Made by a program: the position numbers and the translations under genes. Below are positions 1 through 64,000 of a DNA stretch of 64,000 bases, piece after piece. The stretch covers positions 1 to 64,000 of the forward strand of contig JAIRYW010000008.1 of assembly GCA_031267645.1 (NCBI GenBank), in the 5' to 3' direction. This stretch comes from Propionibacteriaceae bacterium. GTDB taxonomy: Bacteria > Actinomycetota > Actinomycetes > Propionibacteriales > Propionibacteriaceae. A model generated the notes under the pieces. The model made no database searches, was not told the DNA's origin, and worked only from the letters and a program-made list of their open reading frames with translations. The number at the start of each line of letters is the position of its first letter. Position 1 is the stretch's first letter.

Positions 1-611
1 AGGGGGCGGCCGTCGTAGACCACGCCGCCGGCCGTCTCGGTCATGCCGTAAGTGGCCACCAGCCTCAGACCGGCCGCCTCGGCCCGCCGCCGCAAGGCGG
101 GATCCAGCTTGGCTCCGCCCACCAAGACGGCTTCGAAGCCGGCCAGAGCGCGCCGGAGCGCGGGCTGAGACAACCCCCGATGCAGCTGGGTCGGCACCAG
201 GGAAAGGTAGCTGGGACCCCGGCCGGGGTCGAGGCCGCCCAGATCGCCCGCCACCGCCCGCCAGGCGCGACCGGCCACGATGGCCCGCACCTGGGTCATC
301 AGACCGGCCACGTAGTGAGTCGGCAGGGCTGACACCCAATCGCCCGGCCGGCTCAAGACGGCTTGGTTGGCCTGGGCGGCGGCCAGCAGGGCGGCCACCG
401 GCAGCACGACGGCTCGGGGCCGACCGGTCGAACCGGAGGTGCAGACCACGACGGCCCCGCCCGCCGCCGCCACCGACCGATCCAGCTCCAAGGCGTCGGC
501 CGAGTCGGCCGCCGGGAAGGGGGCCAGGACCTCGCCCGACCCGGCCAGCAAAGCCTCCAGGCGGCGCGGCCAATCAGACGGGGCGACCAGCTCGATCCGA
601 CGGGAGCTCAT
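1..611 (-). CDS. menE: MenE-like acyl-CoA ligase, 3' end outside window
   Basis: This is an AMP-forming ligase whose C-terminus lies outside the window. The reading frame is open from an ATG at 611 to the window edge, giving about 203 residues. It has the adenylate-binding P-loop CTSGSTGRPR near residue 57, the A5 motif ATYGMTETAGG near residue 187, and LVPTQLH and VGGAKLD signatures typical of the short O-succinylbenzoate-CoA ligases of menaquinone synthesis. The short N-terminus before the P-loop also fits MenE rather than a general acyl-CoA synthetase. The start is supported by a -10-like TAGGCT (618-623) 6 nt upstream, so the mRNA is probably leaderless. The family is clear. The substrate is inferred, since no other men gene is visible here. 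Confidence 0.75.
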   Translation of the reverse strand, partial: MSSRRIELVAPSDWPRRLEALLAGSGEVLAPFPAADSADALELDRSVAAAGGAVVVCTSGSTGRPRAVVLPVAALLAAAQANQAVLSRPGDWVSALPTHYVAGLMTQVRAIVAGRAWRAVAGDLGGLDPGRGPSYLSLVPTQLHRGLSQPALRRALAGFEAVLVGGAKLDPALRRRAEAAGLRLVATYGMTETAGGVVYDGRP

Positions 612-617
612 GGGCCC

Positions 618-623
618 AGCCTA
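618..623 (-). promoter_or_regulatory. -10 box of menE, leaderless start
   Basis: TAGGCT on the minus strand lies 6 nt before the ATG at 611. The same layout recurs before several other genes in this window. No clear -35 element was identified. Confidence 0.45.
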
Positions 624-772
624 ACCAGTCCGCCCCAGGCCGGCGGGCGGTCGCCCCGGCCCGGCGGCGGCGGCCGTCGCGCGGTCCACCGGGCCGCCCC
701 GAGGACAACTGAGCGACGGCCGCGAAACCTCGGAGAAGGGACGATAGGGCCGGATCGACGGCGGCGACCGGC

Positions 773-778
773 TAATCT
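773..778 (+). promoter_or_regulatory. -10 box of the small PLDc_N-like gene
   Basis: TAATCT ends 7 nt before the GTG at 786. This suggests a leaderless transcript for the small membrane protein gene, and there is no Shine-Dalgarno sequence in the space between. Confidence 0.45.
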
Positions 779-785
779 TGGGGGC

Positions 786-1034
786 GTGGGACGTCTCTTG
801 CCGATCTTGCTGCTCATCGGCCTGACCATCTTCAGCTTGGTCGTGGTGGCCCAGTCCGACCCGGGCGAGGTCCGCCATCTGCCCCGCTGGCTGTGGTTCG
901 TGCTGGTCTTGGTCGTGCCCGGGATCGGCTTGCTGTGCTGGTGGATCTTCGGCCGACCCACCGGCGAGGGTGACGGGCGGCCGGCCCGGCCGGTGGCTCC
1001 GGACGACGACCCCGACTTCCTACGCCGTCTCTGA
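786..1034 (+). CDS. small two-TM membrane protein, PLDc_N-like
   Basis: An 82-residue protein with two hydrophobic segments, about residues 2-23 and 36-57. A short loop containing DPGEVRHLPRW separates them, and the tail is polar and Asp/Arg-rich. This layout, with a conserved Trp/Gly-rich second helix (PGIGLLCWWIFGRP), matches the PLDc_N / cardiolipin synthase N-terminal family of small actinobacterial membrane proteins, often found next to men genes. No catalytic domain is present. The GTG start at 786 is chosen because the frame becomes membrane-protein-like only there and a -10 box precedes it. A longer upstream frame is a shadow of menE. Function is unknown. Confidence 0.65.
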   Translation: MGRLLPILLLIGLTIFSLVVVAQSDPGEVRHLPRWLWFVLVLVVPGIGLLCWWIFGRPTGEGDGRPARPVAPDDDPDFLRRL

Positions 1035-1320
1035 CCGCTCGGCGACCGGCCTAAGACGGCCGCCGCAGCTGGGTCAGCCGATTCGACGACGCGGCCGAGA
1101 TGGGCTTTTTCAGGGTCTGACGGGCGAGTAGGATCGGTGGCGGTCCCTGTCCGCGCCAGCCCAACGAGGCACCCTCGCCCAATGGTCGGACCCTTCCGAC
1201 CGAGCAGGCGCCACCACCGACCGACGGGCCGTATCGTCCGTCGGCCCGCCCCTGACGCGCCACCGACCCGCCCGACCCGAACACCCGATCTGACCACGAA
1301 AGCGATTTCTGGCGCTCAAG

Positions 1321-2604
1321 ATGACTTTGCCGCAGACCTTTGCCAGCCTCTCCGTACCGAATTACCGCCGCTACTTCATCGGAGCCCTGTCGGGCAACAC
1401 CGGACAGTGGATGTCGATGACCGCCAAGTCCTGGCTCATGCTGGTCGAACTGACCGAATCCAACGCCACCATGTTGGGCTGGCTGACAGCGGTCATGTTC
1501 ATCCCCACCCTGGTCTTGACGCCATTCGGAGGGCTGCTGGCCGACCGCCTGCCCAAGCGCAACATCGCCATGGTCACCCAGTCGGCCATGTGCCTGTCCG
1601 CCATCACCTTGTCGGTCCTGGTCATCAGCGGCTGGATCCGAATCGAGCACGTCTTCGCCCTGGCCCTGTTCGACGGCATGGTGAGCTCCTTCGACAACCC
1701 GGCCCGCCAGGCCTTCGTCTCCGAGATGGTCGGCCCCGACCGCCTCAGCAACGCCATCGGGCTGAACTCGGCCTCCTTCAACGCCGCCCGCCTGATCGGC
1801 CCAGGCGTGGCCGGCTTCGTGATCGCCGCCGTCGGCACCGGCTACGCCTTCGCGGTCAACGCGGCCGGCTTCTTGATCCTGATCTTGATGCTGGCCCGGA
1901 TGCGCAACTCCGAACTCTTCATCCTGCCGCCGCGCGACGCCAACCGCGGCCGCGGAGTGGCCGAGGGTTTCCGCTACGTCATCCGCCGACCCGACCTGAC
2001 CCTGCTCTTCATCATCGGCTTGATGATGGGCACCTTCGCCTTCAACTACGGCATCACCAACACCTTGATGTCGACCGCGGTGTTCGACCGCGGCCCGGGG
2101 GAATACGGCATGTTGGGCTCGGTCATGGGAGTGGGCTCCCTGACCGGGGCGCTGCTGATCGCCCGCCGGGCCAGACCTCGGATCAGGCACATCTTCGTCT
2201 ACCTGATCGTCTTCTGCCTGTCCGCGGCGGCCTCCGCCCTGGCTCCCAATTTCTACGTCTTCTGCGCCTTGATGGTGCCGCTCGGGTTCTCGGCCGTCTC
2301 CATCATGGTGACCGCCAACTCGATGGTCCAGATCTCGATCGCCCCCGAGGTACGGGGCCGGGTGATGGCGCTGTGGGGCCTGGTCATCATCGGCCTGACC
2401 CCGGTGGTGTCACCGGTGCTGGGCCGGATCGGCGACATCTGGGGGGCCCGCGTGGCGATCTGGTGTTGCACCGGGCCCATCGTCCTGACCTTGCTGGGCG
2501 TCTCCTGGTATCTCTTCATCAACCAGGGGTTGCGGTTGTACTGGAGCCGCGACCACCACATCGGCGTGCGTTACCGGGTGACCGAGGACGTGCCGCACCG
2601 CTGA
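1321..2604 (+). CDS. MFS transporter, EntS/MFS_3-like exporter
   Basis: A 427-residue major facilitator with about twelve hydrophobic segments. The motif A loop between TM2 and TM3 reads GGLLADRLPKR, and a second, weaker copy occurs in the C-terminal half. The N-terminus (FASLSVPNYRRYFIG, GNTGQWM) is typical of the MFS_3 / enterobactin-exporter-like branch, whose members export siderophores or drugs. The substrate cannot be read from sequence. The gene stands alone. No Shine-Dalgarno is obvious before the ATG at 1321. Its last codons are repeated downstream of the stop (see the repeat at 2576). Confidence 0.8.
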   Translation: MTLPQTFASLSVPNYRRYFIGALSGNTGQWMSMTAKSWLMLVELTESNATMLGWLTAVMFIPTLVLTPFGGLLADRLPKRNIAMVTQSAMCLSAITLSVLVISGWIRIEHVFALALFDGMVSSFDNPARQAFVSEMVGPDRLSNAIGLNSASFNAARLIGPGVAGFVIAAVGTGYAFAVNAAGFLILILMLARMRNSELFILPPRDANRGRGVAEGFRYVIRRPDLTLLFIIGLMMGTFAFNYGITNTLMSTAVFDRGPGEYGMLGSVMGVGSLTGALLIARRARPRIRHIFVYLIVFCLSAAASALAPNFYVFCALMVPLGFSAVSIMVTANSMVQISIAPEVRGRVMALWGLVIIGLTPVVSPVLGRIGDIWGARVAIWCCTGPIVLTLLGVSWYLFINQGLRLYWSRDHHIGVRYRVTEDVPHR

Positions 2605-2790
2605 GCCGGACCGCCAGCCGACGACCGGCCACTGAGACCTGGCCCGACGGGTGACCGAGGACGTGCCGCACCGCCGAGCCGGACCGACGACCGGCCACCA
2701 CGGCCTGACCCGACGGGTGGCGCCAAGGACGCGCCGCGCCGCCGCGCCGGACCCCGACGGAGGGTCCGACGGAGGGTCCGACGGTGGCGC
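2576..2790 (+). repeat. tandem copies of the MFS gene 3' end
   Basis: The last codons and stop region of the MFS gene, beginning GGGTGACCGAGGACGTGCCG at 2576, recur at 2649 (73 bp later). A more diverged copy sits near 2715 (66 bp later). These are followed by short GGAGGGTCCGAC repeats at about 2760-2785. The outer copies are noncoding and have drifted, so the duplication is old. Similar tail duplications follow other genes in this window. Confidence 0.75.
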
Positions 2791-2827
2791 CTCCGGCCGT
2801 CGAAAGGGACTATGCTGGTGCCAGCAA

Positions 2828-2977
2828 CGTGCTCCGGGGCTCGGTGAGAATCCGAACCGGCGGTCAAAGTCCGCGAACCGGTCCGATGATTCGGCCGGCT
2901 GACCTGGTGGAATTCCAGGACCGACAGTGAGGTTTCGTCTGTAAGACGAAACTCAAGTCTGGATGGGAGGCAGCACG
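2828..2977 (+). promoter_or_regulatory. FMN riboswitch (RFN element)
   Basis: The sequence carries the conserved RFN core: CTCCGGGG, TCGGTGAGAATCCGAACC, AGTCCGCG, CTGACCTGGTGGAATTCC and a closing TCTGGATGGGAGG. The basal P1 helix pairs CGTGCT (2828-2833) with AGCACG (2972-2977). One variable arm is extended as GTTTCGTCT-GTAA-AGACGAAAC. The aptamer ends 64 nt before the ribX start. A small hairpin (3014-3018 with 3035-3039) could mask the GGAGGA ribosome site at 3032-3037, which would fit translational shut-off by FMN. The aptamer identity is secure, while the expression platform is inferred. Confidence 0.95.
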
Positions 2978-3041
2978 CGGCGGGCCCGCCCGCCGTTCGG
3001 ACGCTTGAGCATCCGTCCCCGGTCAACTGACGGAGGACGCG

Positions 3042-4001
3042 ATGGGCTCCCAGCCCCAGTCACTGGCCTTGGGCCAAGACGCGACGACCGCTGCCCCGTC
3101 CCCCGCACCGGCTCTTTCCACCCCCGCCCCGACCATCGCCTCAGCCGGGCCCGGTCGAGGCGCCGCCAGCTTGTGGCAGGAGTCTGGCTTGGGCCCGGAA
3201 GGTTCGGCCTCACCGCCCCGCCGACGCTCCAACCGACTACGCGGCCCGGCCGCCTTGTTGGCCCCGCTCGGTCTGGGCTCGGTTCTGTCAGTGGTTTGGT
3301 TCGCCTTGACCGCGCCGGGCCGCATCCCGACCTACCTGTTGCCGGGCCCCGGCCCGGTGCTGGACCGGCTGGTGGACGGTTTGGTGACCGGCGGCCAGCT
3401 CTGGCCGTACATCCGCGTCACCTTCACCGAAGCCCTGGCCGGCTGTCTAGTGGGCGCCCTGGTGGCCCTGCCCCTGGCCGTCGTCATCACCCACTCGCGC
3501 TGGGCCGCCGCCGCCGTCACGCCCTTCCTCGGCGCCACCCAAGCCATCCCGGCCATCGCCTTGGCCCCGCTGCTGGTGCTGTGGGTGGGCTACGGCCCCG
3601 GCGCCATCGTGGCCCTGTGCTCCTTGATGGTCTTCTTCCCCATCCTGGTCTCCTCCGCCGTCGGCCTGCGCCACCTCGACCGCGACCTGCTGGACGCCGC
3701 CGCCATGGACGGGGCCGGTTTCTGGGCCCGCCTGTGGTTGATCGAGTTCCCCCTGGCCGGCGCCTCGGTGCTGGCCGGGTTGCGCAACGGCTTCACCCTG
3801 TCGGTGACCGGGGCCGTGGTGGGCGAGATGGTGATGGGCGGGTCCGGCCTGGGCCTGCTCCTGACAGTCCAACGCGACAACCTCAACACCGCCGGCATGA
3901 TCGCCACCATCTTGGTCCTGGCCGGACTGGCCTCGACCATCTACTCCTTGATCAGCCTGATCGAACGCCGCGCCTTCGTGACCGAGCGCCCCCGCCGCTG
4001 A
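3042..4001 (+). CDS. ribX: riboflavin ABC transporter permease RibX
   Basis: A 319-residue inner-membrane permease of the BPD_transp_1 family. It has an unusually long Ala/Pro-rich cytoplasmic N-terminus (about residues 1-70) before the first membrane span near 75-95. The EAA-type coupling loop that contacts an ATPase is visible as DAAAMDGAGFWARLW. The ATG at 3042 has a good GGAGGA site 5 nt upstream. The FMN riboswitch immediately upstream and the THI5/NMT1-type binding protein immediately downstream match the RibXY riboflavin uptake system known from other bacteria. No ATP-binding subunit gene follows, so an ATPase must come from elsewhere if the transporter works as an ABC importer. Without the riboswitch this would be called a ThiX/SsuC-like permease. 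Confidence 0.85.
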   Translation: MGSQPQSLALGQDATTAAPSPAPALSTPAPTIASAGPGRGAASLWQESGLGPEGSASPPRRRSNRLRGPAALLAPLGLGSVLSVVWFALTAPGRIPTYLLPGPGPVLDRLVDGLVTGGQLWPYIRVTFTEALAGCLVGALVALPLAVVITHSRWAAAAVTPFLGATQAIPAIALAPLLVLWVGYGPGAIVALCSLMVFFPILVSSAVGLRHLDRDLLDAAAMDGAGFWARLWLIEFPLAGASVLAGLRNGFTLSVTGAVVGEMVMGGSGLGLLLTVQRDNLNTAGMIATILVLAGLASTIYSLISLIERRAFVTERPRR

Positions 4002-4024
4002 TCGCACCGACCGGAAGGAAAACC

Positions 4025-5221
4025 ATGCCGAGACCCCGCCCCGCCGGACCGTCGCCCCAACACCGGACCGCCGCTGGATCCTGCGACTACGCGCCGGATG
4101 ACGTGAGACAGCAGGATGGCGTGAGTGACCCGGGGCGGCGCTCGAACACCCAGTCATTCCGCGCCCAGCGCAGCGGAGTCGCGGAATCCATCGCCGGGAC
4201 GGGTCGGCGCCTGGTCACCGTCTTGTCGGCGGCCGGGCTGGCCCTGACGGCCGGGCTGGGGCTGGCCGCCTGCGGCAGCCAGGAGGACTGCTCCGAGGCG
4301 GACGGCGGCTGCGGGGGCCGTACGGCGCCGACGGCCGGGCCGACCGTGGTCGGGCTGACCTTCATCCCCAACATCCAGTTCGCCCCCTTCTACGTGGCGG
4401 CCACCGACGGCCTGCTGCCTGACGGCGTGGAATTGCGCCACCACGGCGCCTCGGAGGGACTGTTCACCGCCCTGGCGGCCGGCCAGGAGCAATTCGTGGT
4501 GGCGGGCGGAGACGAGATCCTGCAAGCCCGGGCCCAGGGCGTCGACGTGGTGGCGGTGGCGCCGTACTACCAGTCCTACCCGGCCCGCTTGATCGTGCCG
4601 GCCGACTCCGCGATCCAAACCCTGGCCGACCTCAAGGGCCACAGCGTCGGGCTGCCCGGCCGCTACGGCGAGAACTGGTTCGCCTTGGTCCTGGCCCTGG
4701 CCCAAGCCGGGCTGACCGAACAAGACGTCACCATCGCCGAGATCGGCTACACCCAGCTGGCCGCCCTGTCGACCGGCAAGGTCGACGCCACCATCGGCTT
4801 CGCCAACGGCGACGCCGTCAACTTCGCCGCCGCCGGCTTCCCAGTCCGCGCCATCGACCCTGAAGTGCCGTTGGTGTCGATCTGTCTGGCCACCACTTCC
4901 GCCCTGGCCGAGACCGAACCCGAGTTGGTGCGCGGCGTGGTGACGGCCTTGGGCCTGGCCATCGCCTCGGTGGTGGCCGACCGCGACCACGCCCTCCAGG
5001 TGGCGGCCCAACACATCCCCGACTTCGACTCGCCCGAGGCCCAGACCTCGGCCAGCCTGGTGCTGGAGGCCACCGTGCCCCTGTTCGTCGGCCGCCTCGG
5101 CCAGAGCCCGGGCCTGGACCCCGCCCAATGGCGGACCATGGCCGAAGCGATGGCGGCCAACGGACTGCTGCCCGGCCCGGTCGAGGCCAGCCAGGCCATG
5201 TCCGACCAATTCACCACCTGA
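4025..5221 (+). CDS. ribY: riboflavin-binding lipoprotein RibY
   Basis: A substrate-binding protein of the NMT1/THI5-like family. The mature part starts at the lipobox LAAC, and features such as TFIPNIQFAPFYVA and the central GLPGRYGEN segment are typical of thiamin-precursor/riboflavin binding proteins. It would capture riboflavin outside the membrane and deliver it to RibX. The ATG at 4025 follows GGAAGGAA and lies 23 nt after the ribX stop. Read from that ATG, the lipobox Cys is residue 83, which is far too deep for a normal lipoprotein signal. The extra 55 or so residues include a palindromic repeat (4156-4187). Translation may really begin at an internal GTG (for example 4121) or further downstream, so the start is uncertain. 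Confidence 0.8.
   Translation: MPRPRPAGPSPQHRTAAGSCDYAPDDVRQQDGVSDPGRRSNTQSFRAQRSGVAESIAGTGRRLVTVLSAAGLALTAGLGLAACGSQEDCSEADGGCGGRTAPTAGPTVVGLTFIPNIQFAPFYVAATDGLLPDGVELRHHGASEGLFTALAAGQEQFVVAGGDEILQARAQGVDVVAVAPYYQSYPARLIVPADSAIQTLADLKGHSVGLPGRYGENWFALVLALAQAGLTEQDVTIAEIGYTQLAALSTGKVDATIGFANGDAVNFAAAGFPVRAIDPEVPLVSICLATTSALAETEPELVRGVVTALGLAIASVVADRDHALQVAAQHIPDFDSPEAQTSASLVLEATVPLFVGRLGQSPGLDPAQWRTMAEAMAANGLLPGPVEASQAMSDQFTT
4156..4187. repeat. palindromic repeat inside the ribY 5' end
   Basis: ATTCCGCG (4156-4163) is the inverted complement of CGCGGAAT (4180-4187), with a 16-nt GC-rich loop. It translates in frame into a Gln/Arg/Ser-rich patch before the RibY signal peptide. It resembles the inverted repeat at 62287-62357 in style, so it may be one of a family of dispersed palindromes. 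Confidence 0.5.
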
Positions 5222-5288
5222 ACGCCCCCTGGAGACGAAACCCCTTGCCATCAGTCAAATAAACGCCTGTCATCTGACTTAAGCAGAA

Positions 5289-5657
5289 TCAGACCAATTG
5301 CGAGACTCGGCCCTTCGAGACACCCAAGACGCAAGCGGTGTCTTCGAGCGACAGTCCTTGCGAGCGGAGTTCGCGAACCACCGCGCGCAGACGCCGCCCG
5401 GCCTCGACTTGAGCCGCCGCCGCGGCGACAGTGGCGGCTTTCGCCGCACGCACCTCTTCCGACACCGGGCCCAGGGCGGGCACGATCTCGATGGCCCATC
5501 CGGCATGATCGACGTCCGGGTCGATGGTGTCTAGATAGTCGCGGACCTGCCGCTCGGCCCGCGCCAACGTACGCACCTGGGTGGCCCCGAGGTCGCCGAC
5601 GATCAGCTCCCATCCGAGCGCCCAGGAATGCGCGATCACGGTGATGGCCTTCCTCAT
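5289..5657 (-). CDS. hicB: HicB-family antitoxin
   Basis: A 122-residue protein paired with hicA. The N-terminal half (ITVIAHSWALGWEL...) has the beta-strand pattern of the HicB RNase-H-like fold. The C-terminal end (LSLEDTACVLGVSKGRVSQLV) is a clear helix-turn-helix that would bind the operon promoter. Between them lies an Ala/Glu-rich helical segment. Its ATG at 5657 overlaps the hicA stop by 4 nt (ATGA), so the two are translationally coupled, with toxin first. The longer open frame upstream to 6050 is not used, because it runs through hicA. HicB should neutralise HicA and repress the pair. Confidence 0.8.
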   Translation of the reverse strand: MRKAITVIAHSWALGWELIVGDLGATQVRTLARAERQVRDYLDTIDPDVDHAGWAIEIVPALGPVSEEVRAAKAATVAAAAAQVEAGRRLRAVVRELRSQGLSLEDTACVLGVSKGRVSQLV

Positions 5658-5860
5658 CCTTCGTCCCCCTCTTCCGCCTGCTTGATCGCTTGTAACGCCC
5701 CCCTCGTGACAGCGGGGGAACATTCGACGTCCACCACCAAGACGGCTCGCGCGCCGTTCGGGCCGGTCCACACTTCGTGATCGCCCTTGCCTGGCCTGGA
5801 CGTGAACCCCGCCCGCCTCAACGCCCTGACCAAGTCGCGGTACTTCATCGGCTTGGTCAC
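5654..5860 (-). CDS. hicA: HicA-family mRNA interferase toxin
   Basis: A 68-residue YcfA/HicA protein with a double-stranded-RNA-binding-like fold. The N-terminal helix (KYRDLVRALRRAGF) is followed by the hallmark GKGDHEVWTGPNG, whose His is the catalytic residue of HicA RNases. The C-terminal VTRGALQAIKQA helix is also typical. It cleaves mRNA independently of the ribosome when free of HicB. Length and motif spacing are normal, so the toxin looks intact. Upstream on this strand, at about 5880-5970, is the remnant of another toxin-antitoxin pair in the opposite orientation. Confidence 0.85.
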   Translation of the reverse strand: MTKPMKYRDLVRALRRAGFTSRPGKGDHEVWTGPNGARAVLVVDVECSPAVTRGALQAIKQAEEGDEG

Positions 5861-5896
5861 TTCCGCAGTTTACCCCCCCTAAATGGATGCGTCTAG

Positions 5897-6093
5897 AGGG
5901 GGTATACCAAACCCTGGCATTCCCCGCTGGAAGAGGTGTCGGCGCTGTACGAGTCCAGGGAGCCCAGACTGTGACGACAGTCAGCGTCGACACCGACGTC
6001 ATGCTGCGGCTGACCCTGCGCGACATCCCCCACCAACACGAGGCGGCCAAGCGTCTGTTCGCGGGCCCGGAGTCATCCCTGATCCTGGCCCTA
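5897..6093 (+). pseudogene. remnant of a VapBC-type antitoxin/PIN toxin pair
   Basis: Two coupled frames remain. An antitoxin C-terminus (ending EEVSALYESREPRL, stop at 5972-5974) overlaps by GTGA a frame starting GTG at 5971. That frame begins SVDTDVMLRLTLRD, the first strand and first acidic residue of a PIN nuclease, followed by the usual amphipathic helix (HEAAKRLFAG). The PIN homology ends near 6093, where the convergent VTT-domain gene stops, so three of the four catalytic acids are missing. The antitoxin has no start. This is a deletion remnant. Confidence 0.6.
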
Positions 6094-6729
6094 CCCGGTC
6101 AGAACCAAGACCGGCCAGGCGATGGCGCCGAAGCGGAGCAGACGGCCGACCAGGACGCAGACGACGTAGTCGAAACGACGCATGCGTAGGACGCCGGCCA
6201 GGGCCGCCATGGCCAGCAAGGGCGGCACTCCGACGCTGGAGGACACCAGCATGACGGCGACGCGGCGCCAGCGGGTGTCCATGGCCGCCTCCAAGCGGCG
6301 CGAGACCCGGCCCAGCCAGGCTTTGAGACGACTCCAACAGGTCGATGCGACCATGGCGACGGTTGGGGCGGGGATCGGAGCCGATGGGGATGTGGAGTCG
6401 TGGACCACAGGGGATGGATCCGCGCAAGGCGACGGGGTGGGGTCGTCGACCGTCGAGCCGACGGCGGTGACAGCTGGGGGCGAGTCGACCGGACCCGAGC
6501 CGCCACGGCGGCGTTGGTGCAGGGCGCGACCGGCCCGGGCCGACTCGTAGATCACGATCTTGCCGATGGTCTGGCCCACGGCGACGGCGGCCACACAGGC
6601 CCAAGCGGTCGTCCGGGCGGCCAACCCGGCCGCCGCCACGGTCGCCAACTCGGCGTTGACCAGAGGGAAGACGGCCGAGGCCAGACCGGCCCCCAGACAA
6701 CCGGCCACGGCGGCCCAGAACTCCCACAT
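6091..6729 (-). CDS. VTT/DedA-like (YqaA-type) membrane protein
   Basis: A 212-residue membrane protein. The N-terminal hydrophobic region (about 8-60) contains the FPLVNAEL and VGQTIGKIVIYESAR motifs seen in the SNARE-associated / VTT family. The C-terminal region (about 155-212) has VGVPPLLAMAALAGVLRM and ends in a hydrophobic helix. A Pro/Ser/Thr-rich insert of about 60 residues between the halves is unusual and probably a flexible cytosolic loop. Members act in lipid or membrane homeostasis. The gene lies 19 nt downstream of a CDP-alcohol phosphatidyltransferase, which supports a phospholipid-related role. Exact function is unknown. Confidence 0.7.
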   Translation of the reverse strand: MWEFWAAVAGCLGAGLASAVFPLVNAELATVAAAGLAARTTAWACVAAVAVGQTIGKIVIYESARAGRALHQRRRGGSGPVDSPPAVTAVGSTVDDPTPSPCADPSPVVHDSTSPSAPIPAPTVAMVASTCWSRLKAWLGRVSRRLEAAMDTRWRRVAVMLVSSSVGVPPLLAMAALAGVLRMRRFDYVVCVLVGRLLRFGAIAWPVLVLTG

Positions 6730-6748
6730 GACGGCCGGACCAGTCCGG

Positions 6749-7501
6749 TCAGTCGGCCTTGAGGGCCACCCGCCGGGTGGTCAGACGCAACATGCGGTAA
6801 CCAGAGAAGACTTTCAGAGCCAGCTGGATCACAGCCACCGCCACGGCGATGAGCAAGGGCCCGCCGATCAGAGGCAGACCGAGCAGGAGCACGATCAGCA
6901 GTCCGGTGTTGCAGGCCTTGGCCACCGGCGACCAGTTGAGCAGCCAGATCAAGCGGTCGACGCGGTAGAAGTAATTCGGGCTGATCAGACCGGGCCAATG
7001 CAGGAAACCCAAGGTCAAGACGGCGTCGACGACCATGAACTGGACGTAGTAGACGCCCAAAGCGACGGCGAACTCGGGCCGGATGACGAGCAAGGCGCAG
7101 ACGCAGATGGTCGAGCAGGCCCGGTCCGACAGGATGTCGAAGACGGCCCCCAAGCGGGTCTCCTGGTCCAACCGCCGGGCCGTCCAGCCGTCCAAGATGT
7201 CGCCGATCCAATAAGTCAGGTAGGCGGCCAGGAGCAAGACCCACGAGGCTTGCAACAAGGCGATCAGGCCGACCACGATGGCGGCGCCGGTGCGGACGGC
7301 GGTGATGGCGTTGGGCCAGGTCAGCGCCGACACCCCGTTGATGGACAGCCGCGGCGTCTTGGCTGGGCCGACGGCCGAGACCCGGGCCCGATCGCCCTCG
7401 TCGGCAGCGGCGGCGGCCGGAGCCGAATGGAAGCCCGGGGTCGCGGCCCGATCGGCCGGTCCACCTGGGACCGGCCCGTCAGCCGGCGTCCTGCTGGTCA
7501 T
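6749..7501 (-). CDS. CDP-alcohol phosphatidyltransferase family protein
   Basis: A membrane enzyme that joins a CDP-activated lipid to an alcohol acceptor. The family signature D-x2-D-G-x2-A-R-x8-G-x3-D-x3-D is complete at about residues 101-126 (DILDGWTARR ... GAVFDILSD), with all metal-binding Asp residues present. Around six hydrophobic helices follow. About 55 residues of Ala/Pro-rich N-terminus precede the first helix. The ATG at 7501 is preferred because GAGGGG lies just upstream; a start at 7528 or 7582 is possible but adds low-complexity sequence. It is followed by the VTT-domain gene, probably in one operon. The acceptor alcohol (glycerol-P, inositol-P or other) cannot be told. Confidence 0.8.
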   Translation of the reverse strand: MTSRTPADGPVPGGPADRAATPGFHSAPAAAAADEGDRARVSAVGPAKTPRLSINGVSALTWPNAITAVRTGAAIVVGLIALLQASWVLLLAAYLTYWIGDILDGWTARRLDQETRLGAVFDILSDRACSTICVCALLVIRPEFAVALGVYYVQFMVVDAVLTLGFLHWPGLISPNYFYRVDRLIWLLNWSPVAKACNTGLLIVLLLGLPLIGGPLLIAVAVAVIQLALKVFSGYRMLRLTTRRVALKAD

Positions 7502-7699
7502 GGCATCCCCTCGCAGTCTTGGGGTCGAAGTGGTCCGGCGGTCCGCCGCGACGGCGCCCAGACGGTGACGTCTTTCAGACACTAGCCCAAGGCCACGTCC
7601 CGGCGCACCGCACCCAGCCTGAGACGACCCGGTTCAGGGACGGCTCAGGGTCGGCTCCATCCCCAGGCGGAGCGGCCGTCGAAGGGCCGGGCGCGGAGC

Positions 7700-7798
7700 G
7701 GCTCAGATCGGACCACGGCCCGCTCGACCGACTCGATCACCTTCCCGGCGTCAGACCCGGAGCGGCGGACCGGCTCAGATCAGACCGTGGCGCCGACG
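7700..7798 (-). repeat. duplicated 3' end of the Nfn-like gene
   Basis: The end of the flavoprotein gene (GCTCAGATCAGACCGTGG from 7773 on the plus strand) has a diverged copy 72 bp away at 7701 (GCTCAGATCGGACCACGG), beyond its stop codon. The unit and spacing resemble the tail duplications after the MFS and PEBP genes. Confidence 0.6.
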
Positions 7799-10648
7799 GG
7801 CCTCGGTCTCTTGGGCCCGGAAGAGCCGGAAGCGGGGCAAGAATTTGTCCCAGTCGATCGAGTGGGCGTCGATCTCGGGCCCGTCGATGCAGGCGTGCTT
7901 GCGCACCAGCTTGCCGTCGACCAGGACCGGGACCATGCAGGCGCCGCACATGCCGGTGGCGTCGACCATGATCGAGTTCAAACTGGCCACCGTCTTGACC
8001 CCGTAGCCCCGGGTCAGCTCGGTGACCGCCCGCATCATCAAAGGCGGGCCGATGGTGACGACCTCGGCGATGGGGCGGCCGGTCCCAGCCTGGGCGGCCT
8101 CCAGCATCGGCTGCAGGGCGGTGGTGACGAAACCATGCACGCCGAAGGAGCCGTCGTCGGTGGCGTAGACCACCTCCAGCTGGTCGCCGAACTCGGCCTG
8201 GAGTTGAGGCACCCGTTCGCCCGGGCCGACCCAGAACATCAGTTCCTGGTTGCGGAAACCAGAGATCAAGGTGACATGGTTGCCCAAACGCAGGTGTTCG
8301 CGCATGATGGGGTGGACCGGCGGCAGGCCCAACCCGCCGGCGGTGAAGACGACCGTGGCGGCGGCGTCGTAGCGGTGCAGCTGGCTGGGCTGGCCCAAGG
8401 GGCCGGCGATGCCGGCGAAAGCCTGGCCCGGCTCCATCTGGTTGATACCGAGGCTGGAGGCGCCCATGCCCTGGACGGCCAGAGTGACGGTGCCGGCCGA
8501 GACGTCCCAGTCGGCCAAGGTGAGCGGGATCAGCTCCCCCTTCTCGGTCGGCAGGACGCGGACGAACTGGCCGGCGCGGGCCGCAGCGGCGATGGCGGGG
8601 GCCCGGACGGTGAACTCCTCGATGCCCGAGGAGAGGTGGCGCTTGGCCACGATGACCGGCGCGGCGGCGGCCCGCTCGCTATACCGCAGGGCGCCGGCCA
8701 CCTGTTCGGCCACTTGCTCGGGCGAGGCGTCCAACTGGCGCAGGATCTCGCGGGCGGCGGCCTGACCGTCACCGGCCGCCCGGATGGCGGTGGAGCCGCC
8801 GCGGGCGGCGTCGCCGCCGGAGTAGACCGCGTCCAAGCTGGTCTGTTGACTGCCGGGCTGGCGCAACTCGATGGCGCCCCGGCCGCTCACCCGCAGAGCC
8901 GGCTCGGAGTCTTTGATGATGGGATTGGCCGAGTTGCCCAAGGCCATGACGACCAGGTCAGCCGGAATCTCCTCCTGCCGTCCGGTCGCCACCGGGCGCC
9001 GACGACCGGATTGGTCCGGCTCGCCCAGCGCCATGACGTCGAGCCGGGCGGCGGTCACGAAACCAGTCTCATGGTCGCCCAGGAATTCCACCGGAGAGCG
9101 CAACTGGGCCAGACCGACGCCCTCCTCCAGAGCGTGCTCCAACTCCTCCACCCGGGCCGGCATCTCAGCTTGGGTGCGGCGGTAGACGATGGTGACCTGG
9201 CCGCCCAGACGACGGGCGGTGCGGGCGGCGTCCATGGCCGTGTTGCCGCCGCCGACGACCAGGACCTGACGACCGGCCACCTCGGGCAACGGGGTCTCGT
9301 AGTCCGGGTCGTGGGCCCGCATCAGGTTGACCCGGGTTAGGAACTCGTTGGCGCTCATGACATTGAGGAAATGCTCGCCCGGCACGTTCAGGAACTGGGG
9401 CAGCCCGGCCCCCGAGCCGACGAAGACGGCCTCGAAACCAGCCTGGCGCAGGTCAGCCAGACTGGCCGTCTTGCCGACCACGAAGTTGGTCACGAAACGC
9501 CCGCCCAGCAGCTTGATCTTGGCCACCACGTCGTCGATCAGCTGGTTGGGCAGACGGAACTCCGGGATGCCGTAACGCAAGACCCCGCCCAGGGCGTGGA
9601 AGGCCTCGAAGACGGTCACCGGGAAGCCCTCGCGGGCCAACAGATAAGCGCTGATCAGACCGGACGGGCCGGACCCGACCACCGCCACCGGCGGCTTGGC
9701 GGCGACCTGCCAGGGGTTGGGCCAGTCGGCCAGGCGGACGGCGTCGGCGCCCGGATTGACCCGCTTGTCCCACTCCGGCAGGAACCACTCCAGCTGGCCG
9801 ATCGACATGGCGTGCTTGTGCAGGCAGACGCCCTGGCACTGCAACTCCTGGGGGCAGACCCGGCCGGTCACGTCCGGCAGCGGATTGCAGGACTCCAGCA
9901 TGGCCAAAGCCTCGGCGAAGTGGCCGGTGCCGATCAGCTCGAACATGCGCGGGATGTGGATCTGGACCGGGCAGCCGCCCTTGCGCTCCTCGACGCCGTC
10001 TTTGCGGTGCAGCAGGACGCCCAGCTCGCAAGGCGATTCGGCGCACTGCTTGTCGCGCAGGGCCTCCAGCCAGACCAGCAGCTCGACCTCGCGCAGGCTG
10101 TAACCCAGGTCGAGGTAGCCCAGATAGCCGGTGTTGACCAGATCGAAGTCTTGGTCGCGCTGGCGGGGCTCCCGGATGTGGGGCGGAATGCCGGTGCTGG
10201 CCGGCCACCCGACCGAAAGATCCTTGAACAGCGGGTAGCGCTCCTGCAAGTGCTCGTCCAAGCCTTGGATGAAACGCCGTTTGCGACCGACCGGCAGCCG
10301 CCAAAGGAAACGCATGAGGGCGGCGCTGGCGTCGTCGTCACGCAGCAGGATCTGCCACAGCCGGTGGGTGAACTGACGCGACAGGGGCTGGCCGGTGCGG
10401 AACTCGGCCGCCACCGCCGCCATGCCCTGGGCGATGAACATGTCACGGAAGACCCGCGGCTCGGCCACCAGCTGGCGCTCCAACAGCTTGAGCTGCTCTT
10501 GGAAGGCGGTCACGCCCGGGCTGGAGCCGAGCTGGGCGACCTGGTCCACGACCTGGTCCAGAGCCATCCGGGCGGAGTCCCAACGGCGCACGTCGGCTTG
10601 GCTGGTGGCGTCGGCCTGAGGCGGCCGCGGCCGGGCCGGCGCGGTCAC
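7775..10648 (-). CDS. fused NfnB-NfnA-like FAD/NAD(P) iron-sulfur oxidoreductase
   Basis: A 957-residue cytosolic flavoprotein. Residues 1-190 are a helical region I do not recognise. Residues 200-290 hold the GltD-type iron-sulfur module (Cys 202, 207, 226, 254, 265, 271, 275). Residues 318-640 hold two Rossmann folds: FAD at VVGSGPSG (about 323-330) and NAD(P) at VVGGGNTAMDAA (about 464-475). From about 660 there is a PyrK/ferredoxin-reductase-like FAD-NAD domain ending in MVDATGMCGAC (Cys 901, 904, then 920), where Asp replaces the first Cys as in NfnA. This is the NfnB+NfnA (SudAB) set fused in one chain, suggesting ferredoxin:NADP+ oxidoreduction, possibly electron-bifurcating. It overlaps the upstream NifJ-like gene by 4 nt, so it probably reoxidises that enzyme's ferredoxin. 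Confidence 0.8.
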   Translation of the reverse strand: MTAPARPRPPQADATSQADVRRWDSARMALDQVVDQVAQLGSSPGVTAFQEQLKLLERQLVAEPRVFRDMFIAQGMAAVAAEFRTGQPLSRQFTHRLWQILLRDDDASAALMRFLWRLPVGRKRRFIQGLDEHLQERYPLFKDLSVGWPASTGIPPHIREPRQRDQDFDLVNTGYLGYLDLGYSLREVELLVWLEALRDKQCAESPCELGVLLHRKDGVEERKGGCPVQIHIPRMFELIGTGHFAEALAMLESCNPLPDVTGRVCPQELQCQGVCLHKHAMSIGQLEWFLPEWDKRVNPGADAVRLADWPNPWQVAAKPPVAVVGSGPSGLISAYLLAREGFPVTVFEAFHALGGVLRYGIPEFRLPNQLIDDVVAKIKLLGGRFVTNFVVGKTASLADLRQAGFEAVFVGSGAGLPQFLNVPGEHFLNVMSANEFLTRVNLMRAHDPDYETPLPEVAGRQVLVVGGGNTAMDAARTARRLGGQVTIVYRRTQAEMPARVEELEHALEEGVGLAQLRSPVEFLGDHETGFVTAARLDVMALGEPDQSGRRRPVATGRQEEIPADLVVMALGNSANPIIKDSEPALRVSGRGAIELRQPGSQQTSLDAVYSGGDAARGGSTAIRAAGDGQAAAREILRQLDASPEQVAEQVAGALRYSERAAAAPVIVAKRHLSSGIEEFTVRAPAIAAAARAGQFVRVLPTEKGELIPLTLADWDVSAGTVTLAVQGMGASSLGINQMEPGQAFAGIAGPLGQPSQLHRYDAAATVVFTAGGLGLPPVHPIMREHLRLGNHVTLISGFRNQELMFWVGPGERVPQLQAEFGDQLEVVYATDDGSFGVHGFVTTALQPMLEAAQAGTGRPIAEVVTIGPPLMMRAVTELTRGYGVKTVASLNSIMVDATGMCGACMVPVLVDGKLVRKHACIDGPEIDAHSIDWDKFLPRFRLFRAQETEARRRHGLI

Positions 10649-13600
10649 TTGATGATCTCCGCGTCACAGGTGGACTTGACCCGGGCGCAGCGCCGCAGCA
10701 GGTCCTCGGTGACCTCGACCGTGTCCAAGGCCCCGGCGCGCAGCCGGCCGACCACCTGGGTGGCGCCGTCGACCACGATGGTGGCCTTCTCGAACAGCTG
10801 GGGCAGCTCCTGGTAACAGGTGCCGCAGTCGTTGCAACGCGGCTCGTCGGCCGGGTCGAGCCAGATCGGCCGATCGGCCGCGGCGGCCGGGGCGGCGGCC
10901 GGCGGGGCGGCCGGAGCGGCGGCGCCGGACAGGGAGGCGATCAAACCGGTCGGCAGCTCCGGGGCCTGGTCGCGCGACATGACCAGCGAGACCATGGCCT
11001 CGGCGATGGCGTCGAGCGAGGACTCCCGGGCGGCCACGGCGTCGGCGTAATCGGACTTCAACTGGTCGAGCTGGCCGCGGTGGGCCGAGGCCAGACGGTC
11101 GACGCCCTGGCCGGCCAGGTATTGCAGGGACTGCCAGTTGCGGCGACGGTCCTCGACCAGGGCCACGATGGACGCCGAGCAGGCCACCTTGATCAGCCGA
11201 CGCTCGGCGTCGGTGGCCCAGATGAAGGGGGTCCGTACCTCCCGCTGGGCCGGCGGCAGGTCGACGAACTCGGCTATCGGCAGGGCGTTCGCCTCTTGGT
11301 CGGAGTCGGCCCGCAGGCGGTGGAAGTGCTTGGCGAAGCGGCCCTCGCCGTACGCGAAGTCAGCCGGCGTGAGCGGCCCGGACAACAAGCCGATCTTACC
11401 GTCTGGCCCCCGGTGTTCGATGGTGCGGTTGGTCCAGAGCTGACCCAAATCAGGATTGCCCTCCAAGCTGAAGCGCTCCTGCAGAGACTCTCCGGCGCCC
11501 GGGTCGTGCACGAAGAGCGGGCTCATGCGCGACTCGACGGCCAACCGGGAGCGGGCGGTCGACTGGTCCTCCGGGGTGCCATTCTCGGTCCCGCAGGGCG
11601 TGTAGGTCACCATCAGGGCGGCCCCGTCGTTGTAGTCGAGCATGCGCAAGACAGTGGACAGATAATGCCCGTGCCAGGCGGTGGCGGTGGCGCAGCTGAA
11701 GACGTGGGGGTGGAAGACCGCCAACAAACCCAGCTCCTTGCGGGTCTCGACCTTGCCGTTGTGGGCCCAACCGTGCCGGGCCAGGTCGGCGTCCTGGCCG
11801 GTGTAGCTGGCGGTCGAAGCCTGGCCGCCGGTGTTGGAGTAGCCGCCGGTGTCGAGCACCACCGCTTTGATGGGCGAACCGGAGGCCAACACCCGCGACA
11901 GGGCTCCGAAGCCGATGTCGTATGCCGCGCCGTCGCCCGAGATGGTCATGACCGTAGGCAATAAAGCCTTCTCATCGGGGCTGAAGTCGCGCCAGGACAG
12001 CGGGCTCAGGTCCTGGGTCGGGTCGAAGGCGTCGGCCAGTTCGGCGCGGGCCTGGCGCAAGGCCTTGACCTCGTCGACGTACTGCGAGACGACGCCCTCG
12101 AACAGGCCGACGGCCAGCGCTTGGGCGTCCTGGAAGAGGGAGTTGACCCAAGGGTCGATGAACTGGGTGGACGGCATGGTGGAGGAGTAGACCGAGGAGC
12201 AGCCGGTCGAGTTGGCCACGATGGTGGGAGACGGGCCTTGGCCGGTGGGGCCGCCCTCGTAGAGGTAGAGGCGCGCCTCCAGCCGGGCGACCAGATCGTC
12301 CAAACGGGCCGCCCGCTCGGTCTGGTCGGCTCCCAGGGCGGCGCGCTGGACCGTCAGATCGGCCACCAGAGCCTCCAACGAGCGCAGATGGTCGCGCCGC
12401 CGGTCCTGGCCCACCGCCCGGGACAAGGCCGTGAAGAGGTGGGTGGCGGTGACCTCGCCGCAACCCCGGCAGGCCCCGTGGCCGCCGGTGATGGAGTAAT
12501 AGTTGGCGTGGTCGAGCAACACTCGCTTGGTGTCGCCGCCGGCTTTGAGGGCCTCGGCCGAGAACCGCTTGGGCGTGTTGGGCAGCCCGGTCAGAATCTC
12601 GAAACGCTCCTGCATACCGGCCACCGTGGTCTCGTCTTGTTCGACCGGGGTCAAGGCGTGGGGGCCGCAGACGTCGACGCACTGCAAGCAACCAGTGCAC
12701 TTCCAAGGGTCGATCACGACCGACAACAGACCACCCAGGCCGGGGCTCTCTTTCTCCACCGCCGTGAAGAAGGGCCGGGTGCGGGCGACCGGGAAGCGGT
12801 CCAGCTGAGCCAGGACGGCTTCCACGGTGACGGCCACGACGCGCTCCTCGGCCAAGGCCGGAGCCTCGGCGGCGGCCTGGCGGGCCACCTCGGTCAAAGG
12901 CCGGTCGGCGGGGTCGGAGCGCAGCAACTGACGGATGACGCCGGACCAGGTGTGGGACAGGGCGTGCCAAACCTCCCGCTGGCCGCTCGGCAGGTCGGCT
13001 TGGTCGATGGCCCGGTCGAGCAGGTCGTGGATCTCGTGGACGGTGTTGGGGATGGCCGAGTCCGGGCAGGCGATGGCGCACTCCATGCAACCGGTGCAAG
13101 CCACCGGGTCGAGCACGGGCACCGTCCGCCGGAAGAGGCCCTTGTCCTTGGTGGCGCCGGTGCCGATGGGAATGAAGAGCCCGGTCCCGGGCAAGACGGG
13201 GGCCTCGGCGATGGAGCCCTCCCGGAAGGGACGCCCCATCATCTCCTCGAAGTAGCCGGGGTCGAACAGCCCGGAGCCGCGGGCCGTGCCGACGGCCGGA
13301 CAGAGCACGGCCGACAGCGCGGCGCTCCGCCGCCGCACCGGCCGCGCAGCCGACTCGACCTGGACGAATTCGGGCGCGTCGTAATCGACCGGCTGGGTGG
13401 CCGACATGCCGTCGCGGATGACGGACATGTTCGACTCCACCACGGTCTCGCCCTTGCGGCCGAACTTCTTCTGGATCTCGGCTCGGACCATGTCCCGGAC
13501 CTGGTCCGAGCTGCCGCCGGCGGCGATGCGGTCGACGTTGCCGATGACGGCCCCGATGAAGGCGATGCCCATCATGCGGGTCTCCAGCTCCGGCGTGGGA

Positions 13601-15642
13601 GCGTGGCGGCGGGCCACCGAGAAGGCGTCCACCACCATGAATTTGATGGCGCGTTGGCGGATGGCCTGACGGGCGTACCCCGGCAGGTCGCGCCAGACGT
13701 CGAGCGGCGACCGGTCCGACTGCAAGATGAAGACGCCGCCAGCGGCCAGCCCCTTGAGCGGATTGGTGTGACGGAAGACCTGATGGTCGGGGGCGACCAC
13801 GATGTCGACGTCCTCCAGCTCGGCGTTGGTGATGAGAACCGGCTCGGGCGACAGGGTGATGTAGAAGTTGGTCGGCGCGCCCGACTTCTCGGAACCGTAC
13901 TTGGGGGCCGACTTGGAGTGCAGGTCGAGCATCCCGGCCAGGATGTCGGTCAACAGCTTGCCGGTGGCGACGGTGCCGTAACCGCCGACCGAATGGAAGC
14001 GGATGCGCAAGGCCTCCGGCGGCAGCAGGTCGGGGTTGTCCTCGGTGGTCAGGGCCATGGCCGCGGTCTCGGGGTAGGCCTGACGCAGCCGGTCCTGGAT
14101 CTGAGCCAGCTCCCCGGTGGCCTTGGCGTCGAAGAACTGGGAACCGAGGAAGACCAGCGGCGAGCGCTCGTCCGAGGCCATGTGACGGAAAGCCGCCACC
14201 AGGTGGCGGGGCTGGACGTCGTGGCCGCCCAAGCCGAAGACGGCGGTGGTGAGCTGGGGCAGACGGTCGAGGGCCGGCAGACCTGGGTAGGAACCGGCCC
14301 GCTCGCCGTTGGCGCGCGCCTTGAAGAGGGCGTTCGACACCAGCTGCGTCAAGGCTGTGTTGTCAGAGCGCTCCAGCACGGTGACGGCTTGGGCCCGGCT
14401 CAGGGCCTGGGCCAGCTCGGCCTCCGGGAAGGGCTGCAACAGTTTGACCGAGATGACGCCGACCTTGAGGCCTTGGGAGCGTAGGTGGGGCAGGACGGCC
14501 CGGACGTCCTCGGTGATCGAACCCAGTCCGACCATGACGTAGTCGGCGTCCTCGACCTGGTGGCAGTGGATCGGTTGGTAGTCCCGGCCGGTCAAGGCCG
14601 AGTAGTCGGCCATGGCCTGGCGGGCCAGACCGGGCACGGCGGCGGCGAAGTGGGTCATATGGTCGACCGCGCCGGCCTGGAAGTCGGGCTGGTTCTGGAC
14701 CGGGCCGGTCAGGCCGGGGTTGTTGGGGTCGACCAGCGAGGGCGCCAACTGGCGGGTGCCTTTGGCCCAGGCGTTGACCCAGGCCCGGCGCCACTGGCCG
14801 CGCAGATCCGGCGGCACCCAGGCCAAGGTCGACTCGACCAAGCCGCCCTGGTCGTCGGCCTCGATCCGGTCGGCCAAGGAGTCGAGCTGGGCTCTAAGAG
14901 CGGCCAGGTCGCCAGGGTCGAAGTCACCGGCGTGGCGGTCGAGGTAGTGGTTGAGCTGCCAGAGCCGGCCCTTGGCTCCGAAAAGGATCTCCTGGGCCAC
15001 GGTCGGACAGGGGACGCGCCCGGACGGATCGCCCAGGTACAGGCGCAACAGCTCCGGCTCGGGCAGACGGACCTCGCTCATGACGTGGCTGGTGGCGAAG
15101 CCGTCCATGGCGTTGGCCACCGGCACCAAGGACAGGGCCGAGAGGCGGTAGGCGATGGCGGCCAGGTCGGCCGCCTCCTGCTGGTTGGAGCCGAACAAGA
15201 TGGTGTAGCCGGTGGGGAGGAGGGAGTAGACGTCGTCGTGGCCGGCCATGACGTTGAGGGAGTGCTTCGAGACCACGCGGGCGGCCACTTGGAGGACGAA
15301 GCCGCCGATCTTCTTGCCGACCGTGACGTAATGCGACTCCAGGGCGTAAAGGATGCCCTGGGAGCTGGAGGCGTTGGAGATGTAATTGCCGCCGACTAGG
15401 GCCGCGCCCAAGGCGCCGGACTGGGCGGAGTGCTCGCCCTCGGCCTCGACGAAGAAGGGATGCTTGCCCCAGACGTTGAGCTGGCCCTCGGCCCGAGCCA
15501 CTTCGAAGGTCTCGGAGATCTCGGTCGAGGGAGTGATCGGATAACCGATGACACCGCCGCAGACGTGCTTCATGACGTGAGACACGGCGGCGTTGCCGCT
15601 CAGGACCTCTGGGATGCCGGGGTATATAAAGTTGTCAGGCAC
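10645..15642 (-). CDS. NifJ-like pyruvate/2-oxoacid:ferredoxin oxidoreductase, extended
   Basis: About 1665 residues against roughly 1170-1200 for ordinary NifJ. The domain order is a pyrimidine-type TPP domain (IGYPITPSTEISE, then SSSQGILYALE), domain II, a gamma domain (HSVGGYGTVATGK), and an inserted two-cluster ferredoxin (CTGCMECAIAC and CTGCLQCVDVC separated by about 120 residues instead of about 50). The TPP-binding domain follows (GGHGACRGCGE, then ISGDGAAYDIG and TGGYSNTGGQ). The C-terminus adds an Ala/Pro linker and a [4Fe-4S] motif, Cys 1603, 1606, 1609 and 1652. It should oxidise pyruvate to acetyl-CoA and reduce ferredoxin. The GTG at 15642 is chosen because conserved sequence starts there; an in-frame GTG at 15669 is the alternative. 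The ATGA overlap with the Nfn-like gene implies an operon. Confidence 0.85.
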   Translation of the reverse strand: MPDNFIYPGIPEVLSGNAAVSHVMKHVCGGVIGYPITPSTEISETFEVARAEGQLNVWGKHPFFVEAEGEHSAQSGALGAALVGGNYISNASSSQGILYALESHYVTVGKKIGGFVLQVAARVVSKHSLNVMAGHDDVYSLLPTGYTILFGSNQQEAADLAAIAYRLSALSLVPVANAMDGFATSHVMSEVRLPEPELLRLYLGDPSGRVPCPTVAQEILFGAKGRLWQLNHYLDRHAGDFDPGDLAALRAQLDSLADRIEADDQGGLVESTLAWVPPDLRGQWRRAWVNAWAKGTRQLAPSLVDPNNPGLTGPVQNQPDFQAGAVDHMTHFAAAVPGLARQAMADYSALTGRDYQPIHCHQVEDADYVMVGLGSITEDVRAVLPHLRSQGLKVGVISVKLLQPFPEAELAQALSRAQAVTVLERSDNTALTQLVSNALFKARANGERAGSYPGLPALDRLPQLTTAVFGLGGHDVQPRHLVAAFRHMASDERSPLVFLGSQFFDAKATGELAQIQDRLRQAYPETAAMALTTEDNPDLLPPEALRIRFHSVGGYGTVATGKLLTDILAGMLDLHSKSAPKYGSEKSGAPTNFYITLSPEPVLITNAELEDVDIVVAPDHQVFRHTNPLKGLAAGGVFILQSDRSPLDVWRDLPGYARQAIRQRAIKFMVVDAFSVARRHAPTPELETRMMGIAFIGAVIGNVDRIAAGGSSDQVRDMVRAEIQKKFGRKGETVVESNMSVIRDGMSATQPVDYDAPEFVQVESAARPVRRRSAALSAVLCPAVGTARGSGLFDPGYFEEMMGRPFREGSIAEAPVLPGTGLFIPIGTGATKDKGLFRRTVPVLDPVACTGCMECAIACPDSAIPNTVHEIHDLLDRAIDQADLPSGQREVWHALSHTWSGVIRQLLRSDPADRPLTEVARQAAAEAPALAEERVVAVTVEAVLAQLDRFPVARTRPFFTAVEKESPGLGGLLSVVIDPWKCTGCLQCVDVCGPHALTPVEQDETTVAGMQERFEILTGLPNTPKRFSAEALKAGGDTKRVLLDHANYYSITGGHGACRGCGEVTATHLFTALSRAVGQDRRRDHLRSLEALVADLTVQRAALGADQTERAARLDDLVARLEARLYLYEGGPTGQGPSPTIVANSTGCSSVYSSTMPSTQFIDPWVNSLFQDAQALAVGLFEGVVSQYVDEVKALRQARAELADAFDPTQDLSPLSWRDFSPDEKALLPTVMTISGDGAAYDIGFGALSRVLASGSPIKAVVLDTGGYSNTGGQASTASYTGQDADLARHGWAHNGKVETRKELGLLAVFHPHVFSCATATAWHGHYLSTVLRMLDYNDGAALMVTYTPCGTENGTPEDQSTARSRLAVESRMSPLFVHDPGAGESLQERFSLEGNPDLGQLWTNRTIEHRGPDGKIGLLSGPLTPADFAYGEGRFAKHFHRLRADSDQEANALPIAEFVDLPPAQREVRTPFIWATDAERRLIKVACSASIVALVEDRRRNWQSLQYLAGQGVDRLASAHRGQLDQLKSDYADAVAARESSLDAIAEAMVSLVMSRDQAPELPTGLIASLSGAAAPAAPPAAAPAAAADRPIWLDPADEPRCNDCGTCYQELPQLFEKATIVVDGATQVVGRLRAGALDTVEVTEDLLRRCARVKSTCDAEIIK

Positions 15643-16015
15643 AGCGCACTTCCGAGAGAGAGAATTCACAACTGCGCGGCCCGTCGGCTGCTCCGATGAC
15701 GTGCCGCACCCCCGCTGAGGCCAGACCCTTGAGCCCAAGCGCCTGACTCCACCTGGGGCATCCAACAGCCTAGGGCGCCCAGGGCCGGGCCTGGACCAAC
15801 GTCCGACTTCCGCGCTGAATCGTGAGCAGATGCCCAGGTCCGCGCCCATTGGTGCGCCGGGCCCGGCCGGACGGTGGGAAGAAGTCGCTGTTACCTTCGG
15901 TCCGTCTGGCTGGAGTCAGAGTGGACAGGCGACACTGGTTCTGATGACCGGGCCGGCCCGCCGCCGGCTGTCCGACGGCGCTGACAGGGGACCGAACGAT
16001 GGATGTGACTGGCCT
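15643..16015. other. divergent intergenic region, nifJ-like / ECF sigma
   Basis: A 373-bp gap between two divergently transcribed genes. It must hold both promoters. A TTGTGAA motif (15664-15670, minus strand) looks like one half of a Rex operator, but the second half-site is missing. No ORF here looks coding, and no convincing ECF-type promoter pair was identified. Confidence 0.4.
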
Positions 16016-16639
16016 ATGACTGAGCCAATGGGCGCGGTCGTCCCGGCGCCTCCCGGCGCGGTCGTCCCGACGTCCCCCGGCGTCGCCGCGACGCCGACCG
16101 CCCACCGGACGGGGTCGACCGAACCGTCGGCGGGCTGGGCGGCCGCCCGCACCGAGGCCGTCTTGGAGCGTCACCGCGATCTGGTCTATCGCATCGCCTT
16201 GACCCACAGCGCCGACCGCAGCGACGCCGACGACATTTTCCAAGAGGTCTTCTTGACCTATCACCGTAAACAACCGGATTGTCGGGACGAGGACCACCGT
16301 CAGGCCTGGCTCATCACCTGCGCCCTGAACTGCGCCCGCCGGGTCGCCACCAGCTCCTGGCGGCGACGGGTGGGACCGCTCGACCCCGCCGCGCCGGACC
16401 CGGTCGCGCCCGAGCCCTTCACCTTCCAGACCGAGCGTCAACAGATCTTGTTCCAGGCCCTGAGCGACCTGCCGGAGACCTACCGCTCAGTCATCCACCT
16501 GTTCTACTTCGACGATCTGCCAGTGGCGCGGATCGCCCCACTGCTGGGCTTGGAGGCCGGCGCGGTCAAGATGCGACTGAGCCGCGGTCGGGCCCTGCTG
16601 CGCCAACGATTACAAGGATGGTTTTCCGATGAAGGATGA
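16016..16639 (+). CDS. ECF-type RNA polymerase sigma factor
   Basis: A 207-residue sigma-70 family protein. Region 2 (LVYRIALTHSADRSDADDIFQEVFL) binds core RNA polymerase and the -10 element. Region 4 (LPETYRSVIHLFYFDDLPVARIAPLLGLEAGAVKMRLSRGR, given here only by its ends as LPETYRSV and KMRLSRGR) binds the -35. The ATG at 16016 gives a 45-residue Pro/Thr-rich leader; an ATG at 15944 is also possible. The stop overlaps the next gene by 11 nt, so the two are co-translated and the downstream membrane protein is probably its anti-sigma partner. Confidence 0.85.
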   Translation: MTEPMGAVVPAPPGAVVPTSPGVAATPTAHRTGSTEPSAGWAAARTEAVLERHRDLVYRIALTHSADRSDADDIFQEVFLTYHRKQPDCRDEDHRQAWLITCALNCARRVATSSWRRRVGPLDPAAPDPVAPEPFTFQTERQQILFQALSDLPETYRSVIHLFYFDDLPVARIAPLLGLEAGAVKMRLSRGRALLRQRLQGWFSDEG

Positions 16640-18773
16640 GGCGAGAGACGACCCGATCAAGGCCGCGCTGGACGACTTGACCCCCCAGATGACTCCAGCC
16701 CCGGAGCTGACGGACCGACTGCTCCAACGCCTGGCCCAAGAGCCGGACGTCGAGCCGGGCGCGGCCCCCGGTACCGACTGGCCGGGCGCCGCTCCCCTGG
16801 CCCGACCCGGGCCCACCGTCGGACCCCGAGCCCGGCCCGACTCAGCTGGTCGAGGTCCCCGCTGGCCGGGCGGTCGGCCTAGGCCCGCCGGCCGGAGCCG
16901 TCCGCGGGGCTTGCTCCCGACCGGTTTGGCGACCGGGTTGGCGGTCGGACTGGCCGCCGTCCTAGGCCTGCAAGCCCCGGCCGGGACCGAGCCGGTGGCC
17001 GAGATCCCGTTCGTGACGGCGGCCCCGGCCCCGAAGGCGGAGGGGCCCCTGACCGGACCGTCGAACTACCAATCGATCTACGAACGGCTGGCCGGTCTGA
17101 GCAACGCCGTCGTCGGGGGCAGTGGTGGCGGCGCCGTCGGCGCCACGGCCGATGGATCAGCCGAGTTGTCCTTCGGCGGCGGCGTCGTACCCACCGCCGC
17201 CTCCGGCACCAATGTCCAAGTCGCCGACATCGACGAGGGCGACCTGGTCAAGACCGACGGCCGGATCATCTTCGTGGCCAACGGCAGTCGGGTGGCCCTG
17301 TTCGAGGCGGCCGGGCCGGCCACCCGACAACTGTCCGGGATCGATTTCGGCTCCCAGACCGGCCCGGCCCCGACCAGCCAGGTGCTCGACCTGATGGTCT
17401 GGCAGTCCCGTCTGGTCGTTTTCCTGCACGAGTACGTGGCCCAGGAGATTCCGACCAGCCGGGACGACTTCGCCTACGTCTATTACCAGGCCGCCAACAC
17501 CCGTACCTTGGTCTACGACGTCTCCGACCCGACCCAGCCCGACCTGGTGGTCGAGTTCGCCCAGAGCGGGGCGTACCAGGCCTCGCGCCTGTCCGGCTCC
17601 TCGCTCTATCTGCTGACGAACCACCAGATCCTGGGCCCGATCGATCCGAACGCTCCGGACAGTTTCGTGCCCCAGGTGTCCGGCCCCCCAGGCCGCCAAT
17701 TGGTGCCGCTGGAGGACATCCACGTCATGCCGCGTGTGAGCCAGCCGACCTACGCCGTGGTCAGCGCCATCGACCTGGCGGAGGGCCGCCGGCTGGGCCA
17801 AGAGTCGGTCTTGGGCGGATCGGGCCCGATCCACATGACCGCGGACAACCTCTATCTGACTACGGTCGACGACGACCGAGAGCTGATCCTGGGGGGCTTC
17901 TCCGACATGGCCTGGCTCCCGCCCAGCACCACCTATCTGGTGCGCCTGGCTTTGGCCGATGGACCCCAGGTGGCGGCGTCCGGCCAGGTCGAAGGGGTGT
18001 TGAACGACCAATTCTCCCTGGACGAGCACCAGGGCAGCCTCAGAGTCGCGACCACCGTCTTCGAGGAGTGGGAGCTGGGCTGGCGCCCGCGACCCCAGTT
18101 GTCGGTCTTCGATCAGGACTTGAACCTGGTCGGCTCGATCCCCCACCTGATCGAGAATGAACAGATCCAAGCGGTCCGCTTCATGGGCGAGACCGGCTAC
18201 GTCGTGACCTTCCGGCAGGTCGATCCCTTGTTCAGCCTGGATCTGAGCGATCCGACCCAGCCGACGGTCCTGGGCGCCCTTGAGATCCCCGGCTTCAGCG
18301 ATTACCTCCACCCTTGGACGGACGACCTGCTGGTGGGCTTCGGCTACAACGGCGACCAGACCGGCCTGACCTCCGGACTGAAGTTGTCTTTGTTCGATCT
18401 GGCGGACCCGGCGGCGGTCAGCGAGCTGGCGACCGAGTCGATCGACTACGACTCCTCGGAGGCGCTGCAAAATCATCACGCCTTCTTCGCCAGCCTGGAG
18501 CAGGGCCTGATCGGCTTCCTGGTCGAGCGCTGGACGATGTACGACGACCACGGCGTCCAAACTGACGGCGCCTGGCACTATCTGGTCTACCAGGTCGACC
18601 CGGTGGCCGGCTTCCAGCTGCGTCAGACGATCGACTTGACCGATCTGGTCGACCCGGCCGAACCCAGCCTGAGCGTGCGCGGCCTGGTGCTGGGCGACCA
18701 CTTCTATCTCTGCGCCCCCAGCACGATCCAGGTCTTCGAGCTGGACGCCTTCCGCAAGGTCGGCCGAGCCTAA
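16629..18773 (+). CDS. membrane-anchored beta-propeller protein, probable anti-sigma
   Basis: A 714-residue protein. The cytoplasmic N-terminus (1-93) starts with a helical Asp/Glu-rich piece (KAALDDLTPQMTPAPELTDRL) and a Pro/Arg-rich linker. A single membrane helix lies at about 94-114. The outside part is a Beta_propel domain (PF09826-like) beginning with NVQVADIDEGDLVKTDG at about 195, followed by repeated blades (LVYDVSDPTQPDLVVEF, SLDLSDPTQPTVLG). The 11-nt overlap with the ECF sigma gene and this topology suggest an anti-sigma factor whose external sensor is the propeller. The propeller family is clear. The anti-sigma role is inferred, because the N-terminus lacks a zinc-finger motif such as HxxxCxxC. 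Confidence 0.75.
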   Translation: MKDEARDDPIKAALDDLTPQMTPAPELTDRLLQRLAQEPDVEPGAAPGTDWPGAAPLARPGPTVGPRARPDSAGRGPRWPGGRPRPAGRSRPRGLLPTGLATGLAVGLAAVLGLQAPAGTEPVAEIPFVTAAPAPKAEGPLTGPSNYQSIYERLAGLSNAVVGGSGGGAVGATADGSAELSFGGGVVPTAASGTNVQVADIDEGDLVKTDGRIIFVANGSRVALFEAAGPATRQLSGIDFGSQTGPAPTSQVLDLMVWQSRLVVFLHEYVAQEIPTSRDDFAYVYYQAANTRTLVYDVSDPTQPDLVVEFAQSGAYQASRLSGSSLYLLTNHQILGPIDPNAPDSFVPQVSGPPGRQLVPLEDIHVMPRVSQPTYAVVSAIDLAEGRRLGQESVLGGSGPIHMTADNLYLTTVDDDRELILGGFSDMAWLPPSTTYLVRLALADGPQVAASGQVEGVLNDQFSLDEHQGSLRVATTVFEEWELGWRPRPQLSVFDQDLNLVGSIPHLIENEQIQAVRFMGETGYVVTFRQVDPLFSLDLSDPTQPTVLGALEIPGFSDYLHPWTDDLLVGFGYNGDQTGLTSGLKLSLFDLADPAAVSELATESIDYDSSEALQNHHAFFASLEQGLIGFLVERWTMYDDHGVQTDGAWHYLVYQVDPVAGFQLRQTIDLTDLVDPAEPSLSVRGLVLGDHFYLCAPSTIQVFELDAFRKVGRA

Positions 18774-18846
18774 GTGGATTGAATGGGTGCTGACAGCCAG
18801 CGCTGACAGGTCCGACCTCGAAGAGTGGACTTGGGCGCGGTGGTCC

Positions 18847-19302
18847 TCAGTTGGATTGGACGCTGGCGTCGATGGTCCCGCGGGGCACCACCCAGTGCGC
18901 CAAAAGCCGGGGCTCCACTTCGGACAGGTGATCGAAATCACTGTCGTAATGCACCACCACAACCTCTTGGGTCTGGTCTGAGTGATGTATGGCGGTCGCG
19001 GCGATTTGGAGGTCCGAGACGCCGACGGCGCGGCCTTTTCCGACCTGGAACAGCTTCCGTTGCAGATCGATGGCGATGTCGGCGATCTCACGCGTCAGCG
19101 GTAGGAACACCACCCCCAGCGCGAAGGCGACCATCCGTACATGTTCGCTCAGGCTCCTCGCGGAATAGCCCTGTTCCAGCACGCTGGGCAGGCAATTCGC
19201 CAGTTCGCCGGTCTCGAGGAGCCGGCCGACCGCATCGGCCACGTCATCGCTGAGGTGGACGCGCCCCCAGACGGAGTTGTCGACCAAATAGAGGCGTTTC
19301 AC
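18847..19302 (-). CDS. vapC: VapC-type PIN-domain toxin
   Basis: A 151-residue PIN ribonuclease. Motifs are YLVDNSVWGR (first acidic residue), the central SVLEQGYSAR, VSDLQIAATAI and VVHYDSDFDHLSEV, so the four expected acidic positions are present. It overlaps the antitoxin stop by 4 nt (ATGA), the usual antitoxin-toxin order. It is predicted to cleave RNA when the antitoxin is degraded. Length is normal and the gene looks intact. Confidence 0.85.
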   Translation of the reverse strand: MKRLYLVDNSVWGRVHLSDDVADAVGRLLETGELANCLPSVLEQGYSARSLSEHVRMVAFALGVVFLPLTREIADIAIDLQRKLFQVGKGRAVGVSDLQIAATAIHHSDQTQEVVVVHYDSDFDHLSEVEPRLLAHWVVPRGTIDASVQSN

Positions 19303-19511
19303 CGTTGCGCTTCTCTGACCACATCCGGGTCGGCCAGTTCGGCCATGCCGCCGGCGCGGGCGAACTCCAGCCAGCTCAAAGCGCCATGCCGACGCACCAT
19401 CTCCTCCAGAGCGAGGTTCACGGCGGCTTTCTTAGTCAAGACTCGGCCCGCCGCGACCGTCCGAGCCGCCTCCATCAGGGCGTCATCCACCTCGACCAGG
19501 ATTTTCGTCAC
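19299..19511 (-). CDS. vapB: VapB-type antitoxin
   Basis: A 70-residue protein starting at GTG 19511 with a strong AGGAGG site (19519-19524) 7-8 nt upstream. The N-terminus (KILVEVDDALMEAARTVA) and LTKKAAVNLALEEMVRRHG form a VapB ribbon-helix-helix DNA-binding domain of the VapB_antitoxin family. The C-terminal third (LSWLEFARAGGM) is the toxin-binding tail. It should neutralise the downstream VapC and repress its own promoter from the AT-rich site just upstream. Confidence 0.85.
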   Translation of the reverse strand: MTKILVEVDDALMEAARTVAAGRVLTKKAAVNLALEEMVRRHGALSWLEFARAGGMAELADPDVVREAQR

Positions 19512-19522
19512 CAGCTGCCTCC

Positions 19523-19552
19523 TATATATTTAAATTGAATTAGAAATATATA
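19523..19552. promoter_or_regulatory. AT-rich operator/promoter of vapBC
   Basis: A 30-bp stretch composed almost only of A and T (TATATATTTAAATT ... AATTAGAAATATATA). It is roughly palindromic and immediately precedes the vapB ribosome site. In this GC-rich setting it stands out. It combines plausible -10 sequence with the kind of inverted repeat VapB proteins bind for autorepression. Confidence 0.6.
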
Positions 19553-19718
19553 CTATTTCGAACCTGCCTCGGCGTCAACGGATGGACGGGTCGCCAGGGG
19601 CGATCCCCCTTTCAGCACATCAGTTGCAGTGGCGACGGGCACTTCCACATTCGCGGCCCCAGTTGGGCTGGCGGGACGCGTACTGGGTCGGCCCCTGACG
19701 GGAGACCCGGTCGGACAC

Positions 19719-19724
19719 TAACCT
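19719..19724 (+). promoter_or_regulatory. -10 box of the Hsp15-like gene
   Basis: TAACCT ends 7 nt before the ATG at 19732. This is the same leaderless layout as other genes here. Confidence 0.45.
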
Positions 19725-19731
19725 GACTGGT

Positions 19732-20091
19732 ATGAGGATCGACTCCTGGCTTTGGACCGCTCGTTTCTTCAAAAGCCGGTCCCAGGCCACCCAAGCCTGT
19801 CGGGCCGGCCAGGTGCGCCTGAACGGACAGGTCGCCAAAGCCGCCGCCGAGGTCAAACCGGGCGACCGGATCGGTTGGCGCGACTCGGTCCGGCCGCGCC
19901 AGGTCGAGGTGGTGCAGCTGTTGCCCCGACGGGTCAGCCCGGCCCTGGCGGTCGAGGCCTACATCGACCACAGCCCGCCGGCCCCCAGCCCGGCCGAGCG
20001 GATGGCGGTCGGCCTGCGCCCCCGGGGAGCGGGGCGGCCGGAGAAAAAGGACCGACGCGACCTCGACCGCTGGCGCGGTTTCCAGAAGTGA
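19732..20091 (+). CDS. hslR: S4-domain RNA-binding protein, Hsp15-like
   Basis: A 119-residue protein with an N-terminal S4 domain (residues 1-60: MRIDSWLWTARFFKSRSQA, then CRAGQVRLNGQ and KPGDRIGW) and a basic C-terminal tail (GRPEKKDRRDLDRWRGF). Both are typical of Hsp15 / HslR, which binds stalled 50S subunits carrying nascent chains. The family call is firm. The stalled-ribosome role is by analogy. The gene is monocistronic with a likely leaderless start. Confidence 0.85.
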   Translation: MRIDSWLWTARFFKSRSQATQACRAGQVRLNGQVAKAAAEVKPGDRIGWRDSVRPRQVEVVQLLPRRVSPALAVEAYIDHSPPAPSPAERMAVGLRPRGAGRPEKKDRRDLDRWRGFQK

Positions 20092-20144
20092 GCCCTGGAG
20101 ACCGCCGAGGGATTTATGTCGCCCGGACGACCGCTGGAGCCGGC

Positions 20145-21017
20145 TCAGGACTCAGCTGGGCCGGCGGCGAGTGGGGCAGGCTCGACGATGCGTCGTAGTT
20201 CTGCGGCGGTCAGCTCGTACAAAGTCTCCCCGGCGGCCAGGGGCACGACCGTGTTGACCACCCGACCGGGCTCCAGCCGGACCAGCCCGAAGGATTGAGC
20301 GGCCCGCTCGGCCCGCATCGCGGACTGGTCGATCAAAAGGTCTTGGCTGTACGAGCAGGCCCCGGCGGCCAGGGTCAGGAGGCCGCTCCAGAGGGCCTGG
20401 GTCGGGTAGTGGTAGTGGCCGCACAGGACCAGCCGCAGGTCGCCGCCGGCCAGGGCCTGAGCCAGTTCGTCGCTCTGGCGCAGGGCGACCGAGTCGAGCA
20501 GGGCCAGCTCGGGGGCGATGGGCGGATGGTGCAACACCAGGACGCTGCCGTCGGGGGCCGGCCGCTCCCACTGGCGGCGTAGCCAGTCCAGTTGGGCCCG
20601 GTCGATCAGGCCGTCTTGGCGCCCGGGCACGGTCGAATCCAGGACGATCAGGCGCAAACCACCCACCCAAGCCACGGTGTCGACCGGCCGGTCCGAGGGC
20701 TCCAGGTCCAACAGTCCGGCCCGAAAGCTCTGACGCTGGTCGTGGTTGCCCATGGCCCAGACCAGTTCGGCCCCCAACCGGTCGGCCACCGGCTCCAGCA
20801 GGGCGCGAGCCCGCCGGTAGGCGTCGAGTTGGCCGGCGTCGGCCACGTCGCCGGAGACCACGATGGCGTCGATCTGGCGTCCACTGGCCGACAACCGCTC
20901 CAACGCGGCCGCCAACGGCCCCTCGACGTCGATCCGCCCGTAGAGCGGCGCGCCCCCGTCCACGAAATGGGTGTCGGACAGGTGGAGCAGAGTGTACGAA
21001 CGCCCGCTCGATGCCAT
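20145..21017 (-). CDS. metallophosphoesterase, CpdA/Icc-like
   Basis: A 290-residue calcineurin-like phosphoesterase with the complete dimetal site: LSDTHF (D, H), VVSGDVADAG (D), AMGNHDQR (N, H), LHHPP (H) and CGHYHYP (GHxH). The arrangement is closest to the class III cyclic-nucleotide phosphodiesterase / Icc group. The substrate could be cAMP or another phosphodiester. The start ATG at 21017 has GAAAGG upstream. It lies just before tRNA-Lys on the opposite strand. Confidence 0.8.
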   Translation of the reverse strand: MASSGRSYTLLHLSDTHFVDGGAPLYGRIDVEGPLAAALERLSASGRQIDAIVVSGDVADAGQLDAYRRARALLEPVADRLGAELVWAMGNHDQRQSFRAGLLDLEPSDRPVDTVAWVGGLRLIVLDSTVPGRQDGLIDRAQLDWLRRQWERPAPDGSVLVLHHPPIAPELALLDSVALRQSDELAQALAGGDLRLVLCGHYHYPTQALWSGLLTLAAGACSYSQDLLIDQSAMRAERAAQSFGLVRLEPGRVVNTVVPLAAGETLYELTAAELRRIVEPAPLAAGPAES

Positions 21018-21122
21018 AGCGCACCTTTCTCAAGCCGGGGCCAAGGTGTCCCGGCCCCAATTCTGCCCGGTCACCCCGCCCGTCCCCGCCCTGCCCACCA
21101 GCCGGGGGGCTACAATCGATCC

Positions 21123-21195
21123 GCCCCTATAGCTCAGTCGGGAGAGCAGCGGACTTTTAATCCGCGGGTCGCGGGTTCGAGCCCCGCTGGGGGCA
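21123..21195 (+). tRNA. tRNA-Lys (TTT)
   Basis: A 73-nt cloverleaf. Acceptor GCCCCTA pairs with TGGGGGC, the D-stem is GCTC/GAGC, the anticodon stem GCGGA/TCCGC frames loop CTTTTAA (anticodon TTT), and the T-arm is GCGGG-TTCGAGC-CCCGC. Discriminator is A and CCA is not encoded. The accessory region begins right after its 3' end, so it is a plausible attachment site, though I did not find a second copy of its 3' end. Confidence 0.97.
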
Positions 21196-21330
21196 CAGTG
21201 ACGTACACCGGTTCGGAATGCGCCGGCGTCCTGTCTGCGGACGTCACCACCAGCCAGTGAGTCCCCCTCCGAGAACGATTCCGCAACTCCACACAAAACG
21301 TTCTAACGGCCGAACAGGCTGATGCCGATG

Positions 21331-21388
21331 GTTATACACAGGTATGGCCGCGGGCGGACTAGGCGATTCGAGGCCGCCTGTGGATAAC
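21331..21388. other. inverted pair of DnaA-box-like sites
   Basis: GTTATACACAGG (21331-21342) and CCTGTGGATAAC (21377-21388) form a 12-bp inverted repeat with one mismatch. The second contains the perfect DnaA box TTATCCACA on the minus strand and the first a one-mismatch box. They flank 34 bp of GC-rich sequence. No dnaA, dnaN or plasmid replication gene is nearby, so this could be a DnaA-titration or regulatory site, or a relic of a mobile element's origin. Confidence 0.5.
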
Positions 21389-21948
21389 TCCACGATCGTG
21401 ACAAGAAACAGTTGGATAGGGCGTCGTCACGCTATACCAAGATATTGAGAATCCCTCTCCGGCTAGGCATTGGAGAGCACGCTGCTGAAGGTTCTCCCAT
21501 CAGCTGCCAACCGCCAAGATTGACACTCAGGCTGAATGTGGTCAAGCCCTGTGGGACGATGCGCGGCGGGGTCTTTCAGCTTGAAGTTAGGCCTTGCAGA
21601 CTCGCGGGTTTGTAGTGGTCGCTTTCCCTGAGGACATCAACGGCTTGGGATTAAGTATATAATAAGATGAAAGATAAATCTGAAAGCGGTAGCCCACACG
21701 CCCCGGACACCAACTCGGGCGGGACCGCCGCCTGATGACTACTCCGTTTGAATGTTTGGAAGGCGGTCACCTCGCGATGAAACGTACGAGAGTGTGTGGA
21801 CGTGTGTCACGATCGGGCCCTTGGTCTAGACCATACATTGAGACCGGAACCCCGGTCCCAGATTCACCGGCTGCTGCCTGGCTGCCCAATCACCGTGCCG
21901 ATCTTGCATCGGACGTACGCGCATGGCGCGAATGTCGCGAACAGGGTG

Positions 21949-21954
21949 TATCAT
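21949..21954 (+). promoter_or_regulatory. -10 box of the TIR-like gene
   Basis: TATCAT ends 7 nt before the ATG at 21962 and no ribosome site intervenes. This supports leaderless translation from that ATG rather than from 21923 or 21932. Confidence 0.4.
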
Positions 21955-21961
21955 TGTGCGT

Positions 21962-23080
21962 ATGAACGAAGACGAGGCAGCCGGGCAGAAATCCAGGCGC
22001 TCCCGAATCAGCCAGTCCGATATCCCCGCTCACAGCCTGGAGAAGGCTCGCCGGGTGCCTCAGGCATTAGCAGATAACTACGCCTCTCATCCGACGCGAC
22101 CGATTGATATTGCATCTGCTCTCAGCATGCAACCTTCGTCCGGAGGTTTCCGGGCCTCTCTCGGAGCAGCCATCGGCTATGGACTGACCGAGGGTGGCCC
22201 CAACGCTTCTGAAGTCAGACTCACGACGTTAGGTACGCGAGTCGTCACTCCTACTGAAGTGGACGACGACAAAGCGGCCCTCGCCGAGTCCGCATTGAAG
22301 CCGACAGTGGCGAACCAGTTCTACACCCGATATGACGGCTCGCCGTTGCCCCCCAAGAACATCGCACAGAACGTCCTTGCCACCTTGGGTGTGCCCACCG
22401 ATCGCACTAGCGGCGTGTACGACCTCCTGATTGAGAACGCTCGGTACGTTGGGTTCTTGAAGAGCATCAAGGATAAGGAGTACATCGATATCGGGAGTGC
22501 GCTTCGCAATCCCCCCGCTCCCGCTGTCGCTCCGGCCGTTGTCACGTCTACGCTAGTTGAGGCGGACCAACGCGAAAGCGATGATGAGATAAGCCCCGAT
22601 TCTTCAAGCTCTCCGCGAGCCATTGACTCAACCCCACCCAGAAAGAATGCTATCTTCGTTGGACACGGTGGAAGCAAGAGACCTATGGAGCAGTTGGTCA
22701 AGATCCTTGACGAGTACGGCATCCCCCACAAGGAGGCCATCGACGAAGCGAATCGGGCGCGCCCGATTCCACAGAAGGTGGCTGACACGATGCGGGAATG
22801 CGGTGCCGCGATTCTAGTGTTTACAGCCGACAAGGAATACTTTGACATGGAGGGCGAATCGATCTGGCGTCCGAGTGAGAACGTGTCCCACGAGCTTGGT
22901 GCGGCATCTGTCCTCTACGGCGAGCGAATCGTCGTGTTCAAGGAGAAGGGGATCGAGCTGCCCTCCAACTTCAGCAGCGTCGGTTACATCGAATTCGAGA
23001 AGGACCAGCTCAGCGACAAGGCAATAGAGCTCTTCCGGGAACTCGTCAGCATGAAAATCCTCAGTATCTCGGTCGGCTGA
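21962..23080 (+). CDS. TIR-like nucleotide-binding effector, candidate defence protein
   Basis: A 372-residue protein. The N-terminal part (about 20-175) contains two helix-rich, winged-helix-like segments ([18 protein letters not shown] ... [23 protein letters not shown] ... [12 protein letters not shown]). A Ser/Pro/Asp-rich linker follows at about 178-226. The C-terminus from 228 is a CAP12/PCTIR-type TIR-like domain (PF10137-like): NAIFVGHGG, the RARPIPQKV segment, AAILVFTAD, and NVSHELGAA with Glu311 at the catalytic NADase position. Such domains deplete NAD+ or act as cyclic-nucleotide-activated effectors in phage defence. The partner 11 nt downstream is a NYN nuclease. No nucleotide cyclase gene is adjacent, so it is not an obvious CBASS. 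Codon usage is less GC-rich than the backbone. Function is inferred. Confidence 0.75.
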
Positions 23081-23091
23081 AGAGATCTAAC

Positions 23092-23826
23092 ATGCGAGTC
23101 GGCGTATACATCGACGGATACAACCTGTACTACGGTGCCCGCGGTATCTGCGGGCGTTCCACACCCGGGTGGCGATGGCTCGATCTGCGCACAATGGTCG
23201 AGGACATGATCGCGGTGCGCTCGAAGTGGGGTGGCGTCGTGATCGAGAACGTCACATACTGCACCGCACGCATCAGCGGCACGAGCAACCCGGAGGGACA
23301 ACGCGAGCAGGATGTATACCTCCGCGCTCTCGCGCACACGAACTCGGCGACGCAGATCAGCTACGGCACCTACGTCGCCCGAGTCACCACGGCACCCCTG
23401 GCTCGTAAGGGACCTAATGGCAAGCCCATACTAGTCAAGTCGGACTGGCCGATCATGATCCAGGACAGCTCGGTCCAGGACGTTCCCGGCGCGACCTTCA
23501 TGGCCTCGGTAGCCCGCCGCGAGGAGAAAGGCAGCGACGTCAACGTCGCGTCACATCTATTGATCGACGTGCTCACAGGCGCCGTCGACGCTGCGGTGGT
23601 CATCAGCAACGATAGCGACCTGGCGTTTCCCATCAACTTTGCACGGCAGCGTGTGCCGGTCGGGCTCGTCAATCCAACCACTGGTGTGCGCGCGGGCAAG
23701 CTCGCCGGCGATCCCGCGGAGGGGGTGGGGAACCATTGGTGGACCCGACTCGAAAGCGCTGACCTGTACGAGCATCAGCTCCCCGCGATCGTTTCACCGC
23801 GCATCCGTAAGCCCGCGCTATGGTGA
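23092..23826 (+). CDS. NYN-domain (PIN-like) nuclease
   Basis: A 244-residue protein of the NYN/LabA-like branch of PIN nucleases. It shows [13 protein letters not shown] (Asp8), [14 protein letters not shown] (Asp149, Asp159) and [13 protein letters not shown] (Asp174, Asp176), so the metal-binding acids are all there. Residues 60-135 form a family-specific insert, and the C-terminus (about 205-244) contains a Trp-rich patch ([19 protein letters not shown]). The start ATG lies 11 nt after the TIR-like stop, and a terminator-like hairpin follows 35 nt after its own stop, so the two genes form a compact bicistron. It is predicted to be an RNase, perhaps the second arm of a two-component defence or abortive-infection unit. 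Confidence 0.8.
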
Positions 23827-23860
23827 GCACGGGTGTGGCGTGATAGTCTGCGTGCATACC

Positions 23861-23892
23861 ACCCGGCGTCTCTGGCACCGGGTCTTCTTTTT
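23861..23892 (+). terminator. intrinsic terminator after the TIR-NYN pair
   Basis: ACCCGG (23861-23866) pairs with CCGGGT (23878-23883) around an 11-nt loop, followed by CTTCTTTTT. It marks the 3' end of the two-gene unit. Confidence 0.6.
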
Positions 23893-24112
23893 GCCGCGTC
23901 GTACCGGGAAGATCAGCAGAGGCGCTAGCCCCCGAGCCGACCATGGGGATTTCGACGCACTGGTCCACTTGAGCCCAGAACGTGGTCGGGAACGCCTTCC
24001 TGCTCGTGGCCGAGCGACAACGGCGGAATGCCCCGCTGCTGTGGCCAAAACCGGTGCCATGATCGACTGTATGATCGTACGTATATCAGTTGAACGATAG
24101 GGAGATCAGGAG

Positions 24113-24382
24113 ATGGGAACTGTCACAGTTTCGGTCGCGGACGCCGGGCGCAATCTGTCAAAGCTGATTTCGACCGCGGAGGCTGGTGACGACGTGATCA
24201 TCACCCGGCGGGGTGAGCCAGCGGCTCAGCTGACGGCGGCCCGGTCGGCGGCGGGCGCTTCGAGCAACGGACGGCGGGCGTCGGTGGTGCTGGCCGAGCG
24301 CCTGGCCCTCCGGAAACACTGGCCCACGCTGGCCCAGGTGGAGGCCACCATCGCCCAGGCCAGAGATGGGTGGGGCGAGTGA
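24113..24382 (+). CDS. Phd/YefM-type antitoxin
   Basis: An 89-residue antitoxin. The N-terminal Phd fold is clear (VTVSVADAGRNLSKLISTAEAG, then DDVIITRRGEPAAQL), which is a DNA-binding dimer. The C-terminal tail (RLALRKHWPTLAQVEATIAQARDGW) is the disordered toxin-binding part. The ATG at 24113 has AGGAG close upstream. Its stop overlaps the toxin start. The upstream sequence at 24060-24100 contains AT-rich near-repeats that could be its operator. Confidence 0.85.
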   Translation: MGTVTVSVADAGRNLSKLISTAEAGDDVIITRRGEPAAQLTAARSAAGASSNGRRASVVLAERLALRKHWPTLAQVEATIAQARDGWGE

Positions 24383-24792
24383 TCTACCTCGACACCGCTT
24401 TCTGCGTCTACCTGATCGAAGACCAAGGGCTGAGGGGAATACGGGCCCGTGAGCTGCTCGACTTCGACGAAGAGTTCGCCATCAGCCCATTGGTCCTGAT
24501 GGAGTGTCTGGTCAAACCCCTGCGCGATTCCAACACGACTCTGGAAGACGACTACCGGAAGACGCTCAAAGAGTTCCACCTGCTGGACATCAGCCCGGCG
24601 GCCTATGAGCGGGCGGCCCGCTTGAGAGCTGCCACGGGGATCAAGACCCCCGACGCCATCCATTGGGCGACAGCGACGCTGAGTGGTTGTGCGGAACTCT
24701 GGACTGGAGACGCCGCCTTGGCCGCCAAGTCGGCCGGGTTCGCGGTCGACCGATTCGCCGACGAACTATCGTCTCTGTCACGACACCGCTAG
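24379..24792 (+). CDS. VapC-type PIN toxin paired with a Phd-type antitoxin
   Basis: A 137-residue PIN nuclease: IYLDTAFCVYLIED (first Asp), SPLVLMECLVKPL (Glu), KTPDAIHWATATLSG (Asp) and LWTGDAALA (Asp) provide the four acidic residues. The GTG at 24379 overlaps the antitoxin stop as GTGA; a GTG three codons earlier (24370) is possible. The mix of a Phd antitoxin with a PIN toxin is common. It looks intact. Confidence 0.85.
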   Translation: MIYLDTAFCVYLIEDQGLRGIRARELLDFDEEFAISPLVLMECLVKPLRDSNTTLEDDYRKTLKEFHLLDISPAAYERAARLRAATGIKTPDAIHWATATLSGCAELWTGDAALAAKSAGFAVDRFADELSSLSRHR

Positions 24793-24806
24793 TGTCGAGG
24801 CCGCCG

Positions 24807-25669
24807 TCAAAGCAAGGTAGTGGCGGCCGTCACCTGATCATGTTCGAAAGCGGGCGCGAAATCAGTCAGCTCTGCTTTGGACATGCCCACGTCCGGCGAG
24901 ACGGCCAGCTCACGCCAATTCCTGACCGCCCGCACGACATGGGCTAGGACCGCTCGGGCGGCGTCGACGGTCAAGCCGAAATGGTCGCAGCGTCCCAACA
25001 AGGCTCTGATGTCGCTGATCGGACCGTCCACCGGGGCTAGCCAAGTTTTAGATTCACGGTCGCGGTCGGGGAAGGGGTTGAGGTCGAAGGCCGGGGCGAG
25101 ACACCAAAGACCATGTGCGACGTGCAGAAAGCCGTGGTTGCGGAGGTGGTCATCGGTGTTGGTGATCAGGAGGTTGAACGCCATCCGTCGCCACAACTCG
25201 GTCAGATCTCGAGCCGGGTCTAGAGCGTAGGACCGGATCACATCCGCGATGTCGGTGTAACTACGCTCATCGTCCCGCGCCGCTTGGAGCATGGACGCAG
25301 CTGATTGGTATGGCGTCCGTCCGTCGTCGGCTTCCCGGTCGAACCGGGTTATGGCGGCCACGGGAGCGCCTTCCACCAAGACGATCCTGGCCTGCGCCGC
25401 CGTCAGACCGGCCGAGGCGGCCAAGCTCAGGGCGAGGACCTCGCCCCGGGTCACACTACGGCCGTCCCCCAGGCTAGGAAACTTGCCGATGGCCAGACTC
25501 CCGTCGTGGTCGATGAAGGTGCATTTAGGTTGAAGCCCCGGGGGTCGGTCAACCAGGTCTCGTCATAGGCCAATGCGCTGTGTTCCCGACGACCCTGTCT
25601 GGTGTGGGTCAACAGGCCCAATGGACGGGCGGCCTTGCCGAAGCTGAGCCGGACCCGTCGGCTGGTCAC
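24807..25669 (-). pseudogene. disrupted hipA kinase toxin
   Basis: A broken HipA-like serine/threonine kinase. From GTG 25669 the first 45 or so codons encode the HipA N-terminal piece (VRLSFGKAARPLGLLTH ... YDETWLTDP). The frame then runs on as nonsense. The kinase resumes in another frame at about 25530 (DGSLAIGKFPSLGDGRS, with the ATP-binding Lys) and continues to 24807 with LLITNTDDHLRNHG (catalytic loop) and LAPAFDLNPFP (metal-binding Asp). Roughly 100 residues normally lying between these parts are missing, so there is both an internal deletion and a frameshift. The start overlaps the end of an antitoxin remnant by GTGA, as in intact hipBA operons. Confidence 0.75.
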
Positions 25670-25758
25670 CAGGCCTCCTGGACGACGCGCGGCCGGACTC
25701 GCTGGGGCAGGTTCTCGTCCATGATGGCCAAGCCGACGCTGTCGCGCTCAGTGTCCAT
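25666..25758 (-). pseudogene. remnant of the partner antitoxin gene of hipA
   Basis: Thirty codons from ATG 25758 (or open a little further upstream) end with QRVRPRVVQEAW and a stop that overlaps the hipA start. The position and coupling fit the 3' end of a HipB-type antitoxin. The helix-turn-helix part is gone, so this is probably a remnant. Too little remains to identify the family from sequence alone. Confidence 0.4.
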
Positions 25759-25854
25759 CAGGTCGGCGCCGGGACGACCGAGCGGTCAGGCAGGCTTCGT
25801 ACGACTGCGGACCGTTGAGACCAGGCTGTGACCGTCGGCTGGCAGACTGTCGGC

Positions 25855-26658
25855 ATGGAATGGTCGGTCTTGGCGGGCGCGGCGGCGCTGGCCTTGGTGG
25901 CGCTGCTGGGAGCGGCTTGGACCGACCGGACCGACCGGCGCCGACGCCAGGAGCGGCTGGCGGATCCGCCCGAGCGGGCGGTGCCGGGGCTGGAACCCGA
26001 CCGGGGCCGACCCACTTATGTGCCGGCCCATTCTTTCGACCAGGCCCGGGCCGGCCAGCCGCTGAGCCCGGACCGACGCCAGTACCTGGCGCGGGCCATC
26101 GAACGGGCCACCAGCTTGGAGGGCGGCTGGGCCCGGGACCGTTTCGTGACCGATCCTGAGACTGGCTGGGCGGTGCTGTGGCGGCCCCTGGTGCTGGTGA
26201 CGGAACGGATCGACTCCTTCCGGGAGTTGCTGCCGGCGATCGAGCGGGCCCGCCTTCAAGATTGCGGACTGGTGGTGGTGGCCAGCGCCTTCGACGACGC
26301 CAGCCTCGACAGCTTGGCCGTCAACGCCCTGTCCGGCCGGCTGGACTGTCTGGCCGTGCGCTGTCCGCCGGATCGGCCGACTACGACGCCCGGCGCCGGG
26401 TCGGCCCGCCGCCGGGGACGGCTCGACCCGGCGGCCCCCCGCCACCAGGCTCTGGCGGTGGCGGCCATGGCGGCCGGGACCGCAGTGATCGAGTCCAGTC
26501 AGCTCCGGTCCGGCTGGCTGGGAACGGGCGGCCTGGGCCACCCGGTGGTCTGGGTGTCGGACCGATCCCAGAGCTGGGCCATCGACGATTGGACCATCGA
26601 ACCTGAGCCGACCGATCCGGGGCTGACGGATCCACCGGTTCCGACCGCTCCGGCCTGA
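25855..26658 (+). CDS. membrane-anchored protein with a GroEL apical-like domain
   Basis: A 267-residue protein. Residues 2-22 form one hydrophobic helix followed by a basic stretch, and a Pro/Arg linker runs to about 75. Residues 88-172 resemble the GroEL apical (substrate-binding) domain in order: a GG...RFVTDPE segment, PLVLVTERIDSFRELLPAIE, LVVVASAFDDASLDSLAVNALSG and CLAVRCP. These match the GroEL pattern FVTDPE ... RELLP.LE ... LL.IAEDVEGEAL..LVVN ... VKAPG. A weak counterpart of the IA.LTGG segment follows at about 206-216. Equatorial and ATP-binding parts are absent, so it cannot be a chaperonin. It may bind unfolded clients or act as a docking module. The ATG at 25855 begins the helix; GTG 25828 is the alternative. 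Confidence 0.65.
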   Translation: MEWSVLAGAAALALVALLGAAWTDRTDRRRRQERLADPPERAVPGLEPDRGRPTYVPAHSFDQARAGQPLSPDRRQYLARAIERATSLEGGWARDRFVTDPETGWAVLWRPLVLVTERIDSFRELLPAIERARLQDCGLVVVASAFDDASLDSLAVNALSGRLDCLAVRCPPDRPTTTPGAGSARRRGRLDPAAPRHQALAVAAMAAGTAVIESSQLRSGWLGTGGLGHPVVWVSDRSQSWAIDDWTIEPEPTDPGLTDPPVPTAPA

Positions 26659-26687
26659 TCGATCGGCCTATTCTTGAATCCTGCCTG

Positions 26688-26705
26688 AACCCTCACGGCA
26701 GGGTT
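26688..26705. terminator. short hairpin between convergent genes
   Basis: AACCCT (26688-26693) and AGGGTT (26700-26705) form a 6-bp stem with a 6-nt loop between two convergent genes. No U-tract follows, so this is a weak bidirectional terminator candidate. Confidence 0.35.
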
Positions 26706-26740
26706 GAGAGATCAATGCGACCGACCGGCTCGACCTCGGT

Positions 26741-27103
26741 TCAGCCCCACCCCAATTCATCTAAGTCGTCGTCTTCGAAACCGAAGAAATGACCGATCTC
26801 GTGGACCACCGTGATCGCGACTTGCTCAGCCAGATCGGCCTTATCGAAAGCCATGCGCCGCAGCGGACCACGGAAGATCAAGACTCGGTCAGGCAAGACC
26901 GCACCATACGATGAATCGCGTTCTGACAAGGGGATTCCGTCATACAACCCGAGCAGCTCGGGGTCCGACTCGGGGGGTTCTGGCTCGATCAGGACGACCA
27001 GGTTATCGACCCGGTCCCAGAAATCCGTGGGAATTGAGTCGAGGGCTTCGGCGACGAGCTCCTCGAATTCATCATCGGTGATATCGACAGCCATGCGAGC
27101 CAT
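26741..27103 (-). CDS. metallopeptidase of the TTHA0227-type zincin family
   Basis: A 120-residue protein with the zinc motif VVHEIGHFFGFEDDDLDELG near the C-terminus, an N-terminal DEFEELVAEALDSIP helix and DRVLIFRGPLRR before the active site. These are the hallmarks of the small PF06262-like zincins. It is likely cytosolic, since there is no signal. The substrate is unknown. The start may be ATG 27103 or 27094; the longer open frame upstream is not supported. Confidence 0.8.
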   Translation of the reverse strand: MARMAVDITDDEFEELVAEALDSIPTDFWDRVDNLVVLIEPEPPESDPELLGLYDGIPLSERDSSYGAVLPDRVLIFRGPLRRMAFDKADLAEQVAITVVHEIGHFFGFEDDDLDELGWG

Positions 27104-27308
27104 CGTAGCGGCGAAATAATGACACTCGTGCAATTCTGATCCCGCATCCGGCGTGTCGCATTCTCTGGTAATTCTGGGCCTTGCCCGGCCGAATCCACGC
27201 CCCTTAAGTTCGGTCACAACTGAAGCGTTTGAATCGGTCGGCGCCGTCCGTGGGGGCGGGGCGGCCGGGCGTCTGGTGACGCCGACACAACAGCAGGAAG
27301 GTTTCGTC

Positions 27309-28874
27309 GTGAAACAGACCAAACGGGGGGCCGCCGCGGTGGCCGCCGTGGCCAGCTTGGTATTGGCCCTGCAAGGGCTGGACGCCTTGGCGATGGGTCC
27401 CCAGGCCTTCGCCGCCGAGACGATCCGGGCCACCACCACGGTCAACGTCCGCTCGGGACCCTCGACCACGCGCGCCATCATCGGCTACGTGGCCTGGGGC
27501 TGGACCATCGAGGCGACCGGCCCTTCGACCGACGGCTGGACCCCGGTCGACTACAACGGCCGGGCGGGCTACGTCTCCAGTCAGTACTTCACTTACGCGG
27601 ACAGCGGCTCGACGCTGGGCAGCGGCCCGACCGGCCAGGCCCGGACGACAGCCGCCTTGAACGTCAGAGTCGGCCCCTCGACCAGCCATAGCCGGGTCGA
27701 GGTGCTGCCCTACGGCGCGGCCGTGACCCTGACCGGCGTGACTTCGAACGGCTTCTCCCAGATCGTCTGGGGCTCGGTCAAGCGTTGGGTCTCGACCTCT
27801 TGGATCCAGCTGGAGTCGGCCCAACCCAGCCAACCGGCCACGCCCGAGACCACCCCGCCGGTCGACACTCCCCCGGTCGATCCGCCAGTCGACCCGCCGA
27901 CCGACCCCGCTCCGGTCGATCCGCCGACCGACGCCACGCCGACCGACCCGCCGGCCGAGACGCCTCCGCCCGAGGTCCCGGCTGAGCCCGAGACCCCGCC
28001 GGTGACCGAGCCTGGGACGGACACTCCCCCGGAGACGGTCGATCCGACCCCGGAGACGCCCGCTCTGCCGGCCGTGGTGGGACAGCGCCGCGCCACCACC
28101 GCGCTGATGCTGCGGAGCTCATCGGCGGCCGACTTCTACGACTACGGCGACATCCCGACCGGCACCATCGTCGACATCACCGGCTTGGAGGAGAACGGCG
28201 TGGCCCAGATCGTCTGGCACGACGAGATCCGTTGGGTCAACGCCAAATACCTGGCCGAGGTGACGGCTCCCGCCCCCGGCGGCGGCTCCAGCGGGGCCGT
28301 GGCGACGGGCCAGCTCTACACCACGGCCAACCTCAACGTCCGCACCCAGCCGTCGGTCTCCAGCACCAAGGTGGGCCTGATCAACGCCGGCACGGCGGTC
28401 GACATCACCGGGGCGACCGAGAACGGTTGGTACCAGATCATCTACAGCGGAACCACCCGCTGGGTCTCGGGCGACTACCTGAGCGAGACCAAGCCGACTC
28501 TGGTCAACACCGGCGGCTCGGTCGGCCTGCAGGGCCTGACCCCGTACGCGACCGAGGTGGTGCGCCTGTCCCAGGCCAACTTCCCGCAGATCTACACCTA
28601 CTACGGCCAGGCCTACCGGACCGGCGTGGGCGACCACGACATGGGCCGGGCGGTCGACATCATGTTGCCCAACTACCGCAGCAATCAGGCTCTGGGCGAG
28701 CAGATCGCGGCCTTCTTCCAGGCCCGGGCGGTGGAGTTGAACATCAACTACATCATCTTCAACCAGCACATCTGGTCCGTCGCCCGGTCCAGAGAGGGCT
28801 GGCGCTGGATGGCGGACCGCGGCTCTGACACCGAGAACCACGTGGACCACGTCCACATCAGCGTCAACCCGTAA
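27309..28874 (+). CDS. secreted multi-SH3 protein with LAS-type peptidase-like domain
   Basis: A 521-residue exported protein. A signal peptide ends at about residue 38 (AFAAE). Two bacterial SH3 domains follow (TTTVNVRSGPSTTRAIIG; TAALNVRVGPSTSHSRVE). Then comes a Pro/Asp/Thr-rich wall-spanning linker (about 180-255) and two more SH3 domains (ATTALMLRSSSAADF; TANLNVRTQPSVSSTKVG). The C-terminal 115 residues contain GDHDMGRAVDIM and ENHVDHVHIS, which fit the H-x(6)-D and HxH zinc ligands of LAS/M15-type peptidoglycan peptidases and resemble the ARB_07466-type domain. The likely role is cell-wall binding and cleavage. The GTG at 27309 is preferred for its AGGAAGG site and signal peptide; the upstream frame is noncoding. 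Confidence 0.8.
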   Translation: MKQTKRGAAAVAAVASLVLALQGLDALAMGPQAFAAETIRATTTVNVRSGPSTTRAIIGYVAWGWTIEATGPSTDGWTPVDYNGRAGYVSSQYFTYADSGSTLGSGPTGQARTTAALNVRVGPSTSHSRVEVLPYGAAVTLTGVTSNGFSQIVWGSVKRWVSTSWIQLESAQPSQPATPETTPPVDTPPVDPPVDPPTDPAPVDPPTDATPTDPPAETPPPEVPAEPETPPVTEPGTDTPPETVDPTPETPALPAVVGQRRATTALMLRSSSAADFYDYGDIPTGTIVDITGLEENGVAQIVWHDEIRWVNAKYLAEVTAPAPGGGSSGAVATGQLYTTANLNVRTQPSVSSTKVGLINAGTAVDITGATENGWYQIIYSGTTRWVSGDYLSETKPTLVNTGGSVGLQGLTPYATEVVRLSQANFPQIYTYYGQAYRTGVGDHDMGRAVDIMLPNYRSNQALGEQIAAFFQARAVELNINYIIFNQHIWSVARSREGWRWMADRGSDTENHVDHVHISVNP

Positions 28875-28897
28875 CCGCACCGACGACTCGCCGCCAA

Positions 28898-28929
28898 GCG
28901 ACCGCCCCGGCCCGCCCCGGGGCGGTCGC
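28898..28929 (+). terminator. strong GC hairpin after the SH3 protein gene
   Basis: GCGACCGCCCCGG (28898-28910) is the exact inverted complement of CCGGGGCGGTCGC (28917-28929), giving a perfect 13-bp stem with a 6-nt loop, 23 nt after the stop codon. There is no U-tract, as is common for actinobacterial terminators. Confidence 0.75.
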
Positions 28930-28934
28930 GCCCG

Positions 28935-29170
28935 TCTCCGAGCGGTCCGACCGAGGCGCCGTCCGGCCAGACCACCGAATCTTGGATCGCGCCGCCTCGG
29001 AGCGGTCCGGCCGAGGTGACGTCCGACCAGCCCACCGTCCAAGGGCATCGAATCTCGGGCAAACCCGCCTCGGAGCGGTCCCGCCGGAGCGCAGTCCGAC
29101 CAGCCCTCCGTCCAGGGGCGTCGGGTCTTGGGTCATCCGTCTAGGGGCGGTCCGACCGAGGCGACGACAT
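28935..29170. repeat. four diverged tandem repeats of 60-73 bp
   Basis: The block AGCGGTCCGACCGAGGCG followed by a GTCCGACCAGCCCACCGTCC-like half recurs at 28941, 29001, 29074 and 29146, with periods of 60, 73 and 72 bp. Copies differ at many positions. The region has no convincing ORF and fills the gap between the SH3 gene and the convergent ProC-like gene. Confidence 0.75.
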
Positions 29171-29215
29171 GGGAGCCGGCAACTGATCGGTCCTGGCTCG
29201 ACGAGACCTGACCGG

Positions 29216-29992
29216 TCAGTCCGCCGGCGGGCGGATCCGGGCCAGGATCTGGTCCATGGCCTGAGACCAGCGGCCGATGGCGTCGCCCTGCTCCAGAACC
29301 TCCATGGCCAGTTGGTTGAGGCCGCCCGGGGTCATCTCGCGCCAGTGCTCGACCAGCGCGGCCGGCTCCAGCCGCCGGCCTTGGGCCAGCCAGGCTTGGA
29401 ACAGGCTCAGGGTGAAGCGGGCCGTCAGGTCGGCCGGCAGGCCTTGTCTGACCCCCCAGGCCACGACCTGGCCGATGACGGCGTAGTACGGGCTCATCAA
29501 GGAGGTGATGGTCATGAGCAGGTCCAAGGCGGCTTCGTCTCGCGCCGCCACGAGGTCGCCCAGGGGGCCGAAGACGGCCTCGACCTCGGCGGTGACGGGG
29601 TAGGCCGTCAGCGGCCCGATCCGCTCGGCCACGAAGGGCAGCGGCACCATCCGAGCCAGCAGGGCGGTCGGGCCGACCAGGGCCCGCAGCCGAGTCAGGT
29701 CGAAGTCCGCCACCAGCGATACCACCCGCTGCTCGGGCCGGAAGCGTAGTTCGGAGATGATCTGTTGGGCCAGGCGGGGGATGACGGCCAGCACCACCCA
29801 GTCGCTCCGGTCCAGCACGGCTTGATTGGAGGAGAGGACTTCGACGTCGTCGAAGCGGTCAGCCAGTTCCCGAGCCCGCTCGGCGTTACGGGGCGACAGG
29901 ACGACTTCTAGCTGTGGGCCGTGGGCTGACACCAGCCCCCGCACCAAGGCTTCGCCGATGGTGCCCACTCCGACAATTTCAATTGTAGTAAT
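29216..29992 (-). CDS. pyrroline-5-carboxylate reductase-like dehydrogenase
   Basis: A ProC-family NAD(P)-binding protein of about 258 residues. The Rossmann motif IEIVGVGTIGEALVRG lies at the extreme N-terminus, followed by LSPRNAERARELADRF and VVLAVIPRLAQQII. The C-terminal dimerisation domain carries HWREMTPGGLNQLAMEVLEQG, the ProC signature. No ATG/GTG/TTG precedes the Rossmann strand in frame; GTG 29968 would cut into it. An ATT at 29992, 8 nt after a GGGAGG site, gives a complete N-terminus, so an ATT start is proposed. The alternative is that the true 5' end was lost, since IS-derived sequence begins 100 bp upstream. The substrate may differ from classical P5C. Confidence 0.7.
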   Translation of the reverse strand: MTTIEIVGVGTIGEALVRGLVSAHGPQLEVVLSPRNAERARELADRFDDVEVLSSNQAVLDRSDWVVLAVIPRLAQQIISELRFRPEQRVVSLVADFDLTRLRALVGPTALLARMVPLPFVAERIGPLTAYPVTAEVEAVFGPLGDLVAARDEAALDLLMTITSLMSPYYAVIGQVVAWGVRQGLPADLTARFTLSLFQAWLAQGRRLEPAALVEHWREMTPGGLNQLAMEVLEQGDAIGRWSQAMDQILARIRPPAD

Positions 29993-30092
29993 TGGTCCGA
30001 CCTCCCTCTTAGCCGACTATGAGAAACCTAGTGGCTTGAGTCAGCCGTTCGCGTCGAAACTCGCCACAGAGTCCGACCACGCCCCGTCATCC

Positions 30093-31432
30093 TGAACCGA
30101 CAACGGTTTGATGGATGGTTTGATCTCGCGAGAGGACCGGATGGTCATCGCCGAGGAAGTATCCACGGGAGTTGAAGGAGCGGGCTTTAAGGCTCGTGTC
30201 AGTGGCCAGGGAGCAGGACGCCGCGGCGTCTTGGTCGAAGTTGTATGCCCGGGTCGGTTCCAGGGTGGACGTCAGTCCTGGGACGTTGCGGGGCTGGGTC
30301 GAGCGTCAACCGGATCGACGCCGGCCAACGCCCGGGCACGACCACTGACGACGCAGCCCGGATCAAGGCCTCGGGGGCACGAGGTCAAAGAGCTGAGGCC
30401 GGCTGATGAGATCTTGTCAGTGGCCTCGAGTTTCTTCGCGCGGGAGCCCTGCCCGCGACTGCCGTGGTGATCGATTTCGTCGACCGTGATAAGGACAGGT
30501 TCGGGGTCGAGCCGGTCTGCCGGGCCCTGACCGGGCACGGCTTGAAGACCGGCCCCGCCCCGCCTACTGGGCCGCCAAGGCCCGTCCGCCGTCGAAGCGG
30601 AACCTGAGGGACCAGTGGTTGAAGGAGAGGATCGAGGCGGTCTGGAAGGACCGGTCGAAGGGCCGTGGGATCGCCGGCTACCGCAAGACGTTGGTCTATC
30701 TGCGCCGGGACGGGGTCGAAGTCGGAATCCGCACGGTCCAACGCCTGATGCGGGAGATCGGCCTCAAAGGGGTGATCAGGGGCGGCTGGAAGCCGGTCAC
30801 GACCAGGGCGGACCAGTCCGCCAGCCGTCCCGCCGGACCTGGTGAACCGGGACTTCACGGTCGAGCGTCCGAATCAACTGTGGCTGGTCGACTTCACCTA
30901 TGTGCCGACCTGGCGGGGGATGGGGTCCACCGGGGTTCGGGGGTGGACGCCTGCTCGCATCGGATCGTGGGCCGGGGGCACGACCGACCGGATGCCGGTC
31001 GAGCTGCCCTCGGGGCGCCTCGGGGGATGGCGTTGTGGGTCAGGTCTGACCAGGGCTGGCCGGTGGCCGGCGTCACCCACCATTCCGACGCCGGCAGCCG
31101 ATACACGTCTGTTTGTTATAGGAGGCGGTCGGGTGGAGGTCGGGGCGTCGGCTTCGGTCGGCGCCGTGGGCGACTCGTATGACAATGCCATGGCCGAGTC
31201 TGTGATCGGTTTGTGCAAGACGGAGTGCGTCCGGGGGGACGGGCCGTTCAAGACCGTGGGCCACTTGGAGCTGGCGACCTGCGACTGGGTCGACTACTAC
31301 AACCGCCACCGGGTCCACTCCTCGATCCGACACGCCACCCCGATAGAACACGAGAACCAGTGCCATCACGACCAACCGCAAGGCCAGCCGGCCATGCGAT
31401 AACCAACCCTCTACAAAACCGTGGTCGGTTCA
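30093..31432 (+). mobile_element. degenerate IS3-family element, copy 1
   Basis: A 1340-bp element bounded by inverted repeats: TGAACCGACAACGGTTTG at the left and the complement of TGAACCGACCACGGTTTT at the right end (31415-31432). The ends are near-identical to those of copy 2 at 33261. No matching target-site duplication is seen (left flank ...ATCC, right flank ATAA...), consistent with age or recombination. The internal transposase is broken. With copy 2 in the same orientation it brackets an AT-rich two-gene segment. Confidence 0.85.
30360..31402 (+). pseudogene. IS3-family transposase, frameshifted (copy 1)
   Basis: Parts of OrfA and OrfB lie in different frames. The OrfA C-terminus is HEVKELRPADEILSVASSFF near 30380-30440. 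OrfB begins at about 30470 with VVIDFVDRDKDRFGVEP, continues with GRGIAGYRKTLVYLRRDG and QRLMREIGLKGV at 30650-30780, then NRDFTVERPNQLWLVDFTYV at 30840-30905 (first catalytic Asp). It ends with GDSYDNAMAESVIGLCKTE (catalytic Glu) and the VHSSIRHATPIEHE tail. At least two frameshifts separate these pieces, so no active transposase is made. Confidence 0.85.
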
Positions 31433-31532
31433 ATAAGAGACCACCACACGATGACACGGCTCGATCCCCGCTAGCCGTTCGCGATTCGACCGGTTCCACC
31501 CGTTCACCGCCTACCCCTGTGGGGGCCACCGG

Positions 31533-32132
31533 TTATGGGATCAGATGTGTCAATTCTTGGGTCACCGCGTTGAATTCCGCGCCGTCGAGGCGGGCGATGA
31601 CAGGATCGGCCTCGGTTCCCTTCACCGCCCGTAAGCGACCATCGATGACTTCGTATCGCCCTTGGGGACCCCCAAGCACCATGTACGTTCCGTCCGGAGA
31701 CGGCCCCAGGAGAATAAGGAAGTACTGTTGACCTTCATTGAATTGGGGCTGTCCGTCAAGCTGTAGAATGTAGGGTCTGTCCAAGTCATCACTGACCACA
31801 CCTCCGGTGAACTTGACCTCGAAATATCTCCCTGGATCTTTTCCCCATACCACTTTATCGGTGCTGAATGACTGGATCGTGGCGACAATCGTCGGATCGA
31901 CCTTGTTCGGCTCTTGATTGGCACCTCCCGCTGTCGCTAGAATAGCTAGCTGACTTTGCGTTGCCAACTCCTCAACGCTAGTGGCTCCTGAGGCGAGATC
32001 CGCATACGCGACGCGGACTGGCAGCGGGGTCGACGCTGGTTGCTCGAACTGGCCACTGCTCGCTCCACAGCCAGCCAAACCCAGTAGAACTATTGTGACT
32101 ACCAATGAAATTGGTAGAGATTTATTTTTCAC
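31533..32132 (-). CDS. secreted lipoprotein, AT-rich, unknown function
   Basis: A 199-residue lipoprotein. The signal is KNKSLPISLVVTIVLLGLAGC, with the lipobox Cys at residue 22 followed by Gly-Ala-Ser. The mature part is soluble, with no recognised domain; residues 100-150 contain a beta-rich stretch (YFEVKFTGGVV, YILQLDGQ, QYFLILLGPSPDGTYMVLGG). The GTG at 32132 is chosen because GAGG lies 8 nt upstream (32143-32146); an ATG at 32150 is the alternative. It follows a secreted metalloprotease gene on the same strand, in a segment much more AT-rich than the backbone and enclosed by two IS copies, so the pair was probably acquired together. Confidence 0.75.
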   Translation of the reverse strand: MKNKSLPISLVVTIVLLGLAGCGASSGQFEQPASTPLPVRVAYADLASGATSVEELATQSQLAILATAGGANQEPNKVDPTIVATIQSFSTDKVVWGKDPGRYFEVKFTGGVVSDDLDRPYILQLDGQPQFNEGQQYFLILLGPSPDGTYMVLGGPQGRYEVIDGRLRAVKGTEADPVIARLDGAEFNAVTQELTHLIP

Positions 32133-32296
32133 TAGACGATCCTCATTCATCGCTAACACTGCTGGAAGCCGTGTCTTACGGTACTACTCGTTAAGACACC
32201 CAAGGTGCCGCCTCCACAGCTAATAATAATTAACTGATTAATATCTACCCTCGCTACGACCTCAATCGGCGATACCCCGATTAATTATTATGCTCC

Positions 32297-32920
32297 TTAT
32301 GAATAAATAGCTGCAACATCACTAGCATCACCAGCGGTTGCTCCAGTTAGTGCCATCGTATGACATCTGGCCCCATGGTCAACGTTCATAATTTTATTAG
32401 TTGCTGCACCAGTATGAGCTAGACCGATGATATGACCCATCTCATGTGCCGATACACATTGTTTTTGATTAGCATTGTCTGCATCATAAACACAGTTAGC
32501 TGCTCCTGGTGTAGCGCAACCGAAATGACGAGTATTCAACCAGCCCGCATTGATCCTAATCGACCCATATGTATAAGTCCCTGATGTTACTGTTGGACCA
32601 GGTTCCCCCATTCCAAGCCAGTCGGTTACCCCGTAATCATTAACGTTATACCACACAGCACTCCCAACTGACCCCAAAGCAACGTAGAACTGCGTGTTAT
32701 TATTCCAGGATGCCGCAGCCCCGGCCGCCGGAGAACTGTAATCTGTGTACCCGTTCACGGATCTATAGTATGTATAGGTCGGTGTAGGCCATTTGCCTCC
32801 AAGAGCCGCCCCATTAGCAACGTACGGTAACACGGAACCTGTGGCAGCGAGGAGTACAACAATGAGAGTGATGCGAAGCCCACTCCTAACTTGCTTTCCA
32901 GCGCGGTTAGTCTCTCTCAT
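32297..32920 (-). CDS. secreted matrixin-like zinc metalloprotease
   Basis: A 207-residue exported protease. The N-terminus has a basic start and a hydrophobic signal (ITLIVVLLAATGSVLPYVANGAA, cleavage near residue 38). The catalytic motif SAHEMGHIIGLAHT is the extended HExxHxxGxxH zinc site, followed by a Met-turn (NKIMNVD), which places it in the metzincins near M10. Three Cys in the region before and after the motif may form disulfides. The ATG at 32920 has AGGAAG upstream. Base composition is strikingly AT-rich. The downstream lipoprotein may be its partner or inhibitor, but nothing in the sequence shows that. Confidence 0.8.
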   Translation of the reverse strand: MRETNRAGKQVRSGLRITLIVVLLAATGSVLPYVANGAALGGKWPTPTYTYYRSVNGYTDYSSPAAGAAASWNNNTQFYVALGSVGSAVWYNVNDYGVTDWLGMGEPGPTVTSGTYTYGSIRINAGWLNTRHFGCATPGAANCVYDADNANQKQCVSAHEMGHIIGLAHTGAATNKIMNVDHGARCHTMALTGATAGDASDVAAIYS

Positions 32921-33013
32921 CTATAACTTCCTACTTCTATATTTTCCTAAATTTATATTGTGAATATACAAGAAAGGCATACGGATGTCAAGCGCACGAC
33001 TTGACTCATCAAA

Positions 33014-33060
33014 GATGATCGCGAACGGGGACGCTTGCCTCAGTTAAGGATGATCGCGAA
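33014..33060. repeat. direct repeats at the edge of an IS fragment
   Basis: GATGATCGCGAA occurs at 33014-33025 and again at 33049-33060, 35 bp apart, just upstream of a truncated transposase start. This is probably the terminal region of a second, different insertion sequence. Confidence 0.5.
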
Positions 33061-33127
33061 ATGCGGTGTGGCGTGTGGCGGGGGTGGGGCGTGGCCGGTT
33101 CGCTGGCGAGTCGTGAAGGAGTTGACG

Positions 33128-33238
33128 ATGGCGACCAGGCGTGACCTGACCAAAGCGTACGCGAGGGACTACGCGCGGGCTTCCAAGAACCCTACCTGTC
33201 AAGCTTGTGTGAGACATCATTGGGAGATTGTTCACTGA
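33128..33238 (+). pseudogene. N-terminal fragment of an integrase-type transposase
   Basis: Starting at ATG 33128 with AAGGAG upstream, the protein begins MATRRDLTKAYARDYARASK. I recognise this as the start of a common actinobacterial DDE transposase (IS481-like group). After about 20 residues the similarity ends and the frame stops at 33238, so only the 5' tip remains. It is cut short before the second IS3 copy at 33261. Confidence 0.55.
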
Positions 33239-33260
33239 GCTTGGAAGGGCGAGATCGGAA

Positions 33261-34561
33261 TGAACCGACCACGGTTTAATGGATGGTTTGATCTCGCGAG
33301 AGGATCAGGTCATGTCATCGCCGAGGAGTATCCACGGGAGTTGAGGTAGCGGGCTTAAGGGCTTTTATCAGTGGCCGGGGAACAGGACGCCGCGGTGTAT
33401 TGGTCGATGTTGTGCGCCCAGGTCGGTTCCAGGGTGGACATCGGTCCTGGGACGCTACCGGGCTGGGGCCGGGCGTCACCAGCGACGACACCGCCCGGAT
33501 CAAGGCCTTGGAGCACGAGGTCGAAGAGTTGAAGCGGGCCAATGAGATTTTGTCAGTGGCTTCGAGTCTCTTCGCGCGATAGCTCGACCCGCGACTGCCG
33601 TGGTGATCGATTTCATCGACCGGAATATGGACGAGTTCGGAGTCGAGCCGGTCTGTTGTGCCCTGGCCGGGCACGGTTTGAAGATCGCCCCGCCCTGCCT
33701 GTTGGGCCACTGAGACCAGTCCGCCGGCCAAACGTGGCCTGAGGGACCAGTGGTCGAGGGAACGGATCAAGGCGGTCTGGGGAGACCGGTCGAGGGGCCA
33801 CAGGATCGCCGGCTACCACAAGACGGGGGTCTGTCTGCGCCGGGACCGGGGTCGACGTCGGAATCCGCATGCTCTGGCGCCTGATGCGGGAGATGGGTTT
33901 GAAGGGCGTGGCCTGGGGCGGCTCTGAGAACCGGTCACGACCCGGGCGGACCGGGCCGCCCGCCGTCCCGCCGGACCTGGTGAACCGGGACTTCACGGCC
34001 GAGCGGGGCGAATCGCACTATGGCTGGTCGACTCCACCTATGTGCCGACCTGGCGGGGCATGGGGTCCACCGGGGTTCGTGGGTGGACGCCTGCTCGCAT
34101 CGGATCGTCGGCTGGCGCACGACCGACCGGATGCCGGTCGACCTGCCCTTGGACATGGCGTTGTGGGCCAGGGCCGATCAGGGCTGGTCGGTGGCCGGCG
34201 TCACCCACCACTCGGGCTCCGGAAACCAATACACATCCATTTGCCACGGGAGGCGGTTGGAGGAGGTCGGGGCGTTGGCTTCAGTCGGCTCGGTGGGCGA
34301 CTCGTACGACAATGCCATGGCCGAGTCGGTGATCGGCTTGTATAAGACGGAGCGCGTCCGACTGGACGGGCCTTTCAAGACTGTAGGGCAGCTGGAACTG
34401 GCGACCTGCGACTGGGTCGACTATCACAACCGACGCCGGGTCCACTCCTCGATCCGATACGCCACCCCGATCGAACACGAGAACCAGCGCCATCACGACC
34501 AACAGCAAGGCCAGCCGGCCACGCGATAACCGACCCCACATAAAACCCCGTGGTCGATTCA
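33261..34561 (+). mobile_element. degenerate IS3-family element, copy 2, with target duplication
   Basis: A 1301-bp relative of the element at 30093. Ends are TGAACCGACCACGGTTT (left, from 33261) and the complement of TGAATCGACCACGGGGTTTT (right, ending 34561). The bases GAA directly flank both sides (33258-33260 and 34562-34564), a 3-bp target duplication as expected for IS3-type insertion. Its transposase is broken like that of copy 1, and the two copies have drifted apart. Confidence 0.85.
33480..34529 (+). pseudogene. IS3-family transposase, frameshifted (copy 2)
   Basis: OrfA ends with ALEHEVEELKRANEILSVASS near 33507-33570. OrfB fragments follow: VVIDFIDRNMDEFGVEP from about 33600, LMREMGLKGVAWGG near 33880, a first-Asp segment around 34020-34050, and an intact C-terminal piece (GDSYDNAMAESVIGLYKTE at about 34300-34350, then DWVDYHNRRRVHSSIRYA) ending at 34529. 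Several frameshifts lie between them. It shares the order and most motifs of copy 1. Confidence 0.85.
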
Positions 34562-34782
34562 GAATCGGCGCGACAGGCACGCGCCCCATCCACCTGTGCG
34601 CCCGGCTCGATCCCGACCTCGCCCCGGCGGTCCTCGCACCCATCGCCGAACGGCACTACGCGGAGGCACGCAACGCCGTCTACGAACTGTCCAGAGCCGA
34701 CCTTAACCCAGACCTGCACGCCTATATCAACGAACTCATCCGCGATCACGACCGCGGCGTCGGGACAAGGGCGTTTCCCTAA
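34562..34782 (+). pseudogene. C-terminal remnant of a gene cut by IS copy 2
   Basis: An open frame ends at a TAA (34780-34782) and encodes RLDPDLAPAVLAPIAERHY, ARNAVYELSRADLNPD and HAYINELIRDHDRGVG. It looks like genuine coding sequence for a helical protein C-terminus. Joining it to the sequence left of the IS (removing one GAA) keeps the frame open back to a stop at about 33237, so the element landed in an already truncated gene. The family was not recognised. Confidence 0.4.
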
Positions 34783-34912
34783 GTACTCGCGCTGATGCGC
34801 TGAACCTGGCATACGGGGCACGATTGCCGCAACCCATGGCACCCCATCTGTCCTGATGCGGCGTATGTGAGACGAGCGAAATGGCGGCACCGCGCCAGAA
34901 ATGGGTCCATCC

Positions 34913-37450
34913 CTAGCTGATTGCGACCGGGACGGAGACCATCTGGGCGACGGGTGTCCACAGGTCTACAGAAGTCTCCGGCGACTCGATGCTGACAACC
35001 AGCGAGTAGTCCACTCCGTTATCGCTTTGATCCAGCTTGGGACGGGTCTTCCACCATCCGGCGACGGGGTAGACAATGATGGCTCCCTTCTCGGACAACT
35101 CTCTCGCGGTCCCTTCCCAGATGTCGGTGTGGAGCGACCCCGGAGCCTGCTGTTGGTCGCTGCCGAAGAACCACCCTCGTTCAGTCTGCCGCGACGGCGG
35201 GGCCTTTCCGTCTTCTCGGGCTTGCCTGTTGATCCGCTTGCGGAAATTGACCAGCGTGTCCTCGGGGCGTTTCATGGCGAATCGGAGGCCGTGGGAGGGA
35301 TACACGTATCGCCCGCCCCATCCTCGGCTCGACGGGTTGGGCTCAACGAAGTAGGACAGTGTGACTCGCAGTCTTACCCTGGCCTCTTCTATCGCGGCCA
35401 GTTCGGCGATGGGCCACGGCAACCGGTGGAGGTTCATCTCGCGTGTCTTACCCTCGATCTTGTCGCCCTCGCGGGTGTACGGGCGAATTCGCGACTCGAC
35501 GACGAGTGTCAGCGCGTCGGCAGCGCTGCGGCAGGCGCGGACCACATCGGGGACGCCCATGCCGTATCGGCGCAAGATGGAGGCGCGCCCGGTCTTACCC
35601 GCCGGGAACCGCGTTCTCATCAAGTCGGTCCACTCGGCGGAATGGACGATGAGGGCACGTATGGTCTCGGGTCGCATTGCCGGGTACGCGGCCTGGATGT
35701 CACCAGCGATGGCGGCGACGTGGGCAGCGGCCGCAGAGGTGTCGCCGCTCACGGTGAAGTAGCCGGTGCCTGGAGCGGTCAACCGGGTCGTGAGGACGCC
35801 AAGGTTCTCGGGAGCGTCCACCGTCCGCCCATCAGGTGAGACAGCCCAGTTGCCGCCTTCAGCCACCACTTCTGGCTTGGAGGGCCACTTCTTGCGCTCG
35901 AAAACCACCGATGTCCGGCTCACGGGCGACAGCTCGCCTCTGGGAGCGATGGGTGAATATCCCAAGAAGCCGGGATTGGCCCGCGTCATGTCGTCCTTCG
36001 CGGTGAAGGCACCGACTGTGAGCGCGTTCCATGCTTGCGCGGGATCCTCCACCGGTTCCAGATCGCTTCGGTTCAGAGCGTCGTCTCCGGCGCGGATGTC
36101 ACGGATATTGCCCACTGAAAGAACGAGGAGGCGCGGATGGGTTGGCTCGTCGCGATCCAGGTAGGTGAGGCCGGGCTTGCTGTCGTCAATGGCGCGTCCG
36201 TAGGCAAGCGCATCGACGGTGGTCGACCATGAGGTCGGTTTCCCGGCCTCGACCGCTGACACTCGGCCCGGTGTAGGGATCGGGGTTTGCGCAGTCACAG
36301 CCATCATGAAGACTCGCGGTCGGGTCGGCGCTTGTATCTCCGGGCGGTCAACTGCCTTGGCCGTGACCACGCCCCACAGTTCTTGGTCGTTGCCGCCCGT
36401 GTCGGGGATGAACTTGACCGACTCCAACCGATGGGCCAGCCGCACCGTGTGGGATCCAGAGACCGCCTCGTGGATATCCCCATAGAGCGCAAGCCCAGCC
36501 ATCTCAGTGCCGTGCCGGTGGATAGGGACCTTTCTCCAAGTCGGGTCCACCACATGCACATCCGAAGAGTCGAGGGAAGCCGCCAGCAGCGGATGGGCCT
36601 GTTGAACCCCACGGTCCAGAATGCAAACTGCGGGGGCGTCATCGGCTGCGGGCGTCGTTCTGGCGGTCAGGTCGTCAACCCACTCTTTCTGTTCGAATGG
36701 GGTGAAGCCGAGCAAGTCGTTCGTGATGTCGTGTGGATGACGCAACTCAGCTATGTCGTCGCTGGAGGCGAACACTGCGGACATCGCCTCCGGCGTGGAT
36801 CGAACCAGGCCGACAGTCCGGTCGGTGAGACCGAGGAAATGGCTGCCGACGAGAAGGCCCTGATTGCGGGCAAGCGCGGTCACCCGCTGTATTGGGCCGT
36901 CGCCTTTCCTCAGCCAGACTTCCCACCAGGCATCAACCCCATCTCCGGGGAACTCTTCATCGGAGTCGGTCCACAACTCTCGGATCGTCGCCCGCCGAAT
37001 CGAACCGATGCCTTCGACCAGCTGCGCGTGTTTAGCTTTGTCTTTGTCGGGCAGAGCACTGGTGACATAGGCCTCCAGCCTATTAAAGAACCATTGTTTT
37101 CGCTCATCGGGGATGAAGACGTTGGCTATCTGCACCAACTCGCCGTTGACGATCTCCCACTTCACGCCCAACAACTCAGCAGGTTCATTCTTGGTGTTGG
37201 CTTCCAGACTCTCCAACGCGAGTTGGAGGCCGGGGAAGGAGACGAACGAGACGCAATGAGTGCCTTCATCGTCTTCTCCGGTGGGCTCGAATGCGGACTC
37301 AAGCTCGGTCTTAAGGCGTCGCCCGTGGGCGGCTCGATCACCGGCGAATGGCCCGTGCGGAGTCCCGCCGCCACCGCCGGCGAGCGTGAAACCCTCAGTC
37401 TCGGTAAAACGCTCGGGAACCCGAATGTGTGGCTTGTCGCGCTCCGTCAT
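34913..37450 (-). CDS. ietS: IetS-like S8 subtilisin-type protease
   Basis: An 845-residue cytosolic protein with no signal peptide. The N-terminal 260 residues are a non-catalytic domain. The S8 catalytic triad is readable: Asp279 in CILDRGVQQAHP, His313 in HRHGTEMAGL and Ser573 in SGDTSAAAAHVAAIAG, with Asn449 of SVGN in the oxyanion position. The C-terminal 240 residues are beta-rich. It starts 2 nt after a AAA ATPase gene. This ATPase + subtilase pair is the IetAS arrangement, known as a plasmid-incompatibility module and shown elsewhere to give antiviral defence. The pair sits beside tRNA-Phe in an accessory region, which fits a defence role. The phage target and trigger are unknown. Confidence 0.85.
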   Translation of the reverse strand: MTERDKPHIRVPERFTETEGFTLAGGGGGTPHGPFAGDRAAHGRRLKTELESAFEPTGEDDEGTHCVSFVSFPGLQLALESLEANTKNEPAELLGVKWEIVNGELVQIANVFIPDERKQWFFNRLEAYVTSALPDKDKAKHAQLVEGIGSIRRATIRELWTDSDEEFPGDGVDAWWEVWLRKGDGPIQRVTALARNQGLLVGSHFLGLTDRTVGLVRSTPEAMSAVFASSDDIAELRHPHDITNDLLGFTPFEQKEWVDDLTARTTPAADDAPAVCILDRGVQQAHPLLAASLDSSDVHVVDPTWRKVPIHRHGTEMAGLALYGDIHEAVSGSHTVRLAHRLESVKFIPDTGGNDQELWGVVTAKAVDRPEIQAPTRPRVFMMAVTAQTPIPTPGRVSAVEAGKPTSWSTTVDALAYGRAIDDSKPGLTYLDRDEPTHPRLLVLSVGNIRDIRAGDDALNRSDLEPVEDPAQAWNALTVGAFTAKDDMTRANPGFLGYSPIAPRGELSPVSRTSVVFERKKWPSKPEVVAEGGNWAVSPDGRTVDAPENLGVLTTRLTAPGTGYFTVSGDTSAAAAHVAAIAGDIQAAYPAMRPETIRALIVHSAEWTDLMRTRFPAGKTGRASILRRYGMGVPDVVRACRSAADALTLVVESRIRPYTREGDKIEGKTREMNLHRLPWPIAELAAIEEARVRLRVTLSYFVEPNPSSRGWGGRYVYPSHGLRFAMKRPEDTLVNFRKRINRQAREDGKAPPSRQTERGWFFGSDQQQAPGSLHTDIWEGTARELSEKGAIIVYPVAGWWKTRPKLDQSDNGVDYSLVVSIESPETSVDLWTPVAQMVSVPVAIS

Positions 37451-37452
37451 CG

Positions 37453-38451
37453 TCAGTCACCGCCTGAGCCCTCGCTCCGCTTGCGCGGACGCCCCTGGAG
37501 AGCGGCGACCAGCGAGTCCGTCACGATCCGGCTCTTCCTCGTCAGCACGGCGCGCTTGGCCGCGTTCTCTGCCGCCACGCAAATTTCCGCGTGGCTCAAG
37601 CCGACGGCGGCTTCCAGCACCCGTGGCCAACTGATACTGCTCAGGTTGAATCCGCTGAGCCGGTTCTGGACGACAGCCCTGGCCGCGTCCTCGTCTGGCA
37701 GCGGGAACCGGATCACCGAGTCGAATCGCCGGAACACAGCGGGGTCGAGGAGCCGGGGATGGTTCGTGGCCGCAAGGATGATGCTGTCCGAGGCGTCGGA
37801 CTCCAGGAACAGCAGGAACGAATTGAGCACCCGCCGTATCTCACCCACATCGTTGCTCATGCCACGGTCGCCAGCCAAAGCATCCACCTCATCGAAAAGA
37901 TAGACCCCCCTCGTCTCGGCGAGTTCATCGAACACGAGTCGCAGCTTAGCCGCCGTCTCGCCCATGAACTTGGTGATAAGCGCGTCGAACCGGATCACAA
38001 ACAGCGGCAAACCAAGCTCGCCCGCGATCATGTGCGCCGTGAAGGTCTTGCCCGTCCCAGGAGGACCGATGAGCAGGACGCGGCGGCTCGGGGTGAGCCC
38101 ATGGCGAGCCAGCATGTCTCGCTGGCGCTGTTCCAGCAACAGCGTCTCTATTGCGTCCCCGACCTCCGGGGCGAGCACCAGATCCGATAGCCGCGCATCA
38201 GGGTAGGAAACGCTCAGAAGAGACGCCACATCGCCGCGCGGCAGCACCAACGGGGTGACGGGAGCTACCCTCGGGGTAACGGGGCTCTGGACCCTCACCT
38301 GATCCACCAGATCGCGCAGTTCCTGCGCGAACTTCGCTCGTCCCGCACGTGCTTCCTTGGCAGCGACCTGCATGGCGACCGAGTAGAACTGAGAGTCATC
38401 CCCTTCGGAGTGGCTCTGAACCAGAGCAAACACTTGGTCGCTAGAGACCAT
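37453..38451 (-). CDS. ietA: IetA-like AAA+ ATPase
   Basis: A 332-residue AAA+ protein. Residues 1-90 are a helical N-terminal domain. Walker A is GPPGTGKT (129-136) and Walker B VYLFDEVDAL (183-192). Sensor 1 is ILAATNHP and the arginine-finger region is DPAVFRRFD, and the C-terminal lid is present. The ATG at 38451 has a strong GGAGGTGATT site 4-13 nt upstream. It is the first gene of the pair with the S8 protease, whose activity it probably controls or feeds. All ATPase motifs are intact. Confidence 0.85.
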   Translation of the reverse strand: MVSSDQVFALVQSHSEGDDSQFYSVAMQVAAKEARAGRAKFAQELRDLVDQVRVQSPVTPRVAPVTPLVLPRGDVASLLSVSYPDARLSDLVLAPEVGDAIETLLLEQRQRDMLARHGLTPSRRVLLIGPPGTGKTFTAHMIAGELGLPLFVIRFDALITKFMGETAAKLRLVFDELAETRGVYLFDEVDALAGDRGMSNDVGEIRRVLNSFLLFLESDASDSIILAATNHPRLLDPAVFRRFDSVIRFPLPDEDAARAVVQNRLSGFNLSSISWPRVLEAAVGLSHAEICVAAENAAKRAVLTRKSRIVTDSLVAALQGRPRKRSEGSGGD

Positions 38452-39190
38452 AAGGAATCACCTCCGTACTGAATCGTCACCCGACAGCCCGACGGTCGTC
38501 ATACTAGCCAGGCGGTCTGCCATTCTCTTCGGACCGCCGTACTGCGCGTCGCCTCCAGACGCGCGTCCATTCTTTCATGATCCGATGGCCCCGTCCGATA
38601 CTTCGCCCGTCGGAGGTCTCACATGCTAACTCGCAGTTCACACAGACGCCGATGGTGACGATGGTGGCGAACTCGCGATACCAGCACTCGGCGCGGGTGG
38701 CTTCACAGCCATCCTGTTGCCGAGCATGCCCAACACGTCGAGCGCTCGATTGCGTACCGCACGGATGAGGCGTGCCTTGGCGTTACGGACAACCGGCCTA
38801 TGCATGGGAGACTCGACTGCCTGCTGCACGGCGTCATCGACCAAATCGGGACAGCCCATAGCCCATCGGGCGCAACACGCCACGGGTGCCCTTCCACATC
38901 GGGGATCGGCGCAACTTGTACCACGCGGCTCAGTCGGGGAGCCCGGCTGTCATCGCCGACCACCGTCCCGCTCAGTTCCCGTAATGACTCCACCAAGGTA
39001 AAGGGGTCCGGGGGGCTTGGCTTCAGAAAATAAAGGAAACCCCAACCAAACCCGCCACCGCCGACGACGACCCGACCACAACCCCACACCAAAGACCCGG
39101 CCACAGCCCCACCGCACCACCGGACCCAAACCCAACCACAACAGGGGGGCCGGGGGCTTGGCCCCCGGGGAATAAGGAAAGGCCGAACCA
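38452..39190. other. intergenic region between ietA and the tRNA-Phe end
   Basis: This stretch holds the ietA promoter region and then mostly decayed sequence. On the minus strand, two coding-like pieces lie in different frames: one around 38900-39000 (LRELSGTVVGDDSRAPRL, VVQVAPIPDVEGHPWRVA) and one at 38680-38860 (GCPDLVDDAVQQAVESP, LIRAVRNRALDVLGML). Together they suggest a frameshifted gene running away from the tRNA. I did not recognise the family; an integrase remnant is possible from position only. From 39000 to 39180 the sequence becomes GC-skewed with repeated hairpin motifs. Confidence 0.4.
39150..39168. terminator. GC-rich hairpin with loop TTG
   Basis: CCGGGGGC (39150-39157) and GCCCCCGG (39161-39168) form a perfect 8-bp stem. 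On the minus strand it lies downstream of the tRNA cluster. A related sequence around 39012-39030 shares GGGGGCTTGGC and the following AATAAAGGAAA-like block, so this is a repeated element. Confidence 0.5.
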
Positions 39191-39209
39191 TGCTCGTCCG
39201 AGACGAGCA
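39191..39209 (-). terminator. hairpin after the tRNA cluster
   Basis: TGCTCGTC (39191-39198) pairs with GACGAGCA (39202-39209) around a 3-nt loop, 17 nt beyond the tRNA-Phe 3' end. It is the likely end of the tRNA transcript. Confidence 0.55.
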
Positions 39210-39225
39210 CAGTCCACCCTTCGGG

Positions 39226-39299
39226 TGGCCAGGGCCGGGGTCGAACCGGCGACCTCATCCTTTTCAGGGATGCGCTACTACCTACTGAGCTACCTGGCC
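39226..39299 (-). tRNA. tRNA-Phe (GAA)
   Basis: A 74-nt cloverleaf on the minus strand: acceptor GGCCAGG/CCTGGCC, anticodon stem CATCC/GGATG with loop CTGAAAA (anticodon GAA), T-arm GCCGG-TTCGACC-CCGGC, discriminator A, no encoded CCA. It is the last of three tRNAs and borders the accessory region on its 3' side. Confidence 0.97.
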
Positions 39300-39313
39300 C
39301 GAGTCAATCTCGG

Positions 39314-39387
39314 CGACCCCGACGGGACTTGAACCCGCGACCTTCGGCGTGACAGGCCGACGCGCTAACCAACTGCGCTACGGGGCC
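39314..39387 (-). tRNA. tRNA-Asp (GTC)
   Basis: A 74-nt cloverleaf: acceptor GGCCCCG/CGGGGTC with one G-T pair, anticodon loop CTGTCAC (GTC), T-arm GCGGG-TTCAAGT-CCCGT (wobble at the end), discriminator G. A perfect 8-bp hairpin (39384-39402) lies at its 5' edge. Confidence 0.96.
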
Positions 39388-39518
39388 CTAGGCTCTAGGG
39401 CCTGTGGCTGGCGAACCAGCCCGATGAACTATATCCCAGCGCGCGGCTGAGGGCCAGTTCCAAGACCGGGCCGGTGGGAGGGGCCGAAAGCCCGGCCCGA
39501 GCCCACTGACCCGCCTCG

Positions 39519-39591
39519 CATCCCCAACGGGATTCGAACCCGTGCTGCCGCCGTGAAAGGGCGGTGTCCTAGGCCCCTAGACGATGGGGAC
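39519..39591 (-). tRNA. tRNA-Glu (TTC)
   Basis: A 73-nt cloverleaf: acceptor GTCCCCA/TGGGGAT, anticodon stem CCGCC/GGCGG around CTTTCAC (anticodon TTC), T-arm ACGGG-TTCGAAT-CCCGT, discriminator G. It is first in the Glu-Asp-Phe order typical of actinobacteria. Confidence 0.97.
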
Positions 39592-39776
39592 ATGCGCCGG
39601 AAAGCGTCCGGCCAGTCTACGGCATCGGGCCGGCCCCGTCACGACGGCGATGCTGGGCCCAGTCGCCTCGCCGGTCCAACCGGAGTCCGGGGGCGGAGAC
39701 CGTCTGCGGCGACGGAAGACCCCGGGACGGGGAGACGGGACTGGGCCAGACGGAACGGGGTCGGGCGATGGAAGAC

Positions 39777-40883
39777 TCAGCGCGCCTTGGGACCGGCCAC
39801 GTAGGCGGCGTCCCAGCGTCGGATCTCGTCGAAGAAGCGGAGACGGACCGGTTCGGCCGACAGGGCGATGTCGTGCAGCCCGCCCTCGATCCGGACCAGG
39901 GTGACGTGCCAGCCCAGTTTGGAGGCGCGGGGCGCCACCAGATCGACGTCGAGCACGATGTCGGTGCGTTTGACGTCCTCGTCCTCGAATTGTTTGGGAT
40001 CCGAGCTGCGGGCGGACAGGGCCATCAGGATCGGCACGTCGATGTCGAGGCCCTCGCCGACCCGGTCTTGGGCCCGCACCACGGCGGCCAGCCAGCCGGG
40101 GCGGAGCGGGTTGCTGGACGGCTTCTTCAGGGCCAGGTCGAAGCTCCACTCGCCGCCGAAGGCTTGGTGCAGGGAGCGGATGTAGATGTCGGACTCGGCC
40201 TTGGGCATCTCCACGGTGGGGGCCTTGGAGGACAGTCCTTTGACGATGGGTGGCGTCAACAAGCGGGTCAGGAAGGAGCCTTGGAGGTCGATCCAGGGCG
40301 AGTTCAGGACCAGTCCGACTAGTTGGCCGGGCCGGGCGTCGGCCCACAGGGCGCTGGTCAGACCGCCGGTCGAATGTCCGCTCAGGACGACCTGAGCGTG
40401 AGTCTGTTTGATCAACTCGACGGCGGCGTCGATCTCGTCGAAGTAGGCCGTGATGGAGTCGGTGTAGCCGGGCAGCTCGCCCTCTTGCAGGCTACGGCCG
40501 TAACGGTGCAGGTCGATGGCGTAGAAGTCGTAGCCCAGGTCTTGCCAGACTCGCGCCAGATGGTCCTCGAAGAAGTACTCGTTCCAGCCGTGGATGTGCA
40601 GGACGGCGCGGTGGGACTGATCCGGACGGGCCCGGACCAGGGTGGCTTGGAGATGTCCCTCGCCCTCCTCCGGCAGATGGGGGCGGTGGGTCATGTGCCA
40701 GACCCTGGTCTCGTACCCCTCCAGGTAGACGTCGGGGGACCATTGGTCGTCCCAGCAGGGTGGTTGGGTCTCGGCGGCGGGCGGCTCGGGAGCTCCGACC
40801 TCCTCGCGGGAACCAGGCAGGACGGAACGCCACTTGCTGATTAGATCGACTGCCTTATGGGATAGGCCGCGGGTCGTCGTCAT
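39777..40883 (-). CDS. alpha/beta hydrolase, serine aminopeptidase/lysophospholipase-like
   Basis: A 368-residue hydrolase. The oxyanion segment is HIHGWNEYFFEDHL, the next strand is YDFYAIDLHRYGRS, the nucleophile elbow GHSTGGLTSAL holds the catalytic Ser, and the C-terminal part has IEGGLHDIALS with the likely catalytic His. This is the Hydrolase_4/PldB group acting on monoglycerides or lysophospholipids. No signal peptide is seen. Its ATG at 40883 lies within the last 29 bases of the DUF3073 gene, so the start could be slightly further downstream, but GGAGGCGGAAG just upstream supports it. Confidence 0.8.
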   Translation of the reverse strand: MTTTRGLSHKAVDLISKWRSVLPGSREEVGAPEPPAAETQPPCWDDQWSPDVYLEGYETRVWHMTHRPHLPEEGEGHLQATLVRARPDQSHRAVLHIHGWNEYFFEDHLARVWQDLGYDFYAIDLHRYGRSLQEGELPGYTDSITAYFDEIDAAVELIKQTHAQVVLSGHSTGGLTSALWADARPGQLVGLVLNSPWIDLQGSFLTRLLTPPIVKGLSSKAPTVEMPKAESDIYIRSLHQAFGGEWSFDLALKKPSSNPLRPGWLAAVVRAQDRVGEGLDIDVPILMALSARSSDPKQFEDEDVKRTDIVLDVDLVAPRASKLGWHVTLVRIEGGLHDIALSAEPVRLRFFDEIRRWDAAYVAGPKAR

Positions 40884-41097
40884 CTTCCGCCTCCAACTCG
40901 TCGGAGAGATCGCCAGCCTCGTCCACCTCTTCGCCCAGATAGGCCTCGGCCAGGTCGGCGTAAGCCGACGGGATGTCGTCTAGCTCGGAGGAACCACGCA
41001 GCTCAGCCTGCAAGGATGCGAAATCGGTTGAGACTGACCTGTACTTCAACTCACGAGCGACTCTAGTCTGCTTCGCTTTCGCTCGGCCGCGCCCCAT
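40855..41097 (-). CDS. DUF3073 family protein
   Basis: An 80-residue protein starting GRGRAKAKQTRVARELKYRS, the invariant N-terminus of DUF3073, with an acidic C-terminus (DELEAEDDDDP). This family is confined to actinobacteria and usually follows purM, as here. Function is unknown; the basic N-terminus suggests RNA or ribosome contact. The ATG at 41097 has GAGGGGG upstream. Confidence 0.85.
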   Translation of the reverse strand: MGRGRAKAKQTRVARELKYRSVSTDFASLQAELRGSSELDDIPSAYADLAEAYLGEEVDEAGDLSDELEAEDDDDPRPIP

Positions 41098-41256
41098 AGG
41101 GTCAGCCCCCTCGCTGCTCGTAGCCGGCGGTGGACCGCGGCGTTCAATGGATGAGATCTGTCGTGGCCCCAAGATTACCGGAGCCGGTCATATGCTCCAA
41201 AAGGCGCCACCGCCACGGACGGACCGGAGCCGACCGGCGGCGGAGGGCCGGGCGGG

Positions 41257-42321
41257 TCAGGCCGTCGGGTGGCGGCCGACCAGCTCGACCGTCCCGCCGT
41301 CGGCCTCGGCGGCGGCCTCGACCTGGCCGGCCGGCCAGCTGACGACGCCGTGCTCGGACAGGACGCGCTGGACCGGGTCCAGGGCGGCCTGAGGCAGGAC
41401 GGCGACCATGCCCACGCCCATGTTGAGGGCGGCTTCGAGGTCGGGCTGGGAGACCCGACCGACTTGGCGCACCAATTCGAAGATGGCTGGCGGCGTCCAG
41501 GTCGGCCGTTCGACGGTGGCTTTGAGGTGGCGGGGCAGGACGCGAGCCAAGTTGCCGGCCAGACCGCCGCCGGTGATGTGGCTGAGGGCATGGATCTCGG
41601 CGGCGGCCAGGACGGCCAGCAGGGGCCGGGCGTACAGCCGGGTCGGAGTCAACAGCTCCTGGCCCAGGCTGCGCCCCAGCTCGGGCACCTGGCGCTCCAA
41701 TTTCCAGCCGGCCTGTTCCAACAGGACGTGACGGACCAGGGAGTAGCCGTTGGAGTGCAGCCCGGAGGAGGCCAGGGCCAGGACGACGTCGCCGGCCACC
41801 ACCCTGGCTGGGCCCAACATGGCGTCGGCCTCGACCACCCCGGTGGTGGCGCCGGCCAGGTCGAACTCGTCCGGACCCATCAGGCCGGGGTGCTCGGCCG
41901 TCTCGCCGCCCAGCAGGGCCGCGCCGGCCTCGGCGCAAGCGGCGGCCACGCCGGAGACGATGGCGGCCACCCGTTCGGGGACCACCCGGCCGCAGGCGAT
42001 GTAGTCGGTCACGAAGAGCGGCTCGGCTCCGACCACGACCAGGTCGTCGACCAGCATGCCGACCAGGTCGTAGCCGATGGTGTGGTGGAGGTCGAGGGCG
42101 GCGGCGATGGCGACCTTGGTGCCGACGCCGTCGGTCGAGGTGGCCAGCACCGGGCGCCGGTACGACCGCAGGGCGGAGGCGTCGAAGAGGCCGGCGAAGC
42201 CGCCCAGGCCGCCCATCACCTCGGGCCGGCGGCTGGCGGCGACGGACTGGCGCATCAATTCGACGGCGCGGTCGCCGGCGGCGATGTCGACTCCGGCCCG
42301 GGCGTAGGCGGACTGGCTCAC
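41257..42321 (-). CDS. purM: phosphoribosylformylglycinamidine cyclo-ligase (AIR synthetase)
   Basis: A 354-residue cytosolic enzyme that closes the imidazole ring: FGAM + ATP gives AIR, step 5 of purine synthesis. It shows STDGVGTKVAIA, GMLVDDLVVVGAEPLFVTDY, LLGGETAEHPG and the C-terminal HITGGGLAGNLARVLP and NMGVGMVAVL blocks. Length is normal. The GTG at 42321 has AAGGAG upstream. It lies 108 nt after purF, on the same strand, and is followed by DUF3073. Confidence 0.95.
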   Translation of the reverse strand: MSQSAYARAGVDIAAGDRAVELMRQSVAASRRPEVMGGLGGFAGLFDASALRSYRRPVLATSTDGVGTKVAIAAALDLHHTIGYDLVGMLVDDLVVVGAEPLFVTDYIACGRVVPERVAAIVSGVAAACAEAGAALLGGETAEHPGLMGPDEFDLAGATTGVVEADAMLGPARVVAGDVVLALASSGLHSNGYSLVRHVLLEQAGWKLERQVPELGRSLGQELLTPTRLYARPLLAVLAAAEIHALSHITGGGLAGNLARVLPRHLKATVERPTWTPPAIFELVRQVGRVSQPDLEAALNMGVGMVAVLPQAALDPVQRVLSEHGVVSWPAGQVEAAAEADGGTVELVGRHPTA

Positions 42322-42429
42322 GAGCGGTCTCCTTCAGTCACGGCGCCCGACCCGGAGGGCCGGCGCTGATCGATCATGTTCCGGCGGCGGTCTAGGCCGG
42401 CCCTCTCGGCGGCGGCGGTCGGCGGCACG

Positions 42430-43983
42430 TCAGAGCCCGGGCCCGGTGGCCTGGGCCACCAGGTCGCGCCAGATCGGGTCGTCCTCGGCCGCCCCGGCCC
42501 GAGCTCCGTCCTCGTCGTCCTCGACCGGCTGGGTCAAGCCCATCTCCCGGGCGCTGCGTTCGGGCACCCGGACCGGGTAGACGCCGTCGAAGCAGGCCCG
42601 ACAGAGCTGGTCGGCCGGCGTCTCGGTGGCGGCCACCAGGCCGGCCAGGGAGATGTGGCCCAGAGAGTCGGCCCCGATCGAACGGCAGATGTCGGCCACC
42701 GGCATGCCGGGAGCGATCAGCTCGGCCCGGGTGGCGAAGTCGATGCCGTAGAAACAGGGCCAGGCCACCGGCGGCGAGGATATGCGGACGTGGATCTCGG
42801 CCGCGCCGGCCTCGCGCAGCATCCGGATCAGGGCGCGCTGGGTGTTGCCGCGCACGATGGAGTCGTCCACCACCACCAAACGGCGGCCGGCGATGACGTC
42901 GCGCAGGGGGTTGAGCTTGAGTCGGATGCCGAGCTGGCGAATGGTCTGGGAGGGCTGGATGAAGGTGCGCCCGACGTACGAGTTCTTGACCAGGCCGAGC
43001 CCGAAGGGGATGCCGGAGGCCTCGGCGTAACCGACCGCGGCCGGCGTGCCGGACTCCGGCACCGGGATGACCAGGTCGGCCACGGCCGGGTGCTCCTGGG
43101 CCAGGGTGCGGCCGATCTGGAGCCGGACCGACTGGACCCGGTGGCCGGCGATGGCGGAGTCGGGCCGGGCCAGGTAGACGTATTCGAACAGGCAGCCCTT
43201 GGGCCGGGCGGAGGCGAAACGGACCGAGTGCAGACCGGCCGCGTCGATGGTCAAGAACTCGCCTGGTTCGATCTCGCGCACGAAGGTGGCGCCGACGATG
43301 TCGAGGGCGCAAGACTCGCTGGCCACCACCCAGCCCGATTCCAGACGCCCCAGCACCAGGGGATGGACGCCTTGGGGGTCGCGGGCGGCGTACAGGGCGG
43401 TCTCGGTCATGAAGACCAGGCAATAGGCCCCGCGCAGCCTCGGCAGCAGGTCCTGGACGGCCTCGCGCAACGGTTTGGGATCGGCCGCCAGCAGGGCGGT
43501 GATCAGCGAGGTGTCGTTGGTCGAGTCGAGACTGTTCTTGTTCGGCACCGGCTCGCTGGGGCGACGCTGGCGCAAACGGTCGGCCAGTTGCTCGGTGTTG
43601 GTCAGGTTGCCGTTGTGGGCCAGGGCCAAGTGGCCGACGGCGAGGTCGCGGAAGGTCGGCTGGGCGTTGTCCCAACTAGACGCCCCGGTGGTGGAGTAGC
43701 GGGTGTGACCGACCGCCAGCGAGCCGGACAGGGAGGACAGGGTGGACTCGTTGAAGACCTGCGAGACCAGGCCCATGTCTTTGACCACGACTATGCGCTG
43801 ACCGTCGGAGACCGCCATGCCGGCCGACTCCTGGCCTCGGTGTTGGAGGGCGAAGAGCCCGTAATAAGTCAATTTAGCGACATCTTCGCCGGGGGCCAAG
43901 ACGCCGAAGACGCCGCATTGGTCGCGCGGAGGCGACTCAACGGGGTCGGAATCGGTCGTCAGCCTGCCATCGCCACGCAGCAT
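42430..43983 (-). CDS. purF: amidophosphoribosyltransferase
   Basis: A 517-residue enzyme for the first committed step, PRPP + glutamine to phosphoribosylamine. The Ntn-type catalytic Cys is in RDQCGVFGV (residue 23), so a 22-residue propeptide would be removed. GLFALQHRGQESAGMAV and the glutaminase block follow. The PRPP site is LVVVDDSIVRGNTQ. The Cys residues expected for a regulatory iron-sulfur cluster are partly visible (WPCFYGIDF and ADQLCRACFDGVYP). The start is leaderless-like, with TAGACT 6 nt upstream. Confidence 0.95.
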   Translation of the reverse strand: MLRGDGRLTTDSDPVESPPRDQCGVFGVLAPGEDVAKLTYYGLFALQHRGQESAGMAVSDGQRIVVVKDMGLVSQVFNESTLSSLSGSLAVGHTRYSTTGASSWDNAQPTFRDLAVGHLALAHNGNLTNTEQLADRLRQRRPSEPVPNKNSLDSTNDTSLITALLAADPKPLREAVQDLLPRLRGAYCLVFMTETALYAARDPQGVHPLVLGRLESGWVVASESCALDIVGATFVREIEPGEFLTIDAAGLHSVRFASARPKGCLFEYVYLARPDSAIAGHRVQSVRLQIGRTLAQEHPAVADLVIPVPESGTPAAVGYAEASGIPFGLGLVKNSYVGRTFIQPSQTIRQLGIRLKLNPLRDVIAGRRLVVVDDSIVRGNTQRALIRMLREAGAAEIHVRISSPPVAWPCFYGIDFATRAELIAPGMPVADICRSIGADSLGHISLAGLVAATETPADQLCRACFDGVYPVRVPERSAREMGLTQPVEDDEDGARAGAAEDDPIWRDLVAQATGPGL

Positions 43984-43989
43984 GGCGTC

Positions 43990-43995
43990 AGTCTA
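43990..43995 (-). promoter_or_regulatory. -10 box of purF
   Basis: TAGACT on the minus strand, 6 nt before the ATG at 43983. The same hexamer lies 7 nt before the purC-purS start (50625-50630). Confidence 0.5.
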
Positions 43996-44052
43996 GCGGG
44001 GTACCGAAGACCCACCTCGGCGACGTGATCGCTCAGACGACGGGGACACGGC

Positions 44053-45402
44053 TCAGACGGACTGGCCCAACCGACGGATGAAAGCGGTCTGGGCCGCCAC
44101 CGTGCGGACCAGGTCGTCCAAGTCGACCGACTCGTTGGCCCCGTGCATGCGCGAGTCGGGGTCGCCCACGGCGCTGACGATCAGGCTGGCCTCGGGGTAG
44201 AGCCGGGACAACCGGTCGACCAGGGGGATGGAGCCGCCTTGGCCGATCAGGACCGGCGGCCGGCCGAAGGCCTCGCCCCAGGCCGCCAGCGCGGCTTGGG
44301 CGACCGGACCGTCCAGCGCGATCTGGGCCGGATCGCCGGTCGGGCCCGGCCTGACCGTGACCTGGGCCCCCCAAGGGGCGTGGGCCAACAGATGGTCGGT
44401 CAACTGGACCAGGGCGTGGTCGGCCGTCGACCCGGGCGGCACGCGCAGCGAGATGGCGGCCCGGGCCCGCGGCTGCAAAGTGTTGGAGGCCTGCTCCAGG
44501 CTGGGCACGTCCATGGCCACGACGGTGATGGCCGGGCCGGCCCAGAGCCGGTCGGCCAAAGAGCCCTGGCCCAGACGCTCGACGCCGGGCAGGAGGCCGG
44601 ACTCGACCTGGAAGCGGTCGTCCGGGTATTCGGCGTCGAAGCCGACCTTGGCTTCGAGGCCGGCCACGGCGACCGAACCGTCGGGGGCGTGCAAGGTGGC
44701 CAACAGGCGGCAGAGGGCGGTGACGGCGTCGGGCACGGCGCCGCCGAACTGGCCCGAGTGGACGGCGTGGTCCAAGGTGGCGACCTCGACCAAGACGCCG
44801 CACAGCCCCCGCAGCGAGATGGTCAGAGCCGGGTGCCCGACATCCCAATTGTCGGCGTCGGCCACGATGAAGGCGTCGGCCCGCAGCAGCTCGCGGTGGC
44901 GGGCGAGGAAGTCGTCCAGGTGGGGCGAGCCGACCTCCTCCTCGCCTTCGATGAAGACGGTCAACCCGACCGGCGGATTCGGCCCCAGCTCCCGCAGACA
45001 GGCCAGATGCGCGGCCAAGCCGCCCTTGTCGTCGGCCGCGCCGCGCCCGTACAGCCGCCGCCCGACCTGGGTCAGCTGGAAGGGCTCGGTGCGCCAGAGG
45101 GCGGGGTCGCCGACCGGCTGGACGTCGTGGTGGGCGTAGAGGCAGACGGTGGGGGCGCCCGGCGGGGCCGGGTAGCGACCCAGCACGGCCGGGGCCGAGC
45201 CGTCGCCCAGCAGGCGGACCTCGGGGCAGCCGGCCTGACGCAGCAGCTCGGCCGTCAACTCAGCCGAACGGAGCAGATCGTCGGCGTGCTCGGCTTGGGC
45301 TCCGACCGACGGCAGCGCCACCAGTCGGGTCAGATCGTCGATCAGGGATTGGGCCAGCTGCGGGTCGGACGACGGCGTCGTCGCATGGTGGGGCGCGGTC
45401 AT
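44053..45402 (-). CDS. M20 family dipeptidase
   Basis: A 449-residue zinc peptidase. Metal-binding residues lie in LYAHHDVQPVGD (His, Asp), GRGAADDKGGLAAHL (Asp) and FIEGEEEVGSPHLDDFL (Glu-Glu), with the dimerisation lid in the middle. The closest group is PepV/CNDP-like dipeptidases. It sits between purL and purF but has no known link with purine synthesis. The ATG at 45402 is preferred over 45414 because TATGCT lies 7 nt upstream, a leaderless layout. Confidence 0.85.
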   Translation of the reverse strand: MTAPHHATTPSSDPQLAQSLIDDLTRLVALPSVGAQAEHADDLLRSAELTAELLRQAGCPEVRLLGDGSAPAVLGRYPAPPGAPTVCLYAHHDVQPVGDPALWRTEPFQLTQVGRRLYGRGAADDKGGLAAHLACLRELGPNPPVGLTVFIEGEEEVGSPHLDDFLARHRELLRADAFIVADADNWDVGHPALTISLRGLCGVLVEVATLDHAVHSGQFGGAVPDAVTALCRLLATLHAPDGSVAVAGLEAKVGFDAEYPDDRFQVESGLLPGVERLGQGSLADRLWAGPAITVVAMDVPSLEQASNTLQPRARAAISLRVPPGSTADHALVQLTDHLLAHAPWGAQVTVRPGPTGDPAQIALDGPVAQAALAAWGEAFGRPPVLIGQGGSIPLVDRLSRLYPEASLIVSAVGDPDSRMHGANESVDLDDLVRTVAAQTAFIRRLGQSV

Positions 45403-45409
45403 GGCGACG

Positions 45410-45415
45410 AGCATA
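45410..45415 (-). promoter_or_regulatory. -10 box of the M20 dipeptidase gene
   Basis: TATGCT on the minus strand, 7 nt before the ATG at 45402. Confidence 0.45.
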
Positions 45416-45455
45416 GCCCGAGCCGACCGGCTGGTCGGGCGCCGGACCGGCCGAA

Positions 45456-47723
45456 TCAGGCGCCCGGCGGGACCAGGCCCAGGACGGCCGGGATGGGCGC
45501 CTGCCAGTTACGACGCAGAGCGGGCAGCCGGATGGAGAACTGACCCTCGACGGTCAACTCGTCGGACGGGCTGACCTGGCCCAAACGGGACAATTTGAGG
45601 TCGTGCTCGTTGGCCAGCTTGATCAGCTCGATCTCATCGCTGGGCTCGACCGAGACCAGGACCCGGCCCGAGGTCTCGGAGAAGAGGTTGAGGAAGGGGT
45701 CGCCGGGCAAGGCCACCTCGACGCCCAAGCCGTGGCGCAGGCAGGACTCGGCCAAGGCGATGGCCAAGCCGCCGTCGCTGAGGTCGTGGGCCGATACCAG
45801 CAGCTGACGGCGGGCGGCGGCCACGAAGAAGCTGGCCAAGCGGCGGTGCTGTTCCAAATCGACGGCTGGCGGCTCGCCGCCCAGGTGGCCGTGGACGACC
45901 TCGGCCCAAGCCGAGCCGGACAGCTCCTCGCGGGTGCGCCCGAGCAGGTAGACGGCGTGGCCGGCCTTGACGAAGCCGGACTTGATCCGCCAGGCCACAT
46001 TGTCGATGACGCCCAACATGCCGATGGTGGGGGTGGGCAGGATGGCCTGGTCACCAGTCTTGTTGTAGAACGACACATTGCCGCCGGTGACCGGCGTGCC
46101 GAGGGCCCGGCAGCCGTCCACCAAACCTCGGATGGCCTCCACGAACTGCCACATCACCTCGGGGTCCTCGGGCGAGCCGAAGTTGAGGCAGTCGGTCACG
46201 GCGACCGGTTCGGCCCCGGTGATGGCGACGTTGCGATAGGCCTCCAGCAAGGACAGCTGAGCCCCCCGGTAGGGATCGAGGTAGGTGAAGCGGGCGTTGC
46301 AGTCGGTCGACAAGGCGACTCCCAAGCCGCTGGCCTGGTCGATCCGCAACATGCCGGCGTCCTCGGGCTGGGCCAAGATCGAATTGCCGCGCACGAAGCG
46401 GTCGTATTGGTCGGTCACCCAGGAGACGTCGCACAGATTGGGCGATCCGAGCAGGCGCATCAGCTGTTCGGCCAGCTGGGCGCCGCTCTGGGGCCGGGGC
46501 AGATCCTCGGCCCGAGCCGCCCGCACCCGGTCGATCCAGTGCGGCCGGACGATCGGACGGTCGTAAGTCGGCCCCTCGTGGGCCACCGTCCTGGGGTCGA
46601 CGTCGACCACCCGCTCGCCGTGCCAGTCGATCAGCAGCCGGTCGCCCTCGATGACCTCGCCCACGACCGTGGCCAAGACGTCCCACTTGGCGCAGATGGC
46701 CATGAACATGGGCACGTCCTGAGGCCGCACCACCGCCATCATGCGCTCCTGCGACTCGCTCATCAGGATCTCTTCCGGCGCCAGGGTGGGGTCGCGCAGG
46801 GGCACGGCGTCGAGCCGAACGTGCATGCCGCCGGAGCCGGCGCTGGCCAGCTCGGAGGTGGCGCAGCTCAGCCCGGCGGCGCCGAAGTCTTGGATGCCGG
46901 TGATGAGGCCGGCCGCGAACAGCTCCAAGGTGCACTCGATCAGCAGCTTCTCCATGAAGGGGTCGCCGACCTGGACCGAGGGGCGCTTGGTCGGGCCGGA
47001 GGCCTCGAAGGTCTCGGAGGCCAGCACCGAGGCGCCGCCGATGCCGTCGCCGCCGGTGGTGGCGCCGTACAAAATGACCTTGTTACCGACCCCGCTGGCG
47101 TGGGCCAAGTGGATGTCGTCGTGCCGCATGACGCCGACGCACAGCGCGTTGACCAGCGGGTTGCCGGCGTAGGAGCGGTCGAAGACGACCTCGCCGCCCA
47201 GATTGGGCAGCCCCAGGCAGTTGCCGTAGCCGGAGACGCCGGCCACCACGCCGGTCATGACGCGGGCGGTGTCGGGGGCGTCGAGGGGGCCGAAACGGAG
47301 CGAGTCCATCACCGCCACCGGCCTGGCCCCCATGGCCAAGATGTCGCGCACGATGCCGCCGACGCCGGTGGCGGCGCCTTGGTAGGGCTCGACGTACGAG
47401 GGATGGTTGTGGGACTCGATCTTGAAGGTGACGGCCCAGCCGTGGCCGACGTCGACCACGCCGGCGTTCTCGCCGATGCCGGCCAGGAGGGGGCCGCGGG
47501 GGGTGGTCTGGGGCAGCTCGGAGAACTGCTTGAGATGGAGTTTGGAGGATTTGTACGAACAGTGCTCCGACCACATGACCGAGTACATGGCCAACTCGCA
47601 AGCGGTCGGCCGACGACGCAAGATGGCCCGGATGTTCTCGTACTCGTCGGCCTTGAGGCCCAACTCGGCCCAGGGCTGCGACGTGCTCGGAGTCACCTGG
47701 GCATGGGTCACCGTGTCTGCCAC
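45456..47723 (-). CDS. purL: FGAM synthase large subunit PurL
   Basis: About 755 residues, the small-type PurL that works with PurS and PurQ to convert FGAR, ATP and glutamine-derived ammonia to FGAM. It shows [12 protein letters not shown] (active-site His), [38 protein letters not shown] and [17 protein letters not shown] equivalents. The GTG at 47723 is preferred because TACAGT (47731-47736) lies 7 nt upstream; the GTG at 47732 overlaps that box. purQ and a PurS-containing fusion lie upstream, completing the enzyme. Confidence 0.93.
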
Positions 47724-47730
47724 GACTGAC

Positions 47731-47736
47731 ACTGTA
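47731..47736 (-). promoter_or_regulatory. -10 box of purL
   Basis: TACAGT on the minus strand, 7 nt before GTG 47723. It suggests purL has its own leaderless transcript in addition to any read-through from purQ. Confidence 0.4.
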
Positions 47737-47779
47737 CCGTGTCGGCTGGGCCGGGCCGGTGACCGTGGTTGGAGCGCCG

Positions 47780-48457
47780 TCAGACGGCCATGGCCACGTT
47801 CAGGAAGCGCTCCAGGCCGACGAAGAGGCGCCGCCCGTCGGTCGAGGCGCTGGTCAACGGATCGACGTTGTGCTCCGGGTGCGGCATCAAGCCGACCACA
47901 TTGCCCCGCCGGTTGGTCACTCCGGCGATGTCGTCGGTCGAGCCGTTGGGGTTGCCGACGTAACGGAAGACGACGCGGTCCTCGTCGTTGAGCCGGGCGA
48001 TGGTGTCGGCGTCGGCGGTGTAGTTGCCCTCGCCGTGCTTGACGACGATGTCGATCCGCTCGTCGCGCCGGAAATCGTTGGTCCAGACCGTGTCGGTCGA
48101 GCAGACCTGGAGCGATTGGTCGCGACAGACGAAGACACGCCCGGCGTTACGGATCAGGACGCCGGGCAGCAGGTGGGCCTCGCACAGGACCTGGAAACCG
48201 TTGCAGATGCCCAAGACGGGCAGGCCCAGGCCGGCCAGGCGGATGATCTCGGTCATGACCGGCGAGAAACGGGCGATGGCGCCGCCGCGCAGGTAGTCGC
48301 CGTAGGAGAAGCCGCCCGGCAGGATGACGGCGTCGACGTCGCTGACGGTGTCGCTGGCGTGCCACAGGGCCACCGGCTGGCCGCCGCAGAGACGGACCGC
48401 CCGGGCGGCGTCGACATCGTCCAGCGAGCCGGGGAAGGTCACCACTCCGACGCGCAT
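47780..48457 (-). CDS. purQ: FGAM synthase glutaminase subunit PurQ
   Basis: A 225-residue class I glutamine amidotransferase: [20 protein letters not shown], the nucleophile elbow [10 protein letters not shown] with catalytic Cys, and the His-Glu pair in [11 protein letters not shown]. It releases ammonia for PurL. The ATG at 48457 begins 3 nt after the purC-purS stop, so the two are tightly coupled. Confidence 0.95.
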
Positions 48458-48460
48458 GGC

Positions 48461-50617
48461 TCAGACCCCCTGGTCGGGCGTGGCGGGGTCGGCGGCGGGA
48501 TCGGGCTCAGCCGACGGACCGGCCGGGCTAGGGGCGGCCGCGGCCGGAGCCGGGGCCGCGGCGGCGGGCTGGACGCCGGCCAGGGAGACCATGGCGTCGG
48601 CCGTGGCCTTGAGCGCGCGCAGGGCCTCGGCCAGATCGTCGGATAAGGCCGACAGGGCGCCGCCGTTCAGCGGCGGCGGGCTGGCCGGGGCGGCCGGGGC
48701 CGACGGCACAGGAACCGGGGCAGCCGGCACAGAGGCCGGAGCCGGGGACGGGACCGCCGGCCCGGGAGCCGGGACGGCCGGTGGGACCGGGGCAGCCGGA
48801 TCGGCGGCCGGAGCCGCCGGAGCCGAGACCGGCTCGTCTGAAACCAGGACCGGCGCGGCCGAGGCCGGACTGACCGCCGCCGAAGCCGGACCGACCGGAG
48901 CCGAGGCCGGACTGACTGGAACCCAGGCCGGCGCGGCGGAGGCCGAAGCCGGACCGACAACAGCCGAGTCCGCCGGAGCCGAGACGGGGTCCAGGGACGG
49001 CGCGGCCGAGACGGGCGAGCCCGGGAACGGCGGCGGGGCGGGAGTCGGCCAAGCCGGGCCGGCTAAGACCGGATCGGCGGCTGGCTGGTCGGTCGCCGCG
49101 GCGGCCGGCGCCGCTTCGAAGGACGGGGTCGGGGCGGGGACGGACCACGGCCAGGCCGGGGCGGCCGGCGGACTGGTCGGAGCCGACGGCGGGTCGGCCG
49201 GGGACGCGGTCGGCCCGAACCGGTCCGACCAGGTCGGACCGTCCGGGGCCGGAGGAGCGGCCGGACGGGGCGGCGCCGAGCGGTCTGGGAGCGACCAGGC
49301 GGTGGACGACCCGGGGGCGGCGGACGGGGTCGACGGCGCGGCCGGCCAGACGGGCGGGGCGGACGGCAGCGCCAGCGGGGCCGGAGCCGGACCGGCCGGG
49401 ATGGGACCGGACGGAGCTGGATCGGACGGGGCGGGAGCGGATGGAGCGGCGGCCGCCGGATCGACCGCTGTGACGGTGAAGTTCTCGATCACGGTGTTGG
49501 CCAGCAGGGCTTCGGCCAAGCTGACGACCTGCTCCTGCAACTCCGGGCTGAACTCGGGCAGGGCGTCGATCTCGAAGCGCTTGCCTTGGCGGACCGAGAA
49601 GCCGTGGTGGCCCATCCGGGCCAAGGCCCCGGTGATGGCCTTGCCCTGCGGGTCGAGGATCTCGGGCTTGGGCATGACGTCGACCACGAAACGGCTCTGG
49701 GGCCGCGCCGGAGCCGGCGGGGCCGACTGGGCCAGGACCAGAGCCGACTGGGCCGGCCGGAAGCCGCGGCCGGTCAGGCGGGTGTAGGCCTCCAAGTAGC
49801 GGTCGCGGGTGGCTTGCACCACCATCCGGGGCAGGGGCGGCGCGGGCTGGTCCGAGGAACGGTCCCAGCCGGAGTCGTAAGCCAGCCAGTCACGCACGTA
49901 CTGTTTGTCGAAACTGGGGATCTGAGCCCCGGGATGGTACTGCGCGGCGTCCCAGAAGCGGGACGAGTCAGGGGTCAGGACCTCGTCCGCCAAGACGATG
50001 GAGCCGTCTGGGCGGCGACCGAACTCGAATTTGGTGTCGGCCAGGATGACGCCACGCTCGGCCGCGATGCGGGAGCCCCGGGCGAACAGGGCCAAGGTCA
50101 GGTCGCGCAGCTTGTGGGCCACCTGGGAGCCGACCAGGTCGACCAGTTGGTCGAAGCTGATGTTCTCGTCGTGCTGGCCCAGCGGGGCCTTGCGGGCGGG
50201 GGTGAAGATGGGCTCCGGCAGGCGGTCGGCGTGGCGCAGCCCGGCGGGCAGTTCAATGCCGGTGACCTGGCCGGTGGTTTGGTACTCGGCCCAACCGGAG
50301 CCGGTGATGTAGCCCCGCGCCACGCACTCGATCGGGATCATCTCCAGCCGCTCGCAGACCACCGCCCGGCCCACCACGTCGGGCGGCACCTCGGTCGAGA
50401 CGACATGGTTGGGACAGATGTCGAGCAATTGCTCCGACCACCAAACCGACAGCTGGGTCAAGACGGCGCCCTTGTCCGGGATCGGCGTCGACAGCACCTG
50501 GTCGAAGGCCGAGATGGCGTCGGTGGCGACTATCAAGACCTGGTTGGGGTCGGACAGGGCGTAGAGACGCCGAACCTTGCCCTCGTGGATGAGCGGCAGC
50601 GCTGCAGTCGAGATCAC
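48461..50617 (-). CDS. purC: PurC-PurS fusion with long Pro/Ala-rich tail
   Basis: A 718-residue single frame. Residues 1-287 are SAICAR synthetase (HEGKVRRLYAL, ATDAISAFDQ, ECVARGYITGSGW, ADTKFEFG, ADEVLTPDSSRFW), normal in length. A short Pro/Ala linker (288-308) leads to a complete PurS (309-385: FVVDVMPKPEILDPQGKAI, VRQGKRFEI, LLANTVIENFTV), the small subunit that bridges PurL and PurQ. Residues 386-718 are a low-complexity Pro/Ala/Ser tail with a likely helix near 650-680 (LSDDLAEALRALKATADAM). purQ starts 3 nt later and purL follows, so the order purC-purS-purQ-purL is conserved but the first two genes are fused. The GTG at 50617 has TAGACT 7 nt upstream. The tail has no known role. Confidence 0.9.
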   Translation of the reverse strand: MISTAALPLIHEGKVRRLYALSDPNQVLIVATDAISAFDQVLSTPIPDKGAVLTQLSVWWSEQLLDICPNHVVSTEVPPDVVGRAVVCERLEMIPIECVARGYITGSGWAEYQTTGQVTGIELPAGLRHADRLPEPIFTPARKAPLGQHDENISFDQLVDLVGSQVAHKLRDLTLALFARGSRIAAERGVILADTKFEFGRRPDGSIVLADEVLTPDSSRFWDAAQYHPGAQIPSFDKQYVRDWLAYDSGWDRSSDQPAPPLPRMVVQATRDRYLEAYTRLTGRGFRPAQSALVLAQSAPPAPARPQSRFVVDVMPKPEILDPQGKAITGALARMGHHGFSVRQGKRFEIDALPEFSPELQEQVVSLAEALLANTVIENFTVTAVDPAAAAPSAPAPSDPAPSGPIPAGPAPAPLALPSAPPVWPAAPSTPSAAPGSSTAWSLPDRSAPPRPAAPPAPDGPTWSDRFGPTASPADPPSAPTSPPAAPAWPWSVPAPTPSFEAAPAAAATDQPAADPVLAGPAWPTPAPPPFPGSPVSAAPSLDPVSAPADSAVVGPASASAAPAWVPVSPASAPVGPASAAVSPASAAPVLVSDEPVSAPAAPAADPAAPVPPAVPAPGPAVPSPAPASVPAAPVPVPSAPAAPASPPPLNGGALSALSDDLAEALRALKATADAMVSLAGVQPAAAAPAPAAAAPSPAGPSAEPDPAADPATPDQGV

Positions 50618-50624
50618 GGACGTT

Positions 50625-50630
50625 AGTCTA
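50625..50630 (-). promoter_or_regulatory. -10 box of the purC-purS fusion gene
   Basis: TAGACT on the minus strand, 7 nt before GTG 50617, identical to the purF box. Confidence 0.5.
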
Positions 50631-50643
50631 CGGCGGCAGGGCC

Positions 50644-50679
50644 GGCCCGCCAGCGCCGGCGTTGAGGGCGTGGCGGGCC
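50644..50679 (-). terminator. hairpin between lutC and purC-purS
   Basis: GGCCCGCCA (50644-50652) and TGGCGGGCC (50671-50679) form a 9-bp stem, 28 nt downstream of the lutC stop on the minus strand. Overlapping alternative stems occur just upstream. It probably ends the lut transcript. Confidence 0.55.
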
Positions 50680-50706
50680 AGACCCGCCGGAGGCGGGCCG
50701 CTGGGC

Positions 50707-51357
50707 TCAGCCGACCACGATGACGTGCAGGGTACGGGGACCGTGCACGCCCTCGACGCGGCTCAACTCGATGTCGCTGGTGGCCGAGGGCCCCGAGATC
50801 CAAGTCACCGGCTGGTGCTGGCGCAAGGAGGGGGCCAAACGGGCCATGGCTTGGGGCACGTCGGTCACGATCTGGTCGGTCCCGATGACGCAGACGTGCA
50901 TGTCCGGCACCAAGGACAGCTCCCGCCGGCCCTGGTCGGCCCGGTGGTCGAGGGCGATGGTGCCGGTCTCGGCCATGCCGACGGCGGCGGCCGTGATGAC
51001 GGCTGAAATGTCGTTCAGACGCTGATGGCTCAACGGCGGGTCGTCCCGCTCCAACTCGATCCCGGCCGCCTCGGCCTGGGCCAGCCAGGCCGGTTCGATG
51101 CCGGCCGGCGCCACCAAACTGGTGGCTCCGGCCTGGGCCAGGACCTCGGCCACCAAGCCGGGCACCTCGGCCCAGTCGGCCGCCCGGACCACGGTGGCCT
51201 TGTAGTCGATGACACGGTCGATGAACAGTTGGACCGGTTCGGCCACGGCGGTGGCCTGGCCGTAACTCCAGTCCACCGGCACGTCCAGGACCGGATCGTC
51301 CTGGGTGACGTCGACCAGGCTGTTACGGATGCGGGCCAGAATCTCTGACTTGCTCAC
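50707..51357 (-). CDS. lutC: lactate utilization protein LutC
   Basis: A 216-residue LUD-domain protein with SKSEILARIRNSL at the start and AVGMAETGTIALDHRADQGRRELSLVPDMHVCVI at the core (given as ETGTIALDH and LVPDMHVCVI). It is the third subunit of the LutABC complex that oxidises L-lactate to pyruvate. The GTG at 51357 overlaps the lutB stop by 4 nt (GTGA), which fixes the start and excludes the longer frame to 51474. Confidence 0.9.
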   Translation of the reverse strand: MSKSEILARIRNSLVDVTQDDPVLDVPVDWSYGQATAVAEPVQLFIDRVIDYKATVVRAADWAEVPGLVAEVLAQAGATSLVAPAGIEPAWLAQAEAAGIELERDDPPLSHQRLNDISAVITAAAVGMAETGTIALDHRADQGRRELSLVPDMHVCVIGTDQIVTDVPQAMARLAPSLRQHQPVTWISGPSATSDIELSRVEGVHGPRTLHVIVVG

Positions 51358-52886
51358 GGTTGGGCCCCCTCGCCGGATCGGTTGGCAGTGAACGGATTGT
51401 CGGTGTGGCCGGACTTCCACCAGGCCCGGAAGGACTGGGCCGGCGGCAGCGGCAGGTCGCGGGCGTTGGTCCAAGCCGAACCCGGCCAGGGCATCGGCCC
51501 CAGCCGGTCTTTGCGCAGGATCCCGCGGGCCCGTCCAGCCAGTTCCTCGACCGCTCCGAAACGGGAGCCCCGGCTCATGATCCAGCCGCCCACCTTCATG
51601 ATCGCCCGCTCCAGCCCGATGTGCTTACGCTTGCGCTCGTCGACCACGCGATGGCGCATGTGGACCAGCAGCTCCGGGATCGGAATGCGGACCGGGCAGA
51701 CGTCGGCGCAGGCCCCGCACAGGCTGGAGGCGAAGGGCAGGGACTGGTCGATGGCGGAGGCGGTGCCCCGCAGCTGCGGAGTCAGGATGGCGCCGATGGG
51801 GCCGGGGTAGACCGAGCCGTAGGCATGGCCGCCGACCCGTTCGTAAACCGGACAGATGTTCATGCAAGCGGAGCAACGGATGCAACGTAGGGCCTGACGA
51901 CCGATCGGGTCGGCCAAGACCTTGGTGCGGCCGTTGTCGACCAGCACGACGTGGACCTCCTGCGGGCCGTCGCCGGGCGTGACGCCGGTCCACATCGAGG
52001 TGTACGGGTTCATCCGCTCGCCGGTCGAGGAACGGGGCAGCAGCTGCAGGAAGACCTCCAGGTCCTCCAGGGTCGGCACCGTCTTCTCGATGCCCACGAC
52101 CGAGATCAAGGTCTCGGGCAGGGTCAGGCACATGCGGCCGTTGCCCTCCGACTCCACCACCACCAGGGTGCCGTTGTCGGCCACGGCGAAGTTGGCCCCG
52201 GAGATGCCGACCTTGGCCCGCATGAACTTCTCACGCAGGTGGGCGCGGGCCGCGCCGGCTAGGTCGGGCGGATTGTCGGTCAGATCCTTGGGAGCCGCCC
52301 GACCGTACAACTTCATCTCTTGGAGGAAGATCTCCCGCACCTCGGAGCGGTTGCGGTGGATGGCCGGGACCAGGATGTGGCTGGGCCGGTCGTGGCCCAA
52401 CTGGACGATCAATTCGGCCAGGTCGGTCTCCCAGGCGGCGATGCCGGCCGCCTCCAAAGCCTCGTTCAGCTCGATCTCTTGGGTCACCATCGACTTGACC
52501 TTGACCACCTCGGAGACGCCCTTGGCCTTGACCAGCTCGACCACGATGCGGTTGGCCTCTCGGGCGTTCGACGCCCAGTGGACCTGGGCCCCGTTGGCGA
52601 CCAGATTGGCCTCCAGCTGTTCCAGGTAGGAGTCGAGGTGGCGGGCGGTGCGGTTCTTGATGGCCTCGCCGGCTTGGCGCAACTGCTCCCAGTTGGGCAG
52701 TTCCGACACCACCCGGACCCGCTTGGCCCGGATCGTGCCGGTGGCGTGGCGGAGGTTGGCCCGTAATTGAGAGTTGCCCAGATAGCGTTTGACCGACTTG
52801 GGGAACTTGGGGGTGTCGAGCAAGTCGCCGGCGGGCGGCGCCGGAGTCAGCCGCCGGGTCGGATGGGGCAGGGCGATGGTCGTCAT
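51354..52886 (-). CDS. lutB: lactate utilization iron-sulfur protein LutB
   Basis: A 510-residue protein. The N-terminal LUD domain contains VVKVKSMVTQEI and the GISGANFAVADNGTLVVVESEGN block. The C-terminal dicluster ferredoxin has CIRCSACMNICPVY and CGACADVCPVRIPI, eight Cys for two [4Fe-4S] clusters, followed by a helical tail. It passes electrons from lactate toward the chain. The ATG at 52886 starts 2 nt after the lutA stop. Confidence 0.92.
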   Translation of the reverse strand: MTTIALPHPTRRLTPAPPAGDLLDTPKFPKSVKRYLGNSQLRANLRHATGTIRAKRVRVVSELPNWEQLRQAGEAIKNRTARHLDSYLEQLEANLVANGAQVHWASNAREANRIVVELVKAKGVSEVVKVKSMVTQEIELNEALEAAGIAAWETDLAELIVQLGHDRPSHILVPAIHRNRSEVREIFLQEMKLYGRAAPKDLTDNPPDLAGAARAHLREKFMRAKVGISGANFAVADNGTLVVVESEGNGRMCLTLPETLISVVGIEKTVPTLEDLEVFLQLLPRSSTGERMNPYTSMWTGVTPGDGPQEVHVVLVDNGRTKVLADPIGRQALRCIRCSACMNICPVYERVGGHAYGSVYPGPIGAILTPQLRGTASAIDQSLPFASSLCGACADVCPVRIPIPELLVHMRHRVVDERKRKHIGLERAIMKVGGWIMSRGSRFGAVEELAGRARGILRKDRLGPMPWPGSAWTNARDLPLPPAQSFRAWWKSGHTDNPFTANRSGEGAQP

Positions 52887-52888
52887 GG

Positions 52889-53644
52889 TCACTCCTCGGG
52901 CTCGGTCGTGGCCAGGATCTCGGCCAGGTGGATGGTTTTGACTCCGCTGCGCCCGCGGCTGAGCACGCCGCCGATGTTCATCAGGCAAGCGTTGTCCGCC
53001 GCCACCAGGTATTCCGCGCCGGAGTTGGTGGCCTGGCGGGCCTTGGCTGTGGCCATGGCGGTCGACAGGTCGGGGTTCTTGATGGAGAAGGTGCCGCCGA
53101 AGCCGCAGCACTGGTCGGAGTCCTCCAAATTCAGCAAGGTCAAGCCCCTGACCTTGTTCAAGAGCCGATACGGCCGGTCGCCGATCTTGGCCACCCGGAC
53201 CGAGTGGCAGGTCGGGTGGTAGGTCACCTTGTGCGGGAAATAGGCCCCGACGTCCTCGACTTCGAGCACGTCGGTCAAGAACTCGGTGATGTCCCAGGTG
53301 CGGGCCACGACCGCTTCGACCTCGCGCCGCAGACCCTTGTCACGGGAGCTGGCGGCCAGCATCGGATGCTGCTCGCGGACCGAGCCGACGCAGGAGCCGG
53401 AGGGGGCCACGATGTGCTCGTACTTGCCGAAGGCCCGGACGTAAGCCCGGACCGAGCCCAGGGCCTCGCGGTAGTAGCCGGTGTTGGTGAACATCTGGCC
53501 GCAGCAGGTCTGGGCCGAGGGGAATTCGACCCGACAACCCAACCGCTCCAGCAGAGCCACCACCGCCTTGGGTGTGTTGGGGAACATCAGGTCGGAGATA
53601 CAGGTGGCGAATAACGCCACGGTTTTGTCTGAACTTGTGCTCAT
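52889..53644 (-). CDS. lutA: lactate utilization CCG-domain protein LutA
   Basis: A 251-residue protein with two Cys-rich CCG domains: SAQTCCGQMFTNTGYY and EDSDQCCGFGGTFSIKNP, the heterodisulfide-reductase-like cofactor-binding motifs. The N-terminus (VALFATCISDLMFPNTP) is typical of LutA/YkgE. It is the first gene of lutABC. A palindrome at 53737-53751 lies 93 nt upstream and may bind its regulator. The start ATG has GGAG nearby. Confidence 0.92.
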   Translation of the reverse strand: MSTSSDKTVALFATCISDLMFPNTPKAVVALLERLGCRVEFPSAQTCCGQMFTNTGYYREALGSVRAYVRAFGKYEHIVAPSGSCVGSVREQHPMLAASSRDKGLRREVEAVVARTWDITEFLTDVLEVEDVGAYFPHKVTYHPTCHSVRVAKIGDRPYRLLNKVRGLTLLNLEDSDQCCGFGGTFSIKNPDLSTAMATAKARQATNSGAEYLVAADNACLMNIGGVLSRGRSGVKTIHLAEILATTEPEE

Positions 53645-54080
53645 GAGACTCCAATCGGACCATGAGTCCGCCGAATGGACTTGATCAATGGTCGCGGCCG
53701 ACTTCTTTGTCTTCCACCGTTCAGCCTAGATGGTAGACCTGTCGAACAGGTGGTCCAGTCTGACTTATGTCGGTGACTTGGTTAAGGCCAGGCGGACGGG
53801 ATCGAGCGGCGGCCCCAGACCGGCCGAAGGCTGGTCTCGACGGACGGGCCGCGTCGGTCGGGCCGACCAGCGGGCGGACGGTTGACGGCCCCAGACGGCC
53901 GGTCGACTGTGACCGGGCCTGAGCCCGAGTGAGCCTGGCCACGGGTCCCGATCCGTCGCCGACCGCATCACGGACAGGTGCCCCGGCTCGCTTACACCAT
54001 ACGTCCTGAGACCAGAGCCGGACAGGGGGCGGGCGGGCGGAATGGGCGCACGTCGGACGAGGGGGCGGGCCGTCGAAAGG
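53645..54080. other. 436-bp upstream region of lutA
   Basis: This region contains the candidate operator at 53737-53751 and otherwise GC-rich sequence with no convincing ORF on either strand. Short frames inside it are rich in Arg, Pro and Gly and look like composition artefacts. Confidence 0.4.
53737..53751. promoter_or_regulatory. candidate operator of lutABC
   Basis: A perfect palindrome, ACCTGT-CGA-ACAGGT, 93 nt upstream of lutA, inside a wider TGGTAGACCTG ... AGGTGGTCC symmetry. GntR-type regulators often control lut operons and bind GGT/ACC-containing palindromes, but no such regulator gene lies next to lutABC here. Confidence 0.5.
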
Positions 54081-54551
54081 TCAAGTGTGCGCCGGCGGCG
54101 GTTCCAGTCGGCGGTCCTGCCAGACCAGGCGGTGGCGCAGGCCGGACCGGGCGCACTCCCCGCAACAGGCTCCCGCCGGCGGACGACGGTGGCGCAGCAG
54201 CTCGTGGCCGAGCCGACAGGTCCCGAGCCAACGGGCCCGCTGGCGGGACTGGGGCAGGTCGAAGGTGCGCCGGCCGTGGTAGCCCAGCCGGTCGGCCGTC
54301 TGACGCCAGAGCGGGCCGTGGTGGGCCGCGGCCCCGGCCAGGGCGTGGGCGATCTCATGTAGGACGGCCTGCTCGAACTGCTCCTGGGACAGATCCGGGG
54401 TCAGGTGGCGGGAGACGGTGATACGGCGGGCTTGGAAATCACAACAGCCGACCCGGGCCCGGGCGTGGTCGAAGTCGAAGCTCCAGTCCGCCCCCAGGTG
54501 CTGTGCCAGCAGTCGGTCGGCCCGCCGCCGCGCCCAAGCCAATGAGGTCAT
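54081..54551 (-). CDS. SprT-like zinc metalloprotease-type protein
   Basis: A 156-residue SprT-family protein. The zinc site is VLHEIAHALAGAAAHHGPLWR (H-E-x2-H plus the third ligand). The C-terminal half has a zinc-ribbon-like set (CRLGHELLRHRR, CCGECARSG). Residues 1-60 form the substrate-recognition part. Bacterial members are poorly understood; eukaryotic SPRTN digests DNA-protein crosslinks. TAGATT (54558-54563) 6 nt upstream of the ATG suggests a leaderless start. Confidence 0.8.
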   Translation of the reverse strand: MTSLAWARRRADRLLAQHLGADWSFDFDHARARVGCCDFQARRITVSRHLTPDLSQEQFEQAVLHEIAHALAGAAAHHGPLWRQTADRLGYHGRRTFDLPQSRQRARWLGTCRLGHELLRHRRPPAGACCGECARSGLRHRLVWQDRRLEPPPAHT

Positions 54552-54557
54552 GCGCCG

Positions 54558-54563
54558 AATCTA
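54558..54563 (-). promoter_or_regulatory. -10 box of the SprT-like gene
   Basis: TAGATT on the minus strand, 6 nt before the ATG at 54551. Confidence 0.45.
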
Positions 54564-54670
54564 GCGTCCCGCGGCGTCCAGATCCCGACCACCGAGGGGA
54601 GTCGCTGGCCAAACCGGGCCCAGGTGGCGACAATGGCCAAAGACCGGCCCGGGTGTTGGAAGGAGACATC

Positions 54671-55204
54671 ATGGATCTTAACTCGCGCGTCGTCGCCCCC
54701 GACCCCTACGATCTGCTACCCCAAGTGCCCTCGTTCATTTTGACCAGTGTGGACATCGCCGACGGCGTCCGCTTGCCGGACGACCACGTGGCCGACGGGG
54801 CCAATCTGTCACCGGCTTTGAAATGGTCCGGCTTCCCGCCGGAGACCCGCTCGTTCTTGGTCAATTGCTTCGACCCCGACGCGCCGACCCCGGCCGGCTA
54901 CTGGCACTGGACCATGTTCAATCTGCCGGCCCAGGTCACCTCCCTGCCCCGCGGCCTGGGCCAGCCGGGCCACGCCCCGCTGCCCGAAGGGGCCCGCCAG
55001 GTCCGCAACGACAACGGCGACCTGGGTTATCTGGGCGCCGCTCCCCCGCCGGGCGACCGCCCCCACCGCTACGTCTTCGCCGTCCACGCCTTGTCCGTGC
55101 CGGCCCTCGACCTGACCGCGGCGGCCACCCCCACCACGGTGGCTTTCACCGCTTTGTTCTCGACCATCGGGCGGGCCCGCCTGACGGCCACCTACCAACG
55201 CTGA
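54671..55204 (+). CDS. YbhB/YbcL family PEBP protein
   Basis: A 177-residue phosphatidylethanolamine-binding-protein fold. The ligand pocket motifs are present: VADGANLSPALKW, FDPDAPTPAGYWHW and LGYLGAAPPPGDRPHRYVF. There is no signal peptide. The family is called Raf-kinase-inhibitor-like by homology only; the bacterial role is unknown. The ATG at 54671 follows GGAAGGAGA. The 3' end is duplicated 72 bp downstream. Confidence 0.88.
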   Translation: MDLNSRVVAPDPYDLLPQVPSFILTSVDIADGVRLPDDHVADGANLSPALKWSGFPPETRSFLVNCFDPDAPTPAGYWHWTMFNLPAQVTSLPRGLGQPGHAPLPEGARQVRNDNGDLGYLGAAPPPGDRPHRYVFAVHALSVPALDLTAAATPTTVAFTALFSTIGRARLTATYQR

Positions 55205-55285
55205 GCCCGCGCCGTCGGCTCGGGCGGGCGACCCTCGCGGGCCAGACGCCGCCTGACGGCCACCCGCCGACGCTGAGCCCGCCGT
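55178..55285 (+). repeat. duplicated 3' end of the PEBP gene
   Basis: CGCCTGACGGCCACC...CGACGCTGAGCCCGC occurs at 55250 as a diverged copy of the gene's last codons and stop at 55178, exactly 72 bp downstream. Confidence 0.75.
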
Positions 55286-55319
55286 CATCCCCGGGCGGCC
55301 CGGGGCCGGCCGGCTGCGG

Positions 55320-56750
55320 TCAGAGCACGGCGCCCGGCTGGTAGTCGGCCGCCGCCGGATCGGATTCGACCAAGCGCTCGACCTGCTGGGCCACGGCCAA
55401 GACCTGGTCGCGGGCGGCCCCGCTCAGCTCGATCGGGGCGGACACGATCTGATCCAGCCGCTGGCGGGTCAGGCCCAGCCGGGTGTCGGCCGCCAGATCG
55501 TCCAAGAGCGAGTTGGCCCCGCCGGTCTGACGCATGCGCAAGGCCGCCGCCACGGCGTGGCCCTTGATGATCTGGTGGGCTTGCTCGCGGCCCAAGCCCT
55601 GGCGGATCGCCGCCATCAGGACCTTGGTGGTGGTGAGGAAGGGCAGATAACGCTCGAGCTCGGCCGCGATGACGCCGGGGTAGGCGCCGAAGCCGTCCAG
55701 CACGGTCAAGAAGGTCTCGACCAAGCCGTCGAAAGCGAAAAAGGCGTCCGGCAGGGCGACCCGGCGCACCACCGAACAGGACACGTCGCCCTCGTTCCAC
55801 TGGTCGCCGGCCAACTCCCCGACCATGGCGGCGTAGCCGCGCAGGACCACGGTCAAGCCGTTGACCCGCTCACAACTGCGCGTGTTCATCTTGTGCGGCA
55901 TGGCGGAGGAGCCGACCTGGCCCGGTTTGAAACCCTCGGTGACCAGCTCGTGGCCGGCCATCAACCGAATGGTGGTGGCCAGGCTGGAGGGGGCGGCGGC
56001 CAGTTGGACCAAGGCGGTGACGACCTCGTAGTCGAGCGAACGCGGATAGACCTGGCCGGTCGAGGTCAAGGTCCGGGCGAAGCCGAGGTGGCGGGCCAAG
56101 CGGTCCTCCAGCTCGGCCAGGCGGGTGACTTGGCCGCCCAGCAGGTCGAGCATGTCCTGGCTGGTGCCCATCGGTCCTTTGACGCCCCGCAGGGGGTAGC
56201 GGGCGATCAGGGCGTCCAACCGGGCGATGGCCTGGAGCAGCTCGTCGGCGGCGCTGGCGAAACGCTTGCCCAAGGTGGTGACCTGGGCCGCCACGTTGTG
56301 GGAGCGACCGGTCAGGGCCTGTTCGCCGTGGCGCAGGGCTGACTCGGTCAGGCGGGCGGCCAGGGTCACGGCGCGCGAACGGACCAGGGCCAGGCCGGCC
56401 CGGATCTGGGCCTGTTCGACGTTCTCGGTCAGGTCGCGCGAGGTCATGCCCTTGTGGATGTGCTCGTAGCCGGCCAGGGCGTTGAACTCCTCGATACGGG
56501 CTTTGACGTCGTGGCGGGTGACGTACTCACGGGCCTGGATGGAGGCCAGGTCGATCTGGTCGACCTGGGCCTGGTAAGCCGCGATGACTTGGTCGGGGTC
56601 GTCGCCGCCGAAGTCGACGCCGAGGTCGCGCTGAGCTTCGAGGACGGCGATCCAAAGCTGCCGCTCGGCGGCGATCTTGTGTTCGGGCGACCAGATCCGA
56701 CGCATGGCGGCGGAGGCGTAGCGGGTGGCCAGGATGTCGGGCACGGTCAT
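55320..56750 (-). CDS. purB: adenylosuccinate lyase
   Basis: A 476-residue fumarase/aspartase-superfamily enzyme acting twice in purine synthesis (SAICAR to AICAR; adenylosuccinate to AMP). It shows YEHIHKGMTSRDLTENVEQ, the signature loop GSSAMPHKMNTRSCERVNGL with the catalytic Ser, and GVKGPMGTSQDML. The N-terminus (LATRYASAAMRRIWSPEHKI) is typical. It lies 90 nt downstream of purD on the same strand. Confidence 0.95.
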   Translation of the reverse strand: MTVPDILATRYASAAMRRIWSPEHKIAAERQLWIAVLEAQRDLGVDFGGDDPDQVIAAYQAQVDQIDLASIQAREYVTRHDVKARIEEFNALAGYEHIHKGMTSRDLTENVEQAQIRAGLALVRSRAVTLAARLTESALRHGEQALTGRSHNVAAQVTTLGKRFASAADELLQAIARLDALIARYPLRGVKGPMGTSQDMLDLLGGQVTRLAELEDRLARHLGFARTLTSTGQVYPRSLDYEVVTALVQLAAAPSSLATTIRLMAGHELVTEGFKPGQVGSSAMPHKMNTRSCERVNGLTVVLRGYAAMVGELAGDQWNEGDVSCSVVRRVALPDAFFAFDGLVETFLTVLDGFGAYPGVIAAELERYLPFLTTTKVLMAAIRQGLGREQAHQIIKGHAVAAALRMRQTGGANSLLDDLAADTRLGLTRQRLDQIVSAPIELSGAARDQVLAVAQQVERLVESDPAAADYQPGAVL

Positions 56751-56840
56751 GGGAGGTCCTCTCCGAGATGGGGCGGTTGGCCTAGCGAACGGTCCGGTCG
56801 GCCGACGGCCGGCTGACAGACGGTGGCGCCGAGGATCGCA

Positions 56841-58160
56841 TCAGAGGTCGGCTGGCGGGTCGATCGAACCCTGGGCGGCGCGCAGGGCGATGTCTGGACG
56901 ACAGAACAGGCCGGGGACGTCGAGCTGGTCGATGGCGGCGTAGGCGGCGGCGCGGGCTTGGGCCAGGTCGGCCCCTCGGGCCACCACGTCGAGCACCCGG
57001 CCGCCGGCGGCCACCAACCGCCCGGCGGCGTCCCAAGCCGTGCCGGCCTGGATGACCTCGACCCCGGCCGGGGGCTGCTCCAGGGCCGACCCGCCGACCG
57101 GCGATCCCGCCTGGGGCCGGCCCGGGTAACCCTGGGCGGCCAACACGACGGTCAGACAGGACCCCTCCTGCCAGCTCAGGGGACCGACCTGGTCCAGCCG
57201 GCCCTGGGCGGCGGCCAACAGCAGCTGGCCCAACCCGGTGCGCAGCAAGGGCAGGATGGCCTGGGTCTCAGGGTCGCCGAAGCGGGCGTTGAACTCGACC
57301 ACGCGCAGCCCGCGCGAGGTCAGGGCCAGCCCGGCGTAGAGCAGACCGACGAAGGGGGTCCCGCGGCGGGCCATCTCGGCGATGGTGGGCTCGATCACCC
57401 GGGCCATGGTGACGGCGGTCAGGTCGGCCGGCGCCCAAGGCAAGGGGGTGTAGGCGCCCATGCCGCCGGTGTTGGGGCCGGTGTCGTCGGCGCCCACCCG
57501 TTTGAAGTCCTGGGCTGGCAGCAAGGGCAGGGCCCGGCAGCCGTCCGAGATGGCGAAGAGGGAGACCTCGGGGCCGTCCAAAAACTCTTCGATCACGACT
57601 TGGCCGCAGGCGGCGGCGTGGGCCAGGGCCTGGGCCCGGTCGTCGGTCACCACCACGCCCTTGCCGGAGGCCAGGCCGTCGGCCTTGACCACGTAGGGCG
57701 GGCCGAACTGGTCCAGGGCGCGGGCGGCTTGGTCCGGGTCGGCGCAGTAGTGCGAGCGGGCGGTCGGCACGCCGGCGGCCGCCATGATCTGCTTGGCGAA
57801 TTGTTTCGAGCCCTCCAACTGGGCGGCGGCGGCGGACGGCCCGAAACAGGCCAGTCCGGCTTGGCGGACCTGGTCCGCCACCCCCGCCACCAGCGGGGCC
57901 TCGGGCCCGATCACGACCAGGCCGGCCCCCAGCCGTTCGGCCAGGGCCACCACGGCCGTGCCGTCCAGCGGGTCGAGGCCGGTCAGCTGGGCGAAGAGCG
58001 GGTCGTCCGGCGCCAAACCCTGGCGCCGGCTCAGGGCCCAGGAGCCGGGGTTGCCCGGGGCGACGTGGACTCGGGCCACCGCCGGATCACGGGTCAAGGC
58101 CGAGGCCAGGGCGTGCTCACGTCCGCCGGAGCCGACCACCAAGACAGTCAGTTCAGTCAC
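56841..58160 (-). CDS. purD: phosphoribosylamine-glycine ligase (GAR synthetase)
   Basis: A 439-residue ATP-grasp enzyme for step 2 of purine synthesis. It shows VGSGGREHALA (N-terminal), VIGPEAPLVAGVADQ, YVVKADGLASGKGVVV (ATP-grasp), and RFGDPETQAILPLL in the metal site. The GTG at 58160 has TAGGCT 6 nt upstream, a leaderless layout shared with other pur genes here. Confidence 0.95.
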   Translation of the reverse strand: MTELTVLVVGSGGREHALASALTRDPAVARVHVAPGNPGSWALSRRQGLAPDDPLFAQLTGLDPLDGTAVVALAERLGAGLVVIGPEAPLVAGVADQVRQAGLACFGPSAAAAQLEGSKQFAKQIMAAAGVPTARSHYCADPDQAARALDQFGPPYVVKADGLASGKGVVVTDDRAQALAHAAACGQVVIEEFLDGPEVSLFAISDGCRALPLLPAQDFKRVGADDTGPNTGGMGAYTPLPWAPADLTAVTMARVIEPTIAEMARRGTPFVGLLYAGLALTSRGLRVVEFNARFGDPETQAILPLLRTGLGQLLLAAAQGRLDQVGPLSWQEGSCLTVVLAAQGYPGRPQAGSPVGGSALEQPPAGVEVIQAGTAWDAAGRLVAAGGRVLDVVARGADLAQARAAAYAAIDQLDVPGLFCRPDIALRAAQGSIDPPADL

Positions 58161-58166
58161 GTCGCC

Positions 58167-58172
58167 AGCCTA
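58167..58172 (-). promoter_or_regulatory. -10 box of purD
   Basis: TAGGCT on the minus strand, 6 nt before GTG 58160. Confidence 0.5.
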
Positions 58173-58210
58173 GCGCCGCCCCCGAGGGCGGAGCGGACTA
58201 GCGCCCGGAG

Positions 58211-58292
58211 GAGGCCTGGGGGCTTCGAGGCCGCCTAGGCCGGTGGGAGGCTTCGGCCGGTGGTGGGGCCTAGGCCAGTGGGGAGGCCTCGG
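58211..58292 (-). repeat. short tandem copies of the SorC gene 3' end
   Basis: The 3' end of the regulator gene (CCTAGGCCAGTGGGGAGGCC from 58269) has a copy 35 bp away at 58234 (CCTAGGCCGGTGGGAGGCTTCGG) and a weaker one near 58213. All lie beyond the stop codon. Confidence 0.6.
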
Positions 58293-59277
58293 ACTTGGAT
58301 CGCTCAGGCAGTCGATCGACGGCCGTCGGCGGAGCGGTCAGCCGCTCCTCCATCAGGCGCCGAGCCACCAGGTGGTCGGTGATGACGACGTCGGCGTAAC
58401 CGGCCCAAATGGCGATGCGCAATGCTGCCGCCTTGCTCAGGCCGCCGCCCACGATGACCTTGGTGGGGATGGCGCGCAACTGGTCGCGGGGCAAGGCGAC
58501 GGCGCGCCGGGAGAGGGAGTCGGCCGTCGGTTGGGCCCGCTCGTTCAGGTAGCAGATCGAGACCAGGTCGGACAGGACGCCGTCATGACGCAGGATCTCC
58601 AAGTCGGCGGCGGTGAAATAACCGGCTCGGCCGATGGTGGCGTCGGGCGAGAGGGGGGCCTGGACCGAGTAGATGGCGTAGTCGGCCCGGCGGGCGGCGG
58701 CCAGGGTGGTCCGGATGCCGGGATCCTTGATGATCATCTTATGTTGTTCAACGGACTGGGCCACGGCCGGGGCCAGCAGGGGCAGGGCCCGCCCGCCGGA
58801 GCCTTGGGCCAGGGCGTGGGCGATCAAGGTGGCGTGGACGTCGAGGGCGGTGGAGCCCTGGCCGCCGATCAGGGGGATGAACTCGGCTGGCGCCAAGCGG
58901 TTGGCCGTCTTGGCGGCCAGGAGATGCATCGTCTCGCCCCAGCCGACGGCGACCTTGTGCTCTGGCCTCAGGACCGTCGCCAGGTAGTCTGCGGCGGTGG
59001 TGGCGACGGCGTCGCGGACTTGGGGGCCGGTGCCGTCGAGGGCGTCGGCGATGATGAATCGGACGCCGGGGAACAGAGCCCGCAGGGCCGCCTCCTCCTC
59101 CACGAAGAGGCCGGCGTAGCGGATCCAGACCGTCGCCACGCCAGTCGCCCGGGCTTGCTGGAGATAGCGGGAGACGCGGATGCGTGAGATGTCTAGACGA
59201 TCCGCTATCTCACGTTGAGTGAGCTCCTCCTCGTAATACATATGGGCGATACGGGCCAAGCTGACATACACGGACAC
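58270..59277 (-). CDS. SorC-family transcriptional regulator
   Basis: A 335-residue regulator. The helix-turn-helix is LTQREIADRLDISRIRVSRYLQQA (about 20-43, quoted by its ends LTQREIAD and RVSRYLQQA). The sugar-phosphate-binding domain has VAVGWGETMHLLA, PLIGGQGS and the GGGLSKAAALR block near the end. SorC proteins usually respond to a phosphorylated sugar from the pathway they control. The gene lies just downstream of the carbohydrate operon, separated by a terminator, so it probably regulates that operon. Its own start may be ATG 59277. Confidence 0.88.
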   Translation of the reverse strand: MSVYVSLARIAHMYYEEELTQREIADRLDISRIRVSRYLQQARATGVATVWIRYAGLFVEEEAALRALFPGVRFIIADALDGTGPQVRDAVATTAADYLATVLRPEHKVAVGWGETMHLLAAKTANRLAPAEFIPLIGGQGSTALDVHATLIAHALAQGSGGRALPLLAPAVAQSVEQHKMIIKDPGIRTTLAAARRADYAIYSVQAPLSPDATIGRAGYFTAADLEILRHDGVLSDLVSICYLNERAQPTADSLSRRAVALPRDQLRAIPTKVIVGGGLSKAAALRIAIWAGYADVVITDHLVARRLMEERLTAPPTAVDRLPERSKSEASPLA

Positions 59278-59334
59278 ATGCTCTCATGTTTCGATGTCGG
59301 ACGCCGACCACGACCGGAGCCGGCCAGGGCCGGG

Positions 59335-59382
59335 GACGGGGGCTGGCCCAGACGGCGCGGCGGCCGCCTGGCCAGCCCCGTC
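59335..59382 (-). terminator. terminator of the carbohydrate operon
   Basis: GACGGGGGCTGGCC (59335-59348) pairs with GGCCAGCCCCGTC (59370-59382), a stem of 13 bp with one bulged G. It lies 33 nt after the tautomerase stop and before the SorC gene. Confidence 0.7.
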
Positions 59383-59415
59383 CAGACGGACGGTTTCGGT
59401 CCGGCCCGGGGGGTT

Positions 59416-59757
59416 CTAGCGGAACTCCCCTTTCGAGCCCCAGTGATCGACTTCGACGATGGTCAGGTAGACCTGGTCGGGCGGGACATCCAAGACCTCC
59501 TGGCAGACCGCGAACAGGCCGCTGGCGTAGGCCTGTTTGGCCGCCAGGTCGTTGGGACGGCGGACCTGGGTCTCGATGAAGACGCTGGGCGTCCGCTGGC
59601 CACCGCGATGGATCCGATCGTCGTCCTCGATGTGGACCATGGTCTTGGCGAAGGACTTGCCCGGGAGGGTTTCGATCATCCGTCCGATCCGGTCGGCCAA
59701 GGCGGCGCGCTCTGGATCGGTGATGGCCCGGCCGACCCGGGCGTGGACATACGGCAT
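59416..59757 (-). CDS. tautomerase-superfamily protein
   Basis: A 113-residue protein. It begins PYVHARVGRAITDPERAALADRI, with Pro1 available after Met removal as the general base used by this superfamily. TMVHIEDDDRIHRGG and YLTIVEVDHWGSKGEF follow. The length suits the MIF / phenylpyruvate tautomerase group more than 4-oxalocrotonate tautomerase. It could interconvert keto and enol forms of a sugar-acid intermediate. It begins 11 nt after the SDR stop, in the same operon. Confidence 0.75.
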   Translation of the reverse strand: MPYVHARVGRAITDPERAALADRIGRMIETLPGKSFAKTMVHIEDDDRIHRGGQRTPSVFIETQVRRPNDLAAKQAYASGLFAVCQEVLDVPPDQVYLTIVEVDHWGSKGEFR

Positions 59758-59768
59758 GTCAGTGGATC

Positions 59769-60575
59769 CTAACGTTGTCTGGGTTCGATCTTGCCAGCGG
59801 CCTCCCAAGGCAGGAAGGGCCGTTGGACCAGCCAGGAGCCGCCGTCGGTCGGGATGGAGGCGCCGGTGGTGTACTCGGCCAGGTCGGAGCACAGGAACCA
59901 GCAAATCTTGCCGACCTGTTCGGGCCGGCCGAACTCGCGCATCGAGATCTGGTCCAGTTTGGCCACCGGACGCTCCTCGATGATGTGATGGACCATGGGC
60001 GAGTCGGTGACGGACGGGGCGTAACCGTTGACCCGGATGCCGTACGGGGCGCACTCGGCCGCCATCACCTTGGTCAAGGTGGCGACGAAGGACTTGGTGG
60101 CGGAGTAGACGCCCAGGCCGGCGTCGGGCATCCGGTCGCCCAGCAGGGAGTGGGCTGTGATGATGTTGCCCGAACCCTGCGGCGCCATGATGCGCATGGC
60201 CGCCCGCGAGGTGTTGATGACGCCGAAGACGTTGACCCCGATGACGGCCTCGACGATGGCGTCGGTGGCGTCCATGATGCGTTCGCGCCGCAGGATGCCG
60301 GCGTTGTTGACTTGGACGTCGAGCCGGCCGAAGCGCTCGGCCAGCCGGGCGTAGGCGGCGTCGACTTGGCTGGACTGGGTGACGTCGCAGACCAAGGTCA
60401 GGGCCTCGGCCCCCAAAGCGGCGCAATCGGCCTGGGTCCGGTCCATCTGTTCCTGATCGACGTCGACGATGGCGACGTCGTAGCCGCGCTCGGCGAAGTA
60501 GAGCAGGATGCCGCGGCCGATGCCCTGACCGCCGCCGGAGACGGCGATGACGGGTTTGGTGGACTTGTCAGTCAT
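59769..60575 (-). CDS. SDR-family oxidoreductase
   Basis: A 268-residue classical short-chain dehydrogenase: AVSGGGQGIGRGI (cofactor site), VDVDQEQM (Asp after beta-2, favouring NAD), NNAGI, the catalytic S-Y-K (Ser near AHSLLG, then YSATKSF), and TDGGSWL at the end. It probably oxidises or reduces a sugar or polyol intermediate. It lies 41 nt after deoC. Confidence 0.88.
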   Translation of the reverse strand: MTDKSTKPVIAVSGGGQGIGRGILLYFAERGYDVAIVDVDQEQMDRTQADCAALGAEALTLVCDVTQSSQVDAAYARLAERFGRLDVQVNNAGILRRERIMDATDAIVEAVIGVNVFGVINTSRAAMRIMAPQGSGNIITAHSLLGDRMPDAGLGVYSATKSFVATLTKVMAAECAPYGIRVNGYAPSVTDSPMVHHIIEERPVAKLDQISMREFGRPEQVGKICWFLCSDLAEYTTGASIPTDGGSWLVQRPFLPWEAAGKIEPRQR

Positions 60576-60616
60576 GGTGATGCCTCTTTCAGTTGTCTGT
60601 GGTCGTTCTCTGCTGG

Positions 60617-61291
60617 CTAGGCCTCGGGCAGGTCGGCCCCGGCCAGGATGGCCAAGCTGGCCGACACGCCGAGACGGTCGGCCCCGGCCTCCAAGTTGGG
60701 CACGACGTCGGGCCAGGTCCGCATGCCGCCGGAGGCCTTGACCCTCATGGTGGGCGGCACGGTCCGCTTCATCAGAGCGACGTCGGGGGCGGTGGCCCCG
60801 CCGCCGCCGAAGCCGGTCGAGGTTTTGACGAAATCGGCCCCGGCCCGGGCCGCCGCTTGGCAGGCCTGGACCTTCTCCTGGTCGGTCAGGTAGCAGGTCT
60901 CGATGATGACCTTGACCAGGGTGCCGGCGGCAGCGGCCACGACGGCCGCGATGTCCTCGTAGACGGTCTCGACCTGACCGGCTTTGAGGGCGCCGAGATT
61001 GATCACCATGTCGACCTCCTCGGCCCCGTTGGCGATGGCGTCCTTGGTCTCGAAAGCCTTGGTGGCCGACGTGTTGGCGCCCAGCGGGAAGCCGATGACG
61101 GTGCAGACCTTGACGCCGGAGCCATTCAACAGTTGGGCCGCCTGGGGCACGTTGACCGGGTTGACACAGACCGACGCCGCTTTAATGTCAATTGCTTCTT
61201 GACATATTTGGGCGATGTCCGCCGGCCGGGCGACGGCCTTCAGCAGGGTGTGGTCCATCATGGCGGCCAATTGGGCCTTGGTCAGATTCAT
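60617..61291 (-). CDS. deoC: deoxyribose-phosphate aldolase
   Basis: A 224-residue class I aldolase: [41 protein letters not shown], the Schiff-base Lys in [14 protein letters not shown], and VKASGGMRT. Length is normal. It cleaves 2-deoxyribose 5-phosphate to glyceraldehyde 3-phosphate and acetaldehyde; within this operon it may act on a related phosphorylated intermediate. The ATG at 61291 has AAAGGAG upstream; the longer frame to 61315 is not favoured. Confidence 0.92.
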
Positions 61292-61311
61292 TAGTGCTCC
61301 TTTGACTTGGT

Positions 61312-62208
61312 TCAACGGACGAGCCCGAGCTCGCGCAGGTCGCGCTCGATGGTGTCGGCCTGAGCCGAGCTCAGTTCGGCCAGGGGCGGCCGCATGGCGC
61401 CCAGAGGCGTCCCGACCAACCCGGAGGCGAATTTGTAGCCGGCGTCGAAGGGGCCGGTCTTGAGCGCCTGTCGGATCCGCAAGAGGCGGTCCTGGGCGGC
61501 CCAGGCCTGGTCCCAGGCGCCAACCTGGGCGGCCCGGGTGAGCGCTAAGACCTCTTCCGGGAAGACGGCCGAGATGAGCGACACCACGCCCTGCCCGCCC
61601 AGACGCATGACCGAGACGGTGGTGGCGTCGGTGCCGTTGAGGAATTCGACCGCCGGGCCGCCGATCAGCCGCAGCGTGGTCTGGATGTGCAGGAAGTCGA
61701 TGGTCGACTCCTTGTAATAGCGCACATTCGGATTCTGGGCGAACAGTCGGCCGACCGTCTCCGGACTGGCGGTGTTGCCGGTCTGGGGCGCGTTGTAGAA
61801 GCCACAGGGCAATTCGGTCGACTGGGCCAGGTGGTCGAGGTGGGCCAGCAGAGCCGGCTGCGACAGCGGGTAGACGTACGGCGCCTGCAGGCAGACCGCG
61901 TCGACGCCGCTGGCCTCGTAGGCGCGCAGGATCCGTTCGGCTTCGAGAACGGTGTTGGCCACCACATTGGCCATCACCGGCAGACGGCCGCGCGCCGCCT
62001 CGACCACACAGGCCGTCGTGGCGACCCGCTCGTCAGCGTCCAGCGAGAGCGACTCGCTGGCCAGGCCGTTGGTGAACAGACCGTTCACACCGGCCGCGAC
62101 CTGCCGTTCGACCTCGCCGGCCAAGAGGTCGAAGTCGATCGAGCCGTCGGCCCGGAAAGGGGTCAGCAGTTCGGTGGTGACGCCTTGGAATGATGGTTGA
62201 GGTGACAT
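61312..62208 (-). CDS. DapA/NanA-family aldolase
   Basis: A 298-residue class I lyase. It shows [28 protein letters not shown] (substrate carboxylate loop), the Tyr of FYNAPQTGN, the Schiff-base Lys in [10 protein letters not shown] and a [10 protein letters not shown] block. The GLASES loop differs from DapA's GTTGE, so it is more likely a sugar-acid aldolase than lysine biosynthesis. The ATG at 62208 follows AGGAAT. It lies 20 nt upstream of deoC in the same operon. Confidence 0.87.
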
Positions 62209-62286
62209 ATTCCTGCTTTCTTCTCGTTTTCTCGGCCGGGCGGCCGTGGGGACCGCCCAGCCAGCTGTCGGCTGGTCCCGACGCCT

Positions 62287-62357
62287 CGTCATCCCGCGCC
62301 CGGCCGTCGTCCCTGACGGTGGGACGGCGCGGTCGGCGGGCCAGGCGCGGGATGACG
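62287..62357. repeat. long inverted repeat in the operon
   Basis: CGTCATCCCGCGCC (62287-62300) and GGCGCGGGATGACG (62344-62357) are perfect 14-bp inverted complements separated by 43 bp, between the kinase and aldolase genes. It could fold in the mRNA and affect processing, or be a dispersed palindromic element like the one in ribY. Confidence 0.65.
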
Positions 62358-62382
62358 GAGGACGTCGGTCGACCAGCGCCTC

Positions 62383-63927
62383 TCAGCCCTCGATGCCGAG
62401 CTTCTTGAGCGCGGCGGCGCGGGCGTGCCAAGCCTCCATCAGAGCGTACGGGACGGCCTTGTAGACCTGGTACAGCTCTTGATAGACGGCCACATTGGCG
62501 GGTATGGGCTGGTAGACCTTGTCGACCTGGCAGAACTTGGCCACGGCCTCCTCCTGGCTGGAGAAGCAGCCGGCGGCCAGGGCCGCCATCCAAGCGCCGC
62601 CCTTGGCACCGTATTCGGTGCCGGAGACCAAGGTGACCGGCAGGTTGAAGATGTCGGCGAAGATCTGGCACCAGATCGGCGACTTGGCCCCGCCGCCGGA
62701 CAAACGGATGTCGACCGGGTCGAGGGCGTACTCATCGATGCAGTGCTTGTTCGAGTAGGCCATGCCCTCGTAGATGGCCCGCAGCATGGCGTAACGGTTG
62801 GCCCTGGTCGACAGCCCGAAGAAATTGCCCCGGGCGGCGGTGTCGGTGAAGGGCGCGCGCTCGCCGGCGGCGTTCATGTAGGGATGGTAGATGATGCCGT
62901 AGGCGCCCGGTCCGACCCGGTCGACCTCGTCGTCGAACAGCTGATAGACGGAGATGCCCTGCTCTTGGGCCTTGACCTTGTCTTCGTAGGTGAAGTTGTT
63001 GACGAACCAGTCCGAGTTGGGCGTCCCGGTCAAGGGGGCGATCATCTGGAGCCACTTGCCGGGCACGTTGCAGGTCGAGGTCGACCCCAGCATGACGCCG
63101 TCGTTGGGGAAGTCGGGCAGCACCATGGTGGCGACGCCGGAGGTGCCCAGGATGATGTTGACCTGGCCGTCCGAGATGTCACCCACGCCGGCGGCGCAAC
63201 CAGTGACGTCCCAGCCGACCGAGATGACGGGCGTGCCGGCCTTCAAGCCGGTGGCCTGAGCGGCGGCGGCGGTGACTGACCCGACCGGCTGCTGCGGCTC
63301 GGTCTGAGGCACGAAGCGGTCGTAGAACTCGGCCACGCCGCACAGTTCGAGGGTCTTGCGGCTGACTTGGCGGTCTTCGCCCACGACCCCGAAGTAATCG
63401 GAGCCATTGGCGGTCAGATTGCCGGTCAGCTTGTAGGCGATGTACATATTCGAGGTCACGAAGTAGCTCGATTGGGCCAAGGTCTCGGGCTCGTTGGCCT
63501 TCAACCAGGGCAGCATGAGGCCGTAGTTGGCCGTCATCAGCCAGTTGGCCGTCTCGGCGAAGACCTCGGCCATCTTGCCGTTGGCGATCCACTCGTCCAT
63601 CAGTTCGGCGCAGCGGGCGTCGTTCCACAGGATGCCGTTACGGAACGGCGTCAGGTCCTGGTCCAGGAACGAACAGCCGCCGCACTTGCCAGTGATGCCG
63701 ACACCGACCACCTCGCCGGGGTCGATCTGGGCTTTGGCTAGGAGTTCTTTGAGTCCGATGGAGACCTCCACCCAGTCGGTCTCGAGATCGAACTCGGACC
63801 AGCCGAACTTCGGTTCGAACACCGGCGTCTTACGAGCGGAAACGAAAAGTTCATTGCCGCTGAGATCAAATAGTACTGACTTCACCACCGAGGTGCCAGA
63901 GTCGATTCCGATTACGTACTTGCCCAT
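62383..63927 (-). CDS. FGGY-family carbohydrate kinase
   Basis: A 514-residue kinase. Motifs are GIDSGTSVVKSVLFD (ATP phosphate-1), GITGKCGGCSFLD, NGILWNDARC, the catalytic Asp in SVGWDVTGC, LGTSGVATMV, and LSGGGAKSPIWCQI (adenosine site). It belongs to the xylulokinase/erythritol-kinase-like part of the family. The ATG at 63927 has GGGAG upstream and is chosen over 63942. It is the first gene of the operon and would phosphorylate the incoming sugar or polyol. The substrate is not determined. Confidence 0.88.
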   Translation of the reverse strand: MGKYVIGIDSGTSVVKSVLFDLSGNELFVSARKTPVFEPKFGWSEFDLETDWVEVSIGLKELLAKAQIDPGEVVGVGITGKCGGCSFLDQDLTPFRNGILWNDARCAELMDEWIANGKMAEVFAETANWLMTANYGLMLPWLKANEPETLAQSSYFVTSNMYIAYKLTGNLTANGSDYFGVVGEDRQVSRKTLELCGVAEFYDRFVPQTEPQQPVGSVTAAAAQATGLKAGTPVISVGWDVTGCAAGVGDISDGQVNIILGTSGVATMVLPDFPNDGVMLGSTSTCNVPGKWLQMIAPLTGTPNSDWFVNNFTYEDKVKAQEQGISVYQLFDDEVDRVGPGAYGIIYHPYMNAAGERAPFTDTAARGNFFGLSTRANRYAMLRAIYEGMAYSNKHCIDEYALDPVDIRLSGGGAKSPIWCQIFADIFNLPVTLVSGTEYGAKGGAWMAALAAGCFSSQEEAVAKFCQVDKVYQPIPANVAVYQELYQVYKAVPYALMEAWHARAAALKKLGIEG

Positions 63928-64000
63928 CTGCGTTGCTCCCATCTTGGAATGTCGTGACGTCTCTGTCAGGCGGCCTAGCGGCCGCGGTCAACGGATGTCC

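Follow-up and report, generated by a model that had tools for sequence, protein, structure and literature searches.

The window analysed here, a stretch of 64,000 nucleotides from a Propionibacteriaceae bacterium (assembly GCA_031267645.1, contig JAIRYW010000008.1), carries on its forward strand a gene for an ECF sigma factor of 207 amino acids (16016..16639), followed by a gene for a membrane protein of 714 amino acids (16629..18773) that contains the propeller domain PF09826 and is a candidate anti-sigma factor. The 11-nt overlap of the two genes claimed in a preliminary description of this DNA is present in the open reading frame listing (16629-16639). The sigma start at 16016 is supported by a related locus, L009, since the homologous ATGACTGA start there has, by eye, a strong ribosome-binding site before it. 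Upstream of both genes lies a predicted ECF-type promoter (15890..15917, forward strand), recognised by conservation and pattern search, with GTTACC as the -35 element (15890-15895), a 16-nt spacer and GGAGTC as the -10 element (15912-15917).

Several neighbouring genes were seen in passing. Divergent from the sigma operon is a gene for a pyruvate:ferredoxin oxidoreductase-like protein of 1734 amino acids (10645-15849, reverse strand), and a closely similar gene occupies the same place in one relative (G017, locus L149). A PIN-domain protein (PF01850) is encoded at 18850-19302 on the reverse strand, convergent with the propeller gene, and another at 24113-24792 on the forward strand, behind a small antitoxin-looking open reading frame. 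At 21923-23826 (forward strand), a gene for a CAP12/Pycsar-type TIR-domain protein (PF10137, E 4e-14) is followed after 11 nt by one for an NYN-domain protein (PF01936, E 2e-5), and by their domains the two are possibly a small defence cassette.

The sigma factor and its membrane partner

The sigma protein matches Sigma70_r2 (E 4e-10) and Sigma70_r4_2 (E 5e-11) in Pfam, where no other sigma region was matched and the sole extra was a sub-threshold helix-turn-helix; its sigma domains are sigma2 and sigma4 only, as in ECF factors. It scores 77.4 bits with the sigma70-ECF profile TIGR02937 (cut-off 42.9), and its closest PDB chain by sequence is Mycobacterium tuberculosis SigL (E 1.5e-12). A profile search gave five sigma region-2 matches in the genome. 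A related sigma factor paired with a different anti-sigma elsewhere in the genome would have told against the proposed pairing; instead, the one further ECF factor that could be recognised, from open reading frames named by eye, resembles SigR and has an RsrA-like anti-sigma with cysteines encoded after it, so each recognised ECF factor has a candidate partner and the pairing survives.

In the 714-residue protein, the only PF09826 match of its genome, the propeller domain spans residues 192-706 (17202..18746; E 6e-130, 434.8 bits against a curated cut-off of 22.4). One transmembrane segment was found at about residues 95-114 by hydropathy (16911..16970), with an AlphaFold2 helix at 102-112, and the Arg/Pro-rich stretch that precedes it suggests an N-in/C-out orientation. 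The single membrane helix and large external propeller of the preliminary description are thus confirmed in their parts, with the orientation as the most plausible reading of the flanking sequence. The model of the whole protein shows helices at 9-21 and 25-37 (pLDDT 75-83), low confidence to about residue 101, the transmembrane helix, a further helix at 147-162 and then the propeller, with pLDDT mostly above 90. The cytoplasmic N-terminus had been described as helical, which holds for these two short helices but not for residues 40-101, mostly under pLDDT 50. Nor would residues 1-90 form the anti-sigma part, as had been proposed: the predicted two-helix segment covers just about residues 9-37 (16653..16739, motif MTPAPELTDRLLQRL), as indicated by AlphaFold2, a fusion model and an alignment of relatives (A2), and is followed by a disordered linker. 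We refer to the N-terminal part before the membrane helix as the tail.

The propeller fold was recovered by VIA-align with a best Z of 19.8 (3.3 Å over 331 residues), and a sequence search found no solved structure for PF09826. The structure search returned generic propellers alone, with a designed propeller as the top VIA-align match, and was set aside as a source of functional hints; no function for PF09826 was found in the family libraries or literature searched. The helix at 147-162 (17067-17114), between membrane and propeller, has a Y..IY pattern that is common in family members without a linked sigma gene too, and its position recalls that of the helices by which RsiV is shielded from signal peptidase.

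Sigma linkage and the N-terminal tail among relatives

Among 57 related genomes, the bacterium's own included, PF09826 occurs in 20, of which 15 belong to the same family and five to another family of the order. A sigma gene stands upstream of the propeller gene in 13 of the 15 (11 intact pairs and two on split contigs); of the other two, one is cut at a contig end (G014) and one has no sigma gene (G003). Because 13 of 15 genomes keep the sigma gene upstream, the pairing within the family is not a matter of chance. Ten of the 11 intact pairs have overlaps of 4, 8 or 11 nt (8 or 14 nt in L003), and L002 has a 1-nt gap. In the second family one locus, L018, has a different sigma gene upstream and a different propeller N-terminus, perhaps an independent pairing, and in the other four genomes a sigma gene upstream was not found. 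Reading by eye the genes 3' of the propeller in 51 of the 56 named pairs, we found no conserved third gene; the genes beyond the propeller differ between loci and repeat only among close relatives.

A scan of GTDB contigs extended the comparison, and the best 80 of at least 577 confirmed relatives were kept, a sample biased by a query built from sigma-linked proteins. In 57 of these 80 named relatives an ECF gene immediately precedes the propeller gene in the same orientation (56 recognised with an iterated ECF profile and L056 by hand); four are cut at contig ends and 19 are unlinked, among them two with a sigma gene farther upstream (L064, L104) and one with a sigma gene on the opposite strand (L060). 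Linked loci are mainly from Clostridia, with few from Actinobacteria (L056-L058, L107), and none of the nine Bacillales loci is linked. Going by database records, many carriers are Clostridia of animal guts. The linked share was also counted in two phylum samples, made up of the best-scoring loci from genomes with PF09826, which number 82 of 396 in the first sample and 27 of 119 in the second. In the window's phylum, where 81 of the 82 genomes are above the curated cut-off, two of 29 parsed loci (30 in all) are linked; around a Lachnospiraceae genome, none of 25 is, with the linked centre genome left out and three of the 29 loci not parsed. The preliminary description had called anti-sigma factors with a Beta_propel sensor unusual, which is fair in that they form a minority of PF09826 proteins in these samples, but they are numerous, as the 57 of the best 80 relatives show.

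The presence of a tail goes with the presence of the sigma gene. Before the membrane helix, linked proteins have a median of 61 residues (minimum 25, n=70), whereas unlinked ones have a signal peptide or transmembrane segment near their start, at a median of 5 residues (n=19; Mann-Whitney p 1.6e-10). Longer tails among the unlinked proteins occur in L104 (50 residues), L129 (30) and L064 (23); that of L104 contains the tail motif, as IPDSIRPENI, and the locus has a sigma gene lying 2.4 kb upstream. In a wider set, tails of at least 25 residues occur in 71 of 71 linked proteins, including L018 with its motif-free tail, against nine of 66 unlinked ones (Fisher p 2e-29, relatedness ignored), and eight of those nine start at the first ATG of their frame and may be overlong. 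On a quick tree of 143 propellers, which gave warnings on long branches and letter make-up, the linked/unlinked label changes ten times, at least six of them on starred branches. Tail goes with sigma in on average 4.9 of six independent pairs and the reverse is never seen, with a borderline sign test (median p 0.06, range 0.03-0.25). The genome in the family without the sigma gene, G003, provides a single natural case of loss: its locus, L020, retains the promoter motif, no sigma gene was found after it, and the propeller protein begins anew, the tail motif being absent.

Tails share a common plan, a short helix, a turn often with proline and a second helix, and fall into an actinobacterial form MxPSPELxxRL (alignment A2), a form IPESLxPxNIExxL in Lachnospiraceae and relatives (A3) and a form YxxAxDxI...ExLK in other Clostridia (A4). 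The actinobacterial profile scores clostridial tails as a group above shuffled ones (p 2.5e-7), and the reverse comparison gives p 0.04; most individual cross-phylum scores lie inside the shuffled range, and the likeness is weak. The A3 profile, run against 11 genomes, gave eight strong matches (E below 1e-5) at sigma-linked propeller proteins, placed by position and frame length and with five of the eight already in the profile, and no match in three genomes that carry the other tail type. No convincing match was found for Lachnospiraceae tails in PDB or Pfam or for clostridial tails in Pfam, and the Lachnospiraceae tail profile matched no solved chain by sequence. L036 alone scores weakly with an NCBIfam 'antisigma' entry, reaching 17 bits (E 0.0038) where the cut-off is 100.

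A predicted clamp and its promoter

An artificial fusion of sigma residues 41-203 with partner residues 1-45 was modelled with AlphaFold from an alignment of seven relatives with both parts and eight sigma factors. The model has a pTM of 0.85 and a mean pLDDT of 89, with no sigma-alone control, and the two tail helices reach pLDDT 89-95 as against 75-83 in the whole protein, the two alignments differing in depth (34 and 16 rows). By VIA-align, the sigma part resembles sigma factors held by anti-sigma factors that wrap around them, namely RpoE-NepR (5uxx; Z 16.0, 3.7 Å over 157 residues), SigW-RsiW (5wuq; Z 15.4, 3.6 Å over 145) and CnrH-CnrY (4cxf; Z 13.8, 2.8 Å over 142), and SigG1 (7qh5; Z 13.0) likewise matches the closed form. 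Fits to sigma with RseA (12.0 Å) and with RskA (9.6 Å) are poorer, and both domains align to RNA polymerase-bound sigma factors solely at about 22-28 Å. Foldseek agrees on the sigma matches; the tail is reached by few rows among the matches listed, and its fold was barely probed. The sigma factor is thus predicted in a closed arrangement, as in RpoE-NepR, SigW-RsiW and CnrH-CnrY.

In its short two-helix cytoplasmic segment and this same modelled arrangement, the pair would resemble CnrH/CnrY and RpoE/NepR. NepR is a soluble protein, and in the pair described here, unlike in CnrY or NepR, tail, transmembrane helix and large propeller belong to one protein. According to passages of PMC4598750, CnrY embraces the closed sigma factor with two helices and operates with a separate sensor, CnrX. 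Another useful comparison is RsiV, which together with SigV in Bacillus subtilis (DUF4179, ECF30) responds to ligand binding with cleavage by signal peptidase and then RasP (passages of PMC6066255). RsiV likewise has a short cytoplasmic N-terminus, one transmembrane helix and an external ligand-binding domain; that domain binds lysozyme, whereas here it is PF09826. In Pfam the propeller protein has PF09826 alone and no match to DUF4179 (PF13786) up to E 1, and among ten relatives DUF4179 gave one sub-threshold match (L080, E 0.11).

Before the sigma genes of the family, GTTACC-N16-GGAGTT recurs without gaps at most loci; L006, L010, L057 and L058 show a variant of it or nothing clearly alike. 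The pattern GTTACCTTN{13,15}GAGTY matches once in the bacterium's own genome, at 15890-15917, as does its reversed control, once. Across 19 genomes of the genus it matches once in each of ten (reversed control, 6), of which eight belong to the operon, a ninth precedes the L020 gene with its missing sigma partner and the tenth lies elsewhere. When up to two mismatches to the consensus are allowed, the operon promoter remains the sole match in the bacterium's own genome (control none), and the 19 genomes give 42 matches against 43 for the reversed control; 13 of the 42 sit at the operon or its remnant. Extra matches in G013 and G015 were rejected as new targets, being the sigma operon on split contigs, and no related sigma gene was found at the extra-match regions of G004 and G010.

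In Lachnospiraceae the sigma gene is preceded by a different motif, TGCAACA-N15-KACTCTWATA. Of 54 upstream regions, 14 contain a related pattern, as against a mean of 0.8 and at most 4 after mononucleotide shuffling; the match in L117 looks accidental. In seven genomes picked for the motif in their operon, the exact pattern matches once per genome, 7/7, upstream of the located tail (control 0), and up to two mismatches add 11 further matches, all with two mismatches, against 13 for the control. No second sigma target was therefore detected in the genus or Lachnospiraceae genomes at up to two mismatches, with consensus sequences derived from the operons themselves, which weaker targets may escape; the motif search for a larger regulon gave no excess over control patterns in either group.

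A conserved box, TGACAGGATGA, was also seen just 3' of the -10 element in L002, L004, L005, L011, L012 and L146, and directly before the propeller gene in L020, near 1109; it could indicate where the transcript begins or act as an additional regulatory site.

A probable two-gene regulatory module

The preliminary proposal of a sensor and anti-sigma pair is supported by the adjacency and overlap of the genes, the tracking of sigma by the tail, the absence of both in L020, the fusion model and the conserved promoter. We consider it very probable that the two genes form a self-contained ECF module, in which the tail would clamp the sigma factor, the propeller would trigger its release and the sigma factor would transcribe its own operon. 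In the predicted first step, the two-helix tail holds the sigma factor closed and inactive, as CnrY does CnrH or NepR does RpoE, and this sequestration is the best-supported step of the mechanism by the models. The propeller, which we infer to be the sensor, would then sense or bind something outside the cell and so lead to cleavage of the anchor, by a site-1 and then a site-2 protease, that frees the sigma factor. This second step is drawn from RsiV and from the presence of an M50 protease in the genome, which lends weak support because all 14 control genomes have one as well. Going by the motifs, the freed sigma factor would transcribe its operon from 15890-15917; since the search at this stringency revealed no other target, its main output would be more sigma factor and more propeller protein, and fresh anti-sigma would close the loop.

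Could the sigma factor simply make a surface propeller by co-transcription, with the tail an ordinary anchor without an anti-sigma role? The order of promoter, sigma and propeller fits this equally well, and in the two wider samples PF09826 proteins mostly have near-signal-peptide starts and no sigma gene. However, the tail accompanies an adjacent sigma gene with few exceptions, of which L104 has both the motif and a sigma gene within 2.4 kb, L020 lacks sigma and tail motif together, and in the models the two helices become more confident once joined to the sigma factor; we regard this explanation as improbable. Far more remote still is a four-helix class I anti-sigma domain of the RseA or RsiW type. 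Class I is the most abundant anti-sigma class, its domain (ASDI) having four helices in about 100 residues before the membrane (passages of PMC7406223), and SigW-RsiW is among the top matches of the sigma part, but the tail is predicted to have just two helices at residues 9-37, not four, with disorder from there to the membrane, and residues 1-45 contain no His or Cys and hence no zinc motif.

With sequestration by the tail as the preferred reading, a serious alternative for its last step alone is that the pair controls a wider regulon, for envelope stress or for the use of polymers, and that the remaining promoters of this regulon have diverged from that of the operon. ECF regulons often contain weaker sites, the motif search was strict, and G004 has two extra one-mismatch sites; against this, non-operon matches number 29 against 43 in the control for the 19 genus genomes, and 11 against 13 in the seven from Lachnospiraceae. 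We would put its chances a little short of even. A narrower version of the self-contained module, in which the operon is the single target of the sigma factor, the tail gauges the intact propeller at the surface and cleavage, shedding or depletion of the propeller frees sigma for its replenishment, is, as we judge it, rather unlikely. The propeller may also have an extracellular job of its own, with the loop controlling its amount, a possibility raised by the occurrence of export signals on stand-alone PF09826 proteins. These stand-alone proteins have the same propeller, often with a similar Y..IY helix before it, and mostly differ in their start, a signal peptide or one of lipoprotein type, and in lacking a neighbouring sigma gene.

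No report of an ECF sigma factor with PF09826 was found in the open-access literature, though the 2021 ECF reclassification, which lies outside that coverage, may list the pairing. Co-mentions were discarded as unrelated, in the passages available, and concern Leptospira regulators and lipoproteins and M. tuberculosis rv1057. WD40-like repeats are described as C-terminal extensions of the ECF57 sigma factors themselves (passages of PMC8999054), and the term 'propeller' is absent from PMC8103513 in a term search. What appears to be new is thus an ECF and putative anti-sigma pair, as predicted from sequence and models, that combines a class II-like tail with a sensor domain that we did not find described in such a role.

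The link to a sigma factor gives, for part of the PF09826 family, a handle on what those proteins respond to, and the anti-sigma role can be tested directly on the contrast between members of this one domain family with and without a tail. If the single-promoter behaviour holds, these pairs would be compact orthogonal regulators. Should the replenishment loop be true, the anti-sigma factor would be sensor and product at once, a wiring common to Propionibacteriaceae-like Actinobacteria and Lachnospiraceae with differing promoter sequences.

Follow-up and report, generated by a model that had tools for sequence, protein, structure and literature searches.

The PurC (SAICAR synthetase) and PurS domains of the Propionibacteriaceae genome analyzed here are encoded by one gene, a single 718-codon frame at 48461–50617 on the minus strand of the window (the whole stretch of 64,000 nucleotides), with a GTG start and its sole stop at the end. 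Sequence comparisons indicate that the PurC–PurS fusion is a real and recurrent domain fusion within one family and that the long tail following PurS is lineage-specific, the interesting part of this tail being a constrained helix and not its low-complexity sequence.

Table 1. Features of the fusion gene and of the two pur genes that follow it, in window positions; residues are numbered along the 718-residue product.
Feature	Position	Strand	Evidence or remark
PurC (SAICAR synthetase) domain, residues 1–287	49757..50617	-	GTG start at 50617; PF01259, PRK13961
Interdomain linker, residues 288–308	49694..49756	-	No domain match; pLDDT <50 at 292–302
PurS domain, residues 309–385	49463..49693	-	PF02700, 1.1e-19; only PurS of the genome
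Pro/Ala/Ser-rich disordered spacer, residues 386–650	48668..49462	-	pLDDT mostly <50; length and composition differ among relatives
Conserved amphipathic helix element, residues 651–681 (NGGALSALSDDLAEALRALKATADAMVSLAG)	48575..48667	-	Invariant columns, AlphaFold, pN/pS
C-terminal low-complexity extension, residues 682–718	48464..48574	-	pLDDT <50 over 686–718; unconserved
purQ, next gene	47780..48457	-	GATase_5, 1.8e-30; ATG 3 nt past the stop of the fusion
purL (small form), tail-less, expected PurS partner	45456..47732	-	AIRS, AIRS_C, FGAR-AT_linker

The PurC domain is recognized by the Pfam family SAICAR_synt (PF01259) at residues 10–255, with 250.7 bits against a cut-off of 20 (2e-74), and by the NCBIfam model PRK13961 (purC), with 391 bits against a cut-off of 251. 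Its best relative of solved structure is the PurC of M. abscessus, with 53% identity over 289 columns and a fold TMt of 0.90. PurS is found at residues 311–383, where PF02700 gives 70.9 bits against a cut-off of 22.2 (1.1e-19), and just misses two NCBIfam equivalog models, PRK05974 (72.5 vs 75 bits) and TIGR00302 (36.5 vs 39 bits). Because the genome has no other PurS, and an equivalog cut-off is a naming threshold and not a structural feature, the domain is taken to be a slightly divergent PurS. The genome holds one PurC and one PurS, both within the fusion gene, with a small PurL and a PurQ adjoining. Near the PurS boundary, the sole in-frame start codons, GTG311 and ATG315, fall within the domain and have no Shine-Dalgarno-like sequence; hence a separately started PurS is unlikely, no plausible internal start having been found. 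The 718-residue translation, the two Pfam matches and the spacing to the purQ ATG thus bear out the preliminary description, which reported complete PurC and PurS domains in one frame, neither a stop nor a ribosome site between them, and a tail that stops 3 nt short of purQ. No single chain in the PDB matches both, and a search of openly available literature found no publication on a PurC–PurS fusion. Directly upstream of the fusion (50707–53663, minus strand) lie three genes that, judged from reading the frames, resemble a lactate-utilisation LutABC set.

The fusion with a long tail is shared by five genomes of one genus clade (that of the window, L032, L034, L035 and L036; in L034 up to the contig end), whose genes form one clade with support of 100/100 in a tree of PurC, PurS and PurQ, beside a clade of species with separate PurS. 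Another genome of the genus (L033) is fused with a tail of only 20 residues, and fused PurC–PurS was read directly in several further Propionibacteriaceae genera, including isolates (Acidipropionibacterium jensenii DSM 20535), mostly tail-less. On whether related genomes have the same fusion, a point raised in the preliminary description, the answer is hence yes, with four other long-tailed cases and recurrence in the family, so that it is not unique to this genome. Linkers between the two domains measure 12–110 residues among the fused relatives, and the fusion state changes at least seven times on the tree, a count in which gains and losses are not distinguished. The genes purC and purS are separate yet adjacent in nine relatives (L040–L047 and L050), and this adjacency, in the same order, is common among the genomes compared, which makes it a likely precursor; the gene order thus suggests that the fusion probably arose when the neighbouring purC and purS lost the stop that divided them. 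The tail, like its helix, probably originated once, within a single lineage of the genus.

When 297 genomes from across the class were sampled, only this genome and a second member of the family gave a match to both domains uninterrupted by a stop. In G097, G150, G200, G090 and G196, PurS also lies within long open frames, but the DNA read there shows no fusion to PurC. A fused PurC–PurS with a different tail occurs in L152 and L153, which belong to another genus of the family and sit on a long tree branch (1.26); this tail has 61–76 residues, abounds in His and Asp (DDDDDHDHDHDHEDHDHDHDHEDHEH...) and looks metal-binding. As for purL, it was not found in the sequence available after purQ in L032 and L035, unlike in the window and L036, and its position may differ within the tailed clade.

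The tail itself comprises 333 residues and is rich in Pro, Ala and Ser. Apart from the fusion, no frame of at least 200 residues in the window reaches 45% Pro plus Ala over 100 residues, and PurQ, PurL and PurB of the window carry no such tail. Among relatives, its length is 355 residues in L032, 158 in L035, 213 in L036 and at least 86 in L034 (to the contig end), and its make-up, Pro/Ala/Ser-rich in the window and L036, is Gly/Ser/Thr/Asp-rich in L032; the tail DNA is packed with imperfect GC-rich repeats. Conservation of the tail in length and composition, which the preliminary description proposed to check, is therefore not observed: both vary and the helix alone is kept. Such drift fits a spacer. 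Polymers of the Pro/Ala/Ser and Gly/Ser/Thr type, uncharged and highly solvated, serve as flexible linkers, and the spacer resembles them.

The conserved part is the 31-residue segment 651–681, which shows 19 invariant columns in an alignment of four genomes spanning the deepest split of the tailed clade, across which the flanks hardly align; as only four tails are complete and those of the window and L036 are close, this amounts to about two to three independent comparisons. AlphaFold, from an input alignment that contained no relative bearing this tail, predicts a helix at 652–679 with pLDDT of about 85, while the rest of the tail is mostly below 50 and the spacer has no confident placement. 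The hydrophobic moment of the segment peaks near 100–103 degrees, as is typical of an alpha helix, and shuffles reach it rarely (0.0016–0.011); the concentration of conserved positions on one helix face is not significant (p 0.08). Between the window and L036, the helix has 9 synonymous and 2 nonsynonymous codon differences and the tail on either side of it 47 synonymous and 56 nonsynonymous (Fisher p 0.028), with pN/pS values of 0.079 for the helix, 0.43–0.53 for the tail flanks, 0.12 for PurC and 0.30 for PurS. These values argue that the helix is under purifying selection in this closest pair. In the deep comparisons the pN/pS of the helix, computed over few codons, is not low (0.39–1.24), silent sites there having probably approached saturation or being limited by GC content, hence the case for selection rests on the near pair together with amino-acid conservation.

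A profile of the helix, run against 40 genomes, matches the PurC–PurS tail only (in G000, G007, G012 and G017), with nothing beyond weak matches elsewhere (E ≥ 0.004). The same helix on other purine enzymes, which would be one possible way to build a metabolon, was not found by this profile, and the helix matches no known domain or structure in Pfam or the PDB. The low-complexity tail of 333 residues given in the preliminary description consequently holds for most of its length, residues about 651–681 being the exception, and the suggestion that the disordered tail drives clustering is now less supported, since length (158–355) and composition drift freely and the conserved part is the helix near the end.

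The explanation we favour, with confidence somewhat above even, is that PurC is carried covalently by the PurS dimer of FGAM synthase, together with a binding or oligomerising helix tethered on a flexible (entropic) spacer. PurS is dimeric, and PurL, PurQ and PurS associate as 1:1:2 (PMC10912719, PMC3815217). If PurS still docks on PurL and PurQ, each PurL-PurQ-(PurS)2 complex would bear two PurC domains and two flexible arms, with the helix near the end of each arm; the physical link between PurC and this complex that the preliminary description put forward is implied by the domain anatomy under the same proviso. The disordered stretch, of about 100–300 residues, would act as flexible spacer, and the conserved Leu/Ala helix as a short binding element, or "sticky end", which could pair with its counterpart in a second chain, so joining complexes into larger assemblies, or dock on a different protein, a further purine enzyme being the most plausible partner. 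Because FGAM synthesis and SAICAR synthesis do not follow one another directly, the fusion need not mean direct channelling between the sites; the more modest reading is that the pathway is locally enriched. Speaking against our explanation, tail-less fusions are common, so the tail is dispensable to the fused enzyme elsewhere.

A bolder proposal, which we find rather improbable, takes the helix as a newly arisen, lineage-specific assembly module whose homotypic pairing would cross-link PurC-carrying FGAM synthase complexes into a hard-wired bacterial purine metabolon. The question whether bacteria form a purine metabolon at all has been debated largely on weak interaction data; PurL was at one time put forward as the scaffold, and PurC was subsequently seen to be central. 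In E. coli, a two-hybrid map of purine enzymes shows PurC as a central interactant, and PAICS, which includes PurC, is assigned to the centre of the mammalian purinosome (PMC10912719).

Both the fusion and its tail could instead be neutral, in which case loss of a stop would have joined co-transcribed genes, GC-rich drift would have made a long, mostly uncharged disordered extension, and the helix would be a harmless by-product. The repeated changes of fusion state in the family, the many lengths of linkers and tails, the His/Asp-rich tail of another genus included, and the repeats that fill the tail DNA all agree with this. Drift, however, is not expected to keep a 28-residue helix in a tail that otherwise changes composition, and the persistence of the helix across the deepest split of the clade, as well as its purifying selection in the closest pair, make a wholly neutral origin unlikely, with a chance that is still appreciable.

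The helix might also fold back onto the PurC or PurS domain of its own chain and regulate it intramolecularly, with the spacer serving only for reach. Tethering implies a high local concentration near the domains of the same chain, and the apolar residues of the helix are conserved, but the range of spacer lengths, from about 100 to 300 residues, and the lack of confidence with which AlphaFold places the spacer render such a role decidedly improbable.

Far less probable still is that the helix represents an encapsulation peptide sending PurC–PurS into a bacterial microcompartment (BMC). The genome does contain a Pdu-type shell locus, shell genes are present in G000, G007 and G017, and such peptides are short amphipathic helices on Pro/Ala-rich linkers, as on diol dehydratase-like subunits here. 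However, G012 (88% complete) has the helix and no shell gene was found in it, while G001 and G008 have shells and no helix; the native peptides are N-terminal and do not resemble the tail helix, which ends 37 residues from the end, the helix profile matches nothing else in the genome, and there is no obvious reason to make purines within a Pdu shell. This identity was therefore rejected on distribution and sequence. The Pdu-type locus is found on contigs C58 (L173) and C21 (L174) of G000 and its diol dehydratase-like subunits carry N-terminal encapsulation peptides and Pro/Ala-rich linkers. Beside it (L173:7518–13718) lies a surface-protein-like frame of 2066 residues with repeated domains and a C-terminal end resembling a membrane anchor, adjoined by a small gene that reads as sortase-like.

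An assembly or frameshift artefact, which the preliminary description had raised and for which the 76 contigs of the genome assembly could speak, has a practically negligible chance, since five clade genomes share the architecture, isolates such as A. jensenii DSM 20535 have the plain fusion, and the frame is intact in all of them.

In the usual actinobacterial pur cluster, with free PurS and adjacent purC, the same two domains follow the same order, purC-purS-purQ, whereas here they form one chain with a linker, a long disordered tail and a helix. The tail-less fusions of the family (A. jensenii, L059) have the same fusion in the same order, but they lack spacer and helix, their PurS stops 4–7 residues short of the stop, and their tree position is separate. 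Animal PAICS (PurC–PurE) likewise joins PurC to another purine enzyme, and its multi-copy core has been reported at the centre of the purinosome. It differs from the fusion of the window in that the partner is PurE, which acts in a neighbouring step, and not PurS, and in having no disordered tail with a helix. In large PurL, the single-chain FGAM synthase, a PurS-like domain also has a covalent link to further pathway domains; large PurL joins PurS-like, PurL and PurQ domains, whereas the fusion of the window joins PurS to PurC and leaves PurL and PurQ separate.

The covalent PurC–PurS link, recurrent in one family, unites in one chain the two proposed hubs named above. As far as can be judged from sequence, the joined chain with its long tail and helix, present in a single lineage of gut-type propionibacteria, may hold several purine enzymes together. 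The tail, in which a short helix is constrained while the disordered sequence around it drifts freely, is useful for understanding how binding elements arise, and the fusion offers a clean, testable system for whether bacteria assemble their purine enzymes into a metabolon.
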